Of a DNA stretch of 64,000 nt, positions 1-64,000 are shown one piece after another. Source of the DNA: Aquimonas sp. GTDB taxonomy: Bacteria; Pseudomonadota; Gammaproteobacteria; Xanthomonadales; Xanthomonadaceae. A program made the position numbers and the translations under genes. The stretch spans positions 5,692 through 69,691 of the forward strand of contig JAKOMQ010000006.1 of the NCBI GenBank assembly GCA_022241605.1, in the 5' to 3' direction. Position 1 is the stretch's first letter. Every line of letters starts with the position of its first letter. A model generated the notes under the pieces. That model was not told where the DNA came from, made no database searches, and worked only from the letters and a program-made list of their open reading frames with translations.

Positions 1-1
1 C

Positions 2-1492
2 GACGCCGGCATCGGCTCGCTGCGCCAGGCCCTGATCGACGCCAATGCCGCGCCGAACTTGAACGAGATCCGCTTCAACATCAGCGGTGCGTGCCCGCGC
101 ACGATCACCCTGGCCAGCCTGCTGCCCGACATCGTGCATCCGGTGCGCATCGACGGCTATACCCAGTCGGGCGCCAGCCGCAATACCGCGGTGCTGGGCT
201 GGAATGCCAACCTGTGCATCGTGCTCAACGGTGCCAACCAGATCACTGGTGCCTACGGCTTCAACGTCAACACCGGGGCTTCGCCGGACGCCACGGTCAG
301 CATCGAGGGCATTGCCTTCTCCGGTCATTCGTTTGCTGCCGCGCAGTTCATCGCCGGCCGCGATCATCGCTTCGTCGGCAACCAGATCGGCGGCGTGGTG
401 GGATCGACCGCACTGATCGCGTCCGGCACCGGCGTGCGCATCGGCGGCAGCGTCGAGGGCGTGCGCGTGGGCGGGCCCGAGCCCGGCGACCGCAACGTCA
501 TCGCCGGCACGCTCGGCATCGGCGTCAACCTGAGCGGCTCCGGCAGCACCCAGCCCAGCGGCGCCGTGGTCGAGAACAACTACATCGGCACACAGAGCGG
601 CGGCGATGTGCGCGGCGGTCAGCGCGGGGTGTTCATCGCCAGCCCGGATCACCTGATTCGCGGCAATGTGATCGCCAATGCCAGCAGCCACGGGATCGAG
701 CTGTCCGGCAGCCTCGCCCTGCGCAATCGCATCACCGGCAACCGTATCGGCGTGCCGGCGGTGTGCAGCGGCAACTGCGTGAGTCGCGGCAACAGCGGCC
801 ACGGCGTGTTCATCCGCAACAGCGCCCACGACAACCGCATCGAGTCCAACCTGATCGCCCACAGCGGGCTTGACGGCATCGCCGTCACCGGCGCCCGCCG
901 CAACAGCCTGCGCCGCAATACGATGTACGAGCAGTCGGGCATCGGTATCGACCTTGGCGACGACGGACGCAATCTTTTCAACGTCAACAACAGCGCCGCG
1001 GCGCCGGTCGAAGCCGGCAACGACAGCCAGAACGCGCCCAGCCTGGGCAGCGTCGCCGGCACCGCTGCAGTGGGGCTGGCAGAGGGCGCGCTCACCTCCG
1101 CCAACGGCTGGTATCGCATCGACTTCTACGGCATCCCGTCAACCACGGGCTGCAGCCTGGTCATTGCCGGCCAGCTGCCGGTGGGTTTCTTCGGCGAGGG
1201 CCGCGACTGGCTGGGTTCGACCTTCCTGCAGATCAGCAACGGCACTCAAATCACCGATGGCAGCGCAAGCTTCAGCGAAGTCGAACTGCGTCGCGAGGGC
1301 AGCAGCAGCTACTTCGTGGCCGGCAGCACCTGGATCACCGCCACCGCCACCCGCCTTTCAGGCCCGCCTCTGCTAGGCGCCTACAGCCATCGCGGCACCT
1401 CCGAGTTCGGCCGCTGCCGGCAGTACACCGCAGGGGCAGGGCCCGGGCCCAGCGAGCTGTTCTCCAACGGCTTCGAGGCGCCGGGCGGCTAG
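2..1492 (+). CDS. Secreted right-handed beta-helix repeat protein, 5' end outside the window
   Basis: The reading frame is open from base 2, so the true start lies upstream. The first visible residues (GSLRQAL followed by DAN) match the CSLREA-type motif found near the N-terminus of many secreted beta-helix proteins. The body consists of short irregular repeats rich in Asn, Gly and Ile (for example ENNYIGT, RGNVIANAS, GNRIGV, ESNLIAHSG, RRNTMYEQSG), the usual pattern of a pectate-lyase-like parallel beta-helix. A C-terminal region of about 150 residues with two Cys looks like a beta-sandwich. The chain ends in ELFSNGFEAPGG, closely related to the end of the large Gly-rich protein at 4673-8299. 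Family knowledge suggests an extracellular or cell-surface protein; substrate and role are unknown. The fold is fairly sure, the function is not. Confidence 0.8.
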   Translation, partial: DAGIGSLRQALIDANAAPNLNEIRFNISGACPRTITLASLLPDIVHPVRIDGYTQSGASRNTAVLGWNANLCIVLNGANQITGAYGFNVNTGASPDATVSIEGIAFSGHSFAAAQFIAGRDHRFVGNQIGGVVGSTALIASGTGVRIGGSVEGVRVGGPEPGDRNVIAGTLGIGVNLSGSGSTQPSGAVVENNYIGTQSGGDVRGGQRGVFIASPDHLIRGNVIANASSHGIELSGSLALRNRITGNRIGVPAVCSGNCVSRGNSGHGVFIRNSAHDNRIESNLIAHSGLDGIAVTGARRNSLRRNTMYEQSGIGIDLGDDGRNLFNVNNSAAAPVEAGNDSQNAPSLGSVAGTAAVGLAEGALTSANGWYRIDFYGIPSTTGCSLVIAGQLPVGFFGEGRDWLGSTFLQISNGTQITDGSASFSEVELRREGSSSYFVAGSTWITATATRLSGPPLLGAYSHRGTSEFGRCRQYTAGAGPGPSELFSNGFEAPGG

Positions 1493-1612
1493 CCGCTCCG
1501 CTGGCCTGACCGCGCATCGCCATGGCGCAGGCTGGCGAAGGATTGGCCAGCACCAAGCAAGTGCCTGTTTCTTGCGCGAATGCGCAGCGCCACCCGGAAG
1601 CGGCTCACAGGT

Positions 1613-1635
1613 CTGTCCACAGGCGCTGTGGATAG
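1613..1635. repeat. Imperfect inverted repeat resembling two facing DnaA boxes
   Basis: CTGTCCACAG and CTGTGGATAG face each other across GCG, giving 10-base arms with one mismatch. Each arm is close to the DnaA box TTATNCACA. The pair lies in the 175-base gap between two converging genes, so it may equally be a weak hairpin. No other origin features (AT-rich repeats, dnaA, dnaN) are nearby. Confidence 0.3.
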
Positions 1636-1667
1636 AAGCGATGCCTTGCAGTCAGTGAGCGACCTCG

Positions 1668-2267
1668 TCAGCGCAGCGCCGCCTCCACCACGCTGGCGTG
1701 AGCCAGGGTTTCTTCGATCTCGCGGCGGGCGGCGGCGAAATCGACCTCGGGCTGCGCCAGCAGGGCCAGCACGGTGGCGGGGTGCACGATCAGATCCTTC
1801 AGGTGGTAGCACACCGCCACGTTGTCGGTGGCAGGCAGCGCGCCGTCCTCGTGGAAGTCGTGTTCGATCGTGGCCAGGTCCAGCTGCGGCCACAGCTCCA
1901 TGATCGCCAGCGTGGCCTGCAGGTAGTCCGCGCAGTGCGGGTGGCGCTCCACGTAGGCCGGCACCATGTCGGCACCCAAGCGCATCAGGCGATCGGCCGA
2001 CTCCGACAGCGCGGCTGGATCGGCATCGTCCTGCAGCTTGCCGAGCAGGCTGCGCGCGCCCTCGATGAACTCGGCGGCCGGGCCCGGCGGTTGCTGCACG
2101 GGCGCCTGCGCGGCGGTGGCAGCCTGCGGTTCGGGCGCCGCGGTCGCGGCGGGCGGCTCCGTGCCACCGCCGCAGGCTGAAAGCACCAGGACAAGCGGCA
2201 GGGCGATCACGCCCAAGTGGCGCGCGGGGGACGGCGAACGCGGGGGGATGTGCATGACGGTCTTCAT
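1668..2267 (-). CDS. Predicted lipoprotein of unknown function
   Basis: The 199-residue product starts with a basic segment and a hydrophobic stretch ending in LVLSACGGG, a good type II (lipoprotein) signal with Cys32 as the lipidated residue. A Pro/Ala/Gln-rich linker of about 35 residues follows, as is usual for a tether, and then a mainly helical acidic domain with Cys-containing HPHCADYL and VCYHLKDLI segments. I do not recognise the domain. The frame is open further upstream, but the lipoprotein signal fixes the start at or very near 2267; a second Met four codons later is possible. It converges with the beta-helix gene and is transcribed away from the carboxypeptidase gene. Expected location is the inner leaflet of the outer membrane or the periplasmic face. 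Confidence 0.75.
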   Translation of the reverse strand: MKTVMHIPPRSPSPARHLGVIALPLVLVLSACGGGTEPPAATAAPEPQAATAAQAPVQQPPGPAAEFIEGARSLLGKLQDDADPAALSESADRLMRLGADMVPAYVERHPHCADYLQATLAIMELWPQLDLATIEHDFHEDGALPATDNVAVCYHLKDLIVHPATVLALLAQPEVDFAAARREIEETLAHASVVEAALR

Positions 2268-2392
2268 CGGATGGCTGGAACCTCGCAATATATGCGAATG
2301 AATCGCGTTTGCGCACGCCCTGCCTTCCGACAGGCGCGCGTGGCGCAGCCGCCGTGCACCCTCGCTGACTGCCATCCCGCCAGGAGCACACG

Positions 2393-3934
2393 ATGCCGCT
2401 GCGCTTGAACTCCGCCCGCCTGCCCACCTTGGGACTCTGCGCCCTGCTTTGCCTTGGGCTTGCCGCGACAAACCCCGCGAGCGCCAGAGAAGCGGCAACG
2501 AGCGCCGGCAGCAGCACACAGACACCCGAGACGGTGCAGCGCCGCGCCAGCCTGCGCATCGGCGGCGAAACGGTGAACTACACCGCCAGCGCCGGCACCC
2601 TGATGCTGCAGACCGACGAGGGCAAGCCGCGTGCGGAGATGTTCTACATCGCCTACCAGCGTGAGGGCGTGCGCGACCGCAGCACGCGGCCGGTGACCTT
2701 CAGCTTCAACGGCGGGCCCGGCTCATCTTCGGTCTGGCTGCACCTGGGCATCCTCGGCCCGCGGCGGGTGGTGTTCCCCGACGGCGTGCAGCCGCCGCCA
2801 CCGCCGCACGGCCTGGCCGACAACGAGTTCTCCCTGCTCGACGTCAGCGATCTCGTCTTCATCGACCCGGTCGGCACCGGCTTCAGCCGCGCCGCCGGCG
2901 AGGCCAAGCCGCAGGAGTTCCACGGCGTCGCCGAGGACGTACAGGCGGTGGCCGAGTTCATCCGCCGCTGGACCAGCGAGAACCAGCGCTGGAACAGCCC
3001 CAAGTTCCTGGCCGGCGAAAGCTACGGCACCGCCCGCGCGGCGGCGCTGGTCGACCACCTGCAGACCCAGGAGGGCATGTTCTTCAACGGCCTGATGCTG
3101 GTGTCGTCGATCCTCAATTTCGGCACCGCACGCTTCAATCCGGGCAACGACCTGCCCTACGTGCTGTTCCTGCCCAGCTACGCCGCCACCGCCTGGTACC
3201 ACGGGCGGATCGAGCCCCGGCCCGCGCTGCAGCCCTTCCTGCAGGAGGTGCGCGACTTCGCCGAGACCGAGTACGCGCAGGCGCTGATGCTGGGCGCGCG
3301 TCTGCCCGAGGCCCGCGCCCGCGAGATCGCCCAGCGGCTGTCGGCCTACACCGGGCTGTCGCCGGAGTTCCTGCTGCGCGCCAACCTGCGGGTGAACATG
3401 CAGCGCTTCGGCAAGGAGCTGCTGCGCGAGCAGCGCCGCACGGTCGGACGGCTGGACAGCCGCTACCTCGGCATCGACGCCGACGCCGCCGGCGAAGCGC
3501 CCTCGCACGACCCCAACTACACCGCCATCCTCGGGCCCTACACCGCCGCGCTGAACCACTTCCTCGGCGCCGAGCTGGGCTACCGCGACAGCCGCAAGTA
3601 CGAAATCCTCAGCGGCGACGTCAACCGCCGCTGGAACTGGGGTGGCGGCAACGGCGGCAGCTTCGTCAACACCGGCGAGCAGCTGCGCGCGGCGATGAGC
3701 CGCAACCCGCACCTCAAGGTGCACGTGGCCAACGGCTACTACGACCTCGCCACCCCCTTCTTCGCCACCGAATACACCTTCGACCACCTGGGCCTGGAGC
3801 CCGAGCTGCGCGGCAACGTGTCGATGAGCTACTACGAAGCCGGGCACATGATGTATTCGCACGGCCCTTCGCTGGAGGCGCTGGGCCGAGCGCTTCGCGA
3901 GTTCGTCCTCGCGTCGTCGCGCCCCCGGCCCTGA
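2393..3934 (+). CDS. Secreted serine carboxypeptidase, peptidase family S10
   Basis: The 513-residue product carries a signal peptide (about residues 1-32, ending ASA) and the hallmarks of family S10: the oxyanion-hole segment NGGPGSSSVW (106-115), the nucleophile in GESYG (Ser210), the catalytic Asp in NGYYDLATPF (Asp451) and the catalytic His in GHMMY (His485). These enzymes release residues from peptide C-termini and are active at acidic pH. The signal peptide puts it in the periplasm or outside the cell. The stop codon overlaps the start of the next gene as ATGA, so the peptidase and the response regulator are translationally coupled. This pairing of a degradative enzyme with a regulator is uncommon. 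Confidence 0.9.
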   Translation: MPLRLNSARLPTLGLCALLCLGLAATNPASAREAATSAGSSTQTPETVQRRASLRIGGETVNYTASAGTLMLQTDEGKPRAEMFYIAYQREGVRDRSTRPVTFSFNGGPGSSSVWLHLGILGPRRVVFPDGVQPPPPPHGLADNEFSLLDVSDLVFIDPVGTGFSRAAGEAKPQEFHGVAEDVQAVAEFIRRWTSENQRWNSPKFLAGESYGTARAAALVDHLQTQEGMFFNGLMLVSSILNFGTARFNPGNDLPYVLFLPSYAATAWYHGRIEPRPALQPFLQEVRDFAETEYAQALMLGARLPEARAREIAQRLSAYTGLSPEFLLRANLRVNMQRFGKELLREQRRTVGRLDSRYLGIDADAAGEAPSHDPNYTAILGPYTAALNHFLGAELGYRDSRKYEILSGDVNRRWNWGGGNGGSFVNTGEQLRAAMSRNPHLKVHVANGYYDLATPFFATEYTFDHLGLEPELRGNVSMSYYEAGHMMYSHGPSLEALGRALREFVLASSRPRP

Positions 3935-4623
3935 TGGACACCGCGGCCACGCCCTTCCCGGTGCTGGTGGTCGACGACGATCCGGCCCTGCTCGAGCGCC
4001 TGTGCCGGGTGCTCGCTGCAGTGGGCTTTGCACGCGAGGGCCTGCGCCTCGCCTCCAGCATCCGCGAGGCACAGGTGCTGGCGCTGGAGCAGTCGTTCGC
4101 GCTGGCCCTGGTGGACCTCGGCCTGCCGGACGGCAACGGCGCCGGACTGGTGCGCTGGCTGCGCCTGCGCGAGGCCGAGCTGCCGATCCTGGTGGTGACC
4201 TCGTGGAGCACCGAAGCGCAGATCGTGGACGCACTCGGTGCCGGCGCCACCGGCTACCTGCTGAAGGACCGCGAGGACATCGAGCTGGAGCTGTCAATCC
4301 GCAGCACGCTGCGTGGAGGGGCACCGATCGACCCCTTCGTCGCGCGACGTATCCTGGCGCTTTCCGGCCTGGGAGACCCAGGCCCGGACCAGGCCGCGTC
4401 CGCGCCGATCCCCTCGCTGGCGGAAAGCCTCACCGAACGCGAGACCGAGATCCTGGGCGAAGTCGCCCGCGGGCTCGGCAACCGCGAGATCGCCGAGGCG
4501 CTCGGGATCTCGAGGCACACCGTCGAGACTCACATCAAGCGCGTCTACGCCAAGCTGGCCGTGCGCACGCGGACCGCAGCGGTGCACGCTGCGCGGACGC
4601 GCGGCCTGCTGCGCGAGCCCTGA
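3934..4623 (+). CDS. NarL/FixJ-family response regulator
   Basis: The 229-residue protein has an N-terminal receiver domain with the acidic pocket DDD (14-16), the phosphoacceptor Asp61 in ALVDLGLPDGNG and the conserved Lys111 in GYLLKDRED. A LuxR-type helix-turn-helix at about 165-226 (LTERETEIL and GISRHTVETHIKRVYAKL) follows. It should bind DNA as a phosphorylated dimer. It overlaps the carboxypeptidase stop codon by one base. No kinase gene adjoins it; the HisKA_3-type kinase at 8475, on the same strand but beyond the Gly-rich gene, is the likely partner. That pairing is inference from proximity and matching families. The facing Gly-rich gene is an obvious candidate target. Confidence 0.93.
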   Translation: MDTAATPFPVLVVDDDPALLERLCRVLAAVGFAREGLRLASSIREAQVLALEQSFALALVDLGLPDGNGAGLVRWLRLREAELPILVVTSWSTEAQIVDALGAGATGYLLKDREDIELELSIRSTLRGGAPIDPFVARRILALSGLGDPGPDQAASAPIPSLAESLTERETEILGEVARGLGNREIAEALGISRHTVETHIKRVYAKLAVRTRTAAVHAARTRGLLREP

Positions 4624-4672
4624 CGGCCGCGCAAGCCGCCCACGGCGAGGAACGCAAACGGCCCGCCCCGGG

Positions 4673-7600
4673 CTACTCGAAGCCGTTCTTGAACAGCTCG
4701 GGCACCGCCAGGCTGGCGTCTATCACCAGCGTCACCGCATTCGGCTGGCGATCGCCGTACTCCACCCGCGCACCCAGGCCCTCGGCACCGTTCAGCACCA
4801 CGCTGTCGAAGCGGCCGGTCAGCGACGCGGCGGTCAGCACGGTGTAAACCTGCCCATCCTGCGGCGGCGCGGCGAAGTCGATGCGCAGGGTGCCGGCAAG
4901 CTGCGCGGCACCGCTGACCTCCAGACGCGCATTGGCCGGGCTGGCACCGCCGCTGGCTGCGATCTGCAGGGTTCCGGAACTCTGGTTGTAGGCGGCCGCG
5001 CGCAGGGTGAAGAAACCGCCGTTTGGATTGCTGCGCAGGTCGACGGTGGCCTCGCTGTCGATGACGCCCAGCTCGCCGGTACCGGTCAGCGTCCCCCCGG
5101 CCACCCGAAGCGGCATGTTGGGGAAGCGAGCGGTGCTGTTCATCGAGACGACGCCAGCGCGCAGCGTGAACGGCAGCGTGACCGTTTCGTTGCCCGCAAA
5201 CAGACGTGTCGTATTCGGGCCGCGCTTCTCGATGCGTCGGAAGCCCTCGATCTTCCTGGTTCCCGTCACGCTCGTCTGCAGCATGCGGCCATCGAAGATC
5301 TCTTCCGCGCTGCTCGGATCCAGCACGAGGGTGTCGCCCCCGTTCAGATCGCCGCTTTGGCTGACCGCGCGCTGTGCGGGCGCCTCCCGCCCCTCGAGGA
5401 CGAGTTCGTTGCCGCCACCGCGCACCAGGATGCCCGGCGCGGCTTCGGGCACCGCGGCGCCTGACGCACCCCCGACAATCAGGATGGTGTTGGGTGCGGA
5501 TCGCAGGACGGCATTGCCGTCCAGGAGCACGCCGGGGCCACCCAGGCCCGCGACTCCGCAGGGCACGCCGGGGCTGAACATCCGGATGCCGCCCCCGTTG
5601 CCGCCGCGCACGCTGCCGGCGCTGCTGGACGCGGCAGTCCAGCGCAGCGCGGCGTTGCGCAGGACGATGCCGGGGCCGCCGGCACCGCCGTGGGCCGCTA
5701 CGTTGTTCGGCTGCGAGGGGTTCAACGCGCAGGCACCGCCGGCACCGCCCCGCCCCCCCTGCACGGTGACCCTGCCGAGCAGCGAGACGCTGGCGCTGTC
5801 GAGCAGTTCGACCCCGGCGCCGCCGGCACCGCCGGCACCGCCCAACACCGAATCGCCAACGAACCGCCCTGTCAGTTCCTGGCCGGCCAGGCCGTTGTCG
5901 CCGCCCACGCCACCATCGCCACCGCGGAGGGAGGCTTGGCCGACAGGGGACCACTCCGCCGCATCCTCCAGCCGCAGCGCAACCCCGCCGTCGCCGGCGC
6001 GGCCACCGCGATGGTTGAGCCAATCGAAGCTGTCCAGTGCTGCCGAAGACCCCGTGCCGCCGTCGCCGCCCGTACCGCCGGACAGTGTTGCGGGCGCTTC
6101 AAGCGTCCCCTCGGTGCCGAGCAGGGACCCGCCCGAAACACGGGCGCCCGCGCCACCGTCGCCGCCCGACCGCAGCCCGCCGTTGGTGCCGCTGCGACCC
6201 GCCGGTCCGGGTCCGCCAAGCAGGGTGCCGGTGTGCGTGATCACGGCAGCCGCATCCGCGACCAGGGCATCGCCGCCATCGCCGCTGTCGCTTCCTGTGG
6301 TGGGGATGCGACGGCCGCCGCCGGACAGGCCGCCCCAGGCGCCCCAACCGCCTTCGATGCGGCCGCTGTTGGCAAGGCTGCCGCCCGACACGCGCACGCC
6401 CGCCCCGCCGCGGCCGCCCTGCCCGCCGAGGCCGCCGTCGCATTGGCTATTTCCGCAAAGCGATGTGCCCACGTTGGCGCCGCCGTTGCCGCCTTCGTAA
6501 CCAAAGCCGCCATGGATCTCGCCGCGGTTGTCGAGGCTTGCCCCCGTGGCCAGCACCACTCCGTCGCCGCCGTCGCCACCGTCACCGCCAAGGCCCTCGG
6601 CAGCGCCCAAGTTGAGGGCGGCAAAGTTGCGGCCCACGCCCGCCGCGCCGCCGAGGCCGCCAAACACCAGACCGTCGTTGATGACCTCGTCGGCAGTGGC
6701 CGTCATCACCGCAACACCGCCGCGGCCGCCGCGGCCGCCCTGGCCGCCGGAGCCCGGGGACCCTGAAGTTCCGGATGCACCGGACGAGCTGCCTCCGCCA
6801 CCGAAGCCGCCCGTACCGCCCGCGCCCCCCAAGCCGCCCTGACCGCCATCGCCGCCCATGCCGCCGTCGATGCGCGCGCCGGCCGCGTTGAACAGCACGC
6901 CCGCGCCCTGAAGCACCAGACCGTCGCCGCCGGCGCCACCCGCACCCCCGTCACCGCCGTTGCCGCCTGCTCCGCCGCCACCGCCGTTGCCGCCAGCGCC
7001 GCGCGCCGGGGTGCCAAAGCCGACTGTGCCGAAGCCGCCGTCGCCGCCGCGGCCACCGTCACCGCCACGGCCACCGCTGCCACCGTTGGCCGCCGAGCCG
7101 CCCCCGCCGCCGCCACCGGTGATGCTTGCCTCGTTGCGTATCCGCGCGCCGCGGCCCGCGAGCAGGCCTGCTGCGCCGTTGCCGCTGGCGGGGCCGTCAG
7201 GACCCTCGAAGCCCTGGCCGCCATTGCCGCCTGTGCAACCGTTTCCTCCCGGTTGGCCAGGAACACCTGAGTCTGCGCCATGGCCCCCGCGCCCCCCCTG
7301 TCCTCCAGCGGCGCCGACCCTTGGATTAGACGAGGCCGAAGCGCCGGGCCCGCCCGTGATGGCGCCGGAATTGCCCAGATTCGCTGAATCACCCAACCAG
7401 ACGCCGGGCGCGCTGACTCCCACGGAAGGCGAAAGACTTCGTTCGGTGCCCAGCGAAGCTGGCTCACCCGCTCCGCCTGCGGTGCAGGGCCTGTCGGCGC
7501 CGACCCCGTCCGCGCCGTTCGCCCCGGGGACCGATTCCGGATTGTTGACGGACAGGCCGCCGCGCCCCCCCGTGAGTCGCGCGGTGCTGGCAACCGTCAC

Positions 7601-8299
7601 GAGGGCCGCTTCGGCCACCACCAGCCCGGCCCCTCCGGCCCCGCCCGCAGCGGCCACGTAGTTCGAGGGCAGGGTCTGGGTCGGGAAGCGTGGGGTGGAT
7701 CCGCCACTGCCGCCATTGCCCCCCGTGAGCTGTCCGGCAACGGTTGTCTGGCCGGTGCCCAGAAAGGTGACTGCTCCGCCGCCGCCGCCACCGCCGGGCA
7801 GCGCTCGCTCGGACATGCCCCCGGTTCCGCCGTCGCCGCTCCTGCAACTGGACGGGTTGGTCCAAGCGGTCACGGGCCCACGGAAGCAGTCGGCGCCACC
7901 GCCACCGCCGCCGCCGCCGCCGATTGATGCTACGGAGTTGCCGCCGTTGCCACCACGCCCGAGGTTCACGCCGGCCACGCCAGCCGCCCCGCCTGTTCCG
8001 CCCGCCCCAGTGGAGCCCACCTGCCCGCCTGCTCCACCCGGGGCATTGGCACCACCGCCACCGCCACCCGGCGCGAGGATGCCAAACGTAAAGCATGCGG
8101 GCCCCGTTTGACCGGGCACGTTGGCTGCGCCACCACGAGCAAAACACACCTGGCCTTGGCGTTCGAGAAGGCCACCGCCATTGCCGCCATGGCCCTGCTC
8201 CGTCGATGCAATGGCCTGCGCCGATGCGGGTGCGGCCGCGCCAAGCCCCAGCGCCGCAGCGATGCAAACGCTCATCAGGGAACGGGTTCTGCTGTGCAT
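4673..8299 (-). CDS. Giant glycine-rich secreted surface protein with ELFKNGFE C-terminus
   Basis: The 1208-residue product begins with a signal peptide (MHSRTRSLMSVCIAAALG, cleavage after ASAQA near residue 28). About 900 residues follow made of GG-rich repeats such as GGNGGSGG, GGAGGAGG and GGDGGDGG, interspersed with short segments (ARLTGG, ASLDNRGEIHGG, GSLANSGRIEGG) that resemble turns of a beta-solenoid. The last 250 residues look like an autotransporter passenger end (GTGELGVIDSEATVDLRSN, then ASLTGRFDSVVLNG), yet no beta-barrel translocator follows. Instead the chain ends VPELFKNGFE. The composition recalls PE_PGRS proteins, which is low-complexity similarity only. The frame is open upstream, but the signal peptide fixes the start. 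It lies between a response regulator and a histidine kinase. Confidence 0.85.
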   Translation of the reverse strand: MHSRTRSLMSVCIAAALGLGAAAPASAQAIASTEQGHGGNGGGLLERQGQVCFARGGAANVPGQTGPACFTFGILAPGGGGGGANAPGGAGGQVGSTGAGGTGGAAGVAGVNLGRGGNGGNSVASIGGGGGGGGGADCFRGPVTAWTNPSSCRSGDGGTGGMSERALPGGGGGGGAVTFLGTGQTTVAGQLTGGNGGSGGSTPRFPTQTLPSNYVAAAGGAGGAGLVVAEAALVTVASTARLTGGRGGLSVNNPESVPGANGADGVGADRPCTAGGAGEPASLGTERSLSPSVGVSAPGVWLGDSANLGNSGAITGGPGASASSNPRVGAAGGQGGRGGHGADSGVPGQPGGNGCTGGNGGQGFEGPDGPASGNGAAGLLAGRGARIRNEASITGGGGGGGSAANGGSGGRGGDGGRGGDGGFGTVGFGTPARGAGGNGGGGGAGGNGGDGGAGGAGGDGLVLQGAGVLFNAAGARIDGGMGGDGGQGGLGGAGGTGGFGGGGSSSGASGTSGSPGSGGQGGRGGRGGVAVMTATADEVINDGLVFGGLGGAAGVGRNFAALNLGAAEGLGGDGGDGGDGVVLATGASLDNRGEIHGGFGYEGGNGGANVGTSLCGNSQCDGGLGGQGGRGGAGVRVSGGSLANSGRIEGGWGAWGGLSGGGRRIPTTGSDSGDGGDALVADAAAVITHTGTLLGGPGPAGRSGTNGGLRSGGDGGAGARVSGGSLLGTEGTLEAPATLSGGTGGDGGTGSSAALDSFDWLNHRGGRAGDGGVALRLEDAAEWSPVGQASLRGGDGGVGGDNGLAGQELTGRFVGDSVLGGAGGAGGAGVELLDSASVSLLGRVTVQGGRGGAGGACALNPSQPNNVAAHGGAGGPGIVLRNAALRWTAASSSAGSVRGGNGGGIRMFSPGVPCGVAGLGGPGVLLDGNAVLRSAPNTILIVGGASGAAVPEAAPGILVRGGGNELVLEGREAPAQRAVSQSGDLNGGDTLVLDPSSAEEIFDGRMLQTSVTGTRKIEGFRRIEKRGPNTTRLFAGNETVTLPFTLRAGVVSMNSTARFPNMPLRVAGGTLTGTGELGVIDSEATVDLRSNPNGGFFTLRAAAYNQSSGTLQIAASGGASPANARLEVSGAAQLAGTLRIDFAAPPQDGQVYTVLTAASLTGRFDSVVLNGAEGLGARVEYGDRQPNAVTLVIDASLAVPELFKNGFE

Positions 8300-8474
8300 G
8301 ATCGTGTCCGGATTGCGAGCCCTCGCCCGCGCTGGCGCGAGCTTTGCGCAGGCTGCAGGCCAGCGCATCCCCAGATCTGGGTATGCGGACCGTGAAACCG
8401 CGCACAAGGCCGCGGGCGCTTGACAGCCGAAACCGCGGCTGCGGCAATGCCGGCCCGTCCCGCAGGCCTGCGCC

Positions 8475-10343
8475 ATGCTCCGAACGACCGCCCTGCTGCT
8501 GCTCCTGCTCGCGGCGCTGTGGAGCGCGCCTGCCGGCAGCGCCGAGGCGCTGCGGGTCGAGGCCGTCGCCAGCGACTGGCTGGCCTCCGAGCCGCCGGCG
8601 GAGGGCTGGGTCGAGGTCAGCCTGCCCGACAACTGGCAGCCGCGCTGGCCCGCGCACGACGGCGTGGTCTGGTATCGCCTGCGCTGGCAGCAGCCGGCGC
8701 CGCAGGAGGGCCTGGGCCTGTACGTCGAGTACGTCAACCTGGCCGCCGAGATCGAGGTCAACGGTGCCCTGCTGGCGCGCGACCCGCAGCGGGTGGAGCC
8801 GCTGTCGCGGCTGTGGAACAGCCCGCGCCACTGGCACCTGCCGACCGCCCTGCAGCGCAGCGGCGAGAACACCGTGCTGATCCGCGTATCGGGGTTCGCG
8901 GCCTATGCCGGCGGCCTCGGCCCGGTCGCGGTCGGCGAGGCCGCCGCGCTGGCGCAGCGGCAGGTGCAGGCCCAGTGGCTGCGCCAGGGCCTCGCCCACA
9001 TCAGCGTCGGCATCGGCATCACCCTGGGACTGTTCTTCCTGCTGCTGTGGCTGCTGCGCCGGCGCGAGGTGGCCTACGGCTGGTTCGCGGCCCAGCAGCT
9101 GGCCTGGTTTCCCATCGCCTGGAACCAGATTGCGCTCAGCCCCTGGCCGTTCGCCAGCACGCATGCCTACCAGTCGATGACCACCGTGATGCTGATGGTC
9201 TTCAGCGGCTGCTGGGCGATGTTCGTGCTTCGCTTCTGCGAGCAGCGCTGGCCGCGCCCCGAGCGCGCCCTGTGGCTGCTGCTGGCAGCAGCCTCGCTGG
9301 CGATGGTGCTGGCACCCGACGGCAGCAAGCGCGAGGTGCGCGAGCTGCTGCTGGTGCTGGCCGTGCTGGTGAATGCCGGGGTGAACCTGCTGTTCGTCGC
9401 ACTTGCCGCACGCAGCGGCCGCATCGACCACCGGATCCTCGCCGGATTCGCCCTGCTCAGCCTGTTCGCCGGGGTGCATGACGCGCTGCAGGTGATGGGC
9501 CTGCTCGGCGGCGAAACCTACTACGCGACGCTGACGCTGAACCTCACCGTCATCGGTGTCGCGGTGGTGCTGGCATGGAACTTCGCGCGCAGCCTGCGGC
9601 GCATCGAGGGCTTCAACGCCGAGCTCGGCCACCGCGTGGAAGCCGCGCGCAGCGAGCTGGCAGACACCCTGCAACGACAGCACGAACTGGAGCTGACCCA
9701 TGCGCGGCTGAGCGAGCGGATCGGCCTGGTCCACGACCTCCACGACGGCATCGGCGGCAAGCTGGTCAGCAGCATCGCCAGCCTGCGGCAGGCGCCGCAG
9801 CAGCCGCTGCCGGCGAGCGCCGTGCTCGATATGTTCGAGGACCTGCGCGACGACCTGCGCCTGATCATCGACGGCGCTTCCGCCCAGCACTATGGCCAGG
9901 ACACGTTCGCGGACCTGCTGGCGCCGGTGCGGCACCGGCTGGGCCGGCTCTTCGAGGCCCACGACATAGACGTCGACTGGCGACTCGAAGGGCTCGACGG
10001 CCTGCGGCTGCGCCCGGCGCAGGGGCTCGACCTGCTGAGGGTGCTGCAGGAGGGCCTGGTCAACGTGTTCAATCACAGCGGCGCCCGCCGCGTGGAGGTC
10101 GGCATCGCCGCCGACGACGAAGCCCTGCGGCTGGAGGTGATCGACGACGGCCGCGGCTTCGGCATCGACGCCCAGGCCGCGAGCGCCGCGACCGCGGGCA
10201 CCGGGCTGCGCAGCATGCGCGCGCGCGCCGAGCGGCTGGGCGCGGGCTTCTCGATCGAGAGCTCGCAGGCCGGCACCCGGCTGCGCATGATCCTGCCGCT
10301 GTCGCCGGCGCTTCGTGAGCCGGACGCCACGGCGCCGCGCTGA
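8475..10343 (+). CDS. 7TMR-DISM sensor histidine kinase, HisKA_3 family
   Basis: The 622-residue protein has a signal peptide (1-23), a periplasmic beta-sandwich sensor of the 7TMR-DISM extracellular type (about 40-150, jelly-roll-like with SLPDNW and WYRLRW), then about seven hydrophobic helices (170-370). A coiled coil follows, then a HisKA_3 dimerisation domain with HDLHDGIGGKL (phosphoacceptor His422). The C-terminal ATPase domain shows the N box (QEGLVNVFNHSGA) and DDGRGFG. Such kinases pair with NarL-type regulators, which fits the regulator at 3934-4623. The extracellular ligand is unknown; related modules bind carbohydrates or other small molecules. It diverges from the Gly-rich surface gene across a 175-base gap that probably holds both promoters. 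Confidence 0.92.
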   Translation: MLRTTALLLLLLAALWSAPAGSAEALRVEAVASDWLASEPPAEGWVEVSLPDNWQPRWPAHDGVVWYRLRWQQPAPQEGLGLYVEYVNLAAEIEVNGALLARDPQRVEPLSRLWNSPRHWHLPTALQRSGENTVLIRVSGFAAYAGGLGPVAVGEAAALAQRQVQAQWLRQGLAHISVGIGITLGLFFLLLWLLRRREVAYGWFAAQQLAWFPIAWNQIALSPWPFASTHAYQSMTTVMLMVFSGCWAMFVLRFCEQRWPRPERALWLLLAAASLAMVLAPDGSKREVRELLLVLAVLVNAGVNLLFVALAARSGRIDHRILAGFALLSLFAGVHDALQVMGLLGGETYYATLTLNLTVIGVAVVLAWNFARSLRRIEGFNAELGHRVEAARSELADTLQRQHELELTHARLSERIGLVHDLHDGIGGKLVSSIASLRQAPQQPLPASAVLDMFEDLRDDLRLIIDGASAQHYGQDTFADLLAPVRHRLGRLFEAHDIDVDWRLEGLDGLRLRPAQGLDLLRVLQEGLVNVFNHSGARRVEVGIAADDEALRLEVIDDGRGFGIDAQAASAATAGTGLRSMRARAERLGAGFSIESSQAGTRLRMILPLSPALREPDATAPR

Positions 10344-10438
10344 CAGCGCCGGAGCGTACCGGCCAGCCGCGCGGGACGCCTCCGCGCGGTGCACATCCGC
10401 GGCGCTACCATCTGCGCCCCGGCATCCGAGGCAGCGAC

Positions 10439-11716
10439 ATGGACCACCACAGTGCAGCATGGGCGGCGCAGGCCGACCGCGCCGATCCGCTCTCGCGCTT
10501 CCGCGAGCGCTTCCACATTCCCCGCCACGGCGAGGGCGAGCTGGCCTACTTCGTCGGCAACTCGCTGGGCCTGCAGTCGAAGGATGCCGAAGCTGCGGTG
10601 CTGACCGAGCTCGCGGTCTGGCGCGAGCTGGCGGTGGAGGGCCACTTCAAGGGTGAGCGGCCATGGCTGCGCTATCTGGAATCGATGAACGCACCGCTGG
10701 CCGAGCTGGTCGGCGCGCAGCCGATCGAGGTGGCGGCGATGAACACCCTGACCGTCAACCTGCACCTGCTGATGGTGAGCTTCTACCGGCCCACGCCCGA
10801 GCGGCCGTCGATCCTGATCGAGGCCGGGGCGTTTCCCTCCGACTGGCAGGCGGTGGAGTCGCAGATCCGCTTCCACGGCTTCGATCCGGCCGATTGCCTG
10901 ATCGAAGTGCAGCCGGATGCGCCGGGCGGCACGCTGTCTATGGAAGCCATCGCGCGCGCCATCGAGCAGCACGGCCCGCGGCTGGCGCTGGTGCTGTGGC
11001 CGGGCATCCAGTACCGCACCGGCCAGGCCTTCGATCTCAAGGAGATCGCGCGGCTGGCCAAGGCCCAGGGCGCGGCGGTGGGCTTCGACTGTGCGCATGC
11101 CGCAGGCAACCTGCCGCTGGCCCTGCATGACTCGGGCGCGGATTTCGCCACCTGGTGCCACTACAAGTACGTCAACGCCGGGCCCGGCGCGGTCAGCGGC
11201 ATCTTCGTCCACGAGCGCCATGCGCACGACCACACCCTGCCCCGCCTCACCGGCTGGTATGGGCACAAGCTGGCGACGCGCTTCCAGATGGCGTCCAGCT
11301 TCGACCCGACGCCGGGCGCCGAAGGCTGGGTGATGAGCAACCCGCCGATCCTGGCGCTGGCGCCGGTGCGCGCCTCGCTGGAGCTGTTCCGCGAGGCCGG
11401 CGGCATGGCTGCCCTGCGCGAGCGCTCGCTGCGGCTCACCGGCTATCTGGAGGCACTGATCGAGGCCGAGCTGTCGAGCGTTCTGGAGATCCTCACCCCG
11501 CACCAACCCGAGCGCCGCGGCTGCCAGCTGTCGCTGCGCGTGCACGGCGGCCGCGCCCAGGGCCGCGCGCTGTTCGAGTACCTCGCCGCCAACGGTGTGC
11601 TGGGCGACTGGCGCGAGCCCGATGTGATCCGGATCAGCCCGGCGCCGCTGTACAACCGCTTTGCCGACATCCGGCGCTTCGCCGATACCGTGCTCGACTT
11701 CGCGCGGCGGGGATGA
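10439..11716 (+). CDS. kynU: Kynureninase
   Basis: The 425-residue product is a PLP enzyme of aminotransferase fold type I that cleaves kynurenine to anthranilate and alanine (or hydroxykynurenine to hydroxyanthranilate). The length matches the family. Conserved segments are FVGNSLGLQ (substrate side), NTLTVNLH, VGFDCAHAAGN (PLP-binding Asp and His) and the PLP-lysine in HYKYVNAGPG (Lys243), followed by GWYGH and MSNPPI. It is a cytoplasmic homodimer. The start codon follows CAGCGAC. No other tryptophan-degradation gene adjoins it here; the rest of the pathway must be elsewhere. It converges with the DUF2784 gene three bases further on. Confidence 0.95.
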   Translation: MDHHSAAWAAQADRADPLSRFRERFHIPRHGEGELAYFVGNSLGLQSKDAEAAVLTELAVWRELAVEGHFKGERPWLRYLESMNAPLAELVGAQPIEVAAMNTLTVNLHLLMVSFYRPTPERPSILIEAGAFPSDWQAVESQIRFHGFDPADCLIEVQPDAPGGTLSMEAIARAIEQHGPRLALVLWPGIQYRTGQAFDLKEIARLAKAQGAAVGFDCAHAAGNLPLALHDSGADFATWCHYKYVNAGPGAVSGIFVHERHAHDHTLPRLTGWYGHKLATRFQMASSFDPTPGAEGWVMSNPPILALAPVRASLELFREAGGMAALRERSLRLTGYLEALIEAELSSVLEILTPHQPERRGCQLSLRVHGGRAQGRALFEYLAANGVLGDWREPDVIRISPAPLYNRFADIRRFADTVLDFARRG

Positions 11717-11719
11717 AGC

Positions 11720-12118
11720 TCAATCACCTCGCCGCGGCGGCCAGCGCCACCAGGCGGCCACCACCAGCGCGGCAAAGCCCGTGTAGGCCAGGGTGAACAC
11801 CCAGGCCGGCGCCTCGAAGAAGATTAGCCTGCCCAGCCAGTGCTCGATGAAGCCGCCGCCGTAGCCCTCCTGCCCGGCCTGCACGCGCAGCCAGACCTCC
11901 AGAGTGGTCAGCGGACAGGTGACGCCCAGCCAGGCCTCCACCACGACGATGCCGATGCACGCGAGGTGCAGCAGGCGGAACCACCAGCGGTTGACGAAGC
12001 GCCAGCCCAGCAGGTTGCCGATCACGATCAGCAGCAGGCCACCGACCACGAAGAAGATATAGCCGGCGTGTAGCACCAGCACGGCGTCGGCCAGCCACTG
12101 GTAGTGCGCGCCCTGCAT
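11720..12118 (-). CDS. DUF2784 family small membrane protein
   Basis: The 132-residue protein has four predicted membrane helices: LADAVLVLHAGYIFFVVGGL, the next near LLHLACIGIVVVEAWLG, and a C-terminal pair. It carries the CPLTTLEVWLR and FIEHWLG segments typical of DUF2784. The molecular function of the family is unknown. Its start lies five bases after the tcdA stop codon, so the two form an operon. The 3' end nearly touches kynU, which runs the other way. Confidence 0.85.
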   Translation of the reverse strand: MQGAHYQWLADAVLVLHAGYIFFVVGGLLLIVIGNLLGWRFVNRWWFRLLHLACIGIVVVEAWLGVTCPLTTLEVWLRVQAGQEGYGGGFIEHWLGRLIFFEAPAWVFTLAYTGFAALVVAAWWRWPPRRGD

Positions 12119-12123
12119 CGCGC

Positions 12124-12909
12124 TCAGGCTCCTGCCTGCAGCAGCTTGGACAGGATCCGCCCGACCGCGGCGAAGGCGAAGGTGCCGGTGACGTGGGTGG
12201 CCGCGCCCAGCCCGCCGCCACCGCAGTCCAGGCCCATGCTGTCGCCACCGGCCGGACGCAGGCCGCAGACGCTGCCGTCGGCCTGCGGATAGCGCACGTT
12301 CTCGCGCGAGAACACGGCCGGCACGCCGAAGTAGCGATCGCGGTTCTTGGGGAAGCCGAACTCCGCGCGCAGTTTCTTGCGCACCAGCGCCAGCAGGGCG
12401 TCGTGCTCGGTGCGCGAAAGATCGCGCACCTCGATCAGGGTGGAATCGGCACGGCCGCCGGCTGAGCCGCAGACCACCATGGGAATCTTGCGGCGACGGC
12501 AGAAGGCGATCATCTCCACCTTCACCCGGAACGCATCGCAGGCATCCAGCACGGCGTCGTACCCGCCCAGCAGCAGCGGGTCGAGGGTGGAAGGTGTGAG
12601 GAACTGCGCGATCGGCGTGATCTGAAGCCCGGGGTTGATGCGCCGCAGGCGCTCGGCCAGCACCTCCACCTTGAGCCGGCCGAACTCGCCGTCCAGCGCA
12701 TGCAGCTGGCGGTTGACGTTGCTCACGCAGATGTCGTCGGCGTCGATCAGGCTGAGCCGCCCCACGCCGCTGCGGGCCAGCGCCTCGGCAGCCCAGCTGC
12801 CGACGCCGCCCACACCGACGATGCAGACGTGCGCGCGCGACAGGCGTTCGGCGCTGCCGCGGCCATACAGGCGATCAATGCCGGCGAAACGCTGGTCGGA
12901 GTCGTTCAA
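12124..12909 (-). CDS. tcdA: tRNA threonylcarbamoyladenosine dehydratase (TcdA/CsdL)
   Basis: The product is an E1-like ATP-dependent enzyme that cyclises t6A37 of ANN-decoding tRNAs to ct6A. The nucleotide-binding Rossmann motif is VGVGGVGSWAAEALARSG, followed by LIDADDICVSNVNRQ and later DACDAFRVKVEM. I placed the start at a TTG (MNDSDQRFAGIDRLYG), giving 261 residues and an N-terminus aligned with the E. coli protein. An ATG 29 codons upstream gives a basic, unlike-family extension and lies upstream of a TAGAAT -10-like box at 12938-12943. The start is therefore moderately sure; the identity is very sure. Confidence 0.9.
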   Translation of the reverse strand: MNDSDQRFAGIDRLYGRGSAERLSRAHVCIVGVGGVGSWAAEALARSGVGRLSLIDADDICVSNVNRQLHALDGEFGRLKVEVLAERLRRINPGLQITPIAQFLTPSTLDPLLLGGYDAVLDACDAFRVKVEMIAFCRRRKIPMVVCGSAGGRADSTLIEVRDLSRTEHDALLALVRKKLRAEFGFPKNRDRYFGVPAVFSRENVRYPQADGSVCGLRPAGGDSMGLDCGGGGLGAATHVTGTFAFAAVGRILSKLLQAGA

Positions 12910-12937
12910 GGCGAGGGTCGGCGCGGGTAAAGCGCGG

Positions 12938-12943
12938 ATTCTA
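12938..12943 (-). promoter_or_regulatory. Possible -10 box for tcdA
   Basis: TAGAAT on the minus strand lies about 29 bases upstream of the chosen TTG start of tcdA. No convincing -35 hexamer is present at 16-18 bases, so this is only suggestive. It does favour the shorter tcdA start. Confidence 0.3.
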
Positions 12944-13176
12944 GTGCAGTGCTTCGTACTTGGCGGACGGTAGCTGCGAGCGGATTTGTGTCGCAAGCAA
13001 GGCGCGACGACGGATCATGGCAGCGCTATGGCGAGGAGGAGTAACGCCATCGGCCGCGCCAGGATGCCGCAGCTACGTTCGCTCAAGTGCGAATCACTAC
13101 CCTGGCTGCCACCGTGGCAAGGCCGTGATGGGTGCGCCGCTATCATCCCCACTGCCTTTCAGCCTAGAGATTCCCG

Positions 13177-13590
13177 ATGCGCGCCCTCATCCTGCTTCTG
13201 GTCGGCCTGTTTACCGGCATCCTGCTCACCGCCACCGCGCTCAATCTGATGGCCCTGGGTCAGGGCGGCCCACGCCCGCATGTGGCGCTGATGGGCATGC
13301 TGCAATACCACCTGGGCGAGGCGCGCGGATTGATCGAGCCCGGCTGCGAGGCCGGCCAGGGTGAGCGTCATTTCCTGCTGATGCGCAGCCTGTCGGACGA
13401 CCTCGAGCGGGTGTACGTCGAGCGCGGCTACGACGAGGCCTTGTTCAGCCGCCACGCCAAACAGTTTCGCGCTCGCCTCGACGACACCCTGGCCCTGCCC
13501 GAGGACACCAGCTGCCGCATCCGCGCCGACGCGATGTCGCGGGTACAGGACGGCTGCCAGAGCTGTCATCGGGATTTTGGCCGGGGTTGA
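13177..13590 (+). CDS. Membrane-anchored c-type cytochrome, cytochrome c'-like
   Basis: The 137-residue protein begins with a hydrophobic helix (about 3-25) that is a signal or anchor and carries a single heme-attachment site CQSCH (Cys127, Cys130, His131) close to the C-terminus. The placement of CxxCH at the very end of a short helical protein is the pattern of cytochrome c' (four-helix bundle). The helical segments HVALMGMLQYHLGEA and DDLERVYVERGYDEALF fit that fold. Heme attachment and action are periplasmic. Its redox role is unknown; cytochromes c' often bind NO or act in electron transfer. No cytochrome maturation gene lies nearby. Confidence 0.7.
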   Translation: MRALILLLVGLFTGILLTATALNLMALGQGGPRPHVALMGMLQYHLGEARGLIEPGCEAGQGERHFLLMRSLSDDLERVYVERGYDEALFSRHAKQFRARLDDTLALPEDTSCRIRADAMSRVQDGCQSCHRDFGRG

Positions 13591-13664
13591 GGCGGCCTTG
13601 CCTTGACAGGCTGGCGCCGAGAATTCTTGGCCAACCGCGTTAGCCAAGTGATCCTGAGAGCAGG

Positions 13665-13860
13665 ATCCAGGCCACCATCCACGAAGCGGAGACCCATCTA
13701 TCGAAGCTGATCCAGAAAGCACCGGCAGGCGAGGAAGTCATCATTGCCCGCGCCGGCACGCCGGTTGTGCGGCTCCTGCCTGTGGACCCTGTCGCCAAGA
13801 CCGAAGGCAGCTTTTGGCGGCTGGAAGGACAGAACCTGGATAGCAGACGAAGGCTCGCAC
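13665..13860 (+). pseudogene. Decayed Phd/YefM-family antitoxin remnant
   Basis: Translation from the ATC at 13665 reads QATIHEAETHLSKLIQKAPA and then GEEVIIARAGTPVVRLLPVD, an unmistakable prevent-host-death antitoxin N-terminus. The codon where ATG is expected is ATC, and no other start exists between the upstream in-frame TAG and the conserved region. Near 13835 the conserved end (expected like GxxWIADD) continues in the +1 frame as TWIADEGSH, so a frameshift is also likely. No toxin partner follows: the next bases are the end of the rhomboid gene. The locus therefore looks like a dead toxin-antitoxin module. The right boundary is approximate. Confidence 0.6.
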
Positions 13861-13889
13861 CAAGGTGCTGCAGCACGCGCGACGCCTGC

Positions 13890-14540
13890 TCACTCGGGCC
13901 GGCGCGGCGTGAACGGCCAGCGCCCGCGCCAGTACTGGATCAGGCCAAAGCCGAACAGCATGCCGCCCAAGTGCGCGAAGTGGGCGATGCCCGAGGCGGT
14001 GCCGCTGACACCCAGCACCAGCTCCATCAGGCCGTAGCCGATCACCAGCGTGCGCGCCTTCATGGGGATCGGCGGGAACAGCAGCATCACCCGCCGCTCC
14101 GGGAACATCATCCCGTAGGCCAGCAGCACGCCGAACACGCCGCCGGAGATGCCCACCGTGGGATAGGGCTGGCCTCCAGAGGAGACCGACCAGGTCGCCA
14201 CCGCCAGCTGGATCAGGCCGGCGCCGACGATGCAGAACAGCACGTAGTACAGATACCGCCGCGCACCCCAGACCTGCTCGATCGCGCTGCCGAACATGAA
14301 CAGGGCCAGGGCATTGAAAGCGATGTGCGCGAAGTTGCCGTGCAGGAATCCGTAGCTCAGCAGCTGCCAGGGCAGAAAGCCGGCCGTGATCATGCGGCCT
14401 TCGTGCATGCCCAGCGCGTAGTCACCGGCCGGCCACAGCATGAAGTGCAGGAATGCAATCTCGCCCAGCTGGGTCTGCAGCAGGAAGATCAGGCCGCAGG
14501 CCAACAGCAGGGCCTTGGTGGCCGGAGGAATACGGTCCAT
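13890..14540 (-). CDS. Rhomboid-family intramembrane serine protease
   Basis: The 216-residue protein has six hydrophobic helices. The catalytic Ser is in GISGGVFGVL (Ser132) and the catalytic His in AHFAHLGGM (His190); the loop-1 region WQLLSYGFLHGNFAHIAFN matches the conserved HxxxHxxxN-type segment. Rhomboids cleave membrane-spanning substrates in or near the lipid bilayer. The start codon overlaps the stop of the upstream histone-deacetylase-like gene (ATGA-type overlap), so the two are coupled. Substrate unknown. Confidence 0.9.
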   Translation of the reverse strand: MDRIPPATKALLLACGLIFLLQTQLGEIAFLHFMLWPAGDYALGMHEGRMITAGFLPWQLLSYGFLHGNFAHIAFNALALFMFGSAIEQVWGARRYLYYVLFCIVGAGLIQLAVATWSVSSGGQPYPTVGISGGVFGVLLAYGMMFPERRVMLLFPPIPMKARTLVIGYGLMELVLGVSGTASGIAHFAHLGGMLFGFGLIQYWRGRWPFTPRRPE

Positions 14541-15538
14541 CAGGATGCGATGCTCGGTGTAGGGGCGGTCTCCGCCCAGGCTGGGGCAGACGCGGGATCA
14601 TCGCACGCGCGCCTGGATGGCCTCGCCGCAGTGGCCGATCCCCAGTGCTCGAGCGCAGCGCCCACGGTGGCGAAGTGGATGTCCACGATGTCCTCGACCT
14701 CGGGCGCATAGCCGCCAGCCATGCTGATCGACAGCGGCAGGCCGTGGCGTCGACAGGTATCGAGCACGCGGCGGTCTCGCTCCAGCAGGCCGGCCTTCGA
14801 CAGGCGCAGAAAGCCCAAGCGATCACCCTCGAAGGGGTCGGCGCCGGCAAGATAGATCACCGCATCCGGGCGCGAAGCAGCGATCACCCGGGGCAGGTGA
14901 TGGTCCAACGCGTCAAGGTAGGCCGCATCGTCGGTGCCGTCCGGAAGCGCCACGTCAAGATCGGAGGGCGGCTTGACGGCGGGGTAGTTGCGCGCGGCGT
15001 GGATCGAGAACGTGTGGATGCTGGGATCGTCCGCGCACAGGGCGGCGGTGCCGTCGCCCTGGTGCACGTCGAGGTCGACCACCAACAAGCGATCGGCGAG
15101 GCCGCGCGCTTGCACATGGCGGGCCGCGACTACCGAGTCGTTGAATACGCAGTAGCCACCGCCGCGATCGCGGGCTGCGTGGTGGGTGCCGCCCGCCAGG
15201 TTGACCGCCACGCCCTCGCCTTCCAGCGCGGCGCTCAGCGCGCCAATGGTGCCGCCCGAGGAGCGCCGCGAGCGCTCCACCATCGCCGCTGACCACGGAA
15301 ACCCGATCCGCCGCAGCTCGGCCTCGCTGGCGCGGCCTTCGAGCATGCGCGCCACGTAGTCCGGGCAGTGCACGCGCAGCAGGTCCTCGTACGTGGCCGG
15401 CTGCGGCTCGCGCAGGCGTACGCGGCCCGTCTGCTCCAGCCCCCGCACGCGCTCGTACAGGCGCCGGTACTTGTCCATCGGAAACCGGTGCTCCGGCGGC
15501 AGCGGCAGCACGAAGTGGTGGCAATAGAACGCAAACAT
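14540..15538 (-). CDS. Histone-deacetylase-family hydrolase
   Basis: The product (332 residues from the ATG at 15538) shows the arginase/deacetylase signature: LAGGTHHA (the catalytic His pair), GGGYCVFND, LLVVDLDVHQGDG (Zn-binding Asp and His) and LAGADPFEGD (second Zn-binding Asp). Bacterial members remove acetyl groups from small amines, polyamines or protein lysines. Substrate cannot be told from sequence. The frame opens 15 codons further up with two other ATGs, but the family N-terminus aligns with MFAFYCHHF, so I used that start. The C-terminal tail after GAALEHWG is poorly conserved. It ends by overlapping the rhomboid start. Confidence 0.88.
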   Translation of the reverse strand: MFAFYCHHFVLPLPPEHRFPMDKYRRLYERVRGLEQTGRVRLREPQPATYEDLLRVHCPDYVARMLEGRASEAELRRIGFPWSAAMVERSRRSSGGTIGALSAALEGEGVAVNLAGGTHHAARDRGGGYCVFNDSVVAARHVQARGLADRLLVVDLDVHQGDGTAALCADDPSIHTFSIHAARNYPAVKPPSDLDVALPDGTDDAAYLDALDHHLPRVIAASRPDAVIYLAGADPFEGDRLGFLRLSKAGLLERDRRVLDTCRRHGLPLSISMAGGYAPEVEDIVDIHFATVGAALEHWGSATAARPSRRACDDPASAPAWAETAPTPSIAS

Positions 15539-15593
15539 CAGCGGAGTATGGGTCGGCGCATGCATAGGCTGCGCATGCGCCAACCCTCCAGCC

Positions 15594-15977
15594 TCACCCC
15601 AGCGCGAAGGCGAAGATCGCCCCGACGCCAGTGAGGACCACGGCCGTCACGTAGACGCCCACCGACCAGCGCCGCAGCCGCGTGCAGGCCCGGGCCAGGG
15701 CCGGGTCCGCCGGGCAGGGCGCGCTGCGCGCCCGCCACAGCAGGCTGCCGGCTACGGCCAGGGCCAGGGCCGCGACGCCGAACACCAGGCCCTTGCGCTC
15801 GGACAGCCAGATCAGCTGCGGCACGGCGGTGACCAACCCTGCCAGCGCGGCGCCTGCGCCCAGGCTGACCATCACCGCCGGCAGCACGCAGCAGACCAGG
15901 GTGCCGCCGCTGGCGAGCAGCGCCGCCAGCGCGCCCCACAGGCTTTGGCGCGGGGCGCCGAGGCCGTCAGCCGCCAC
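15594..15977 (-). CDS. MerT-like metal-transport membrane protein
   Basis: The 127-residue protein has three predicted helices. Helix 1 carries the vicinal pair Cys29-Cys30 in TLVCCVLPAVMVSLGAG, and a second Cys pair (Cys88, Cys98) lies in the loop before the last helix. This layout matches MerT, which takes metal from the periplasmic carrier MerP and passes it inward. Its start overlaps the end of the HMA-domain gene by 11 bases, reproducing a merP-merT pair in reversed order. No merA or merR is visible in the window, and a CopL-like gene lies upstream, so the metal could be copper or another soft metal and not mercury. Confidence 0.75.
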   Translation of the reverse strand: MAADGLGAPRQSLWGALAALLASGGTLVCCVLPAVMVSLGAGAALAGLVTAVPQLIWLSERKGLVFGVAALALAVAGSLLWRARSAPCPADPALARACTRLRRWSVGVYVTAVVLTGVGAIFAFALG

Positions 15978-16323
15978 GGCCGAGCTCCGCGCGCAGCTCG
16001 GCGATGGAGGCCTGCACGCGCTCGATGCTGACTACGGTATAGCCGGCCTCGACCAGCGCCTTGGTCGCCGCCTCATCACTGAGCGCATGGCCCTCGCGCA
16101 GCTGCACGGCGACCAGCCGATCCTCGAGGCTGACGAAGACTTCCCCGGCGGCCGCTTCCTTGCGGAAAGCGGCCTGGATGCCCTGCGCGCAGAAGGCGCA
16201 GACCAGGCCATTGACCTCGATGCGCAGGCTGGTGGGGCCAGTGGTTTCGGCGCGTGCGACGCCGGCGGCGGAGACGCACGCGATGACAAACAGCAGGGTG
16301 ATGAGCAGGGTGCGGATGTTCAT
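15967..16323 (-). CDS. Periplasmic heavy-metal-associated (HMA/MerP-like) protein
   Basis: The 118-residue product has a signal peptide (MNIRTLLITLLFVIACVSAA, cleavage near ARA) and one HMA domain in which the metal site reads GLVCAFCAQGIQ (Cys42, Cys45) in place of the usual GMTCxxC. The beta-alpha-beta pattern (SLRIEVNG, AAFRKEAA, VFVSLEDRLVAVQL) fits a ferredoxin-like metal carrier. The start at 16323 was chosen for the signal peptide; the frame is open upstream. It hands over to the overlapping MerT-like gene and follows the outer-membrane-like gene by 26 bases. Confidence 0.85.
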   Translation of the reverse strand: MNIRTLLITLLFVIACVSAAGVARAETTGPTSLRIEVNGLVCAFCAQGIQAAFRKEAAAGEVFVSLEDRLVAVQLREGHALSDEAATKALVEAGYTVVSIERVQASIAELRAELGRGG

Positions 16324-16349
16324 GGGAATGTCCTTGGTGTCGTTGCGGA

Positions 16350-17042
16350 TCAGAGGTTGATCATCAGGTTGGCCAGCGGCTTGCCGTCGCCATCGGCGCC
16401 GACCTCCAGCCACCAGCGCACGGTGAAAAAGCGCAGCACGAGTGCTGGATTGAAGCTTTCGTCCACGGCATTGCTGGTGCGCATCCCCTTGGCCACCACC
16501 CAGGTGGCCATGCGGTCGATGTCGTGCAGGTAGGGCGCCCAGCCCAGCGAGACCGTGTCCATGCGATGCGACCAGTCCGGGCCCTCGTGCAGCTCGCTGA
16601 TCACGGCGGTATAGATCCGGCGGGTCTCGTAGTCAGCCTGGAACCCGACGTGGCGGGCGAGGTCACGCCCGTAAAAAGTCCGCGCAGAACCGGCGCCGAC
16701 CCAGCCGAACACATTGGCTTGGGCCGCTGGGAGGTTCCAGCGTTTGAGCAGGCGCGAACCGCGCACGTAGGACAGCTCCAGCTGATCCGTGCCGACGAGA
16801 TCATCAAGGCGCAGGAAGCCTGCGGATCCGGACCAGCGGAAGCTGGGCGAATAGGTGTAGCTCCAATGGTCGAGCTCGGCGGAGTGATCCGCCATCAGCA
16901 TGTGGCCTTGGGCGTAGGACACGGGCCGGGCCTGGGCCGGGTCTGCGCTGCCGACGGCCAGCGCCAGCAGAGCCAGTCCCGCGGCGCCGCTGCGCGCGGC
17001 TGCGGGTCGAAAGCACAGGCTTCCGAAGTGGGTAAGGATCAT
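16350..17042 (-). CDS. Predicted outer-membrane-associated protein of the metal operon
   Basis: The 230-residue protein has a signal peptide (ends near DPAQA) and then amphipathic segments with many aromatic residues (HWSYTYSPSFRWSG, RRIYTAVISELHEGPDW, VLRFFTVRWWLEVG), the look of a small beta-barrel or beta-rich envelope protein. I do not know its family name. The ATG at 17042 follows GGAG at good spacing, which decides the start over earlier Met codons. It sits between the CopL-like and HMA genes, so a role in metal handling at the outer membrane is inferred from context only. Confidence 0.65.
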   Translation of the reverse strand: MILTHFGSLCFRPAAARSGAAGLALLALAVGSADPAQARPVSYAQGHMLMADHSAELDHWSYTYSPSFRWSGSAGFLRLDDLVGTDQLELSYVRGSRLLKRWNLPAAQANVFGWVGAGSARTFYGRDLARHVGFQADYETRRIYTAVISELHEGPDWSHRMDTVSLGWAPYLHDIDRMATWVVAKGMRTSNAVDESFNPALVLRFFTVRWWLEVGADGDGKPLANLMINL

Positions 17043-17182
17043 GTGTTGCTCCATCACGTCGTCTGTGTGCACCGCCAGGGCACGCCGTCACCGCGGGCAG
17101 AAAGAGCCGGGGCTGGACAAGGCGAGTTGGGAAAGGCGGAGTCGTGGCCGCGCCGGAATGGCGGCCTGCGCAGGTCGCAGAC

Positions 17183-17566
17183 TCAGGCGATGGGTGGACG
17201 CAAGGGAACGACGCGCACCGGGCCGTGTAACAGGCAGGCCGGAGCGGGAGCCGGGCCTTCAGGCGCGCCGGCCGCCGCGCTTGCCACAACGCCGGCGGCG
17301 AGCGCATTGGCATGTGCACACAGCCACAGGCAAAGCTGGCTGCAGTCCGCCTCGCCAGCCGAGCCGGCATGCGCCTCGGCCAAGCCGGCACCAGCGCCGT
17401 GGCAGGGTGGCACATAGCCCTCGGCATGCTCGACGCGGGGGGTGCCCTGTTCGGCAGACGCCCCCACGGAGGCATTCGCCACCAGCGGCGGAAGCGCAAG
17501 TGAAGCCGCCAGCAGCAGAAAGAACAGGCGGCGGAGCAGGGGCAGGCAGGTGAGCATCAGGGGCAT
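17183..17566 (-). CDS. CopL/DUF2946-like Cys- and His-containing small secreted protein
   Basis: The 127-residue protein starts with a basic hydrophobic signal (RRLFFLLLAASLALPPLV) and has a central Cys/His-bearing stretch (PPCHGAGAGLAEAHAG, then ADCSQLCLWLCAHANA). This resembles the CopL / DUF2946 group of short metal-binding leader proteins that precede copper-resistance genes in xanthomonads. Assignment is by general pattern, not by a full motif. A second Met three codons in is an alternative start. It begins four bases after the pseudouridine-synthase stop codon, and about 140 bases separate it from the next gene. Confidence 0.6.
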   Translation of the reverse strand: MPLMLTCLPLLRRLFFLLLAASLALPPLVANASVGASAEQGTPRVEHAEGYVPPCHGAGAGLAEAHAGSAGEADCSQLCLWLCAHANALAAGVVASAAAGAPEGPAPAPACLLHGPVRVVPLRPPIA

Positions 17567-17569
17567 AGA

Positions 17570-18328
17570 TTAGCCGAGACCGCCTGAAGTTCCGCCCCCC
17601 GCCGCGTTTCGCAGCAGCTCAACCTCCGCGGCGGACAGCCGTCGCACCTGACCCTTGGCCAGATCGCCCAGCTCCAGCGGCCCGATCGCTATCCGCAGCA
17701 GGCGCCGCACCTCCAGGCCCTGTGCGGCCAGCAGCCGGCGGATATGGCGGTTGCGGCCCTCATCCAGCACCACCTCCAGCCACGCCTGCCGGCAGCCTTG
17801 GCGCAGCAGCTCGATCCGCACTGCAGCCAAGCGCTCACCGCCCTCCACCACGCCTGCGCGCAGCGCATGCAGCTGGTCCCCAGTGGGCAAAGCGCCGACC
17901 TGGACGTGGTACGTCTTGTGCAGGGCGGAGCTTGGCTCGGTGAGGGCCGCGTTGAACACCGGATCGTTGCTGAGCACCAGCAGGCCTTCACTGGCCTGAT
18001 CCAGGCGCCCGGCCGGCGCCACCCACGGCAAACCCAAGCCCTCGATGCACTGGTAGACCGTAGGCCTGCCACGCTCATCGCGGGCCGTCGTCACCAGGCC
18101 GCGCGGCTTGTTCAGCGCGAGATAGACATGCGCTACGGCAACGGCTGCATCGCCGTCGACCTCGATACCCGGCTCGTCCAGTGCGGTTGGCGACTCCGGA
18201 TCCGTGACGCGGCGCCCGCCTACCCTCACCCGGCCCTCGCGCACCCAACGCTCGGCGACGCTGCGAGAACACAGGCCGCGTTTGCTCAGGACCCGGGCGA
18301 GACCATAGCGGGGAAAGGTGGAGGTCAT
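17570..18328 (-). CDS. RsuA/RluB-family pseudouridine synthase
   Basis: The 252-residue protein has an N-terminal S4 RNA-binding domain (LARVLSKRGLCSRSVAERWV and VRVGGRRV) and the catalytic domain with the active Asp in AGRLDQASEGLLVLSND. KPRGLVTT and EGRNRHIRRLLAAQGLEV are further family segments. Members isomerise uridines in 16S or 23S rRNA (RsuA, RluB, RluE, RluF). The exact target cannot be assigned from sequence alone. The ATG at 18328 gives the family N-terminus; an upstream Met adds nine unlikely residues. It is the first gene of a minus-strand run into the metal genes and diverges from the desaturase operon. Confidence 0.88.
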   Translation of the reverse strand: MTSTFPRYGLARVLSKRGLCSRSVAERWVREGRVRVGGRRVTDPESPTALDEPGIEVDGDAAVAVAHVYLALNKPRGLVTTARDERGRPTVYQCIEGLGLPWVAPAGRLDQASEGLLVLSNDPVFNAALTEPSSALHKTYHVQVGALPTGDQLHALRAGVVEGGERLAAVRIELLRQGCRQAWLEVVLDEGRNRHIRRLLAAQGLEVRRLLRIAIGPLELGDLAKGQVRRLSAAEVELLRNAAGGGTSGGLG

Positions 18329-18533
18329 GGTCTCTGGCAAAAAATCCGATTGCATCCAGCGGGCACAGCGCCGACGTAGGCCGAAGCGAGCGCAATTTCG
18401 ACGCCAAGGCTATCGCCTGCGCGCCACAGCGTGCACAGTTTGCCAAACAGCGGCGGCTGCAGAGTCCGCCAGCACCCGGCACCGCAGCAGCCGATTCACC
18501 GCGGTATCACCGTCAAGCCTCACAATCTAGCCC

Positions 18534-19484
18534 ATGTCAGAGTCTCTCCCACCCCATCCAAAACCCGGCCGGCGCCCGCTTGCCGCACTCCGCCGGTGGT
18601 TCGACAGCAGCGTGGCCGCTGACGACGAACAGGATCCCGACCGCATCGACTGGCTTCGAGTCGTTCCTTTCATCGGCCTGCACCTCACCTGCGTGGGGGT
18701 GATCTGGGTGGGGGTCTCGTGGTTTGCAGTGGCAGTGGCCCTCGGACTGTACGCGCTGCGCATGTTCGCCATCACCGGCTTCTACCACCGCTACTTTTCG
18801 CACAAGGCGTTTAAGACCTCGCGCCCGATGCAGTTCGCGTTTGCGGTGATTGGCGCCATGAGCGTGCAGCGCGGGCCGCTGTGGTGGGCGGCGCATCATC
18901 GGCACCACCATCGCCATTCCGACCGCCCCGAGGATTTGCACTCGCCCGTCCAACACGGTTTTTTTCGGTCGCATATGGGTTGGTTCCTCACCCGACGCGC
19001 GTTCGGCACTGACTGCAGCTCGATCAACGACCTCGCCAAGTATCCGGAGCTTCGGCTTATCGATCGCTTCGACGTGCTGATGCCGGTGGCGCTGGCGACT
19101 GCGCTGTTCCTGCTGGGCGGCTGGCTGGAGACGGCCGCACCCGCCCTGCAGACCAGCGGACCACAGCTGCTGATCTGGGGCTTCTTCATCTCCACCGTGG
19201 TGCTGTTCCATGCCACGGTCACGATCAATTCCCTGGCACACCAGATCGGCACTCGTCGTTATGAAACCCGTGACAACAGCCGCAACAACTGGTGGCTGGC
19301 CCTGCTGACCTTCGGCGAGGGCTGGCACAACAACCATCATCACTATCCGGGCTCGGCTCGCCAGGGCTTCCGCTGGTGGGAGATCGATCTGACCTACTAC
19401 GGCCTCAAGGCCATGCAGTGGACCGGCCTGGTGTGGGATCTGAAGCCGGTGCCCGCGGGCCTCAAGCGCAGCGGCACGGACTGA
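18534..19484 (+). CDS. Acyl-CoA/acyl-lipid Delta-9-type desaturase
   Basis: The 316-residue membrane di-iron enzyme has three histidine boxes: HRYFSH, HHRHHH and HNNHHH (in GEGWHNNHHHYPGSAR), with hydrophobic helices between them. Such enzymes put a double bond into saturated fatty acyl chains using O2. It is the first gene of a seven-gene plus-strand run, and the flavin oxidoreductase starts one base after its stop. Double bonds made here would be the natural substrates of the two cyclopropane-synthase-like methyltransferases further along. Confidence 0.92.
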   Translation: MSESLPPHPKPGRRPLAALRRWFDSSVAADDEQDPDRIDWLRVVPFIGLHLTCVGVIWVGVSWFAVAVALGLYALRMFAITGFYHRYFSHKAFKTSRPMQFAFAVIGAMSVQRGPLWWAAHHRHHHRHSDRPEDLHSPVQHGFFRSHMGWFLTRRAFGTDCSSINDLAKYPELRLIDRFDVLMPVALATALFLLGGWLETAAPALQTSGPQLLIWGFFISTVVLFHATVTINSLAHQIGTRRYETRDNSRNNWWLALLTFGEGWHNNHHHYPGSARQGFRWWEIDLTYYGLKAMQWTGLVWDLKPVPAGLKRSGTD

Positions 19485-19485
19485 C

Positions 19486-20733
19486 GTGCGCATCGCAGTC
19501 GTAGGGTCCGGCATCGCCGGCATGGCGGCAGCCTGGCAGCTCGCGCGGGAGCATTCCGTAGTGCTGTTCGAGGCTGATGCGCGCCTCGGTGGCCACACCC
19601 ACACGCACACCGTGGAGCGCGAGGGCCGCAGCTACCAGGTGGACTCGGGCTTCATCGTCCACAACCCCGAGAATTATCCGCTGCTCACCGCGATGTTCCG
19701 CGAGCTCGGGGTCGAGACCCAGGCGACCACCATGAGCTTCTCGGTGCACAGTGAGCGCACCGGGCTGGAGTACAACGCCGGCACGCTGAACGGGCTTTTC
19801 TGCCAGCGCCGCAACCTGCTGCGGCCGCGCTTCTACCGCATGGTGGCCGACATCCTGCGCTTCTACCGGGAGTCCCCGGCTCTGCTGGAAGGCGATGCCC
19901 AGGGCCCGGCACTGGGCGACTACCTGCGCGAGCGCCGCTATTCGCCGATGTTCATCGATGAGCATCTGATTCCTATGGCCTCGGCCCTTTGGAGCTCGCC
20001 GTCGGATCGCGTGCTGCAGTTCCCCGCACGCTATCTGGTGCAGTTCATGGCCAACCACCACATGTTGAGCGCGAGCGCGCGCCCCACGTGGCGGGTGGTC
20101 AAGGGTGGCTCCAGCGCCTACATCCGCGCGCTGGAAAGCCGTTGGCGGGTGGAGGCACGGCTTTCGACGGCCGTGCAGACGGTGCGGCGGGTGGACGGCG
20201 GCGTGGAAATCACCACCCCGCACTACGCCGAGACCTTCGACCAGGCCGTGCTGGCCTGCCACAGCGATCAGGCGCTGAACATGCTGGACGCTCCCTCCGA
20301 GCGCGAGCGCGAGGTGCTTGGCGCGATCCGCTACCAGCCCAACGAGACCGTGCTGCATACCGACGCGCGACTGCTGCCGAAGAACCCGCGCGCCTGGGCC
20401 GCCTGGAACGCGCATATCCCGGCCGAAACCAGCGCCGACTGCACCGTCAGCTATTGCATGAACCTGCTGCAGGGGCTGAAGTCCCGTGAGCCCTTCGTGG
20501 CGACCCTGAACCGGACGGCCGCAATCAATCCATCGAAGATCATCGCGCGTATGCGCTATGCGCACCCCGAATACACCCATGCCAGCGTAGCCGCGCAGGC
20601 GCGCCGCGGTGAGATCAACGGCATCGATCGCGTCTGGTATGCGGGCGCGTACTGGGGCTGGGGCTTCCACGAGGACGGCATCCGCTCGGCCATCGACGTG
20701 GTGCGCGCCTTGGGCGTGCGCTGGCCGCAATGA
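19486..20733 (+). CDS. FAD-dependent amine-oxidase-like oxidoreductase
   Basis: The 415-residue product starts with GTG right after the desaturase stop. The N-terminal dinucleotide-binding motif is VVGSGIAGMAAAWQLA with the following acidic residue in VVLFEADARLGGHTHT, and the end has the usual FAD-contacting region GAYWGWGFHEDGIRSA. It belongs to the NAD(P)-binding/flavin amine-oxidase superfamily, as do predicted oxidoreductases that travel with CFA-synthase-like genes. Expected to act on membrane lipid acyl chains, for example a dehydrogenation; this is inference from the operon. It overlaps the DUF1365 gene by four bases. Confidence 0.88.
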   Translation: MRIAVVGSGIAGMAAAWQLAREHSVVLFEADARLGGHTHTHTVEREGRSYQVDSGFIVHNPENYPLLTAMFRELGVETQATTMSFSVHSERTGLEYNAGTLNGLFCQRRNLLRPRFYRMVADILRFYRESPALLEGDAQGPALGDYLRERRYSPMFIDEHLIPMASALWSSPSDRVLQFPARYLVQFMANHHMLSASARPTWRVVKGGSSAYIRALESRWRVEARLSTAVQTVRRVDGGVEITTPHYAETFDQAVLACHSDQALNMLDAPSEREREVLGAIRYQPNETVLHTDARLLPKNPRAWAAWNAHIPAETSADCTVSYCMNLLQGLKSREPFVATLNRTAAINPSKIIARMRYAHPEYTHASVAAQARRGEINGIDRVWYAGAYWGWGFHEDGIRSAIDVVRALGVRWPQ

Positions 20734-21515
20734 AGCGCTCCGCCGACAGTCCGGCGCTGGCAAGCGCGGTCTACGTCGGCCAGGTGCAGCACCGACGACA
20801 TGCGCCGCATCCGCATGCCTTCCGATACCCGCTGTTCATGCTCTACCTCGACCTGGGTGAGTTGGACAGTGTGTTCGCGGGACGCTGGCTGTGGTCGGTG
20901 GGGCGCCGCAATATCGCCGCCTTCCGTCGCGAGGACTACCTCGGAGATCCAGCCCTGCCCTTGGACGAAGCCGTGCGCCGCCGCTACGCTGAAGTCACGG
21001 GGCGCAGGCCCGAAGGGCCCATCCGGATGCTCACGCACCTGCGCTATTTCGGATACGCCTTCAATCCGGTGACCTTCTACTACTGCTTCCTGCCGGACGG
21101 TAAAGGGCTTGACGGCATCGTCGCTGAGATCACCAACACGCCATGGAAGGAGCGGCACAGCTATGTGCTGCCCCTGGGCGCAGCGGTCGAGGGCCGCGGG
21201 GGCTTGCGCTGGCGTTTCGCAAAGCGCTTCCACGTTTCGCCATTCATGCCCATGGATCGCAGCTACGACTGGCGCTTCAGCACCCCGGATGCACGTCTTT
21301 TCGTGCACATGAACATCGACCGTGCCGAGGGGCGAGACCTTGACGCGACACTCACCCTCGAAAGGCGTCCACTGACCGGGCGGGTACTTGCCGGCTGCCT
21401 GTTTCGACACCCGTGGATGACGGCCAAAGTCCTTGTGGCTATTCACCTGCAGGCACTGCGGCTGTGGCTGAAGCGCAATCCGGTCCACGATCACCCCGGC
21501 AAAACACATTCGTGA
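20730..21515 (+). CDS. DUF1365 family protein
   Basis: The 261-residue protein matches DUF1365: VYVGQVQHRRHAPHPHAFRY near the start, LYLDLGEL, RNIAAFRREDYLGDP, then RMLTHLRYFGYAFNPVTFYY and FHVSPFMPMDRSYDWRF. The biochemical role is unknown. The family is almost always coded between an FAD oxidoreductase and a CFA-synthase-like methyltransferase, as here, which ties it to lipid tailoring. It overlaps the preceding gene by four bases. Confidence 0.9.
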   Translation: MKRSADSPALASAVYVGQVQHRRHAPHPHAFRYPLFMLYLDLGELDSVFAGRWLWSVGRRNIAAFRREDYLGDPALPLDEAVRRRYAEVTGRRPEGPIRMLTHLRYFGYAFNPVTFYYCFLPDGKGLDGIVAEITNTPWKERHSYVLPLGAAVEGRGGLRWRFAKRFHVSPFMPMDRSYDWRFSTPDARLFVHMNIDRAEGRDLDATLTLERRPLTGRVLAGCLFRHPWMTAKVLVAIHLQALRLWLKRNPVHDHPGKTHS

Positions 21516-21582
21516 TGACACGCAGTCCACGCCCCGCCGTGCATCCTTCTTTCCGTTCCAGTTCATCTTGGCAAGCTACCGC

Positions 21583-22914
21583 ATGAATTCCCGCACCCAA
21601 GCCAGCGCGTTCAGCTCCGGCGATTCGATGGGCAGTCCACTCGAAGCCCTTCCGATGGAGGCTCTCAAGGGCCTCGACAGACGCCTGCGCGCGCAGCTGC
21701 TGCAGCGTCTTGCCGGCCTGCAGGAATGTGAGCTTGTGGTCGAAGATGCGGAGGGTCAGGTCAAACTCGGGCGCGCGGTGCCGGGTCGGGAAACATTGCA
21801 GTGCCGGATCCGGATTTCCGATCCCGCCTTTTACCGACTGGTCGCCTCGCAGGGCTCGGTTGGTGCCGGCGAGTCCTACATGGACGGCCACTGGCAGTGC
21901 AGCGACCTGGTTGCGCTGGTCCGCATTCTGGTGATCAATCGCGATCTGCTCGATGCCATGGAGGGCGGCCTGGCGCGGCTCGGCGGCTGGGCGCTCAGCG
22001 CCTGGCATGTGCTGCAGCGAAATACGCGCGCGGGCAGCCGCCGCAACATCGCGGCCCACTATGACCTTGGCAACGATCTGTTCAAGCTGTTTCTCTGCGA
22101 CAAGCTGATGTACAGCGCCGCGGTGTTCGACGACCCGGCGGAACCGCTGGAAATCGCCTCGACCCGCAAGCTCGACCGGATCTGCCAGAAGCTGGATCTC
22201 AAGCCCGGCGAGCACGTGGTCGAGATCGGCACGGGCTGGGGCGGCTTCGCCATCCACGCCGCGAGCCACTACGGCGTGCATGTCACCACCACCACGCTCT
22301 CGAAAGAGCAGCGCGAGCTGGCGGTGGCACGTATCGAAGCAGCCGGGCTGTCGGATCGCGTCACGGTGCTGTTGTCCGACTATCGCGACCTGAGTGGCCG
22401 CTACGACAAGCTGGTGTCGATCGAGATGATCGAGGCCATTGGGCATCAGTATCTCGATACCTATTTCGCCAAGGTACGCAGCCTGCTGAAGGACGATGGC
22501 ATGGCGCTGATCCAGGCGATCACCATCGAGGACCACCGCTACGAGGTGGCGCTCAAGGCAGTCGACTTCATCAAGCGCTTCATCTTTCCGGGCAGTTTCA
22601 TCCCGTCCATCAACGCGATGCAGGGTGCCATCGCACGCTCGACCGACCTCAAGCTCTACAACCTGGAAGACATCGGCCCGAGTTACGCGCTGACCCTGCG
22701 CCACTGGCGACAGCGCTTTATGGCGCGCCTCGACGAGGTACGCGCGCTGGGCTACCCCGAGCGCTTCATCCGCATGTGGGAGTTCTACCTCTGCTACTGC
22801 GAAGGCGGCTTCATCGAGCGATCCATCGGCGACGTGCAGCTGCTGCTCGCCGCACCGCGCGCGCGGCGCGCCGAGTATCTGCCGGACCTGTCGATGCAGG
22901 CCGCATCCCAATGA
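21583..22914 (+). CDS. Cyclopropane-fatty-acyl-phospholipid synthase-like methyltransferase
   Basis: The product (443 residues from the ATG at 21583; a TTG five codons earlier is possible) is a SAM-dependent methyltransferase of the CFA synthase family. The SAM-binding motif is VVEIGTGWGGFAIHAA, preceded by the NIAAHYDLGNDLFKLFL segment and followed by SIEMIEAIGHQY. The family moves a methyl group from SAM to the double bond of phospholipid acyl chains, giving cyclopropane or branched methyl products. Its start lies 67 bases after the DUF1365 stop. It overlaps the DUF2878 gene by four bases. Confidence 0.92.
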   Translation: MNSRTQASAFSSGDSMGSPLEALPMEALKGLDRRLRAQLLQRLAGLQECELVVEDAEGQVKLGRAVPGRETLQCRIRISDPAFYRLVASQGSVGAGESYMDGHWQCSDLVALVRILVINRDLLDAMEGGLARLGGWALSAWHVLQRNTRAGSRRNIAAHYDLGNDLFKLFLCDKLMYSAAVFDDPAEPLEIASTRKLDRICQKLDLKPGEHVVEIGTGWGGFAIHAASHYGVHVTTTTLSKEQRELAVARIEAAGLSDRVTVLLSDYRDLSGRYDKLVSIEMIEAIGHQYLDTYFAKVRSLLKDDGMALIQAITIEDHRYEVALKAVDFIKRFIFPGSFIPSINAMQGAIARSTDLKLYNLEDIGPSYALTLRHWRQRFMARLDEVRALGYPERFIRMWEFYLCYCEGGFIERSIGDVQLLLAAPRARRAEYLPDLSMQAASQ

Positions 22915-23444
22915 AGCTGATCGCCAATGCGCTTTGCTTCCAGCTCGTTTGGCTTGCAACCGTCGCCGGTGCCGCGAACGGTCTGTGGTGGGCCGGTCCG
23001 CTGGCGGCGCTTGCATTCGCCGCGTGGCAGGTGCCCTTGTCCGAATGTCCTCGTGCCGACCTCAAGCTGATGGCCACTGCGGCAGTCGCGGGTTTCCTGA
23101 TCGACAGCGCCCTCGTCGTCGGCGGGCTGCTGGTGTTTTCCACCCCGGTGCCCTGGGAGGGTGCGGCGCCCATCTGGATCGTGGCGCTGTGGGTAGGCTT
23201 CGCGCTTACGCTCAACCATTCGCTGTCGGGCCTCAAGCGGCGCCCGGTGCTGGCGATCGGGCTGGGACTGTTGGGCGGGCCACTGGCCTACTGGATCGCA
23301 GCGCGTGCCTGGAACGCGGTTGAGTTCAACGGCAGCGTGCTGCTGCCGCTGCTTGCGATCGGCCTGATCTGGGCGGTGATCACACCGCTTCTGCTGGCCT
23401 TGGCGGAACGCTTGCGCCTGCAGCCGGTGGCACAACCGACATGA
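22911..23444 (+). CDS. DUF2878 family membrane protein
   Basis: The 177-residue protein is strongly hydrophobic with five or six predicted helices, and matches the DUF2878 pattern (ALCFQLVWLATVAGA, LWVGFALTLNHSLSGL, GPLAYWIAARA). Function unknown. Start and stop codons overlap those of the CFA-like and DUF1295 genes (ATGA overlaps), so translation of the three is coupled. Confidence 0.85.
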   Translation: MKLIANALCFQLVWLATVAGAANGLWWAGPLAALAFAAWQVPLSECPRADLKLMATAAVAGFLIDSALVVGGLLVFSTPVPWEGAAPIWIVALWVGFALTLNHSLSGLKRRPVLAIGLGLLGGPLAYWIAARAWNAVEFNGSVLLPLLAIGLIWAVITPLLLALAERLRLQPVAQPT

Positions 23445-24226
23445 GCGCCGCTGCCCTGGTCGGCATCGTCGCCGCGCTTGCCGCGGCGGGCATGTTCGCC
23501 ACTTGGCTGCTGCAGCTGCGTACCCGCAACGCGGGCTATGTGGACGTCACCTGGGCCGCGCTGCTCGGCATCGCCGCGCTCTTGTACGGGACGTTCGGCC
23601 AAGGCGCGGGAATCCCGCGTCTGCTGGTCGCTATGCTCGGGGGCATCTGGGGGGCCCGGCTGGCCCTGCACCTGCTCTCGCGCGTTCTGCATGAGGCCGA
23701 GGATGGCCGCTACCGCGCGCTGCGCGATCACTGGCAGGGGCATCAGGGCAAGTTCCTGCTGTTCTTTGCTGGCCAAGCCGCCCTGGTGGTTCTGTTTTCG
23801 CTGCCCTTCCTCGCCGTGGCCTGCAACCCGCGCACGGGTTTCGACCTGTTCATGATCGCGGGCGCGCTCGTATGGCTGCTGAGCCTCGGGGGCGAAAGCC
23901 TTGCCGACATGCAGCTCGCGCGCTTTCGCGCCTGCCCGGGCAACCGCGGCAAAACCTGCCGTGTCGGCCTTTGGGCGTGGTCGCGGCATCCCAACTACTT
24001 TTTCGAATGGCTGCACTGGTTTGCCTACGTGCTGCTGGCGGTCGGCTCCCCGCTGTTCTGGCTCAGCCTGATCGGCCCGCTTGCGATGCTGCTGTCACTG
24101 CTGTGGGTCACCGGAATCCCTTACACCGAACAGCAGGCCCTGCGCTCGCGGGGCGAGGACTACCGCCGCTATCAGCGCGAAGTCAGCAAGTTCTTCCCTT
24201 GGCCGCCGCGTCGTCGCGACGACTGA
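23441..24226 (+). CDS. DUF1295 family membrane protein (steroid 5-alpha-reductase-like)
   Basis: The 261-residue protein has about six or seven membrane helices and the family segments GIWGARLALHLLSRVL, CRVGLWAWSRHPNYFFEWLHW and EDYRRYQREVSKFFPWPPR. DUF1295 is related to steroid 5-alpha-reductase and isoprenylcysteine methyltransferase folds, which use NADPH or SAM at the membrane. A lipid reductase role is plausible here but not shown. It sits between the two CFA-like genes. Confidence 0.87.
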   Translation: MSAAALVGIVAALAAAGMFATWLLQLRTRNAGYVDVTWAALLGIAALLYGTFGQGAGIPRLLVAMLGGIWGARLALHLLSRVLHEAEDGRYRALRDHWQGHQGKFLLFFAGQAALVVLFSLPFLAVACNPRTGFDLFMIAGALVWLLSLGGESLADMQLARFRACPGNRGKTCRVGLWAWSRHPNYFFEWLHWFAYVLLAVGSPLFWLSLIGPLAMLLSLLWVTGIPYTEQQALRSRGEDYRRYQREVSKFFPWPPRRRDD

Positions 24227-24254
24227 GTCACGCCCTACCCCCGACGGACCTTCC

Positions 24255-25286
24255 ATGAGCCTGATCGATCTCTGCGAACGTGGGCTGCTGCCCGACGCCT
24301 TGACCCGCCACGGAATCCGCCGTCTGTGCGCCCAACGCCTGCGCGAGGAGCACGCCGGGGACGCGGTTGCCGCTTGGGAGCGCTTTCGCGGTCTGCTCGA
24401 TGGTCTGCGCGCCAGCCCGTTGGCAATCGAGACCGAGGCGGCCAACCGCCAGCACTACGAAGTGCCCGCGCGCTTTTTCGAGCTGTGTCTGGGCAAGCGC
24501 CTCAAGTACAGCAGCTGCTATTACCCGACCGGCAGCGAGAGCCTCGACCAGGCCGAGGAGGCCATGCTGGCGCTCTACGGCGAGCGCGCTGGGCTGGCAG
24601 ACGGCCAGTGCATCCTGGAGCTCGGCTGCGGCTGGGGCTCACTCACGCTCTGGATGGCTGAGCATTTCCCGAACGCGCGCATCCTGGGCGTGTCGAATTC
24701 CGCCAGCCAGCGCGAGCACATCCTCGGCCAGTGCGCCGAGCGCGGTCTGTCCAACGTCGAAATCCTCACCCATGACGTCAACACGCTCGACCTCGGCGGC
24801 CGTCGCTTCGACCGCGTGGTTTCGGTGGAGATGTTCGAGCACGTGCGCAACTACCGAGAGCTGTTCCGCCGCATCGCCGGCTGGCTGGTGCCCGAAGGCC
24901 AGATGTTCTGCCACGTGTTCTGCCACCGCGAACTGATGTATCCGTTCGAGACCGAGGGCGAGGACAACTGGATGGGCCGCTACTTTTTCACCGGTGGCCT
25001 GATGCCTGCAGCCGACACCTTCCTGCACTTCCAGGAGGATCTGGTGCTTCAGGAGCAGTGGCGCCTCTCAGGCACGCACTACCAGCGCACCGCCAATCAC
25101 TGGCTCGAGAACCAGGACCGCCATACTGACGAGGTACTTCAACTCTTCGAGCAGGTCTACGACAAGGGCGAGGCCAAGGTCTGGGCCCAGCGCTGGCGGA
25201 TATTCTGGATGGCCTGCGCCGAACTGTTCGGCTACTCCGACGGCAACGAGTGGCTGGTGACGCACTACCGGTTCAAGCGACGCTGA
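24255..25286 (+). CDS. Second CFA-synthase-like SAM methyltransferase
   Basis: The 343-residue product is shorter than the first CFA-like enzyme and divergent from it. The SAM motif is ILELGCGWGSLTLWMAEHFP, preceded by QHYEVPARFFELCLGKRLKYSS and followed by VVSVEMFEHVRNYRELFRRI. The frame is open upstream, but ATG 24255, 28 bases after the DUF1295 stop, gives the family start. Two such enzymes in one operon suggest successive or alternative methylations of an acyl chain. It is the last gene of the operon, closed by the hairpin at 25299-25333. Confidence 0.9.
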   Translation: MSLIDLCERGLLPDALTRHGIRRLCAQRLREEHAGDAVAAWERFRGLLDGLRASPLAIETEAANRQHYEVPARFFELCLGKRLKYSSCYYPTGSESLDQAEEAMLALYGERAGLADGQCILELGCGWGSLTLWMAEHFPNARILGVSNSASQREHILGQCAERGLSNVEILTHDVNTLDLGGRRFDRVVSVEMFEHVRNYRELFRRIAGWLVPEGQMFCHVFCHRELMYPFETEGEDNWMGRYFFTGGLMPAADTFLHFQEDLVLQEQWRLSGTHYQRTANHWLENQDRHTDEVLQLFEQVYDKGEAKVWAQRWRIFWMACAELFGYSDGNEWLVTHYRFKRR

Positions 25287-25298
25287 GAGCTCGCCCAG

Positions 25299-25333
25299 AA
25301 GACCGCCGGCCTGTAGCGCCGGCGTTCTTCCCA
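25299..25333 (+). terminator. Rho-independent terminator of the lipid operon
   Basis: A 12-base stem with one mismatch (AAGACCGCCGGC and GCCGGCGTTCTT) with a 7-base loop is followed by a pyrimidine-rich tail. It lies 13 bases after the last operon stop codon and before the converging gene at 25341. Confidence 0.6.
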
Positions 25334-25340
25334 AACAGGC

Positions 25341-25793
25341 TTACTGGCCAACCACCTCGGTCACTGGCACTTCACCCTGCTGCGATTGCGGCCGCTGGCC
25401 AACGACGCGCACGCCACGCGCCTTCATCCAGGCATCGAACTCGGCGGCAGAGAGCTTCTTGCCGGCATCCATGTTGAAACGCCATGGGGTGTTGTCATGC
25501 TCGGTCTTGGGGACGTAACCGGCGTGCTCCGCCGCCGCAAGCGGCGCGCAACCGGCGATCTGGCGGCGCATCAGTACGGCGCCTACCGACAGGGATTCAT
25601 CCATCGCGGAACCGAGCGCGGGGCCACCGGCCAGCATGGCCAGCTCCTCGTGGTGCCCACCCGCCCAAGCGGCCAACGGCAGGCTGCGGCCAATGGTGCT
25701 GGCGCCGCCTTCGCAGATCGAGGCCGTTGCAGTAGGGGCGAACGCAGTGAGCGCCATTGAAGTCAGCAGCGCAGCGGTGAGCGTGTGGCGCAT
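25341..25793 (-). CDS. Small secreted protein of unknown function
   Basis: The 150-residue product has a signal peptide (MRHTLTAALLTSMALTAFAP, cleavage near ATAS) and a short domain with an N-terminal Cys and another in RRQIAGCAPLAAAEHAGYVP. The C-terminal part contains WRFNMDAGKKLSAAEFDAWM. I do not recognise a named family. The start was set at the signal peptide; the frame is open about 48 codons further up. It follows rplS on the same strand but behind the rplS terminator, so it is probably a separate unit. Confidence 0.65.
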   Translation of the reverse strand: MRHTLTAALLTSMALTAFAPTATASICEGGASTIGRSLPLAAWAGGHHEELAMLAGGPALGSAMDESLSVGAVLMRRQIAGCAPLAAAEHAGYVPKTEHDNTPWRFNMDAGKKLSAAEFDAWMKARGVRVVGQRPQSQQGEVPVTEVVGQ

Positions 25794-25918
25794 ACAGTAG
25801 GCCTTTAAAAAGTGACTGCAAGCGTTTGAGTGTAAACCTGAAAGCATCCGGCGTGCATGAACGCGTGGAGGCAGTTGCTGGACATCAAGCAATGCGAATG
25901 CAGGCTTGCTCGCGCGCA

Positions 25919-25951
25919 GAAAAACGAAAGCCCGCACAAGGCGGGCTTTCG
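25919..25951 (-). terminator. Rho-independent terminator after rplS
   Basis: A perfect 11-base stem (CGAAAGCCCGC and GCGGGCTTTCG) with a 5-base loop is followed on the minus strand by a run of five T. It lies about 20 bases past the rplS stop codon. Confidence 0.85.
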
Positions 25952-25972
25952 CTCAAACGCATGGCGCGCAGA

Positions 25973-26341
25973 TCAGCGCGGGGCGCCGAGGTCTTCCTTG
26001 ATGCGGGCGGCCTTGCCTTCCAGATCACGCAGGTAATACAGCTTGGCAGCGCGGACCTTGCCGCGGCGCTTCACTTCCACCGAGTCGATCAGCGGGCTGT
26101 GGCTCTGGAAAACGCGCTCAACGCCGGTACCGTGGGAGATCTTGCGAACCGTGAAGGCGGAATTGAGGCCGCGGTTGCGCTTGGCGATGACGACGCCCTC
26201 ATAGGCCTGGACGCGCTCGCGGTTGCCTTCCTTGACCTTGACGTTCACCACTACGGTGTCGCCCGGGCCGAAGTCGGGCAGCTGGCGCGAGGCCTGCGCG
26301 GCTTCGAACTCGGCAATGACGCTTTTGTTGATCTTGCTCAT
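25973..26341 (-). CDS. rplS: 50S ribosomal protein L19
   Basis: The 122-residue protein is a full-length L19 ([55 protein letters not shown]). It binds near the 30S-50S interface. The ATG at 26341 ([13 protein letters not shown]) is the family start. It is the last gene of the conserved rpsP-rimM-trmD-rplS operon, followed by a strong terminator. Confidence 0.98.
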
Positions 26342-26417
26342 GACACTACCCACCGGCAAAGTTAGTCGACAAGTGTAGCGCGGTTCCCGAGGGTTGTCAG
26401 GCCCGCGCCGGATTTTT

Positions 26418-27167
26418 TTACTGTTGCTCCGCGAGCCATTCGCGGCGGAACTCTTCGAGCAGGGCGCGCTCCCGCGCGGTCAGCGACTTGCGGGCGAGCA
26501 GATCAGGACGTCTCAGCCACGTGCGTCCCAGTGCCTGCTTGCGCCGCCAGCGCTCGATGGCGACATGGTCGCCGGACATCAGCACCTGCGGCACCGCGCC
26601 ATAGTCGTCCTGCTCCGGACGGCTGTAGTGCGGGCAGTCCAGCAGCCCGTCCTCGAAGCTGTCCTGGGCGGCGCTCTCGCTGCGGTTGAGCGCGCCTTCC
26701 TGCAGCCGCCCCACCGCATCGATCAGCACCGCCGCCGCCAGCTCGCCGCCGGACAGCACGTAGTCGCCGATCGAAAGCTCGAGGTCGATTTCGTGTTCGA
26801 CCAGACGCTCGTCGACGCCCTCGTAGCGGCCACACAGCAGCAGCAGGCGGGGCAACTCGGCAAGCTGGCGAACGCGTGCCTGTGTGAGGCGTTCGCCCTG
26901 TGGGCTCAGATAGATGCTCAGCGCAGGCTCGGGTGCCATCGCCCGAACCTGCGTCAAAGCCTCGCGCAGCGGCTCCACCTGCATCACCATGCCGGGCCCG
27001 CCGCCGAAGGTGCGGTCATCGACACGACGATGGCGGTCGCGGGTGTAGTCCCGAGGGGTATGGCAGTGCAACTGCAGCAAACCTTGCCGGATAGCCCGGC
27101 CGACCACGCCGACCTCGGCGCTGGCGGCGAAGAACTCCGGGAACAGGCTCAGCACATCGATGCGCAT
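26418..27167 (-). CDS. trmD: tRNA (guanine37-N1)-methyltransferase
   Basis: The 249-residue protein is a SPOUT-class methyltransferase making m1G37 in tRNAs that read CNN codons, which keeps the reading frame. Conserved segments: [46 protein letters not shown] and the knot loop [12 protein letters not shown]. The ATG at 27167 is preceded by GGGAGGG, so I prefer it to a TTG one codon earlier. Downstream of rimM in the ribosomal operon. Confidence 0.98.
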
Positions 27168-27190
27168 CAACCCTCCCGGGGCCGCCGGGA

Positions 27191-27724
27191 TCAGAATTCC
27201 GGATCCCAGTCCACCACCACCTGACCGCTGGCAAGATCGACCGAGACCAGCGCATGGCCGGGCGTAAATGGCACAAGGCGCTCGCGATCGCCGCGGATCA
27301 CCATGACATCGTTGGCGCCAGTCGCCACCATGTGCGATATCCGGCCCAGATCGACGCCTTCAACAGTGACCACCTGCAGCCCCTCAAGATCGACCCAGTA
27401 ATACTCACCGGGACTGGGCGGTGGCAGACTGCCGCGACGGACCCAGATCTCCTGGCCCAGACGCAGCTCCGCGCTCTCGGGGCTGTCGCAGCCTGGCAGC
27501 TGCACCACGACGCCGCGCCCCTGCTCGCGCAAATCCAGCGGTTGGATCTCCTGCAGCTGCCCCTCACGACCCATAAGCCAAGGCCGGTAGCGGAAGATCT
27601 GCCCGCGAGGGTTGCTGTAGGACTCGATCTTGAGCCAGCCGCGGACGCCAAAGGCGCCCACCACTCGGCCCATCAGCACCCGGCGCTCATTCGGCTCGGC
27701 CGCAGGCGGCAGCGCCCCGCTCAT
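27191..27724 (-). CDS. rimM: 16S rRNA processing/ribosome maturation factor RimM
   Basis: The 177-residue protein has the RimM N-terminal domain ([21 protein letters not shown]) and the PRC-like C-terminal domain ([30 protein letters not shown]). It helps mature the 30S head and binds S19. The ATG at 27724 (MSGALPP) was chosen; the frame stays open 26 codons upstream into the rpsP end. It lies 25 bases after rpsP. Confidence 0.97.
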
Positions 27725-27749
27725 GCGAGATTCGCGCGCCTGGCCGAAC

Positions 27750-28016
27750 TCAGGCCGCGGCGGCGGCCGGAGCCTGACGGCCGGCTTCTTTGTACAGCGC
27801 ACGAACCTTGTCGGTCATCTGGGCGCCGTGACCGACCCAATGGTCGATGCGTGCGGTGTCCAGCTGCAGACGCAGGTCGTTGCCCGAGGCCACCGGGTTG
27901 TAAAACCCGACGCGCTCGATGGCACGGCCATCGCGCTTGTTGCGCTCGTCGGTGACGATCACGTGGTAGAAGGGGCGCTTCTTCGCGCCACCGCGGGTCA
28001 GACGGATCTTGACCAT
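27750..28016 (-). CDS. rpsP: 30S ribosomal protein S16
   Basis: The 88-residue product matches S16 ([47 protein letters not shown]), with an Ala-rich tail. The start at 28016 is the family start. First gene of the rpsP-rimM-trmD-rplS operon. Confidence 0.98.
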
Positions 28017-28131
28017 AGTCGCTTTGCTCTGTTGTTCTCGGATGAGGATCAGGCGCAAAGCGCCCAAGTGAACGCGCAATGATAGCGCGACAGGCCCGGA
28101 TGTCAAAGCCCGTCGATCGCCTGCCGCACCA

Positions 28132-29505
28132 TCAGCGCAGCGGCATGCCGCCGGGGCCGCGGCCGCCCAGCAGGCCCTTCATGCCGCGCATCATCCCCTT
28201 CATGCCGCCGCCGGCCAGCTTGGACATCATCTTTTCCATTTGCTGGAACTGCTTCAGCATGCGGTTGACATCCGCTGGCGTGGTGCCGGAGCCGCGGGCG
28301 ATGCGGGCACGTCGCGAGCCGTTCAGGGTGGCCGGAAAGCGTCGCTCCTTCGGCGTCATCGAGTTGATGATGGCGATCATGCGCGGCATTTCGCGGTCAT
28401 TGACGTTGTTCTTGACCTGCTCGGGGATGGCGCCCATGCCCGGCAGCTTGTCGAGCAGGCTGGAGAGCCCACCCATGTTCTGCATCTGCTCCAGCTGGTC
28501 GCGCATATCGTTCAGGTCGAACTTCTTGCCCTTGGCGACCTTCTCGGCCAGCTTGGCGGCCTTCTCCTGATCGACATTGCGCTCGACCTCCTCGACCAGC
28601 GAGAGCACGTCGCCCATATCGAGGATGCGGCTGGCGATACGGTCGGGGTGGAATACGTCGAGACCATCGGGCTTCTCTCCGACGCCAATGAACTTGATTG
28701 GCTTGCCGGTGATGTAGCGCACCGACAGCGCGGCGCCTCCGCGGGCGTCGCCGTCGGTCTTGGTCAGCACAACGCCCGTCAGCGGCAGCGCCTCGCTGAA
28801 AGCCTTGGCGGTGTTGGCGGCGTCCTGGCCCGTCATGGCGTCGACCACGAACAGGGTTTCGACCGGCTGGATCGCAGCGTGCAGATCCTTGATCTCGGCC
28901 ATCATCTGCTCGTCGATCGCAAGCCGGCCGGCGGTGTCGACCAGCAGCACGTCGACATACTGCTTGCGGGCTGCATCGATCGCTTCGGCGGCAATCCTTC
29001 GCGGATCCTGCCCGGCAGTGCTGGGGTGGAAGATCACACCGACCTGCCCCGCCAGCGTTTCGAGCTGCTGGATGGCGGCCGGGCGGTACACGTCGCAGCT
29101 CACCACCATCACCTTCTTCTTGCGGCGCTCCTTCAGGTGCTTGGCGAGCTTGCCGACGGTGGTGGTCTTGCCCGCACCCTGCAAGCCAGCCATCAGGATC
29201 ACGGCAGGGGCCGGCACATTGAGGTTCAGCTCGGCGCTCTGCGCGCCCATCACCAGGGTCAGCTCATCCCGCACCACCTTGATGAGGGCCTGGCCGGGGG
29301 TGAGGCTTCGGGCCACTTCCTGGCCGACGGCGCGCACCTTGATGCGCTGGATGAGCGCCTGCACCACCGGCAGGGCGACATCGGCCTCCAGCAGTGCCAC
29401 GCGCACCTCGCGCAGGGCCTCGCGGATGTTTTCCTCGGACAGGCGTCCGCGCCCGCGCAGGCGTTGAATGGTGGAAGACAGGCGCTGGCTGAGTGACTCG
29501 AACAT
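28132..29505 (-). CDS. ffh: Signal recognition particle protein Ffh
   Basis: The 457-residue GTPase has the N domain ([20 protein letters not shown]), the G domain with P-loop [25 protein letters not shown] and [10 protein letters not shown], and a Met-rich M domain near the C-terminus ([29 protein letters not shown]). It binds 4.5S RNA and delivers signal-bearing ribosomes to FtsY. ATG 29505 gives the family start. It lies upstream of rpsP with a 115-base gap, a common arrangement. Confidence 0.98.
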
Positions 29506-29618
29506 GGTTGCTGCCGTGAATTCAATGACCGTCAGTATAGCCAAGCCGCTCCGACGCAGCCGCCAACTCTCACCGCCCCCACCCCGGAAACGCCGGCCCT
29601 GTGCCACACTTTCAGGCT

Positions 29619-30422
29619 ATGCCTGCGCTCGCCCTCCTGCTGCAGCTGTTTGCCGTGGCCGCCTATGCGGGAACCGCTGCGCTGGGCCTGCGCGAGCGGC
29701 GCCAGGGTCAGACACGCACCTCGCGGCGGCTGGTCCTGTGTGGCCTGCTCGCGGTCAACCTGCATGCGGCCGGCTACCTGCTCAAGGGCTGGGGCCTATC
29801 GGGCCCGGAGCTGCACTTCTTCGCAGCTCTTTCTCTGGTGGCGCTGGGCATGGCCGTCGTCACGCTGGGCGACGGCCTGTTACGGCGGGTGAATGCCCTG
29901 CACGTGGCGGTGATGCCGCTGGCTGCACTTGCCGTGCTGCCGCATGCGTTGCTGCCGGCGGGCGCACCCATCAGCCTGGGCTGGCAGATCCAGCTGCACG
30001 CCTGGCTGGCGCTGCTGGCCTATGCGGTCATCAGCGTGGCTGCGGTGTTGGCGCTCATGCTGTGGCTGCAGGAGCGCAGCCTGCGCCAGCGGCGCTTGCA
30101 ATCCTCACTGCAGGGCATGCCTCCGCTGGTGCAGGTGGAATCCCTGCTTTTCCGCTTCTTGGCGGCGGGTTTCGGCTTGCTGAGCCTTGCCTTGCTGAGC
30201 GGAGTGGTCTTCGTCGAAGACCTGCTGGGCCAGCATCTCGCCCACAAAACCGTGCTTTCGCTGCTGGCCTGGGCCGTGTTGGCGGCCCTGCTGTTCGGCC
30301 GGCATCGCTTCGGCTGGCGTGGCCGTCGCGCGGTTCGCTTGACCTTGCTGGCAATGGCGCTTCTGCTGCTGGCTTTCTTTGGCAGCAAGTTCGTGCTCGA
30401 ACTGCTCCTGCAGCGCGCATGA
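29619..30422 (+). CDS. CcsA/YpjD-like cytochrome c assembly-family membrane protein
   Basis: The 267-residue protein has eight predicted membrane helices and the family segments LHAAGYLLKGW, WQIQLHAWLALLAYAVI and LGQHLAHKTVLSLLAWAV, whose His residues could face heme. It resembles the CcsA-type domain of YpjD, coded opposite ffh in many gammaproteobacteria. YpjD (CorE) has been linked genetically to Mg/Co efflux through CorB/CorC-type proteins; a CorB-type gene lies 1.9 kb away at 32339. I chose the ATG at 29619 over a GTG at 29601. It overlaps the PilZ gene by four bases. Confidence 0.85.
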   Translation: MPALALLLQLFAVAAYAGTAALGLRERRQGQTRTSRRLVLCGLLAVNLHAAGYLLKGWGLSGPELHFFAALSLVALGMAVVTLGDGLLRRVNALHVAVMPLAALAVLPHALLPAGAPISLGWQIQLHAWLALLAYAVISVAAVLALMLWLQERSLRQRRLQSSLQGMPPLVQVESLLFRFLAAGFGLLSLALLSGVVFVEDLLGQHLAHKTVLSLLAWAVLAALLFGRHRFGWRGRRAVRLTLLAMALLLLAFFGSKFVLELLLQRA

Positions 30423-30790
30423 CCGCGCCTGAATCGAACGGCGGCCAGCGCCGCTACAGCCGCTTCCCGCTGGAAGGGAGCGTGCGCATCTACTCGGGCT
30501 CCGCGATGTGGCAGGCGACCCTGATCGACCTGTCGATCCGCGGCGCCTTGGTGAGCCGGCCGCAAGGCTTTGAAGCCAGCCCGGCAAACCGGTTCCGGCT
30601 GGATCTGCGGCTGGAGGGGGGGCCGATGATCGGCATGGCCGTCAGCTTGTCGCGACTGGAGCCGGAGGCGCTCGCCTTCAGCTGCGAACGCATCGATCTC
30701 GACAGCTTCCTGAGGCTGAAGCGCGCTATCGAGCTGAACCTCGGCAACGCGGGCCTGCTCAGTCGAGAACTCTCTGTCCTCGGCAGCTGA
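30419..30790 (+). CDS. PilZ-domain protein (predicted c-di-GMP binder)
   Basis: The 123-residue product is a single PilZ domain. It has the two c-di-GMP-binding elements: RRYSR (the RxxxR motif, residues about 11-15) and DLSIRGALV (the D/NxSxxG motif). Such small proteins act as c-di-GMP receptors for motility, exopolysaccharide or protease control. The start overlaps the upstream stop as ATGA. A diguanylate cyclase is present at 44783-46474, but no direct link can be seen. Confidence 0.88.
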   Translation: MTAPESNGGQRRYSRFPLEGSVRIYSGSAMWQATLIDLSIRGALVSRPQGFEASPANRFRLDLRLEGGPMIGMAVSLSRLEPEALAFSCERIDLDSFLRLKRAIELNLGNAGLLSRELSVLGS

Positions 30791-30814
30791 GACGCTCGGC
30801 CTCGGTCACCAGCT

Positions 30815-32185
30815 TCAGTCGGCCGCTTCCAGCGCCTGCACCAACCGCTCCACGCCGATGATTTCCATATCCTTGATGCTGCCTTTGCGCGGCAGGTTGG
30901 CCTTGGGCACGATGGCGCGCCGGAAACCATGGCTGGCGGCCTCGCGCAGGCGCTCCTCGCCGTTGGGCACCGGCCGGATCTCGCCGGAGAGCCCCACCTC
31001 ACCGAACGACACGGTCTTCTCCGCCAGCGGCCGATCCCGGTAGCTGGACAGCACGGCCAGCAGCACAGGCAGGTCGGCGGCCGTCTCCTGCACGCGGATG
31101 CCGCCGACCACGTTGACGAAGACGTCCTGGTCGAACACCGCCAGCCCGCCATGCCGGTGCAGCACCGCCAGCAGCATCGCCAAGCGGTTCTGCTCCAGCC
31201 CCAGCGATACGCGGCGCGGGTTGGACAGCGAGCTCTGGTCGACCAGGGCCTGGACCTCGACGAGAAGGGGGCGAGTGCCCTCGCGGGTGACCATCACGAT
31301 GCTGCCCGGGGTCTGGCTGAGCGTGCCGGACAGGAACATGGCCGAAGGGTTGGGCACTTCGCGCAAACCGCGGTCCCCCATCGCGAACACGCCCAGTTCG
31401 TTGACTGCGCCGAAGCGGTTCTTGAAGGCGCGCAGCACGCGGAAACGGCTGCCAGATTCGCCCTCGAAATACAGCACCGCGTCGACCATGTGCTCGAGCA
31501 CGCGCGGGCCGGCGATTCCGCCCTCCTTGGTGACATGACCGACCAGGAAGATGCTGGTGCCCTGTTCCTTGGCGTGGCGAACCAGACGTGCAGCCGACTC
31601 GCGCACCTGGCTGACCGAGCCCGGCGCCGCTGGCAGCTGCTCGGAATAGATCGTCTGGATCGAGTCGATCACCGCCAGCTTGGGCTTCTCCTTGGCCAGA
31701 TGCTGGACGATCCGCTCCACGCAGGTTTCAGTCAGGCAGTGCAGGCCGGGCAAAGACAGGCCCAGCCGCGAAGCGCGGTTGGCGACCTGGCCTAGGCTCT
31801 CCTCTCCGGTGACATAGAGGCCCGGCAAACGACTGCCCAGCGAGCCCAGGGTCTGCAGCAGCAGGGTGGACTTGCCGATGCCGGGGTCGCCGCCAATCAG
31901 CACCACAGAACCTTCCACCAGCCCGCCCCCGAGCACGCGATCAAGCTCACCGATCCCCACCTCGGTGCGCGCCTCCACGCCTTGCGGCACCTGGTCCAGC
32001 CGGGTCACCACCGCACTTCCGGAACCGCCGGCATAGCCTGCACGCCCGCGGGCGCCGGCGCTGGCCGGAGCGCCGGCGAACTCGACAAGGGTGTTCCACG
32101 CCCCGCAGTCCGGGCACTGGCCCTGCCACTTGCTGGAACTGCCGCCGCATTCCGTGCAGACATAGGCGATCTTCGGCTTGGCCAC
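30815..32185 (-). CDS. radA: DNA repair protein RadA
   Basis: The 456-residue protein shows an N-terminal zinc finger (YVCTECGG and GQCPDCGAWN), a RecA-like ATPase with Walker A GGDPGIGKSTLL, the RadA-specific KNRFGAVNELG motif, and a Lon-like C-terminal domain. It is a branch-migration helicase for recombination intermediates. I chose the GTG at 32185 because GGAG lies seven bases ahead of it and the family begins AKxKxAYVCTECG; the frame is open 28 codons upstream. It diverges from the CorB-type gene. Confidence 0.96.
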   Translation of the reverse strand: MAKPKIAYVCTECGGSSSKWQGQCPDCGAWNTLVEFAGAPASAGARGRAGYAGGSGSAVVTRLDQVPQGVEARTEVGIGELDRVLGGGLVEGSVVLIGGDPGIGKSTLLLQTLGSLGSRLPGLYVTGEESLGQVANRASRLGLSLPGLHCLTETCVERIVQHLAKEKPKLAVIDSIQTIYSEQLPAAPGSVSQVRESAARLVRHAKEQGTSIFLVGHVTKEGGIAGPRVLEHMVDAVLYFEGESGSRFRVLRAFKNRFGAVNELGVFAMGDRGLREVPNPSAMFLSGTLSQTPGSIVMVTREGTRPLLVEVQALVDQSSLSNPRRVSLGLEQNRLAMLLAVLHRHGGLAVFDQDVFVNVVGGIRVQETAADLPVLLAVLSSYRDRPLAEKTVSFGEVGLSGEIRPVPNGEERLREAASHGFRRAIVPKANLPRKGSIKDMEIIGVERLVQALEAAD

Positions 32186-32338
32186 GCGTGCACTCCACTG
32201 GGGCAGGTTGGGGGCGCCGGACTGTAGCAGGCCGGTGCGCTGCCGACCGAGGCGCAGGCTTTCTGCCACAATCGCGCCCCTGCCCTCAAAACTGAACGGC
32301 TGCGCCGCCCGACCCGGGCCCCACGCAGGCGTGGATCG

Positions 32339-33610
32339 ATGGACGACATACCGTTAAGCCTGCTCTTCTCCGCTCTCGGCATCCTGCTGGTGTTTTCGGC
32401 CTTCTTCTCCAGCTCGGAGACGGCCCTGATGTCGATCAACCGCTACCGGCTGATGCATCTGGCCCGCGAGGGCAGCCGTGGCGCACGGCTGGCGCAGTCA
32501 CTGCTGGAGCAGCCCGAACGCCTGATCGGCTTGATCCTGCTCGGCAACAACTTCGTCAACATCTCGGCCTCGGCCCTTGCCACCATCGCCTTCGTGCGCA
32601 TTGCCGGCGAAGCCGGCGTGCTGATCGGCACGGCGCTACTGACCGTGGTGGTGCTGATCTTTTCCGAGGTGGCGCCCAAGACCCTGGCCGCGCTGAGACC
32701 CGAGCGGGTCGCGCTGCCAGCAGCTTACGTGCTGTGGCCGATGCTGCGCCTTGCCATGCCGCTGGTGCGGCTGGTCAATAGCTTGGCCGCGGGCGTTCTG
32801 TGGCTCGTCGGGCACCGCGAACCCAAGGGCGATGCGCATACCCTTTCCGCTCCCGAGCTGCGCACCCTCTTGGAAGAGGGCGGCAAGCTGATCCCGGACA
32901 AGCATCGCCAGATGCTCATAAACATTCTGGCGCTGGAAGAGGCACGCGTCGAAGACATCATGGTGCCGCGCAATGAGATCGAGGGCATCGACCTCGACGC
33001 CGATCCCGCCGACCTGCGCCAGCGGCTCGCAGATTTCCCCTTCGGACGTGCACCGGTATACCGCGGCAGCATTGACCACGTGGTGGGCGTGCTCAACCTG
33101 CGCAGCCTGCTCGGAACGCCCGCGGAGGTCACCATCGATGCGACCCACATCGAAACCAAGGTGCGAAAGCCCTATTTTGTCCCCGAGGGAACGCACCTGA
33201 CCAAGCAGATGCTCGAGTTCCAGCGCGTCAAACGTCGGGTCGGGCTGGTGGTGGACGAGTACGGCGACATCGTCGGCTTGGTCACCCTGCCGGACATCCT
33301 GGAGGAAATCGTCGGCGACTTCGTCAGCGCACCCGGCCAGAACACCCGCCGGATCATCCACAACGCCGACGGCAGTCTGCTGATTGATGGTCGCACGCCG
33401 CTTCACAACGTCAATCGCCATTTGGGCTGGGAGCTTCCCACCGACGAGTTCAGCACCCTCAGCGGGCTCATCGTGGGCCGCCTGGAGGCGCTGCCGGTGG
33501 CCGGCGACGAGGTCGATATCGAAGGGTTGCAGATGCGCATTGAGCAAGTCGCGGACAACGTCGTGCGACGCGTGCGGGTGTTGAAGCGGGTGGCGACAGA
33601 GGCCGACTGA
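32339..33610 (+). CDS. HlyC/CorC (CorB)-family transporter, CNNM domain with CBS pair
   Basis: The 423-residue protein has an N-terminal DUF21/CNNM membrane domain (FSAFFSSSETALMSINRYRL, GNNFVNISASALATIAFV, FSEVAPKTLAALRPE), a CBS pair (VEDIMVPRNEIEGIDLDAD, VDEYGDIVGLVTLPDILEEI) and a CorC_HlyC transporter-associated domain at the end. Homologues (E. coli YfjD/CorB) are tied to Mg/Co efflux. The stop codon is followed by a strong hairpin at 33636. Confidence 0.93.
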   Translation: MDDIPLSLLFSALGILLVFSAFFSSSETALMSINRYRLMHLAREGSRGARLAQSLLEQPERLIGLILLGNNFVNISASALATIAFVRIAGEAGVLIGTALLTVVVLIFSEVAPKTLAALRPERVALPAAYVLWPMLRLAMPLVRLVNSLAAGVLWLVGHREPKGDAHTLSAPELRTLLEEGGKLIPDKHRQMLINILALEEARVEDIMVPRNEIEGIDLDADPADLRQRLADFPFGRAPVYRGSIDHVVGVLNLRSLLGTPAEVTIDATHIETKVRKPYFVPEGTHLTKQMLEFQRVKRRVGLVVDEYGDIVGLVTLPDILEEIVGDFVSAPGQNTRRIIHNADGSLLIDGRTPLHNVNRHLGWELPTDEFSTLSGLIVGRLEALPVAGDEVDIEGLQMRIEQVADNVVRRVRVLKRVATEAD

Positions 33611-33635
33611 GCAGGTCGAGCCTCGCCCAGGCAAA

Positions 33636-33672
33636 AACGCAAAGAGCCGCCCGGTAGGCGGCTCTTTGCGTT
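33636..33672. terminator. Bidirectional hairpin terminator
   Basis: A perfect 16-base inverted repeat (AACGCAAAGAGCCGCC and its complement) with a 5-base loop lies between the CorB-type gene and the oppositely oriented tRNA-Thr gene. A-rich bases precede the left arm and TT ends the right arm, so it can serve both strands. The arm sequence is a common terminator type. Confidence 0.85.
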
Positions 33673-33678
33673 GCAGGA

Positions 33679-33754
33679 TGGTGCCGGAAACAGGAGTCGA
33701 ACCTGCGACCTACGCATTACGAATGCGCCGCTCTACCAACTGAGCTATTCCGGC
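33679..33754 (-). tRNA. tRNA-Thr, anticodon CGT
   Basis: The minus strand folds into a full cloverleaf of 76 bases with the CCA encoded: acceptor GCCGGAA with TTCCGGC, D stem GCTC/GAGC, anticodon stem GCGCA/TGCGT (one G-T pair), loop TTCGTAA giving anticodon CGT, T arm GCAGG-TTCGACT-CCTGT, discriminator A. CGT reads ACG, so the charge is threonine. Confidence 0.95.
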
Positions 33755-33803
33755 AGCAAGCCGCCAAGTGTAGGCAGGTCGGGCGGGCCGGTCAACGCGG
33801 CGC

Positions 33804-34754
33804 TCAACCCACCAGATGGACCCGCAACTCCTTGGGCAGAGCGAAAATCACGTTCTCGGGCTCGCCGTCCAGCTCGCGCACGCTGCCGGCGCCCAGCTCG
33901 CGCAAGCGTTCCACCACGCCCTGCACCAGCAGCTCGGGCGCCGAGGCACCGGCAGTCAGGCCGATTCGCTCACGGCCCAGCAGCCATGCGGGATCGATGT
34001 ATTCAGCACCGTCGATCAGATAGGCCGGGACGCCTTGCTTCTCTGCCAGCTCGCGCAGGCGGTTGGAATTGGAGCTGTTGACCGAACCGACCACCAGCAG
34101 CAGATCGCACTGTCCGGCCAGTCGCCGCACCGCATCCTGACGGTTCTGGGTGGCGTAGCAGATGTCGTCCTTGCGCGGCCCAAGGATGGCCGGATAGCGC
34201 TGGCGCAAGGCCTCGATGATGCCGCGGGTGTCATCCACCGACAGCGTGGTCTGGGTGGTGTAGGCAAGGTGCTCGGGCTGAGCCACCACCAGACGACCCA
34301 CGTCGGCCACGTCCTCGACCAGATAAATCCGGCCCTCACCGCACTCGGCGTTCCACTGGCCCATGGTGCCCTCCACCTCGGGATGACCCGCGTGGCCGAT
34401 CAGCACCACATCGCGCCCCGCGCGGCAGTGGTGGCTGACCTCCAGATGCACCTTGGTCACCAGTGGGCAGGTGGCGTCGAACACCTTGAGCCCGCGGCGC
34501 GCGGCCTCGCTGCGCACCGCCTGCGACACGCCGTGCGCGCTGAAGATCACGGTGGCGCCATCGGGCACCTGATCGAGCTCCTCCACGAACACCGCACCGC
34601 GGGCGCGCAGGTCCTCCACCACGAAGCGGTTGTGCACCACTTCATGGCGCACATAGATGGGCGCGCCCAGCGTCTCCAGGGCGCGCTTGACGATCTCGAT
34701 GGCGCGGTCGACGCCGGCGCAGAAGCCGCGCGGGTTGGCAAGCAGGATATCCAT
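33804..34754 (-). CDS. ispH: 4-hydroxy-3-methylbut-2-enyl diphosphate reductase (IspH)
   Basis: The 316-residue protein is the last enzyme of the MEP isoprenoid pathway, making IPP and DMAPP. The three iron-sulfur Cys are in [25 protein letters not shown] and [13 protein letters not shown]; the substrate-binding HEVVHN and SAHGVS segments and the [13 protein letters not shown] motif are present. ATG 34754 ([10 protein letters not shown]) is the family start. It diverges from the secreted hydrolase gene. Confidence 0.97.
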
Positions 34755-34946
34755 GGCGCCAAGTGTAGCCGCGCGCCGGCGGGCTTGCCGCAGCGCGGGA
34801 TGCATTTGCCTGACGTTCAGGTATAACGCACCGTGCGGTGGCGTAGGGCGACACCAGCCGGACAGGCATCCGGCGGGCGCCTTCGCCATCCACCCAGCGC
34901 CGCGGCGGGGGCCGCGGCCAACCACCAACTCCCGGGGAGGGAACCA

Positions 34947-36893
34947 ATGAAGCTGAAGCCACTGTTGCTGTCCACAGCGTCCGCCCTGCTCTTGCAGCTG
35001 TCCACGTCCGCCGCGGCCGTCGAGCCGCTCAATGCCAAGCAGCTGGCAGGCCCACCGTCCGAATTCGCCCTGATGGCAGCACCACATCCGGCAGCTGGCG
35101 CTGTCCATTCGAAGGCAGCGCTGGTGCCGATCGAGCTGAGCCAGGACAAATCCGGCCGCCTCGTCTGGCGCGGCCAGCTGCCGGTGGAAGGCCCGGACCT
35201 TCGGCTACTGCTGCTGGCTGACGAGGGCCACAGCTGGCAGCTTGACCTGCGCAGTCCGTCAGGGCGTCTGGAAAAGGCCGCGGGGCTGGCCAAGAGCATC
35301 GAGCGCGGTGGCTTCGGCATGGAGGCCGAGCGTTTTCCTTCCGAGCTGTATCGCTTTGACGGGCTGCAGGCCGGGCTGTGGTCGGCGGAAATCAGTGCCG
35401 ATGCCAAATCGCCCCGCGGAGGTTTCCTGCTGATCGAAGGTGACCCCGCGACTGAACTCAGCTCGCATCCGGCGCATCTGGACTTTGTGCAGGGCCGCAG
35501 CATCACCCTGACCGCCCAGCTCAGCGGCGCCGCCAAGAGCGGCCGGGTGTTGCTGGGCCACGAGGCGGGCAGCGTAGACCGCGCCGATCTGCGCGTGAGC
35601 TTCCCCGACGGTCGGCTGCAAACGCTTGCAATGAACGATCAGGGCTTGGACGGTGATGCCGTGGCAGGCGACGGGATCTACTCCGGCAGCTTCAAGGCCA
35701 CCGACGCGGGCATGCACACGGCTCAGGTGCTGGTGCACGGCAGCAGCAGCGAGGGCCGCGCCCTGATCCGCAGCACGGAGCACGTGATCCCGGTGGTGGA
35801 GCCCAGCCTGCAGCTGCTCGGCGATGCGCGCGCAATCAGCGCCAAACAGGGCGGCCCGGAGCGCTTGAGCATCGAGATCCCGGTGGCCGCAGCCAAGCGC
35901 GACCAGCACTACCGCGCGGTGGCGGAAGTGTGGGGCCGCGATGCCAAAGGCCAGCCTGCGCCGGTGGCTTGGATCGGCGGCATGGTGCGCCCGGAGGCCG
36001 GCACGCTGGCGCTTGGGTTCGACCAGCGCTGGCAGCTGCTGTCTGGCGCGCAGGGGCCGTATGAGCTGCGCAACCTGCGCATCGAGGATCCAGACCACTT
36101 CGTCACCGTGGCCAGCGCCAAGAGCCTGCCGCTGGCCCTGCCGGAGCCCAGCCTGAAGGTGGCGGCCGATCGGCTGCAGATCGACGACAGCATGCGAATG
36201 GGCCCGCGCCCGGCCGAGCTTGATACCAAAGCCACCGGCCGCCGGCTGGTGCTGGTGCACGGCTACTGCTCTGCCGGCGTCTGGCCGGCGGCGCAGTTCA
36301 GCACGGCCTCGACCTTCCTCGACAGCTTCCAGAACCGCACCCACGACCAGTTCGCCCAGCGCATCCGTACCTTCGGCGCGCAGTGGAACTCCTTTGGCAC
36401 CGTCGCCCACAGCCAGGGCGGCGCCGCTTCGCTGCATCTGTATGCGTTCTATTGGAGCGGGTTGGACAACGCCACCGGCGGGCGCCGCATCCAGTCGGTC
36501 GGCACGCCCTACCAGGGCACCAACCTTGCTGGCGTGCTGGCCGCGCTCGGCAACTTGTTTGGGGTGGGCTGCGGCACTAACAGCAACCTGACCTACAGCG
36601 GAGCCGCCAGCTGGCTGGCCGGCGTGCCCACCTGGGCGCGCGGGCAGGTCAACTACTACACCACCGCTTTCCGCAGCACCAACTGGTGGACCAACGACTA
36701 CTGCAACTTCGCCTCCGACCTGGTCCTGAGCGACCCCGAAGACGGCACCGTCGAGCGCACCTACGGGCAGCTGCCTGGCGGCATCAACCGCGGCCACGTA
36801 ACCGGCCAGTGCCACACCGCCAACATGCGCGACCCGGCGCAGTACCGTGACAGCAGCCGCAACTCAGTGATGAACAGCAACGCCGCACGCTGA
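34947..36893 (+). CDS. Secreted alpha/beta-hydrolase (lipase-like) with extra N-terminal domains
   Basis: The 648-residue protein has a signal peptide (1-23). The first half carries beta-sandwich regions, including [17 protein letters not shown], a segment typical of the choice-of-anchor X domain in secreted proteins. The second half has an alpha/beta-hydrolase core: [16 protein letters not shown] (oxyanion side) and the nucleophile elbow [10 protein letters not shown] (Ser489), with [13 protein letters not shown] after it as in many lipases. The likely catalytic Asp and His lie further on but are not certain. The start is fixed by GGGGAGGGAACCA just before ATG 34947. A TATAAC box lies at 34822. 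Substrate unknown. Confidence 0.82.
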
Positions 36894-36898
36894 AGCCA

Positions 36899-36931
36899 GC
36901 CTCCGCCCCGGCCATGCGCCGGGGCGGAGGC
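36899..36931 (+). terminator. Strong hairpin after the secreted hydrolase gene
   Basis: A perfect 14-base inverted repeat (GCCTCCGCCCCGGC and its complement) around CATGC begins five bases after the stop codon. There is no T-run after it, so termination efficiency is uncertain. Confidence 0.6.
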
Positions 36932-37009
36932 CTCTGCTGCACCGCATGCTGTATTCAGAGAGTCGATTGTGGTTTTCTAATCCATCGACAGCTGCAATCG
37001 GCCACTTGC

Positions 37010-37921
37010 ATGAACCTCCGCGACCTCCGCTACCTCGTGGCTTTGGCCGAGTACCGTCACTTTGGACGCGCCGCCGAGGCCTGCTTCGTCAGCCAGCCCA
37101 CCCTGTCGACCCAGATCAAGAAGATCGAGGAAGAGCTGGGCGTGCTGCTGGTGGAGCGCGCTCCGCGCAACGTGATGCTGACCCCGGCCGGCGTCGAGAT
37201 CGCCCAGCGCGCGCGGGTGGTGCTGAACGAGGTCGAACAGATCCGCACCATCGCCCGCCGCAGCCTCGACCCTGAGGCCGGCACGCTCAAGCTGGGCATC
37301 TTTCCCACCCTCGGGCCCTACCTGCTGCCGCACGTGGTGCCGCTGCTGCGTCAGCGCTTTCCGCGGATGGAGCTGCTGCTCATCGAAGAGAAAACCGAGC
37401 TGCTGCTGCAACAGCTGCATGAAGGCCGCATCGACGCCGCCGTGCTGGCCCTGCCCCTGCATGAGGACCAGCTGCACGCCGAACCGCTGTTCGAGGAGCC
37501 CTTCGTGCTGGCGGTGCCAGCGGATCATCGACTGGTGGGCAGCAGCCCGCTGCGTCTGGCCGACATCGCCGATGAGCGCCTGCTGCTGCTGGACGAGGGC
37601 CACTGCCTGCGCGACCAGGCGCTTGGGGTCTGCCAATTGGCCGGCGCCAGCGAAAAGGACGGCTTCCGCGCCACCAGCTTGGAAACCCTGCGGCAGATGG
37701 TAGCGGCCGGCGTTGGCGTCACCCTGCTGCCCCTGCTGGCCGTGCAGCCACCCGTGCCGCGCTCGCCGACCCTGGCCTTGCTGGCCTTCGCCGAGCCGCC
37801 CCGCCGGCAGATCGCCCTGGTCTGGCGGCGTTCGTCAGCGCATGGCGAGTTCCTGGCCAAGGTGGCCGCGGTGCTGCGCGAGCTGCCGGCAGGCCTGCTG
37901 GAAGCCCCGCGCGCGGCCTGA
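37010..37921 (+). CDS. oxyR: Hydrogen-peroxide-sensing LysR-type regulator OxyR
   Basis: The 303-residue protein has an N-terminal LysR helix-turn-helix (FGRAAEACFVSQPTLSTQIK) and a regulatory domain with the redox pair in DEGHCLRDQALGVCQ. The cysteines fall at positions 199 and 208, identical to E. coli OxyR, so peroxide sensing by disulfide formation is expected. ATG 37010 begins MNLRDLRYLV, the family start. No catalase or ahpC gene adjoins it. Confidence 0.95.
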   Translation: MNLRDLRYLVALAEYRHFGRAAEACFVSQPTLSTQIKKIEEELGVLLVERAPRNVMLTPAGVEIAQRARVVLNEVEQIRTIARRSLDPEAGTLKLGIFPTLGPYLLPHVVPLLRQRFPRMELLLIEEKTELLLQQLHEGRIDAAVLALPLHEDQLHAEPLFEEPFVLAVPADHRLVGSSPLRLADIADERLLLLDEGHCLRDQALGVCQLAGASEKDGFRATSLETLRQMVAAGVGVTLLPLLAVQPPVPRSPTLALLAFAEPPRRQIALVWRRSSAHGEFLAKVAAVLRELPAGLLEAPRAA

Positions 37922-37980
37922 TCCGCGATGGACCCAACACGCATCGACGCAGCGTTCATGAGGCCATCGCAGGGCACCGG

Positions 37981-37986
37981 TATACT
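37981..37986 (+). promoter_or_regulatory. Probable -10 box of the ahcY transcript
   Basis: TATACT lies about 13 bases before the first paired base of the SAH riboswitch, the distance expected if transcription starts just ahead of it. The -35 region is weak. Confidence 0.45.
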
Positions 37987-37998
37987 TGGCGGCTGTTA

Positions 37999-38070
37999 CG
38001 CCGAGGGGCGCTGCGACCGGAGGTACCGGCCAGGCTCGGCGCGACGCAACTGTTTCAACGGCGCCCGGTG
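37999..38070 (+). promoter_or_regulatory. SAH (S-adenosylhomocysteine) riboswitch
   Basis: The segment has the conserved core of the SAH riboswitch class: CCGAGGGGCGCTGCGACC, then a short stem, CCAGGCTCGGC, and AACGGCGCCC closing the aptamer. It lies about 45 bases ahead of ahcY, the standard target. SAH binding turns on expression of SAH hydrolase, here probably by freeing the ribosome-binding region. Confidence 0.93.
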
Positions 38071-38116
38071 ACTGCAGCCTCGCTTCAAGAGGCCGCCACA
38101 ACCCGGAGCCACACGC

Positions 38117-39559
38117 ATGAACGCACAAGTCAAAGAGCTGCCCTTCACCGACTTCAAGATCCGTGACATGGGCCTGGCCGAACTCGGCCGCAAGCGCATC
38201 CGCATGGCCGAAGAAGAAATGCCCGGCCTGATGTCGATCCGCGCCAAGTACGCCCCGCTGCAGCCGCTCAAGGGCGTGCGCCTGTCGGGCTCGCTGCACA
38301 TGACCAAGGAAACCGCGGTCCTGATCGAGACGCTCAAGGCCCTTGGCGCCAACGTGCGCTGGGCCAGCTGCAACATCTTCTCGACCCAGGACGACTCGGC
38401 CGCAGCGATCGCCGCTGCCGGTATTCCGGTATTCGCGTGGAAAGGCGAGACCCTGGAAGAGTACTGGGACTGCACCCTCGACATGCTGACCTTCCCGGGC
38501 GGCAAGGGCCCTGAGCTGATCGTCGACGACGGCGGCGATGCGACCCTGCTGATCCACAAGGGCCTGGACATGGAAGACGGCGACACCTGGGTGGACAGCC
38601 CCGGCGCCAATCACGAAGAGCAGGTCATCAAGGATCTGCTCAAGCGCACCCGCACCGAGCGCCCCGGCTTCTGGAAGATCGTGGCGGCCGACTGGAAGGG
38701 CGTGTCGGAAGAGACCACCACCGGCGTGCATCGCCTGTACCAGATGATGGAAGCCGGCAAGCTGCTGGTGCCCGCCATCAACGTCAACGACTCGGTGACC
38801 AAGTCGAAGTTCGACAACCTGTACGGCTGCCGCGAGTCGCTGGCCGATGCCATCAAGCGCGCCACTGACCTGATGATCGCTGGCAAGGTCGCCCTGGTCT
38901 GCGGCTACGGCGACGTCGGCAAGGGCTCCGCCCACAGCCTGCGCGGCCTGGGCGCCCGCGTCATCGTCACCGAGATCGACCCCATCAACGCCCTGCAGGC
39001 GGCGATGGAAGGCTTCGAGGTCAAGCGTATGGACCAGGTGCTGGGCGAGGCGGACATCTTCGTCACCACCACCGGCAACCGCGACATCATCACCCTGGAA
39101 GACCTAAAGGGCATTAAGTCCAACGCGCTGGTCTGCAACATCGGCCACTTCGACAACGAGATCCAGGTGGACCGCCTGAATGCCGAAGTGGCCGCCGGCC
39201 GCGTCGAGCGCGACACCATCAAGCCGCAGGTGGACCGCTACACCTTCAAGGACTCGGGCCGCAGTTTCTACCTGCTGGCCGAAGGCCGCCTGGTCAACCT
39301 CGGCTGCGCCCACGGCCACCCGGCCTTCGTGATGTCGAACTCGTTCTCGAACCAGACGCTTGCGCAGATCGACCTGTGGGCCAACAAGGACACCTACGAG
39401 AACACCGTCTACCGCCTGCCCAAGAAGCTGGACGAAGAAGTCGCCCGCCTGCACCTGGAGCAGATCGGCGTGCACCTGACCACGCTGACGGAAGACCAGG
39501 CCGCGTATATCGGTGTGCCGGTGGAAGGGCCGTACAAGCCGGATCACTACCGGTATTGA
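38117..39559 (+). CDS. ahcY: Adenosylhomocysteinase
   Basis: The 480-residue enzyme splits S-adenosylhomocysteine into adenosine and homocysteine, keeping SAM-dependent methylation going. Conserved parts: [17 protein letters not shown], the NAD-binding [35 protein letters not shown] and the C-terminal KPDHYRY. Length is normal for the proteobacterial form. It is a single-gene unit controlled by the SAH riboswitch and followed by a terminator. Two CFA-like and other SAM-using enzymes in this window add to the SAH load. Confidence 0.98.
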
Positions 39560-39610
39560 TCGGGGCTTGCGCTGGCGCCTTCGGGCGCTGGCGCGAGGTG
39601 TCGAGGTTCA

Positions 39611-39645
39611 AGCAAACGGGCGCCCTTGGGCGCCCGTTTGCTTTC
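39611..39645 (+). terminator. Rho-independent terminator after ahcY
   Basis: A perfect 14-base inverted repeat (AGCAAACGGGCGCC and its complement) with a 4-base loop is followed by TT. It lies about 50 bases after the stop codon. Confidence 0.8.
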
Positions 39646-39835
39646 TGGGTGTCAGGCCCTGGATTCGAACGCTCACCGACCCATCCCAGCCTGGGTCAAG
39701 TCTGGCGTCTTGGTGCTCGACCACGCCCGGCCCACGGGGGGCAGCAACAGACATGGACGACAAGCGCACCATGCTGGCGCGCCGCAACGACGCGGCCAAT
39801 CGCGATCTCCGCGATCTCGCGGCGAGGCGTGAACC

Positions 39836-40174
39836 TCAGAGATCCAAACGCACCACCTCACGGTCGACGACGATACCGTTCACCGCTCGGACGACGCAGA
39901 GGTGTCCATCCAGCGCATCCAGACCGCTGAAACGAGCCATCAGAGCGTCAGTCTCTATGTCCAACTTGATCCACCCGGCGCGCGGCAAACGAGCGCCGGC
40001 GGCGCGTGCATCCTGCTCCAGCGAGTCGGCCGAGCCCCCGGGTGCGATCGATGCGCAGAAGGCCTGTGCTGCCGCGGCGGCTCGTGAGTCCGACACCTCC
40101 ATCGACGCGACTGCAGCCAACAGCAAGACCACCAGGCCCCCAGACACAAGCGCAACCAGCGCCTTCCGCGCCAT
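39836..40174 (-). CDS. Small membrane-anchored or secreted protein of unknown function
   Basis: The 112-residue product starts with a basic hydrophobic segment (MARKALVALVSGGLVVLLL) acting as signal or anchor; the remainder is a small domain with two Cys (AQAFCASIAPG and GHLCVVRAVNG), possibly disulfide-bonded. The ATG at 40174 has a near-perfect AAGGAG ahead of it, which supports the gene and the start. No family recognised. Confidence 0.65.
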   Translation of the reverse strand: MARKALVALVSGGLVVLLLAAVASMEVSDSRAAAAAQAFCASIAPGGSADSLEQDARAAGARLPRAGWIKLDIETDALMARFSGLDALDGHLCVVRAVNGIVVDREVVRLDL

Positions 40175-40414
40175 TCCGATCTCCTTGCACCCTTGCATCA
40201 GGAATCGCCCACTGCGCCGGGCGCAGCGGGCGAGGTGGCACCCGTCGCAATCGCCGCACCATCGGCGGCTTCTGCGGCCGTGCGATCATGCCCCGACTTG
40301 CCCGTCGGTAGCCCGAATCCGTCGTCCTACCGCCACATGCTGGGCACAGGCTGCTCCAAGGATGCAGCACTGCCACGCCCGACGAAAACGGACCCGATCG
40401 CGAACCCGCATTGC

Positions 40415-40852
40415 ATGAACCCGGCTCCACTCAGCAGATCGAGCGTACAGCGAGTCCTCGGCCTGTCCGTCTGCCTGCTTCTCGGGGGCTGCGCGGATCC
40501 GCCTCTACTCATGACCGAACTTCCCAACGGCTACACCTACCACTCGAACGGGGGTAGCTACGGCCACATCCGCCAGAAGGGCGGAAGGTTGCGAGCCTTC
40601 GGCATCCAAGACGACGGCAGTGAGCGCTGGTGCAACGAGTTCGGCTGGCAGGCGCATGCAGTGGTGTGCCGCATGACCGACGAAGCGAGCTCTGACAGCC
40701 TCCGCGAACTGGGCTACTTCATCCTGGACACGGGCACCGGCAAGGCCTGGCTTGCGCCAGATACGTCTGAGGCGCAGCTCCGTCTGCAGCAACTCGGGGT
40801 TCCACGCTTACCTAGGCTTGCAACCTGCTTCTGGAGCACTCGTCGGCGTTGA
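40415..40852 (+). CDS. Predicted small lipoprotein of unknown function
   Basis: The 145-residue product has a lipoprotein signal (VLGLSVCLLLGGCADPP, lipid Cys after LGG). The mature part contains TYHSNGGSYGHIRQKGG and ERWCNEFGWQAHAVVC, with segments that look like an antiparallel beta domain. The frame opens 74 codons earlier, but the lipobox fixes the start. The last dozen residues are unlike the rest, so a late frameshift is possible. No family recognised. Confidence 0.6.
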   Translation: MNPAPLSRSSVQRVLGLSVCLLLGGCADPPLLMTELPNGYTYHSNGGSYGHIRQKGGRLRAFGIQDDGSERWCNEFGWQAHAVVCRMTDEASSDSLRELGYFILDTGTGKAWLAPDTSEAQLRLQQLGVPRLPRLATCFWSTRRR

Positions 40853-40939
40853 GCTCAAGCCGCGAGCAGCCCGAGGATGTTGATTCGCCACATTGCTCCC
40901 TCGCTTCCGCAGCGCCGCCGCAGCCCAGAACCTTGGCGA

Positions 40940-41281
40940 TCACGCCCCCAACAACCTCTCCGCCAGCACCGACTGCAGATCCCGTCGTCCATCGACGATC
41001 AGCACCACATGCACCGCTCCGCCTTCGACGCGATAGATCAGCCGCCAGGGTTTGAACAGCACCTGCCGATAGGCCTTGATGCCCAGCGCCAGTAGCTCCC
41101 TGGGTTGGCTGCCGCGTTCGGGCGACTGCTCGAGGCTGTGCACGACGCTCAGCAGTCGGTCGAGCAGGCGATCCGCGCTGGCCGGGCTGTCGAACTCAGA
41201 CAGATAGCGGTGCAGTGCTTCCAGATCATTCTCGGCGCCGCGGGTCAGCAGCACCGCGTGGCGCTTGGGTGGGCGCGGCAT
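40940..41281 (-). CDS. RelE/ParE-family toxin
   Basis: The 113-residue protein has the RelE/ParE fold pattern: AENDLEALHRYLSEFDSPASA, HSLEQSPERGSQPREL, YRQVLFKPWRLIYRVEG and HVVLIVDGRRDLQSVL. ParE members poison gyrase; RelE members cut mRNA on the ribosome; sequence does not decide which. The start overlaps the antitoxin stop by one base, the classical antitoxin-first order. Confidence 0.88.
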   Translation of the reverse strand: MPRPPKRHAVLLTRGAENDLEALHRYLSEFDSPASADRLLDRLLSVVHSLEQSPERGSQPRELLALGIKAYRQVLFKPWRLIYRVEGGAVHVVLIVDGRRDLQSVLAERLLGA

Positions 41282-41562
41282 CAGTCGTCGCTGCCGCTGC
41301 GCGTGCGGCGCAGCCTTGCGATGACCTCGGCGGCGGGCCGCACGCGGCCGGCTTCGAAGTCCTGCTGGCCCAGCGCCAGCAGTTTCAGCAGGGCCAGGGT
41401 TTCCTGGGTCTGCTCGTAGCTGGCGACATCCTGCAGCACGGCCTTGGCCTCGCCGTTCTGGGTGATCACCAGCGGTTCGCGGTCTTCGGCGATCTTGCTC
41501 AGCACCTCGGCGGCATGCGCCTTGAGGTAGCTGATCGGCTTCACTTGGCTTGAGTAGCGCAT
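41281..41562 (-). CDS. Phd/YefM-family antitoxin
   Basis: The 93-residue protein has the Phd/YefM DNA-binding N-terminus (SQVKPISYLKAHAAEVLSKI, EPLVITQNGEAKAVLQDV) and a helical tail (ETLALLKLLALGQQDFEAG) that wraps the toxin. ATG 41562 is preferred over one five codons up. It is the first gene of the toxin-antitoxin pair and probably represses it through the direct repeats at 41587-41606. Confidence 0.9.
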   Translation of the reverse strand: MRYSSQVKPISYLKAHAAEVLSKIAEDREPLVITQNGEAKAVLQDVASYEQTQETLALLKLLALGQQDFEAGRVRPAAEVIARLRRTRSGSDD

Positions 41563-41586
41563 GGCGTGCGACTCCACGTTCGGGTG

Positions 41587-41606
41587 GACCGAATTTAGAC
41601 CGAATT
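41587..41606 (-). promoter_or_regulatory. Direct-repeat operator candidate of the toxin-antitoxin pair
   Basis: GACCGAATT occurs twice at 11-base spacing (41587-41595 as GACCGAATT with one leading-base difference, and 41598-41606), so both copies lie on the same helix face. They lie 25-45 bases upstream of the antitoxin start, where autorepressor sites of such modules are found. Confidence 0.45.
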
Positions 41607-41843
41607 CGATCTCTTATCTACCCGCAACGCAGGCGCGACGGGACGAGCCACCGAACGGCTCCCGGGGGCACCGGCGGATCTTTGCTGGCGGACCCGGCCT
41701 CGCTGCAGGCCCAACGCCGCGGATGCGCTGCACGTGCACGCTCACGGATACGCCCCAGCCAGCCCGTGCGGATCCTGGCCCGAGCTCTTCTTGGATAGAG
41801 TCGCGAGCCTGTCTCCCCTGCGCTTACCGCCTCCCACACTTAC

Positions 41844-42119
41844 ATGCTCAAGCGCCTGTTCTCCGCCCTCTCCCGCCTCAGCGCCGACAACGATCGCGGT
41901 GTTCACAGCCGCGGCTCCGCCGTCGCGGTGCTCAGCGAGTTCCCGCCGGTTCCCATGCAGTGGTTCGATGACACCCGGCTGCCGCTGCCGGATTGGGAAT
42001 TGATGGAAGCGGGGCGGCCCGCAGGCTTGGAACCGGCCGCGCTGGATGCGTGGTGGACGGCCGCGGCCGGGCACTGGCTGCTGGCAATGGCCGAGGCGCT
42101 GGATGCGGGGGCGGAATAG
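41844..42119 (+). CDS. Small hypothetical protein
   Basis: The 91-residue product has a basic N-terminus (MLKRLFSALSRLSAD) and a Trp-rich C-terminal half (QWFDDTRLPLPDWELM, LDAWWTAAAGHWLLAM). The codon use is compatible with a gene, but no ribosome-binding site is seen and no family is recognised. The reading is tentative. Confidence 0.45.
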   Translation: MLKRLFSALSRLSADNDRGVHSRGSAVAVLSEFPPVPMQWFDDTRLPLPDWELMEAGRPAGLEPAALDAWWTAAAGHWLLAMAEALDAGAE

Positions 42120-42333
42120 CCCGCAGGCTAACGGGGGCGGGCCAGCGAGGATTTCCTGCTGCTGGCGGCGCTGCCGGGTCGCCCGCCACGGCTGTTCCTG
42201 GAGTGCGGATCGTTTTTTCACATGCTCTCAGGGCCGGGCGACCGATCACGGCTTCAAAGGCGCGGAAAAGCTAGGGTGCAGGCTCAAGCGCATCGGGGCT
42301 ACTGTGCGCCGCGGTAATGTCGAGGAACCGCCC

Positions 42334-43824
42334 ATGCACACCCTGCTCCTGCTCGCGCTGCTGGCTGGGCCTGCAAGCGACGCATCTGCCATGGCAAGCC
42401 GGTCGACAGCGATCTTCTTCGACGACTTCGAACTGACCCGCAGCACGCCGGCGTATTACGACCGTGCGCTGCGCAATCCGATGAAAGGCTTCACCCACGG
42501 CATCGGGCACCCTTGGGCCAGCACCCAGCACGTCTATTTCCGCTGGAACGAGCTGGAGAACGTCGAGTCGGACGGACTCGACCGGATCCTGCAGGTCAGC
42601 CAGCAGCGCTTCGCCAATGGCCCGGCCAACAACGTCAAGTTCATCCCGCGCGTCTACCTGCACTGGAGCCAGGATCACCAGAAGTACTGGCCGGAGGACA
42701 TGCAGACCGACGACTACACCAGCGCCCAGTTCCAGGCGCGGGTGACCCGGCTGGTGCAGCGCCTGGGCCAGGCCTGGAACAACGACCCGCGTGTGGCCTT
42801 CGTCGAGCTCGGTATCTTCGGCAAGTGGGGTGAGCACCACTCGCCCACCCCGACGCCAGCGCTGCAGCAACTGGTGGGCCAGGCCTTCCGCGATGCCTTT
42901 CCGGACAAGAAGGTTTCGGTGCGGCATGCCTGGTCGGAGTTCCAAGGGTTCGGCATGGGCGTGTACTGGGACAGCTGGGGCCACCAGCAGCAGATGTGGG
43001 GGCACGGCCACCGCATCGCCGAACTCAATCGCGACAGCCAGCTCTATCTGCACACCTACGTCGGCGGCGAGGTGGCCTACGACTGGGGTGCATGGCAGAC
43101 CCAGCCCGGCCTGAACCCCACCGCCAGCGTGTCGGACCCGGTGCATCGCGACTTCCTGATCAACTCGATCCGCTGGCTGCACGGCACCCAGCTGCGCTGG
43201 ATCTCGGCCTATGACCAGAACGATCCAGTCGCGCGCGCTGGCGCCGAACAGCTGCAGCGGGTGATGGGCTATCGCTTCGCGCTGGACCGGGTGGGCTTCG
43301 ACGCGGAAGTCGGAACGCGCGGGATGCGCGTCGAGCTTGCGGTGCGCAATGAAGGCTCCGCACCGTTCTACTACCGCTGGCCGGTGCAGGTGGCCCTGCA
43401 CCATCCGGGCACGCGTGCAGTGGTCTGGAGTGCGACCTTCGCCGGCGCGGACATCCGCAGCTGGGCGCCCGGCCGCGATTGGACGCCGCCGCAGTTCGAA
43501 AGCAGCGGAACCTGGCCGGGGCAGGTCGTCAGGGCCGGCTGGTCCAGCGAGCCAGCGGGCTGGGGCACGCCGCCGGCGACACATCGCCTGTCGCAGACCT
43601 TTTTCCCGTCCGTGGCTGCCGGCGAATACGTGCTGAGCGTAGCGGTACTCGATCCCGCGGGCCTGCAGCCCGCGCTGCGCTTTGCCACCTCGCAGTACTG
43701 GCACGGCGGACGCCATCCCATCGGCCGGGTCGCGATCGGACAGCCCGGCGGCGGCCTGCTGCCGCCGGGCGTCGGCTTTGACGATCCGGCGGCGGACACG
43801 AGCCTGCGCTACAGCGTTCCCTGA
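42334..43824 (+). CDS. Secreted protein, possibly DUF4832/glycoside-hydrolase-like
   Basis: The 496-residue protein has a short signal (MHTLLLLALLAGPASDA) and then a probable beta/alpha-barrel: NPMKGFTHGIGHPW, HVYFRWNELENVESDGLD, PRVYLHWSQDH, VAFVELGIFGKWGEHH, VSVRHAWSEFQGFG. A beta-sandwich end follows with VELAVRNEGSAPFYYRWPV. The NPxKGF opening, YFRWxELE and LGxxGxWGE patterns are like DUF4832-type proteins related to glycoside hydrolases. No substrate can be given. The frame is open upstream, but GAGGAA before ATG 42334 fixes the start. IFFDDFELTR just after the signal resembles the C-terminal NGFE motif of two other proteins, perhaps by chance. Confidence 0.65.
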   Translation: MHTLLLLALLAGPASDASAMASRSTAIFFDDFELTRSTPAYYDRALRNPMKGFTHGIGHPWASTQHVYFRWNELENVESDGLDRILQVSQQRFANGPANNVKFIPRVYLHWSQDHQKYWPEDMQTDDYTSAQFQARVTRLVQRLGQAWNNDPRVAFVELGIFGKWGEHHSPTPTPALQQLVGQAFRDAFPDKKVSVRHAWSEFQGFGMGVYWDSWGHQQQMWGHGHRIAELNRDSQLYLHTYVGGEVAYDWGAWQTQPGLNPTASVSDPVHRDFLINSIRWLHGTQLRWISAYDQNDPVARAGAEQLQRVMGYRFALDRVGFDAEVGTRGMRVELAVRNEGSAPFYYRWPVQVALHHPGTRAVVWSATFAGADIRSWAPGRDWTPPQFESSGTWPGQVVRAGWSSEPAGWGTPPATHRLSQTFFPSVAAGEYVLSVAVLDPAGLQPALRFATSQYWHGGRHPIGRVAIGQPGGGLLPPGVGFDDPAADTSLRYSVP

Positions 43825-43859
43825 GACGCGGCCAGGAACCCGCGCGGCGTCGGCTTGCC

Positions 43860-44684
43860 TCACTGCCCCAGCGGCAGCCGCCCCATCAAGCGCAGCTGCG
43901 GGCTGGTTTCCAGGTCCACCGGCAGCACGTTCTTCGGATTCGCATCCAGCACCGGCGGCATGCCCAGCGCGGGCAGCGCCAGAGCAGCCTGCTTGGCCAG
44001 GCCCGCGCGCTGGGCACGCAGCTGAGCGAAGCGCTCTGCAAGTTCGTTCTCTGCGGCCTCGTGCGGACCGATCGCAGCAGCGCTGGCGAGGCTCTTGCCG
44101 TGCGCCTGCAGCCATTCCTTGATCAGCTCCGTCACGTTGATCTTGGGCACGGGCAGGTCGAGCTGGGCGCTGATGATCAGCGCCGGCGCCTGGCTTGCGT
44201 TGCGCAGCGCGCTGTAGACCAGCTCGCTGCAGACCATGTGCTTCGGGTCCTGCTTCACAAGATGATCGAGGATCTCGCGCAGCAGCCAGCGCAGGCCCTT
44301 GTCGGCCGGGATGCGGTTGCGCAGGCCGGCGAAGACGGCCATCTGCAGCAGGGCATCCAGCGGATAGTCCACGCCCAGCAGGGCGGTGGCGGCGTCGGTG
44401 ATGGTGGCGCGCTCAGCGTCCTGCAGCGGCCTTCCGCTGGACTGCGTGGGCCGGTAGACATCGATGAAATCGTAGTGATCCGACTGCTTGAGGCGATCTA
44501 CCAGCATCACGCGGCGGGAGACAGGCAGGGCAGCCTCAACGAAGGCGCCGCCATCCACCATCAGCGCGGCATGGCTGTAGCTGGAGTCGCCGAACCAGGC
44601 GATCAGGTCGGAGACGGCGCCGATGCCCTTCATCAGCAGGACATCGCCGGGGCGCAGCTGGGCAGGATCGATGAAGGGCGTCAT
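43860..44684 (-). CDS. YiiX/NlpC-P60-like cysteine peptidase
   Basis: The 274-residue protein shows the permuted papain-like pattern of the YiiX/YebB group: LRPGDVLLMKG, a first catalytic segment SYSHAALMVDGG (His38) and the nucleophile in HMVCSELVYSAL (Cys152). Such enzymes hydrolyse amide or ester bonds in peptidoglycan or lipids. No signal peptide is seen, so it may be cytoplasmic. The C-terminal 100 residues are helical and unassigned. Confidence 0.78.
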   Translation of the reverse strand: MTPFIDPAQLRPGDVLLMKGIGAVSDLIAWFGDSSYSHAALMVDGGAFVEAALPVSRRVMLVDRLKQSDHYDFIDVYRPTQSSGRPLQDAERATITDAATALLGVDYPLDALLQMAVFAGLRNRIPADKGLRWLLREILDHLVKQDPKHMVCSELVYSALRNASQAPALIISAQLDLPVPKINVTELIKEWLQAHGKSLASAAAIGPHEAAENELAERFAQLRAQRAGLAKQAALALPALGMPPVLDANPKNVLPVDLETSPQLRLMGRLPLGQ

Positions 44685-44782
44685 GCAGGGCTCGCTCAGT
44701 CATGGAGAAGGGGCGCAGGCAACAAACCACCGTGATCGAACCATGCCCGCTCCGCACTTTAACGCCAAGCATCATCGCCAGC

Positions 44783-46474
44783 CTAGGCGGCCTTGGGCGC
44801 CGCCACGTAGCGGTTGCGACCTTCGGCCTTTGCGCGATACAGCGCCTCGTCCGCGCGGCGCAGCAGCTCGCCGGCGCCTTCACCCGGCTGCCGCTCGGCG
44901 ATGCCGATCGAAACCGTGAGGCCCACGGTGTGCTCGCCGATACGGCGGCCCTGGCGCTCAACGCCGGCGCGCAGCTCTGCCGCCACGCTCTCTGCCACCG
45001 CGAGGTCTGCGCCGTCCAGCACCAGCACGAACTCCTCGCCGCCGTAGCGCGTCATCAGGTCGGTGCTACGTACGTGGAGACGCATGGCCTCGGCAGCGGC
45101 GGCGAGGCACAGGTCGCCGACGTCGTGCCCCCAGCGGTCGTTGACGTGCTTGAAGTGATCGAGGTCGATGAACATCAGGCTGAGCGCCCGGCCGCTGCGC
45201 TCGGCTTCGGCGATGCGGCCCGGCAGGCTGCTGTCCAGCTCGGCGCGGTTGGGCAGGCCGGTCAAGGGATCAGTGCGGGCGTCGGTGCGCGCGGTCTGCA
45301 TCTCGCGCTCGGCGTAGCGCGCCGCGCGCGCCACCGCCAGCACCAGCACGAAGGCACCCAGCGCATCCATGGCCGGGTGCAGATACTCCAGCCACGGCGG
45401 CGTACCCTGCAACGACAGGAAGTACCCGGCGCGCACGATCGCCACGCCCGCCACCAGCCCCCAGCCCACCAGATAGAAGCAGGCCTGCTCGGAGCCTCTG
45501 ATCGCCAATCGGAAGGCCAGGCCCAGCGCGAGCAGGGCCAACATCAGGATGACAACGTTGATCAATTGGGCGGCGATGGGTGCCGCAGCGCTGAAGACCG
45601 TGAGCAGGGTCAGGATCAAGGCCGACCACAGCAGACCGCGGAACACCCTGGCCGTGCGCGGAAAATGCTGGTCGATCGAGAGGAAGCGATAAACGAAGAC
45701 GTAAGCCGAAAGCAAGCCAAGGTGCACCATGCCGCCGGATAAGGCCATCGGTGACACGCGCTCAACCAGCCGGCCCAGGATCGCCACCACCTCGCCGCTC
45801 ATCACCAGGTGGTAGACCATCGCCGACACCACCCACAGGCAAAACAGCGCCAGCACCCGGCGCCTCAAGGCCAGCGCGAACAGCACCCCGACCAAAGCGA
45901 GCAGCAGCTGGGTTGCCAGCACCGCGGTGCTGAAGCGAACCCGATTCAGATCCTCGGCGAGATACAGCGCCTCAGGCTGCGCATTCAGCTGGATCGGCTG
46001 AAAGCGTGACCATTCGATGCGCAGGTAAATCGGCTGCGCGCGCTGTTCAGCATCGATGGAAAGCGCCAGCCGATGGCGTGAGCCGGGCTGCTGCAGCGTG
46101 GAGTCGAACAGGTGCAGCGGCCTCGGTCGATAGTCGGGCGGCAGGTAAGCCACCAGACGCGCGTCATAGGCCTCGCGCAGGCTGAGGATCCAGTTCGCCG
46201 GGTCAGCAGTGGCCTGCGGGTCAGTGATCTGAACGCGCCACCACTGGCTGCCGCTGCTCCGGCGCAAGGCCTGCGGCTGCTGCGACCAGCCCTCGCCGCG
46301 CGCCTGCACCTCGACCAGCTCAAGCGCGTTGAGCGCGGGATCCAGCGCGTCGACCCGCAGCGGCGATGCATCGACAGCGGCTGCGCCGGCCAGCCACAGG
46401 CACAGCGCGACGAAACCGCGCAGCCACTGCTGCGCGGCCAGCGCCACTTGCGCACGCTGCCCGCCCACCGCCAT
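44783..46474 (-). CDS. 7TMR-DISM diguanylate cyclase
   Basis: The 563-residue protein has a hydrophobic N-terminus, a periplasmic 7TMR-DISM extracellular domain, seven membrane helices and a C-terminal GGDEF domain. The active site reads GGEEF (478-482), and RSTD at 469-472, five residues ahead, is an intact inhibitory I-site. It should make c-di-GMP under feedback control. ATG 46474 follows a GGGGGG-containing ribosome-binding site; the frame opens 36 codons earlier. It shares its sensor architecture with the kinase at 8475-10343. Confidence 0.92.
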   Translation of the reverse strand: MAVGGQRAQVALAAQQWLRGFVALCLWLAGAAAVDASPLRVDALDPALNALELVEVQARGEGWSQQPQALRRSSGSQWWRVQITDPQATADPANWILSLREAYDARLVAYLPPDYRPRPLHLFDSTLQQPGSRHRLALSIDAEQRAQPIYLRIEWSRFQPIQLNAQPEALYLAEDLNRVRFSTAVLATQLLLALVGVLFALALRRRVLALFCLWVVSAMVYHLVMSGEVVAILGRLVERVSPMALSGGMVHLGLLSAYVFVYRFLSIDQHFPRTARVFRGLLWSALILTLLTVFSAAAPIAAQLINVVILMLALLALGLAFRLAIRGSEQACFYLVGWGLVAGVAIVRAGYFLSLQGTPPWLEYLHPAMDALGAFVLVLAVARAARYAEREMQTARTDARTDPLTGLPNRAELDSSLPGRIAEAERSGRALSLMFIDLDHFKHVNDRWGHDVGDLCLAAAAEAMRLHVRSTDLMTRYGGEEFVLVLDGADLAVAESVAAELRAGVERQGRRIGEHTVGLTVSIGIAERQPGEGAGELLRRADEALYRAKAEGRNRYVAAPKAA

Positions 46475-46659
46475 TCGGATGCCCCCCGGAACCCTCGGAT
46501 GCGCGCAGTGTAGACGCTGCGACACAGGCGGCGGTCGCCTTCCTCCATCAGCACTGGCGTGATGGGTACCTAGCGGCAGCACAGCCGCGGCGCCTCAGGC
46601 CTGCCGAATGAGGCGGCAGCCCGCAACCCAAGTGCGCGGCGCTCTGCGCACCCACTTCC

Positions 46660-47199
46660 TCAGCGCAGCGTGGCCTCTTCCAGCAGGGCACGCATGCCGG
46701 GAACCTGCTGGTACTCGCCGATCGCCTGTTTGGCTTCGGTCGACACGCGTGCGCCGGCATCGATCAACACCCGCGCGGTATCGTCGCCCCCGGTGTACAG
46801 CGCCAGCGATAGCGGGGTGAAACTCTGCGCGCTCTGCCGGCCGTGGTCGGCGCCCTCAGCGAGCAGGAAGCTCACCGTCTCGGGCGGGCAGAATTGCGCG
46901 CCCATCATCAGCGCCGTGTAGTTGGCGTTTCCGAGCGCATCCATGTCCAGGCCATGGCGCTTCAACACCTGCAGCCAGCTGACACCCAGATCGAAGCGCG
47001 CGCCCTCGGTGCAGGTCAGCACCGCCATTTGCACCGCATCCTGGCGGGTGATGGCCGACATCTCCGCCGGCCTGACTCCGACTGTCAGCAAGGCATCCAC
47101 CAGCTCCGCCTTGAGCTGCATAATCGGCGAGGCAAGGTTGCTGGGATCAATAGCCAGCCGCTCCCGCTCGAGCACGGCGTGCGCCTCGGCGCGGGTCAT
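46660..47199 (-). CDS. Ankyrin-repeat protein
   Basis: The 179-residue product contains two or three ankyrin repeats in its C-terminal half (GNANYTALMMGAQFCPPETV, SFTPLSLALYTGGDDTARVL, IDAGARV). The N-terminal part is helical and unassigned. No signal peptide is seen. The ATG at 47199 is the first sensible start; the frame runs upstream through low-complexity translation. Binding partner unknown. Confidence 0.7.
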   Translation of the reverse strand: MTRAEAHAVLERERLAIDPSNLASPIMQLKAELVDALLTVGVRPAEMSAITRQDAVQMAVLTCTEGARFDLGVSWLQVLKRHGLDMDALGNANYTALMMGAQFCPPETVSFLLAEGADHGRQSAQSFTPLSLALYTGGDDTARVLIDAGARVSTEAKQAIGEYQQVPGMRALLEEATLR

Positions 47200-47306
47200 G
47201 GCCGGGGCAAGGCGCCCATGGGTGATCCCGCCTCGTCTCCAATCTCCGCCCAAAGTCGAGGACGAGTGCAAGCGATGGCGGCTACAAGCATCGAGCGGTT
47301 CGGACG

Positions 47307-47786
47307 ATGACGAAGACGCAGAGCACGTTCGGTTCGAACTTCGACGACTTCCTCGCGGAGGACAGGCTAGTCGAAGAGGCCAGTGCGATCGCAATCAAGC
47401 GAGTGATCGCCTGGCAGCTGGCGCAGGCGATGAAGGCTAAGGGGCTCAGCAAGCTCTCCGTAGCCAAGCGCATGGGAACCAGCCGATCCCATCTGGATCG
47501 CATCCTCAATGCCACCGATGCCGGATTGAGGCTTGAGACCTTGCGCGGGGCGGGAAACACTGTGGGCTGTCAGGTGACGGTGACTCTGACGGCTTCCGAG
47601 CAGTGGAACCAATGGGCTCGGCCGTTCTCACGAAGTCCGACGGCACACACGTCCTACGGGATGCGTCAAAGCAGGATGCCGAAGCATCGCAGGGCTTGTT
47701 CCGCGACTGAGACTGCCCAATCCTTGCCCAACCCGCCGGCTTCAGAAGCCAGACCGGCTGCTCGCGCTGCGTCAATCTCCGCGTGA
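47307..47786 (+). CDS. XRE-type helix-turn-helix antitoxin-like regulator with aberrant C-terminus
   Basis: The first 95 residues match small XRE regulators often paired with HigB/RelE-type toxins: FGSNFDDFLAEDRLVEEASA, IKRVIAWQLAQAMKAKGLSK and the HTH LSVAKRMGTSRSHLDRIL. Family members usually stop soon after the segment equivalent to GNTVGCQVTVTL. Here the frame runs on for about 60 further residues of atypical composition, suggesting that the normal stop was lost by a frameshift. No toxin gene is adjacent. It may be an orphan or decaying regulator. Confidence 0.6.
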   Translation: MTKTQSTFGSNFDDFLAEDRLVEEASAIAIKRVIAWQLAQAMKAKGLSKLSVAKRMGTSRSHLDRILNATDAGLRLETLRGAGNTVGCQVTVTLTASEQWNQWARPFSRSPTAHTSYGMRQSRMPKHRRACSATETAQSLPNPPASEARPAARAASISA

Positions 47787-47838
47787 TCCAAGCCCCAACG
47801 CCGCCCTACCCCGCCCGTAACGCCGAGAGCTTTTGACC

Positions 47839-48978
47839 ATGCCACTGCGATTACTCCACACCGCTGACTGGCAGATCGGCCGAGTCTTCTCGCAGTTCGA
47901 GCCGGACGACGCGGCTGCACTGTTCGAGGCGCGCTTCGCCAGCGTTGAACGCATCGCCGCGCTGGCCAACGCGCACGCGGTCGATGCGGTGCTGGTCGCA
48001 GGAGACGTGTTCGATGCGCAGACCGTGGCGGACAAGACGATTCGCCGTCTGTTCCAAGCCATGCAGGCCTACGCCGGCACCTGGCTGCTGCTGCCGGGAA
48101 ACCACGATGCTGCCTTGGCCGAATCGGTGTGGACGCGCGCGCAGCGGCTCGGCGTGCTGCCCGCCCATATGCGCGCCTGCCTGGAACCGCGCGTTCAGAT
48201 CATCAACGAGCGCTTTGCCCTGTTGCCCGCGCCGCTGATGCAGCGACACACCTACGACGATCTCACCCGCTGGTTCGACGAGGCTGAAACGCCTGCACAC
48301 TTGCCACGCGTCGGCTTGGCCCACGGCAGCGTGCAGGGCGTGTTGGCCGAGGACATCGACTCGGCTAATCCCATTGCCGCAGATCGCGCCACACACGCAC
48401 GGCTCGACTATCTCGCGCTCGGCGACTGGCACGGCTGCAAGCAGATCGATGCGCGCACCTGGTATGCCGGCACGCATGAACCCGAGCGCTTCAAGGACAA
48501 CGACCCCGGCCACTGCCTGCTGGTCGAGATCGACGGCCCGGGTTCCGCGCAACAGGTGCAGCAACTTCGCTGCGGGCGCTACCGCTGGCAGACACTTGAG
48601 GCCAGCGTGCAGGTCGCCAGCGATCTCGACAGCGTGACCCAGCAGCTCTCCGCGCTCGGCGCCGATGACGTGCTGCAGCTCCACGTCGCCGGCCTCACGG
48701 ACCTGGCCGGCCAACGTCGGCTGCAACATGCCATCGACGATGCCCGTGCGCGCGTGCGCGCACTGGTGGCGACGACGCATGCACTCAGCCTGCAACCCAC
48801 GCCCGAGGATCTCGACGCCCTGCATGCCGACGGCTATGTGGGCGAAGTGCTGCAGACCCTGCGCGACGAACAAGCCGGCGCCGACGGCGAGCGCGCCCGC
48901 GATGCGCTGGTGATCCTTGCTCAGCTGCTTGACGAGCAACGCGCGCGCACCACGACCCGTGCAGGCGGCCCGGCATGA
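47839..48978 (+). CDS. SbcD/Mre11-like DNA repair exonuclease
   Basis: The 379-residue metallophosphoesterase carries the full set of metal-binding motifs: LLHTADWQIG, VAGDVFDAQ, LLPGNHDAA, GLAHGS and ALGDWHG. It resembles the YhaO branch of SbcD. Together with the SbcC-like ATPase it should process DNA ends or hairpins. ATG 47839 was chosen over a TTG two codons earlier. It overlaps the ATPase gene by four bases (ATGA), so subunits are made together. Confidence 0.9.
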   Translation: MPLRLLHTADWQIGRVFSQFEPDDAAALFEARFASVERIAALANAHAVDAVLVAGDVFDAQTVADKTIRRLFQAMQAYAGTWLLLPGNHDAALAESVWTRAQRLGVLPAHMRACLEPRVQIINERFALLPAPLMQRHTYDDLTRWFDEAETPAHLPRVGLAHGSVQGVLAEDIDSANPIAADRATHARLDYLALGDWHGCKQIDARTWYAGTHEPERFKDNDPGHCLLVEIDGPGSAQQVQQLRCGRYRWQTLEASVQVASDLDSVTQQLSALGADDVLQLHVAGLTDLAGQRRLQHAIDDARARVRALVATTHALSLQPTPEDLDALHADGYVGEVLQTLRDEQAGADGERARDALVILAQLLDEQRARTTTRAGGPA

Positions 48979-51617
48979 AGCTGCGGCGCCTGCGCATCGA
49001 GCAATTCAAACGCTTTCGCGAGCCGCTGCTGATCGAAAACTTTGACGACGGCTTGAACCTGTTCGCCGCACCGAACGAGGCCGGCAAATCGACCGTCGCC
49101 GAAGCCATCCGCGCCGCCTTCTTCGAGCGCCACCGCAGCAGCAGCGTCGAACACTTGCGGCCTTGGGGCGACGCCAGCGCCGCGCCCAGCGTCGAGGTCG
49201 AATTCGATATCGATGGCAGCCGCTATCGACTGCACAAGACATTCCTGGGTCGCAAGCGCTGCGCACTGGAAATCGCCGGCCAGTCAACCCTGGACGGCGT
49301 GGCCGCCGAGGATCACCTCGCCGGCCTGCTGGGCTTCAAGTTCCCGGGCAAGGGCGAGAGCAAGCCCGAGCACATGGGCATACCCGGCCTGCTGTGGATC
49401 CGCCAGGGCGGCTCGCACGAACTCGGTGACGTCGTCAGCCACGCAGCCGACCAGCTGCGCACGGTGCTCAGCGAGTCACTCGGCGAACTGACCGCAACCA
49501 GCGGCGACGCCCTGCTGGCCGAGGTTGAAACCGCCCGCAACGAACTGCTGACCGCCAGCACCGGCAAGCCGCGTGGCGAACTCGCAGATGCGCAAAAGAA
49601 GCAGGCCGAACTAGCCGAGTCGCTCGCGCAGCTCGATCGCGACATCGACAGCTACCAGAACACCGTGGACCGCCTCGCCATGCTGCGCCGCGATCACCAG
49701 CGCGACGCGCAGGAACGCCCGTGGGAGAGCCTTCGCCAGCAGCACAGCGTCGCCGAAGCGAAGCTGCAGCAGGCGATGGGCTTGGCCTCACGCGAAGCCG
49801 AAGCGCTGAACCAGCAGCGGCAGATCGCCACGCAAGTCAGCGCGCTGCGCGATCAGCTCAGCGCCTTTGCGCGCGACGACGAAGCCGTGAAAGCGCGCAC
49901 ACAGTCACTTGAACAGACTGAAGCTGCGCTGCAGCGCGCACAGACAGAACTCGGCGTGCAGCAGCAGCGTCACCAGCACGCCATCGCCGATGAAGCCGCC
50001 GCGCGCGAGCACCTCGCCCGCATTCGTGCCGGCGCACAGCACGCCGAGCTGCGCGCCAAGGCCGACGCAATCGAGGCCACGCTGCGCACGCAGACCGATG
50101 CCCTGCAACGTGCTCGCCAAGCGCGCGAAGGCATGCTGGCGCTGCGCACCGATGCCGATGCGCTGCACATCGCGCCGGCCGATCTCAAAACGCTTGCGGG
50201 CCTGACGGCCTCGCTGCGCGACCTCGACGTGCGCCTCGAAGCCATCGCCACCGCACTCGACATCGAACTGCAGCCGGGCCAAACCCTGCGCATCGGTGAC
50301 GACACGCTCAGCGGCAGCGCCCGCCGCACCGTGCTCGGCCCGACCCTGATCGACATCGCGGGCGTCGGCCGCATCACCGTCACCCCTGGCGCCGCCGACC
50401 TCAACAGCCTCAAGGCGCAGCGCGAACACCCGGCCAGCGACCTCCAGATCCTGCTCGCCCGGCTCGGCGTCGCACACGTGGCCGCCGCCGAAGAACGCGC
50501 GCGCCAGGCGACCCAGCGCCGCCATGAAGCCGATGGCCATCAGAAGGTGTTGGAAACGCTGGCACCGCAGGGCATCGACACGCTCGACGCCGAGCGCGCC
50601 GCCGGCAGCGCCCGCCTTGATGCCCTGCGCAGACAGTTGGAGGCCCTGCCGCCGATCAGCGATGAGGACGCGAAACTGCCCGCACTGGCCAGCGTGGAGG
50701 CCACAGCAGCGCACGCTGCCACCGCACTCAAATGCGCAGAGGCCGCATTCAACGAGGCCCGCATCGCCCATGCACAGGCCAGCAGCGCAATCGCCAGCGC
50801 ACGCCAGGAACTCAGCGCCGCCGAGGCCACGCTGAACGACCCACAGCGTGCGCAGAAACAGACCACAGCGCAGGACGCACTGACCGATGCTTTGGCACGG
50901 CAGGCGACGGCCGAGCAAGCGCTGACAAGCGTGCAGGAGGCATTGCAGAACGCGCAGCCCGAACTGCTGAAGCAGGATGTTGAACGGCTTGATCGCAGCG
51001 CCCGCCAACTCGAAGAGGCCCACAGCCAACGCCAGCAGGAACTGATCCGGCTCGAAGCCGAACTGCACAGCAAGGGCGCGCTGGGCCTGGAAGAACAGCG
51101 CGCCGAACGACAGCAGAAGCACGAAGCCAGCCGCCGACGCAGCGAAGAACTCGGCAAGCGCGCCGCCGCGCTCGATCACCTGCTGAAGCTGCTGCGCGAC
51201 AAGCGCGCAGCGCTGGCCCGCCGACTGCGCGCGCCCCTGCAGCAGCATCTGGATCGCAACCTGCAGATCCTGTTTCCCGGCGCCCACATCGAGATCGCCG
51301 ACGACCTCTCACCCGGCCCGATCACCCGCAACGGCCAGCGCGGCACCGAGACCGGCGACTTCGATCAGCTCAGCCTCGGCACCCGCGAACAAATGGGCAT
51401 CATCGCCCGCCTCGCCTACGCCGACCTGCTGCAGCAAGCCGGCAAACCCACCCTGCTGATCTTGGACGACGCCCTGGTCAACACCGACGACGACCGCCTC
51501 GCCGGCATGAAACGCGTGCTCTACGACGCAGCGCAGAGGCATCAGCTGCTGATCTTTACCTGCCACCCGGCGGGGTGGCGGGATCTTGGGGTGGTGACTC
51601 GGGGATTGGAGTCCTGA
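48975..51617 (+). CDS. SbcC/YhaN-like coiled-coil ATPase
   Basis: The 880-residue protein has the N-terminal Walker A in NLFAAPNEAGKSTVAEAI (about 32-40) and the Walker B in LLILDDALVNTDDDRL near residue 825, with Ala/Glu/Gln-rich coiled coils between them. A central non-coil segment at about 410-480 (DIELQPGQTLRIGDDTLSG) takes the place of a zinc hook; no CxxC hook is seen. This is the YhaN pattern of SMC/Rad50-like ATPases. Partner of the upstream nuclease. It converges with the SIR2-HerA operon about 85 bases further on. Confidence 0.88.
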   Translation: MKLRRLRIEQFKRFREPLLIENFDDGLNLFAAPNEAGKSTVAEAIRAAFFERHRSSSVEHLRPWGDASAAPSVEVEFDIDGSRYRLHKTFLGRKRCALEIAGQSTLDGVAAEDHLAGLLGFKFPGKGESKPEHMGIPGLLWIRQGGSHELGDVVSHAADQLRTVLSESLGELTATSGDALLAEVETARNELLTASTGKPRGELADAQKKQAELAESLAQLDRDIDSYQNTVDRLAMLRRDHQRDAQERPWESLRQQHSVAEAKLQQAMGLASREAEALNQQRQIATQVSALRDQLSAFARDDEAVKARTQSLEQTEAALQRAQTELGVQQQRHQHAIADEAAAREHLARIRAGAQHAELRAKADAIEATLRTQTDALQRARQAREGMLALRTDADALHIAPADLKTLAGLTASLRDLDVRLEAIATALDIELQPGQTLRIGDDTLSGSARRTVLGPTLIDIAGVGRITVTPGAADLNSLKAQREHPASDLQILLARLGVAHVAAAEERARQATQRRHEADGHQKVLETLAPQGIDTLDAERAAGSARLDALRRQLEALPPISDEDAKLPALASVEATAAHAATALKCAEAAFNEARIAHAQASSAIASARQELSAAEATLNDPQRAQKQTTAQDALTDALARQATAEQALTSVQEALQNAQPELLKQDVERLDRSARQLEEAHSQRQQELIRLEAELHSKGALGLEEQRAERQQKHEASRRRSEELGKRAAALDHLLKLLRDKRAALARRLRAPLQQHLDRNLQILFPGAHIEIADDLSPGPITRNGQRGTETGDFDQLSLGTREQMGIIARLAYADLLQQAGKPTLLILDDALVNTDDDRLAGMKRVLYDAAQRHQLLIFTCHPAGWRDLGVVTRGLES

Positions 51618-51704
51618 TTCACACCCCCCGCCTTCGATAACTCGGCGGAGCGAACACCTCTAGACAAATCTCTGCTCTTGCGCGACCGGCGCCGACAGAA
51701 GACG

Positions 51705-51914
51705 CTACAACTTCATATATGAGTAGGCGTTCTTGATGTTCGCGTGGAAATACTTGCCTTTTGAATCTGACATCATAATCCCTTCATAAATGCCGAGAGG
51801 GACATTGGAGTACTGGTACACAGCACCTCTGATGAACTCAATTTCGAGCATTTTGGCATCTGCGTCATAGCCGATACTCTGGATGTCGGTTGACACCACT
51901 GACGTGCGCTCCAT
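51705..51914 (-). CDS. KTSC-domain protein at the end of the defence operon
   Basis: The 69-residue protein is a single KTSC domain: SVVSTDIQSIGYDADAKMLE, YQYSNVPLGIYEGIM and KGKYFHANIKNAYSYMKL; here the usual K-T-S-C ending has drifted. KTSC proteins are thought to bind RNA or nucleic acid, with little experimental data. Its start lies 25 bases after the HerA stop on the same strand, so it is likely co-transcribed. The gene is lower in GC than the core genome. Accessory role in defence is inference. Confidence 0.82.
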   Translation of the reverse strand: MERTSVVSTDIQSIGYDADAKMLEIEFIRGAVYQYSNVPLGIYEGIMMSDSKGKYFHANIKNAYSYMKL

Positions 51915-51939
51915 ATCTAATCTCCTAGTCCGCCGTAAC

Positions 51940-53895
51940 TTACGCTAATGGGGTCTTCGTCGATATTTCTTCTGTCTCTGGATGCTTCTCCGGTTCCTCT
52001 TCGACGACAGGCGTTGACTGAGGAACCTTTGGGTTCAGTTTCCGCCACGCCATTATCAATGGCCTATAGTCCTCGCCTGTGATCGATTCGGTCCACCCGC
52101 CACTTCTGACACGGAGCCCATCTGCACCTTTAGGCACCACGACAGCAGGGTCCTCGCTATCGGGTCGACCCCCCTCAGCCAAGCGATCAATGACCGCCCG
52201 AACCGGCATGTTGACAGCTTCACCGACGATTAGTGCTTCACCCGTCCTCAGGACTGGCAACATCGAGAACAGTCCCTTCAGATTGTCGGATGCGCAAGAC
52301 ATCACCTGCGAGCGATCTGCGTCATTGGTGAGACGCAAAGCGACGACCGTGCCGCACTGCGAGAGAATTGTCGCGTCAACTTCGGAAGGTCGCTGACTAA
52401 CCAACATGAGGCCTACACCATACTTACGGCCTTCTTTCGCAATTCTTCGAGCCGAAGTCGATGCGCGGCCTTTCGATTGAGCGCCGAGGTAGACATGAGC
52501 TTCTTCAAGCACAACGAGAAGCGGTCGTTCTCGACCACCCTCCTTCATAAAGCGCCCCCAGAAGATCGCGTCATACAAGATACGTAGCACCGCCCCGACG
52601 ATATCATCAACAATTGAGGCCGGGATCCCTGATAGATCAAAAACAGAAATGGGAGCCTCCAACCCGATCCACGCCGAAAGCAACTCATCCAAGTCGGATC
52701 TGGTTTGATTATCTGAGTCTACAGACCACTCACCAGGGTTAAACAGAAACTGCATCCGCGGGTCCCGGAGCTTACCCTCCAAAATGTCCAAGTGGGTACG
52801 CGGCATATCCATGTACAGACCCTTATGGATCTTCTCGGCACCAGCATCCGTGGTTACCGGTTTAAATCGTGGGCGGATCAGCTTATATGCATCGCCTTCA
52901 AATTTAACAGCAGGAACACCTTCAAGAATATGAGCTCGTGTCGCCTCTGTTTGATTCTGATTGCTGGAAACGGTATGGGTTGCACAATGGATCGAATACA
53001 GTTCGTGCCATAGCTTGAACACCGAGAACGGCAGTGGCGAATCCACAGTAATCTCCTCATCAACCAGACTGTGGGCAATTCCTCTTGGTCGTGAGAATCG
53101 CTTGCTAGACAGGATCTTCTCTTGCATGATTGCCAAGGGTGTCCCGCTCACCGAGCCCATCGCGATCGACATGAACTCGTCTGAGGTGAGAGCCCAAAAG
53201 GGGACGTGAAGCTCCCGCTCACCGGCCGCGATATCGGCCCCGACTCGAAACACTCTTGCAAGAGTGCCGAATGCTTTCGCGTACTCGCCATGAAGGTCAA
53301 ACAAGATCACTCGGGCTGACTGAAAACGGTTTCTATCCGAAACAACACCTAGGATTTTGGCGACAGCATTGGACTTTCCAGAGCCAGTACTCCCAACCAC
53401 AGCAGAGTGACGGCTGACCAATCGATTCAAATCAAGGTAGGCACGAATGGATTCAGCACTGGCAACTCTCCCGACCGCAACATAGCTGTCGTCATCGCCA
53501 GGCGCGTAGACGGTTTTCAGATCGGACTCGGTAACAACGTGCACCCAATCGCCAATCGAGGGGTACTGAGCGATACCGCGTTCAAACTTCGCTCCTCGCC
53601 GACCTTGCCCCACAAGCTCCACCCGAAGCCAGCGATTTCCAAACTGCGGCGCGAGCTCCGGAGGGCCTGGCGCGGCGCCCGCGCCCACCTGCGATATCAC
53701 CCCGTACAGATCAACGTACCCTAAAGGGATACGAACGAAGCCGCCAACCTGACCGACTTGGTATGCCTCGCCGTTGACGAACAAGAGCCCACCTGGGGTG
53801 CTGTCCGCAAGTTTGACACCAATGCTAGACCCATTGACGTCCTCTACTGTGCCAAGCCGTGATGGATCCGCGCTACGCATCTGATTTCGAGCCAT
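51940..53895 (-). CDS. HerA/FtsK-type ATPase of a SIR2-HerA defence pair
   Basis: The 651-residue product has the HerA barrel N-terminal domain (about 1-150), Walker A in VVGSTGSGKSNAVAK (168-175), VILFDLHGEYAKAF, Walker B in LLVVLEEAHVYLG (about 461-472) and a C-terminal SQRPSEVDATILSQCGTVVAL segment. It belongs to the DUF87/HerA translocase group that forms hexamers. In SIR2-HerA (Nezha-type) systems the ATPase and SIR2 protein form a complex that degrades NAD during phage infection. ATG 53895 is preceded by GGAGGG; a GTG at 53910 is an alternative. It overlaps the SIR2 gene by 23 bases. GC content is visibly lower than in the core regions. Confidence 0.92.
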   Translation of the reverse strand: MARNQMRSADPSRLGTVEDVNGSSIGVKLADSTPGGLLFVNGEAYQVGQVGGFVRIPLGYVDLYGVISQVGAGAAPGPPELAPQFGNRWLRVELVGQGRRGAKFERGIAQYPSIGDWVHVVTESDLKTVYAPGDDDSYVAVGRVASAESIRAYLDLNRLVSRHSAVVGSTGSGKSNAVAKILGVVSDRNRFQSARVILFDLHGEYAKAFGTLARVFRVGADIAAGERELHVPFWALTSDEFMSIAMGSVSGTPLAIMQEKILSSKRFSRPRGIAHSLVDEEITVDSPLPFSVFKLWHELYSIHCATHTVSSNQNQTEATRAHILEGVPAVKFEGDAYKLIRPRFKPVTTDAGAEKIHKGLYMDMPRTHLDILEGKLRDPRMQFLFNPGEWSVDSDNQTRSDLDELLSAWIGLEAPISVFDLSGIPASIVDDIVGAVLRILYDAIFWGRFMKEGGRERPLLVVLEEAHVYLGAQSKGRASTSARRIAKEGRKYGVGLMLVSQRPSEVDATILSQCGTVVALRLTNDADRSQVMSCASDNLKGLFSMLPVLRTGEALIVGEAVNMPVRAVIDRLAEGGRPDSEDPAVVVPKGADGLRVRSGGWTESITGEDYRPLIMAWRKLNPKVPQSTPVVEEEPEKHPETEEISTKTPLA

Positions 53896-55228
53896 GCCCG
53901 CTCCCTCCACAGAGCTGTTCTAGAAAGAGACCGAAGTAGTGGAAGTCTCCAAGCCGACAGTACGGACTCGTCGGCTCTGGATCGCTCCCGGGCATCGACT
54001 TCTCAAATAACCACGGCGCGTGCTCGTCGCCGCCAGCCGTTCCCGGGCGATAGAGCCCAGGACGGGTTCCGACGACAGCACCATCCCACGCAAGCACAGT
54101 CAAATTGCCTTGTTTCGCCGCGTACTCAACTGCTCTGGGATGCGCGCCCAGCTCAGAGTACATAAGTGCGAAACACTGAGCGTTTCTATTTCCACGCAGT
54201 CCATCGAGAATAACTTCATTCAGATGATCGTCCAAGAAAGAATACCCGCAAACCACCAGCCTGGGAGCATCCCTTCCGTGGAAAAAGGCGCGAAGCCGAT
54301 CTAGCATTGCAAGATACGGCATTCGTCGGCTTTGGTCGTACTTAAGGTGAGATGGATAGATCATCACTTTGCCGTTAGCGGCCTCCCGAGTTACGCGAAC
54401 AACCCTCGCCACCTTGGTTCCATTTACATTCTCCTCGATCCGCTCCCAGTTAATTGACCCGTGAAGTTTCCACAATCTAGTCCAACGAGCAGGGATTGCA
54501 TCGCTTTCGATCGAGGACAAATCGAACCATGGCTCCCGAGAACCAACAAAGCCATCGAAGTGCGGTAGTGGATGCCGCTCGAGTGCCTGTTCAAAGAGGA
54601 CGTCATAGTTGGGAGTGAATATTTCGGCAGGCGAGTCGCGACTTACCCCACCAATCCAAGAAGCGAAGCGGTTGTACGAGTTTCGATACTCAGGCAGCGG
54701 CTTGCTGATTTCGTTCACGATCAATGAGCAGATTTTTTCATCCAGCTCACTAAGTTCCACCTTTGAAATACCCAACACTGGCGCACTGCCGCGCCGGTTT
54801 GCTAGGGTTCGCAGCTCCGTAAGCACATCCTCAACGGTAGGGATTTTTCCGTCGGCTGATTGGCACTCGTCGTACAACGAGTCCCAATGGCTCTTTAACT
54901 TTGAGGACGACCCAGGCTCGGCGTCGAGTCTTTCCAAACCAAGCGCCACACGTTTTGTGAGCTCAATAACTGCCGGAATAAGGACGATACTTGCGCCCCC
55001 TGATTCGTCATAGACGCCAAGTGGACAACCTGCGCCAAGAAAGCACCCGATGCGTTGCTTGTTGTCCTGCAGTACCTGGCGCAGATTTCTAGCTTGCTGA
55101 GCGGCGTCATGAACCTGAGGTAATTTCACGTCAAGTGGGCCGGGTGTAGAATCCGGCACAGCTAGTGCGGGGGCGGGGGCGGGGGCGGGGGCGGGGGCGG
55201 GGGCGGGGGCGTGGGGATCATTGTTCAT
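53873..55228 (-). CDS. SIR2-family NADase-like protein of the SIR2-HerA pair
   Basis: The 451-residue protein has SIR2 motifs: the NAD-binding CFLGAGCPLG (residues 62-71), the TPNYD segment with its catalytic Asn (about 203-207), the HGS segment with the catalytic His in LWKLHGSINW (about 255) and VVCGYSFLDDHLN. Bacterial SIR2 defence proteins hydrolyse NAD to stop phage growth; the combination with HerA is known. The N-terminus carries seven Ala-Pro repeats (7-20), coded by seven GGGGGC units, before the domain starts near residue 30. A start downstream of the repeat is possible but none is as well placed. The ribosome-binding site AGAGGA sits ahead of the ATG. Confidence 0.9.
   Translation of the reverse strand: MNNDPHAPAPAPAPAPAPAPALAVPDSTPGPLDVKLPQVHDAAQQARNLRQVLQDNKQRIGCFLGAGCPLGVYDESGGASIVLIPAVIELTKRVALGLERLDAEPGSSSKLKSHWDSLYDECQSADGKIPTVEDVLTELRTLANRRGSAPVLGISKVELSELDEKICSLIVNEISKPLPEYRNSYNRFASWIGGVSRDSPAEIFTPNYDVLFEQALERHPLPHFDGFVGSREPWFDLSSIESDAIPARWTRLWKLHGSINWERIEENVNGTKVARVVRVTREAANGKVMIYPSHLKYDQSRRMPYLAMLDRLRAFFHGRDAPRLVVCGYSFLDDHLNEVILDGLRGNRNAQCFALMYSELGAHPRAVEYAAKQGNLTVLAWDGAVVGTRPGLYRPGTAGGDEHAPWLFEKSMPGSDPEPTSPYCRLGDFHYFGLFLEQLCGGSGHGSKSDA
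55169..55210. repeat. Seven tandem GGGGGC hexamers at the start of the SIR2 gene
   Basis: On the plus strand GGGGGC repeats seven times without change. In the SIR2 frame it encodes (Ala-Pro)7. Each unit carries five G, so the plus strand could form G-quadruplexes. Confidence 0.95.
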
Positions 55229-55257
55229 GGTCGATTTTTCCTCTCCATAGTCACGAC

Positions 55258-55284
55258 GTGGAACCGAATTCTGAAAAGTTCCAC
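55258..55284. repeat. Inverted repeat between the helicase and SIR2 genes
   Basis: GTGGAAC and GTTCCAC form a perfect 7-base inverted repeat with a 13-base centre, touching the helicase stop codon and about 30 bases upstream of the SIR2 start. It could be an operator, an RNA hairpin that tunes SIR2 expression or a weak terminator. Confidence 0.5.
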
Positions 55285-58200
55285 TAGCCGGTTATGACGG
55301 CAATCGCCGCCATAAGCCTCTCTCTGCTTGCTGCCCGCAGTTGCTGAAGCCCGATTTCCCGAGCCATAGCTATCACCGCAACCTCCTCTGTCCTACCAGA
55401 ATCAAGAACCCAGTGCGCAAGCGACGCCAGTTCTTGAATGCAGATCTCGCCTACCGCGCGAGCGACATCGTCGTCCGCAGGCCATCTATACACCACGTCG
55501 CTGCCTGTCTTTAAACCGCGCGGCCAATAGAAGGTCCCTCCGACCTCTTCCGTGGCATTGAAGAGCCTCTGCGTGATCTGAACTACCCTCTCCTGGATTC
55601 GGCTGCCGGTGCGCTGGAAGCCGTGGCCGCGGGCGATTCGGCGGGCGAGGACGCTATCGAGCACGGGGCCTTCGTGTTGGACCACGTGCTCGATCATCGC
55701 GGTGAGCACGCTGTCGTAGTCGGGATCGAAGAAGCGTTCAGCCGAGAGGGCGCCCTCGGGCACGGCCTCGGCGGGGTTGCTGGGAGCGAAGCGTGGGCGG
55801 TCGCTTTGCGCTTGCGCTTGCGCTGCGCCAGATGGCGGTGGTGCGGATGCATGCTCGACGCTGTCGGCGTAGACGGCCTGTTCTTGCGCGGTCGCTGCGC
55901 GCGCGGCGTTGTTTGTGTCGAAATCGCTCGTGCCTGCGTCGATCTGCCTTGCTGCGGCGGCCAAGGGCGTGAGCCGATCGGTTTCGATTTGGCTGCGTGC
56001 CGCGTTGGCGTCGTCGCTGCCCGCCGAGCGTAGTTCGCTCACCATCGGCTCATTGCCAGTTTGCCGCTCCGCCACCTGTTCCCCTGATGCCTGCTCCGCT
56101 TCGGCGCGCTCTCTCGTTGCCTGCTCGTCCGCGGCGAGTTGCTCTGCCGCAAGCTCCTGCGCTGCGCGCTCCCGCGCGGCCTGCTCTTCGGCACGCTGCG
56201 CCAGGGCGCGCTGGCCGCGGTCTTCTTGCAGCAGTTGATTGAGGCGGGTGTGGATGCGCTCCAGGGTGCCGCCGGGGTTGACCCACCAGTCGGTGGACCA
56301 CAGGCGCAGGATCTCCCAGCCCAGGCCGCGCAGCACCTGTTCGCGCAGTTTGTCGCGGTCACGGGCGGTGGCTGAGCGGTGGTAGGTGGCGCCGTCGCAT
56401 TCGATGCCGGCGAGGTAGCGACCGGCGAAATCGGGATGCACCACGCCGAGGTCAACGCGGAACTGCGAGGCGCCGATCTGTGCATGCACCTGCCAGCCCT
56501 TGCGCTGCAGGGCCGCGCATACACTGACCTCGAAGGGGCTGTCGAAATCGCCCTGGCTGCAGTGATGGGCTTCGGCCAGCGCGCGTGGGCCGCGTTCGGC
56601 GAACTCAAGGAAATGCTTGAGATCGCGCACGCCAAGAGCCTGGGTGCGAGACAGATCCATCTGCTCACCGCGCAGGCTGGCGAACACGCGCAGCTCGTGG
56701 CGGGCGCGGGTGATAGCGACGTTCAAACGTCGTTCGCCGCCGCTGCGATTGAGCGGGCCGAAGTTCATCGACAGAACACCTGCGGTGTTCGGCCCGTAGG
56801 TGATGGAGAAGTACATGATGTCGCGCTCGTCGCCCTGCACGCTCTCCAGGTTTTTTACGAAGACCGGTTCAAGCAGCATCTCAGAGAAATAGCTCTCCAG
56901 CGCGGGGTCGATGCGGCGCTCAGCGTCGAGCAGGTCTTCGATCAGGCGCTGCTGTTCGGAGTTGAAGGTGACCACGCCGATGGTGAGGCCCGACTCGCGG
57001 AAGCCAGCGGATTTCAGGCGACCCACCAGGTCAGCGACCAGCGCTTTCGCTTCGGGCTGGTTGATGCGCGCCCCACCCTTTTCGTAGGTGCCCTCAACAA
57101 AGTGGAAGCTCACCGCGCGGTCATCGGTGACCGGCGAGGGGAAGGTGACCAAGCCGCTGTTGTAGTAGCGGTGGTTGCTGAAGGCGATCAGGCTCTCGTG
57201 GCGCGAGCGGTAGTGCCAGGACAGGTTGCGGGTCGGCAGGCTGGCGCCCAGGCATTCATCGAGGATGCTCTCAAGGTCGCCTTCGACATCATCGGAGTCG
57301 AGTTCGGAGCTGTCGGCGCGGTCGAAGAAGTTGGTGGGCGGCAGTTGCTTGGGGTCGCCGACCATAACCACCTGCTTGGCTCGGGCCATGGCACCGATGG
57401 CATCCCACACCGGAATCTGCGAGGCCTCGTCGAACACCACCAGATCGAAGTTGCTGGCATCGGCCGAGAGGTACTGGGCGATCGACAGCGGGCTCATCAG
57501 CAGGCAGGGCGCCAGCTTCAGCACCACCGACGGAATCTCCTGCAGCAGCTGGCGCAGCGGCTTGTGTGCGCGCTTCTTCGCCATCTCGTGCCGCAGCACG
57601 CCCCACTCGCTGTTGCGCGAGATGTTCTCGACCGAAGGCAGATCGGCACACAGCCGCGCGCGAATCAGCTGCCGGGTGATGCGGGTGAACTCATCGTCCA
57701 GCGCGCGGAAGTCGGCGATGCGCTGCTCGTGCTCGGCGGAGACGAAGCGCTTGAGCACCTCGTCGGCATCCACCGCCTCGCCCAGCCACCAGCGCGCGTA
57801 GTTGGTCTCGAAGGCCTGGGGCGCCTGAGCTGCGTCGACATCGCCGGCCTCGATCGCCTTGGCGAGTGCATCCAAGCCGGCCGCAGCGGCCTGCTGCTGC
57901 ACCACGCGCCAGCCGCACCAGGCACGCAGGCCTGGGTGCGCGCCTTCCAACTGCGCGGCCATCGTGGATACGGCCTCGGCGGAGCGCTCCTTCAGTGCGG
58001 CGCGCTCGGTGTCCGGCTGCGCTGCCAGGGTGCCGAAGCCCTCCAGCGCGGCATTGAGGTCAGCGAGCTGCGCGGGCAAACGCGAACACAGGCGGCCGAT
58101 TTCGCCCGTCTCGGCCAGCGCCTCACGGCGATGGGCGAGCACGCCGAACAGCGCTTGCATTGCCGTAGCAGCGCTTGCGCCCAAGCCGTTCAAGCCCGCC

Positions 58201-61200
58201 TGCAGCAGCGCGCGGAAGCGCAGCGCGCGAGCGAGGTTGTCGAGGTCCGTGTCGAGCCCGCTCCACACGGCGGGGCAACGGCTGTGCAGCTCACTCAGGC
58301 CGAGCAACTGTGCTTCCAGCGTCGCGCGCTGAATCAGCAGCGCGTGCTGGGCTTGCAAGGCCGCGCCGCAGCGGCCGTCGGCGACGGCATCGTGCGCGTT
58401 CTGCAGCGCGCCGCGCTGGCTCAGGCCCAGGCGCTCGCGCTCAAACTCCATCGCCGCGCGCAGCTCTGCGGTATCGGTGGTGAGCCCGCGCCACAGGCCG
58501 TGGCTGGGCTCTGCCAGCGCCGCGCAGTCCGCCAGCTGTCGATCCTGTTGCGCCAGCGCTTTCAATCGCTGCGCCTCGGTCACCCAGCGTTCGCCGCAGC
58601 CACCTTCGAGCGCGGCGTCCAGCCCCTTGGTGTTGAATGGCCGCTGCGTGCGTGCGGCAAGCAGTGCGGCATTCGCAGCGAGTGCGCTGCGCGCGTCGTC
58701 GGCGCGTGTTTTCAGCCCGGCCCACACCCCTTCAACGGCTGCGCCGGGGTTGATCTGTTCGACCTCGCTGCCGAGGCTGCGGATGCGCACCAGTGCGTCG
58801 AGGTCCTCGGCGACGCGCGGCTCGCCGGTGCCTTCGATCACGCCATCCAGCGCCTTGCGCACCCGCCGTTTGCCAAGCCAGGACATCGGCCAGAACGACT
58901 TGTCGGCCTTGTCCCAGTCGCGCTGCAGTTGGGCGACGTTAAGCGGGGCCACGCCACTGCCATAGCGCACCGAAAGCCCTTCACGCAGGCGAGCGATTTC
59001 TTCGATGCACTGCACGCCGCGTTCGACCTCAGCCCGCACGGCCACCGGCCACGGCGTTCCGAGCTCGGCATGCACGCGTTGGCGTTGTTCAAGCAAGGCG
59101 ATCGCCTGACCCAACTGGGCCTGCAGCTCGGGCGACCACGGTGCGGCCATTCGGGTCGACAGATCGCGGTGCTGCGCCAGCTGTTCGGCTGCCGACTTCA
59201 ACGAGGAACACAGGCGCTCGCTATCGGCCGCGGCACAGAAGCTCCAGTCCTGCGCGGCGGCCTGCGGCAAGGCCTTGGAAAGGATGCCCAGCGACGAGCG
59301 CGCGCGATAGCCGAGTTCGGGCCACTCGATATCCAACTGGCTGCCGAGCGCGCTCAGCGTTGCGGCCAGCGCATCTGCTGCCCCGCGCAAGGTTTGCGCC
59401 GCCTGCACCAACTCTTGCTGCCACCGCGCCGACCATTCAGTGACATGCACGGGTGTCAGCGGCCCAGCGGCGAGATCTTGCTGTCCGATCGCCGAAGCGT
59501 TGGCCTGCAGCCGCGTCGCCAGTTCACGCAGTGATGCATACGCGGCTTCGTCATGGCTTTCCGGCGAAGGCCAACGGAAACGCAGATCCGGCAGCGCCGA
59601 ACCGCCTACCACGCTGCCGATAGCGCGGAAGATCGTCCAGCCGTTGCGATGGCGAAAATGCAACCGCTCGACGTAGCTCGACAGCTGCTCGCGAAGCCGC
59701 GAAAGCTGCTGCGCTTTGGCTGCCCACACCGTTGAGGCATCAATGCCCTTTGCCTGCCATGAGGTCTGCAGCTGGCTCAGCACATCAAGCTTGCGACTCT
59801 TGCTGGAGTGCAGCTCCAGGCAGAACTCGCTCAGCCCGACCTCGCGCAATCGACGATGCACCACGTCCAGCGCGGCGATCTTTTCGGCCACAAACAGAAC
59901 GCGCTTGCCGTCTGCCAGACACTGCGCGATCAGGTTGGCAATTGTCTGGCTCTTGCCCGTGCCAGGCGGCCCGATCAACACGAAGTCCTTGCCTTTGGCC
60001 GCGGCCATCACCGCGGACAGCTGCGAGGAATCCGCCGGCAGCGGGCTGAACACCTTGTCGGGCGTGTAGTCGCGATCCAGCGTGTGCGCGTCGGGGAAGG
60101 CAATGCTGGACGGATAGGGCTCGCGCGGGGTGTCGAGCAGATGCGCCACCACCGGCGACTTGCGCAGGTCGTCTGTGCGCTCGGACAGGTCCTTCCACAT
60201 CAGATACTTCGCGAACGAGAACATGGACAGCACCACGTCCTCGCTGAGCTCCCAACCGCGGATGTCGCGGATCGCCGCGCGTACCCGCTTCCAGATCCCG
60301 GCAATGTCCAGCCCCGAGTCATCGCGAGGCAACTCGCCCAGGGGCACGCCCAGATCGAGCTGGAAATCCTGCCGCAGCATTTCGACCAGAGTCGGGTTGA
60401 AGCGGGACTCGTCCTCGTGCGCCAGCAGGGTAAAGCCCGAGCGCGCGCTCTTTCGTTCCAGGGTCACCGGCATCAGGATCAACGGGGCCTTGATGCGCGC
60501 CTCGGGCTTGTCTGCACGCGACCACACCAGAAAGCCGAGCGCGACAAACAGAGTGTTGGCGCCGCCTTCCTGCATCGCCGTTCGGGCACCGCGAAACAGT
60601 TCGACCAGTCGCCCGTCCAGATCACGCTCGTCTAAACGCACGAACACGTCTTTGCGCTTCAAGGCGTCCGCTGCATGGGCCCGGCGAAGGTCTTCCGAGG
60701 TTCTGGATTCGTGCAGTTGCTGACTGCGAGGATCGCCGCCCTGCATCACCTCGGGCATGGGCAATAGCCGCAGGGTCTGGCCTTCCGCCAGGGCGTCTTC
60801 GAGCGCCGCGGCATCGGCCTCCAGCACCAGCGCGCGCTTACCTTGCTTGAAGTTCAGCAAAGCGTTGCGAAGCGACAGATCAAGCAGCTTGCGCTGCCAG
60901 CGCGCCAAGCGGTCCTTCGGATCAAGCGCAGCGGCGGGGACCTCGCTGACGACTTCATCCGGAAGATCGGGGGCGGCCTCAACGGTGAGGATGGGCTCGG
61001 GCAGAGCTTCCGCAGGAACAGAAAGCGTGGGCGCTGCACTGGCGAGCGCCAGCGGCTTGATGCGCGACATGCGCGCACGCCGCACATCTACCGCGAGTTC
61101 GAAGGCGTCCTCTTCTTCCTCGGAAAGCTGGCGATTGCCCTGCGCGATCGCTTGGCTGAAACCGGCCGGCTGCGCGGAGGTTGCCAGCGTAGTTTCGAAC

Positions 61201-62111
61201 ACCACCAGTTCCTGCAGCTTGAGGCGCTTTCGTAGGGCGGTGATGTCATCGACCACTGCAAACGAGAACTCCTCATCACGCAGCCAGACCCCAACAAACG
61301 CATGGCCGCGGGTGAAGATCAGCAGCGGATTGAGGCCGGCCTGTTCGAGGCAGGCAGCGAACAGCAGGGTGAGGTCCAGGCACGTGGCAAGGCCCGAATC
61401 CAGAGCCTGGCTGGGGCTGCGCACCTTCTGCCCGGTCATTTCAAAGCTGGCGGGTGGCAGCGTGTAGTTCAACTTTCGCTTGAGCACTGCGGTCCAGATG
61501 CCAGACGCCAGCTCCCAGGCGCGCTTTGCGCCATCGCCATACCCATTGATTGCGCCCGATTGCCCTGACTCCTGCAGCGCGAGTGCTGCGCTCTTCAAAA
61601 GCCGATCAATCGCTGGATCGTTCGGCTGCACAAATGCAGCGACCATTTCAGGCAGGTAGGCGATGCCGCCCCACTGATTGCGTGCGAGCAGTTCCAAGCT
61701 GTGGGAATACGTCGTCAGAGGCGCGTTGCTTGCTTCTGCAGAGTGGAGCTCGAAGCTCAGCGTCGCAGGTTCGGCTTCGGTAAGCCGCGACAGCAGGGTG
61801 CCGTCGAGCTGGATGTCCAGATCCTTCAGGTGGAAAGTCTCGCCAGCGCCGACAGAATCGAGCCGCCAGGTGCGAGGCTTCACGAAAGCTGGCTCGCAAG
61901 TGAGTTGGAGCCTCAGGTCACGGAGTGATGCGCTGCCTTCGTTGACGACAGCGAGCTCATGCAAGACCGGCACGGCGTTTTGGAAGTCGGCGAGATTGAG
62001 CTTGGCGAGCGCACCGACTCGGAGGCATACCGCAGGCCCGTCAGCTGACTCACCCGTCAGAAATCTTGCATCTGCAGCGGACTCATCCGATCGCTTCATT
62101 CGCTCTGACAC
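55284..62111 (-). CDS. DUF4011-helicase-Vsr-DUF3320 anti-phage protein (Hhe-like)
   Basis: The 2275-residue protein contains, in order: a beta-sandwich-like N-terminus; a transglutaminase-like segment at about 230-290 (GLATCLDLTLLFAACL, GHAFVGVWL, VVDD); a DUF4011 region from about 395; a split SF1 helicase with Walker A GPPGTGKSQT (about 714), DEAD-like VVFDEASQIP with VMVGDPKQLPP (about 1560) and motif VI NVAITRARHELRVF (about 1790); a Vsr-like nuclease (about 1850-1955, with IECDGATYHRSATARDRDK); an Ala/Glu/Gln-rich linker; and DUF3320 at the C-terminus. The DUF4011-helicase-Vsr design was reported as an anti-phage system (Hhe). GTG 62111 has GGAG nine bases ahead; ATG 62099 is an alternative. 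SIR2 starts 55 bases after its stop. Confidence 0.92.
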   Translation of the reverse strand: MSERMKRSDESAADARFLTGESADGPAVCLRVGALAKLNLADFQNAVPVLHELAVVNEGSASLRDLRLQLTCEPAFVKPRTWRLDSVGAGETFHLKDLDIQLDGTLLSRLTEAEPATLSFELHSAEASNAPLTTYSHSLELLARNQWGGIAYLPEMVAAFVQPNDPAIDRLLKSAALALQESGQSGAINGYGDGAKRAWELASGIWTAVLKRKLNYTLPPASFEMTGQKVRSPSQALDSGLATCLDLTLLFAACLEQAGLNPLLIFTRGHAFVGVWLRDEEFSFAVVDDITALRKRLKLQELVVFETTLATSAQPAGFSQAIAQGNRQLSEEEEDAFELAVDVRRARMSRIKPLALASAAPTLSVPAEALPEPILTVEAAPDLPDEVVSEVPAAALDPKDRLARWQRKLLDLSLRNALLNFKQGKRALVLEADAAALEDALAEGQTLRLLPMPEVMQGGDPRSQQLHESRTSEDLRRAHAADALKRKDVFVRLDERDLDGRLVELFRGARTAMQEGGANTLFVALGFLVWSRADKPEARIKAPLILMPVTLERKSARSGFTLLAHEDESRFNPTLVEMLRQDFQLDLGVPLGELPRDDSGLDIAGIWKRVRAAIRDIRGWELSEDVVLSMFSFAKYLMWKDLSERTDDLRKSPVVAHLLDTPREPYPSSIAFPDAHTLDRDYTPDKVFSPLPADSSQLSAVMAAAKGKDFVLIGPPGTGKSQTIANLIAQCLADGKRVLFVAEKIAALDVVHRRLREVGLSEFCLELHSSKSRKLDVLSQLQTSWQAKGIDASTVWAAKAQQLSRLREQLSSYVERLHFRHRNGWTIFRAIGSVVGGSALPDLRFRWPSPESHDEAAYASLRELATRLQANASAIGQQDLAAGPLTPVHVTEWSARWQQELVQAAQTLRGAADALAATLSALGSQLDIEWPELGYRARSSLGILSKALPQAAAQDWSFCAAADSERLCSSLKSAAEQLAQHRDLSTRMAAPWSPELQAQLGQAIALLEQRQRVHAELGTPWPVAVRAEVERGVQCIEEIARLREGLSVRYGSGVAPLNVAQLQRDWDKADKSFWPMSWLGKRRVRKALDGVIEGTGEPRVAEDLDALVRIRSLGSEVEQINPGAAVEGVWAGLKTRADDARSALAANAALLAARTQRPFNTKGLDAALEGGCGERWVTEAQRLKALAQQDRQLADCAALAEPSHGLWRGLTTDTAELRAAMEFERERLGLSQRGALQNAHDAVADGRCGAALQAQHALLIQRATLEAQLLGLSELHSRCPAVWSGLDTDLDNLARALRFRALLQAGLNGLGASAATAMQALFGVLAHRREALAETGEIGRLCSRLPAQLADLNAALEGFGTLAAQPDTERAALKERSAEAVSTMAAQLEGAHPGLRAWCGWRVVQQQAAAAGLDALAKAIEAGDVDAAQAPQAFETNYARWWLGEAVDADEVLKRFVSAEHEQRIADFRALDDEFTRITRQLIRARLCADLPSVENISRNSEWGVLRHEMAKKRAHKPLRQLLQEIPSVVLKLAPCLLMSPLSIAQYLSADASNFDLVVFDEASQIPVWDAIGAMARAKQVVMVGDPKQLPPTNFFDRADSSELDSDDVEGDLESILDECLGASLPTRNLSWHYRSRHESLIAFSNHRYYNSGLVTFPSPVTDDRAVSFHFVEGTYEKGGARINQPEAKALVADLVGRLKSAGFRESGLTIGVVTFNSEQQRLIEDLLDAERRIDPALESYFSEMLLEPVFVKNLESVQGDERDIMYFSITYGPNTAGVLSMNFGPLNRSGGERRLNVAITRARHELRVFASLRGEQMDLSRTQALGVRDLKHFLEFAERGPRALAEAHHCSQGDFDSPFEVSVCAALQRKGWQVHAQIGASQFRVDLGVVHPDFAGRYLAGIECDGATYHRSATARDRDKLREQVLRGLGWEILRLWSTDWWVNPGGTLERIHTRLNQLLQEDRGQRALAQRAEEQAARERAAQELAAEQLAADEQATRERAEAEQASGEQVAERQTGNEPMVSELRSAGSDDANAARSQIETDRLTPLAAAARQIDAGTSDFDTNNAARAATAQEQAVYADSVEHASAPPPSGAAQAQAQSDRPRFAPSNPAEAVPEGALSAERFFDPDYDSVLTAMIEHVVQHEGPVLDSVLARRIARGHGFQRTGSRIQERVVQITQRLFNATEEVGGTFYWPRGLKTGSDVVYRWPADDDVARAVGEICIQELASLAHWVLDSGRTEEVAVIAMAREIGLQQLRAASRERLMAAIAVITG

Positions 62112-62875
62112 TTACTTGCTCCACTCCCGCATTTCCGAAAGAAAACGGGCGAATTGCAAAAATTTTTGACATCAAACCAGTAAAGCTACTGGTAAACCGG
62201 TTTCGTCGCCGGAATATCCACTGATCGCGCAGCGAATTCAATCGCCCGGGTGATTTTGGCTTTTCGACCGAACCCCTCTGCATCGAGCTCTACAGGAGCA
62301 CCCTGCCTCGGGGAATATTTAGCCGAGACCTCAGAACCCATCCAAGCTCCAAAAGGAAGGTTGCGTGCCACTGAGCGTCGGATCTAGATCGGCTCATCAG
62401 GCCCAAGTGCGGCGCGTTTCCTGGGCCAGAACGCTCGGCGTCCTCCGATCGAGAAGCCCAGCGCGCTGTTGACGCGGTGCGGGCGATCGAGCCACAGCGC
62501 GTGATATGGCTACGGACGGACTTTGGGACGACAGCGCGCGCGTTGCTTGGACGCAGCGACTGAGGTTCGACCGGTTCGCCTGCTGCCCGATGCGGGCGGA
62601 CGCGACGGCAGTCGGCGCGTCGAATGCGTCGCCATCGCTGCGAGCCCCGTACTCATGCCAAGCAGGCAGGGGCGCTGGCGTGTTGCCGAGTTCGGAAGGC
62701 TGCCAACGATCGCTGCGGGCGCATTCGCCCGTGGGTCTGCCCCAGCCACCTCGGGCTGCCCCAAACCCGCCACAATGCCAAGTCGAACAGCATCTGCTGT
62801 GCCGCCCGCGACAAAGCCTCAGACACGGAAGATCTGTTGCGCTCGGCACCCTTGCCACCCTTCCAGGAACAGGTC
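62112..62875. other. Gene-free divergent region between the defence operon and the SIMPL gene
   Basis: No convincing gene is seen on either strand; the open frames have random composition. The first 250 bases next to the helicase gene are AT-richer than the surroundings and hold three palindromes. The remainder to 62875 is GC-rich, with a GATCTAGATC palindrome near 62384. It probably holds promoters for both flanking transcription units and may include remnants of a lost gene. Confidence 0.6.
62157..62203 (-). promoter_or_regulatory. Three closely spaced palindromes upstream of the defence operon
   Basis: CAAAAATTTTTG (62157-62168, perfect 12 bases), ACCAGTA-AAGC-TACTGGT (62176-62193, 7-base arms) and AAACCGGTTT (62194-62203, perfect 10 bases) lie in a row 46-92 bases upstream of the helicase start. 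This is where a promoter and repressor sites would be. No adjacent regulator gene is obvious. Confidence 0.5.
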
Positions 62876-63586
62876 ATGACCACCGCATACAACAGCAGCG
62901 CGAGAGTACTTTCCTCCCTCCTCATCGCCGTCGGGCTTGCCGCCGGCGGCTGGTTCGCCGGACAGGGGCTGGCCAAGTTCCGCACCGATGATCGCTACGT
63001 GGTGGTCAAGGGCCTGGCCGAGCGCGAGGTGCCCGCCGACCTCGTGGTCTGGCCGCTGGGGCACGCGGTGATGGGCAACGATCTGGCCCCGCTGCAGGCG
63101 CAGCTGGATGCCAACACCGATGCAATCCGTCGCTTTTTTCGCGAGGCCGGTTTCGAGGACGCGGAGATCGTGGTGTCGCCGCCCAAGCTGGAGGATCGCG
63201 CGGCCTGGGCGTGGGGCGAGAGCCAGCCGAACGAGCGTTTCCGCTACCAGACCACGTTGACCCTGCGCTCGAACCGGGTGCCGGAAGCCATTGAGGCGCT
63301 GCGCAATACCGGCCGTCTGGTGGCCGCTGGGGTGCTGCTGGCTGAGGGCGGATTTCCGAGCTTCGAGTACACCGGGCTCAACTCGATCAAGCCTGAGCTC
63401 ATCGCGGAAGCCACCGCCAACGCCCGCGAGGCGGCCGAGCAGTTCGCCATGGACGCAAACGCCACCGTGGGCGGCATCCGCAGCGCCAACCAGGGCGTGA
63501 TCACCATCAACGACCGCGACCAGGGCTCACCGCACGTCAAGCTGGTGCGTGTGGTGTCGACGGTGGAGTACTTCCTGAGCAATTGA
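62876..63586 (+). CDS. SIMPL-domain (DUF541) periplasmic protein
   Basis: The 236-residue protein has an N-terminal membrane anchor or signal (LSSLLIAVGLAAGGWFAG) and a SIMPL domain: RYVVVKGLAEREVPADLVVW, FRYQTTLTLRSNRV, ANAREAAEQFAMDANATVGG and VRVVSTVEYFLSN. SIMPL proteins are oligomeric periplasmic proteins of poorly known role, some linked to oxidative stress. ATG 62876 follows AGGA; the frame opens 84 codons earlier in non-coding sequence. Confidence 0.9.
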   Translation: MTTAYNSSARVLSSLLIAVGLAAGGWFAGQGLAKFRTDDRYVVVKGLAEREVPADLVVWPLGHAVMGNDLAPLQAQLDANTDAIRRFFREAGFEDAEIVVSPPKLEDRAAWAWGESQPNERFRYQTTLTLRSNRVPEAIEALRNTGRLVAAGVLLAEGGFPSFEYTGLNSIKPELIAEATANAREAAEQFAMDANATVGGIRSANQGVITINDRDQGSPHVKLVRVVSTVEYFLSN

Positions 63587-63602
63587 AGCACCGCCACGGT
63601 CA

Positions 63603-63637
63603 GCCCGGGCGCTGGGCCATTGCCCCCGCGCCCGGGC
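63603..63637. terminator. Possible hairpin between converging SIMPL and tyrS genes
   Basis: GCCCGGGCGC and GCGCCCGGGC form a perfect 10-base inverted repeat with a 15-base loop, 17 bases after the SIMPL stop codon. No T-run follows on either strand, so the call is tentative. Confidence 0.35.
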
Positions 63638-63667
63638 GGGCCGCAGCGATCGAAGGCCGGCCCGGGA

Positions 63668-64000
63668 TCAGACCCGCAGCGCGGCGTAGCTCTTCTTGCC
63701 CTTGCGCAGCAGAAGGTAGCGCCCGAACAGCAGGTCGGCGCTGCCTATGCGCTGCTCGATGCCGCTGCTGCGGCGGTTGTTGAGATAGATGCCGCCGCCC
63801 TCCAGGTCACGTCGGGCCTGACCCTTGGACGGGCACAGCCCGCTCAGCACCAGAAGGTCGATCAGCGCCGCACCCTCGCCGTCCAGCTGCGCGCGCTCAA
63901 GCTCGGCATTGGGGATCTCGGCGATCACGTCCTCGAACACCGCCTCGGGGGTGTCACCGATCTCGGCGCCGAACAGGATCTGGCTGGCGGCGATCGCGGC
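63668..64000 (-). CDS. tyrS: Tyrosyl-tRNA synthetase, C-terminal part (gene runs off the window)
   Basis: The visible 110 residues are the end of a tyrosine-tRNA ligase: a linker (AASQILFGAEIG, DTPEAVFEDVIAEIP) and the S4-like tRNA-binding domain (LIDLLVLSGLCPSKGQARRD, GGIYLNN), ending FGRYLLLRKGKKSYAALRV, closely like the E. coli TyrS end. The catalytic domain with HIGH and KMSKS lies beyond base 64000. The frame is open to the window edge. Confidence 0.9.
   Translation of the reverse strand, partial: AAIAASQILFGAEIGDTPEAVFEDVIAEIPNAELERAQLDGEGAALIDLLVLSGLCPSKGQARRDLEGGGIYLNNRRSSGIEQRIGSADLLFGRYLLLRKGKKSYAALRV

Follow-up and report, generated by a model that had tools for sequence, protein, structure and literature searches.

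The locus described here raises the question whether four tightly spaced genes on the minus strand of an Aquimonas sp. contig form one composite anti-phage system, as a first-pass annotation had proposed by linking a Hhe-type DUF4011-helicase-Vsr gene to SIR2, HerA and KTSC, or whether two defence loci abut. The window, i.e. the whole stretch of DNA that was analysed, is 64,000 nucleotides long, and its features relevant to this question are as follows.

Layout of the locus and type of the large gene

51705..51914, minus strand: KTSC-domain protein, 69 aa (Pfam PF13619, E 2.4e-22), third gene of the SIR2-HerA-KTSC module
51940..53910, minus strand: HerA-type ATPase/DNA translocase, 656 aa from GTG with a likely ATG start at 53895 (Pfam DUF87/HerA, 9.6e-30)
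53873..55228, minus strand: SIR2-family NADase-like putative effector, 451 aa (Pfam SIR2_2, 6e-14)
55229..55283: ProA/SIR2 junction of 55 bp, the slot that holds DUF2130, RM or BREX genes in other trio loci
55284..62111, minus strand: ProA-type DUF4011-helicase-REase-DUF3320 protein, 2275 aa, a separate neighbour outside the module
47833..51617, plus strand: SbcD/SbcC-like gene pair (Metallophos 1.1e-9, AAA_23 9.4e-9), convergent with KTSC and outside the module

The layout bears out what had been read from the letters: all four open reading frames and their Pfam domains were found on the minus strand in the order claimed (5'->3' ProA-type protein of 2275 aa, SIR2, HerA, KTSC), the gaps of 55 bp (ProA/SIR2) and 25 bp (HerA/KTSC) are correct and the 23-bp overlap between SIR2 and HerA holds with the HerA ATG at 53895. 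By eye, purine-rich stretches resembling ribosome-binding sites precede SIR2, HerA (at its ATG) and KTSC. Since no minus-strand sigma-70-like promoter was found in 51500-55500 and the single minus-strand terminator-like site in that interval lies inside HerA, co-transcription of the window genes is possible. A hexanucleotide repeat of the CCCCGC type (55150-55215) encodes an Ala-Pro tract at the SIR2 N-terminus, where a change in copy number would stay in frame. The tRNA-Asp that ARAGORN places on the plus strand inside ProA (55831-55911) has no Rfam match there and is probably false.

The large gene, in contrast, is not of the type that had been assigned to it. Its 2275-aa product carries the Pfam domains DUF4011 (2.8e-47), AAA_11/12, MTES_1575 REase (the Vsr-like part) and DUF3320, and passes the NCBIfam model NF058533 ‘anti-phage protein ProA’ at 2274.9 bits against a cut-off of 1500; with Hhe (NF042953) it reaches 838.3 bits against 2000, and a Hhe identity was rejected. 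Its best PADLOC match is the candidate PDC-S37, a term that was not found in the open-licence literature of PubMed Central, where ProA in the anti-phage sense is apparently unnamed among the matches listed. According to a passage in PMC10250203, Pseudomonas aeruginosa has a defence hot spot whose contents vary and which is bordered on the right by a conserved DUF4011 gene.

The SIR2-HerA-KTSC trio and ProA across genomes

Species genomes were scanned with the window SIR2 protein, which gave 57 loci, a sample that favours the clade of the query because it was drawn with one SIR2 sequence. In 53 of these 57, far above chance, SIR2, HerA and KTSC follow each other on the same strand and in fixed order; three of the remaining four are cut by contig ends (L073, L076, L077) and one (L070) is decayed, as stops interrupt its SIR2 frame and HerA is reduced to a remnant. 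ProA was found by tblastn (E 1e-3) in none of the 57 trio-type loci, a search confined to the fetched flanks of up to 10 kb per side and with readable DNA upstream of SIR2 in 54 of the 57 (almost no sequence is there in L030, L041 and L043, and little in, for example, L042, L046, L050 and L062). The reverse search, using profiles built from trio members that may miss diverged homologues, gave no match to SIR2, HerA or KTSC in 22 ProA-like loci (385 kb), of which eight score above the ProA cut-off (L123, L126, L145, L167-L171), 14 are weaker relatives and five are cut by contig ends (L145, L168, L175, L176, L178). The loci covered do not include weaker matches, among them the family loci L090-L109 and the class genomes G398, G337, G440, G218, G070, G100 and G105. 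The ProA/SIR2 junction was seen in the window only.

Trio and ProA also differ in base composition. GC is 0.46-0.55 for the trio genes, 0.66 for ProA and 0.67 for the window, and GC at third codon positions is 0.56-0.64 for the trio versus 0.78 for ProA. Among 22 close relatives, trio GC remains at 0.48-0.57 regardless of flanks of 0.49-0.67, as would fit a module that moves between hosts. According to their titles, the trio contigs come from several classes of Proteobacteria, Acidobacteria, Planctomycetales, Spirochaetes, Verrucomicrobia, Caldilineaceae and Acidimicrobiia, many of them metagenome bins, and the trio is also found on an archaeal plasmid (L138, Natrinema).

Lack of co-occurrence in both samples, together with the GC difference, therefore suggests that the trio probably moves as a set of three genes and that ProA, next to it, is independent. 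So to our minds, the locus is best read – and with good confidence – as two anti-phage loci that lie side by side but are independent of each other: a stand-alone gene for ProA, a large helicase-nuclease of a known type, and directly behind it a SIR2-HerA-KTSC module that is self-contained, probably mobile and of a widespread, NAD-destroying type, with KTSC as a gene of its own. For the composite operon proposed at the outset, this means that the SIR2-HerA-KTSC part stands as an operon-like unit and that the pairing with ProA, which does not belong to the trio, is not supported: a survey for co-occurrence of the four families, as the first-pass annotation had suggested, recovers the quartet in neither the 57 nor the 22 loci. 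Adjacency by chance in this strain, which the annotation had named as speaking against its own proposal, is largely what we find within these samples, because co-occurrence is nil and base composition differs. The trio may nevertheless ride on the ProA transcript, and the 55-bp spacing and the trio's habit of following other genes (see below) leave room for real coupling between the two.

Three further searches gave little. An empty site was sought within the genus, in three further genomes of which one is 76% complete, but neither flanking gene (SbcC-like, E 1e-50; SIMPL, E 1e-3) was found there; repeats that might bound the trio are just short weak pairs, and a phage collection yielded two records, with distant HerA matches only.

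The window and two plasmid loci (L133, L139) have SbcD/SbcC-like genes next to the trio, and an SbcD-like metallophosphatase follows KTSC in L046 and L078. A general association of SbcCD with the trio was rejected: the window SbcC and SbcD queries (E 1e-5) match none of the 57 genome loci and two of 12 plasmid loci. On the haloarchaeal Natrinema plasmid (L138:6762-7854), two CDS with the annotation ADP-ribosylglycohydrolase family come after the trio; they might process ADP-ribose products.

KTSC and the SIR2-HerA pair

SIR2 matches PADLOC PDLC04094 (E 2.7e-110) and PDB 8w9l (E 2.9e-75), and HerA matches PADLOC PDLC04105 (E 1.9e-149 over 11-626) and PDB 8wiv (E 1.1e-183). The motifs of both enzymes are intact. 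SIR2 residues N207, Y208, D209 and H256, which we matched by motif to pocket residues named for DSR2 in an excerpt of PMC11263360, are invariant among 36 aligned proteins, and the HerA translation keeps Walker A (GSTGSGKS) and a Walker B stretch (LLVVLEEAH). An intact NADase pocket, SIR2 and HerA homologues in one operon-like unit and a KTSC domain accompanying HerA place the trio in the SIR2-HerA clade of 8wiv/8w9l.

KTSC belongs with this pair, as had been proposed: it lies downstream of HerA in 53/57 loci, has no further match elsewhere in the 1.04 Mb that these loci comprise, and is fused to HerA in the solved complex. In 8wiv, a KTSC profile hits the C-terminal 69 residues of HerA (628-696; E 1.4e-27), the only fused HerA-KTSC sequence seen. 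The AlphaFold2 model of the window protein (pLDDT 94.5) superposes on the HerA C-terminal domain in 8wld, 8wof, 8wiv and 8wj3 with a TM of 0.91, and in a fold search the same domain scores Z 12.7 with an rmsd of 1.1 over 67 residues; besides KTSC proteins and the HerA chain just named, the matches listed are weak (Z 4.3 or less). Because the alignment between window HerA and 8wiv stops at residues 592/582, the split falls in the linker before KTSC. By the match of KTSC to the HerA C-terminus and that of SIR2 to 8w9l, the window thus holds a split-gene form of the solved complex. HerA and KTSC distance matrices correlate (r 0.82, n=41, reached by 0/1000 permutations), as expected for any linked pair.

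Plasmids give a similar picture. The window HerA matched 644 plasmid records, of which the best 40 were considered and 604 lie beyond; KTSC directly follows HerA in all of the best 32 of the 644 (HerA identity at least 35%), 27 judged by coordinates and five by annotation (H3, H4, H14, H15, H16), many of them near-identical enterobacterial plasmids. At H34 (HerA 29% identity), the one row of H33-H40 (~30% identity) that was examined for it, KTSC is absent. As for KTSC itself, just 96 of 72,556 plasmid records have a match. A search with profiles likewise built from trio members, and thus liable to miss diverged homologues, found KTSC in none of four diverged SIR2-HerA pairs and none of five HerA loci without a SIR2 match; L112 and L122 of the same survey have it. 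Presence in near relatives and absence from the four distant pairs indicate that KTSC marks one clade and not every SIR2-HerA system, so to judge by these profiles it is not needed in each of them. A Klebsiella plasmid (L143:3894-6773) carries one ORF that matches both the SIR2 (2.4e-14) and the HerA (2e-92) profile, likely a SIR2-HerA fusion protein without KTSC. HerA of L046 (4215-5700) is broken by an insertion whose two ORFs resemble, by eye, IS3-type orfA/orfB transposase.

How the trio works can be envisaged from its relatives. An excerpt of PMC12198126 describes a two-layer Sir2 dodecamer with a HerA hexamer, whose binding opens the SIR2 NAD pocket, and a part of PMC11559045 reports that protection by Vibrio Nezha requires both the SIR2 active site and HerA. 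By analogy, HerA hexamers would dock onto SIR2 oligomers, and upon infection the HerA motor would engage DNA and the SIR2 pocket would open, so that NAD+ is depleted and infection aborts; assembly of HerA with SIR2 and NAD depletion are the most likely mode of action for the window proteins, too. KTSC, in turn, would dock at the HerA C-terminus. Here we lean, tentatively and a little short of evenly, towards an accessory subunit at that site which senses nucleic acid or a trigger (or helps in loading). KTSC is described as DNA-binding in a passage of PMC9503650 and as RNA-binding in one of PMC7824862, the only two papers in open-licence PubMed Central that have KTSC and HerA together. By our own count, the window protein has seven K/R and eight D/E and presents no obvious patch for nucleic-acid binding. 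Primary papers on SIR2-HerA structures may already discuss the KTSC domain.

KTSC might instead restrain the pair in the way of an antitoxin, keeping SIR2-HerA off until a phage removes it. That the third, 3'-most gene is small and is retained beside an NADase-type protein in 53/57 loci would suit such a role, but fusion of KTSC to HerA in the solved system and the more distant SIR2-HerA pairs without a KTSC match make it unlikely to our minds.

Genes upstream of SIR2 and comparison with known systems

In 25 of the 54 readable loci, a same-strand gene with an identified domain ends no more than about 120 bp before SIR2, often after a very short gap or overlapping it by 4 bp; no such upstream partner was identified in the other 29. 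The partners are:

DUF2130 (15 loci, often with a 4-bp overlap): L023, L024, L025, L027, L028, L029, L031, L032
DUF2130, continued: L033, L037, L040, L042, L044, L075, L077
ABC-3C/DUF2326: L026 and its close copy L039
PglX: L064, L065
BrxL: L048
HsdR: L055, L069
HsdM: L052
Type III Res: L078
DUF2779: L046

RM, BREX or ABC-3C genes thus make up nine loci in total. The count rests on ORFs called mechanically, except that the start of SIR2 was placed manually in L032, L035, L053, L063, L071 and L079, and takes in only genes with an identified domain; long ORFs, for example in L047, L056, L072, L073 and L076, some of which look spurious, were left out, L039 was included because it closely resembles L026, and L077 was kept among the 25 although its contig ends inside SIR2. 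L023 and L024 (93% identical over 11 kb), like L026 and L039, are near-duplicates that do not count as independent. Clustering first revealed the DUF2130 genes, the search profile was then built from those 15, and two of the 15 were checked against Pfam.

The window has no DUF2130 gene; ProA occupies the slot that other genes fill elsewhere. As deduced from gene order, the DUF2130 protein is a possible fourth component of some trios, and the two that were scanned matched no PADLOC model. A type III methylase follows KTSC in L037, and a similar ORF has the same place in L075. L065 (6434-15716) reads PglX-SIR2-HerA-KTSC-PglZ and, with pglX and pglZ on either side, the trio therefore sits inside a BREX operon there. 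Since the trio often lies directly behind another gene, a transcript shared with the neighbour may be common and the neighbour variable, and ProA as the particular partner looks interchangeable.

That defence genes may be embedded in other defence operons is an idea already present in the literature. Alternatively, the trio could be a second-line abortive effector that inserts in or behind many first-line systems (BREX, RM, ABC-3C, perhaps DUF2130 and ProA), makes use of their transcription and fires when the first line fails. The 25 of 54 loci with a close partner and the gene order of L065 speak for this, but the remaining 29 loci, the non-independent copies, the two DUF2130 proteins without a PADLOC match and the option that clustering in defence islands plus selection for shared transcription would alone give such placement leave it, like a restraining KTSC, improbable. 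Slightly more doubtful still is the bolder version, by which the trio is a portable suicide module, recurrently plugged into and licensed by first-line defences of unrelated kinds (BREX, type I and III RM, ABC-3C, perhaps DUF2130 and ProA), with KTSC as a detachable, trigger-sensing subunit of HerA. A composite four-gene system, in which sensing or cutting of phage DNA by ProA would trigger NAD depletion through SIR2-HerA, we regard as very improbable, for although ProA and SIR2 are co-directional and 55 bp apart, 51500-55500 has no promoter-like site on the minus strand, and trios recurrently lie close behind other genes, ProA and the trio do not co-occur in either sample, differ in composition, and unrelated genes take ProA's slot at other trio loci.

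The preferred reading of two abutting loci separates systems that a reader would merge, ProA and SIR2-HerA-KTSC, and presents one SIR2-HerA clade as a set of three genes (with KTSC split off), not two, in most sampled loci. A library of the PADLOC type omits this third part, because no PADLOC model matched KTSC at E 0.01, and two-gene clones of split loci could be incomplete in experiments. That the trio sits so close behind BREX, RM and DUF2130 genes also poses the question whether immune operons hold built-in back-up effectors.

Compared with known systems, the large neighbour is like ProA/PDC-S37 (2275 bits to the former, best PADLOC match to the latter), and like Hhe it is a DUF4011-helicase protein, but it misses the Hhe cut-off. 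With Nezha-type SIR2-HerA (8j4u/8su9/8uaf) the trio shares the SIR2 and HerA pair and the conserved N/Y/D and H of the NADase pocket; however, similarity in SIR2 is partial, and the window proteins stay far below the cut-offs of NF042942, NF042943 and NF042944 (51.2/500, 172.3/800 and 244.6/850 bits), models which we take, from their names, to stand for Nezha. Closest is the complex in 8wiv/8wj3/8wk0/8wld/8woc/8wod/8wof, presumably the SIR2-HerA complex of Liao et al. (2024, NAR), to which both proteins are homologous over most of their length and with which the trio has the same three domains including KTSC; there, however, KTSC is the C-terminal domain of HerA (628-696), whereas in the window it is a gene of its own with start and stop. 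Sets of HerA, KTSC and an endoDNase are mentioned in one sentence of PMC9503650, where HerA is coupled to a KTSC gene in a predicted conflict system; these carry the endoDNase in the sirtuin's place, whereas the window has SIR2 and KTSC together. With the fused relative solved and the HerA-KTSC link already mentioned in that sentence, the trio is, as far as its genes tell, new as a split-gene variant.
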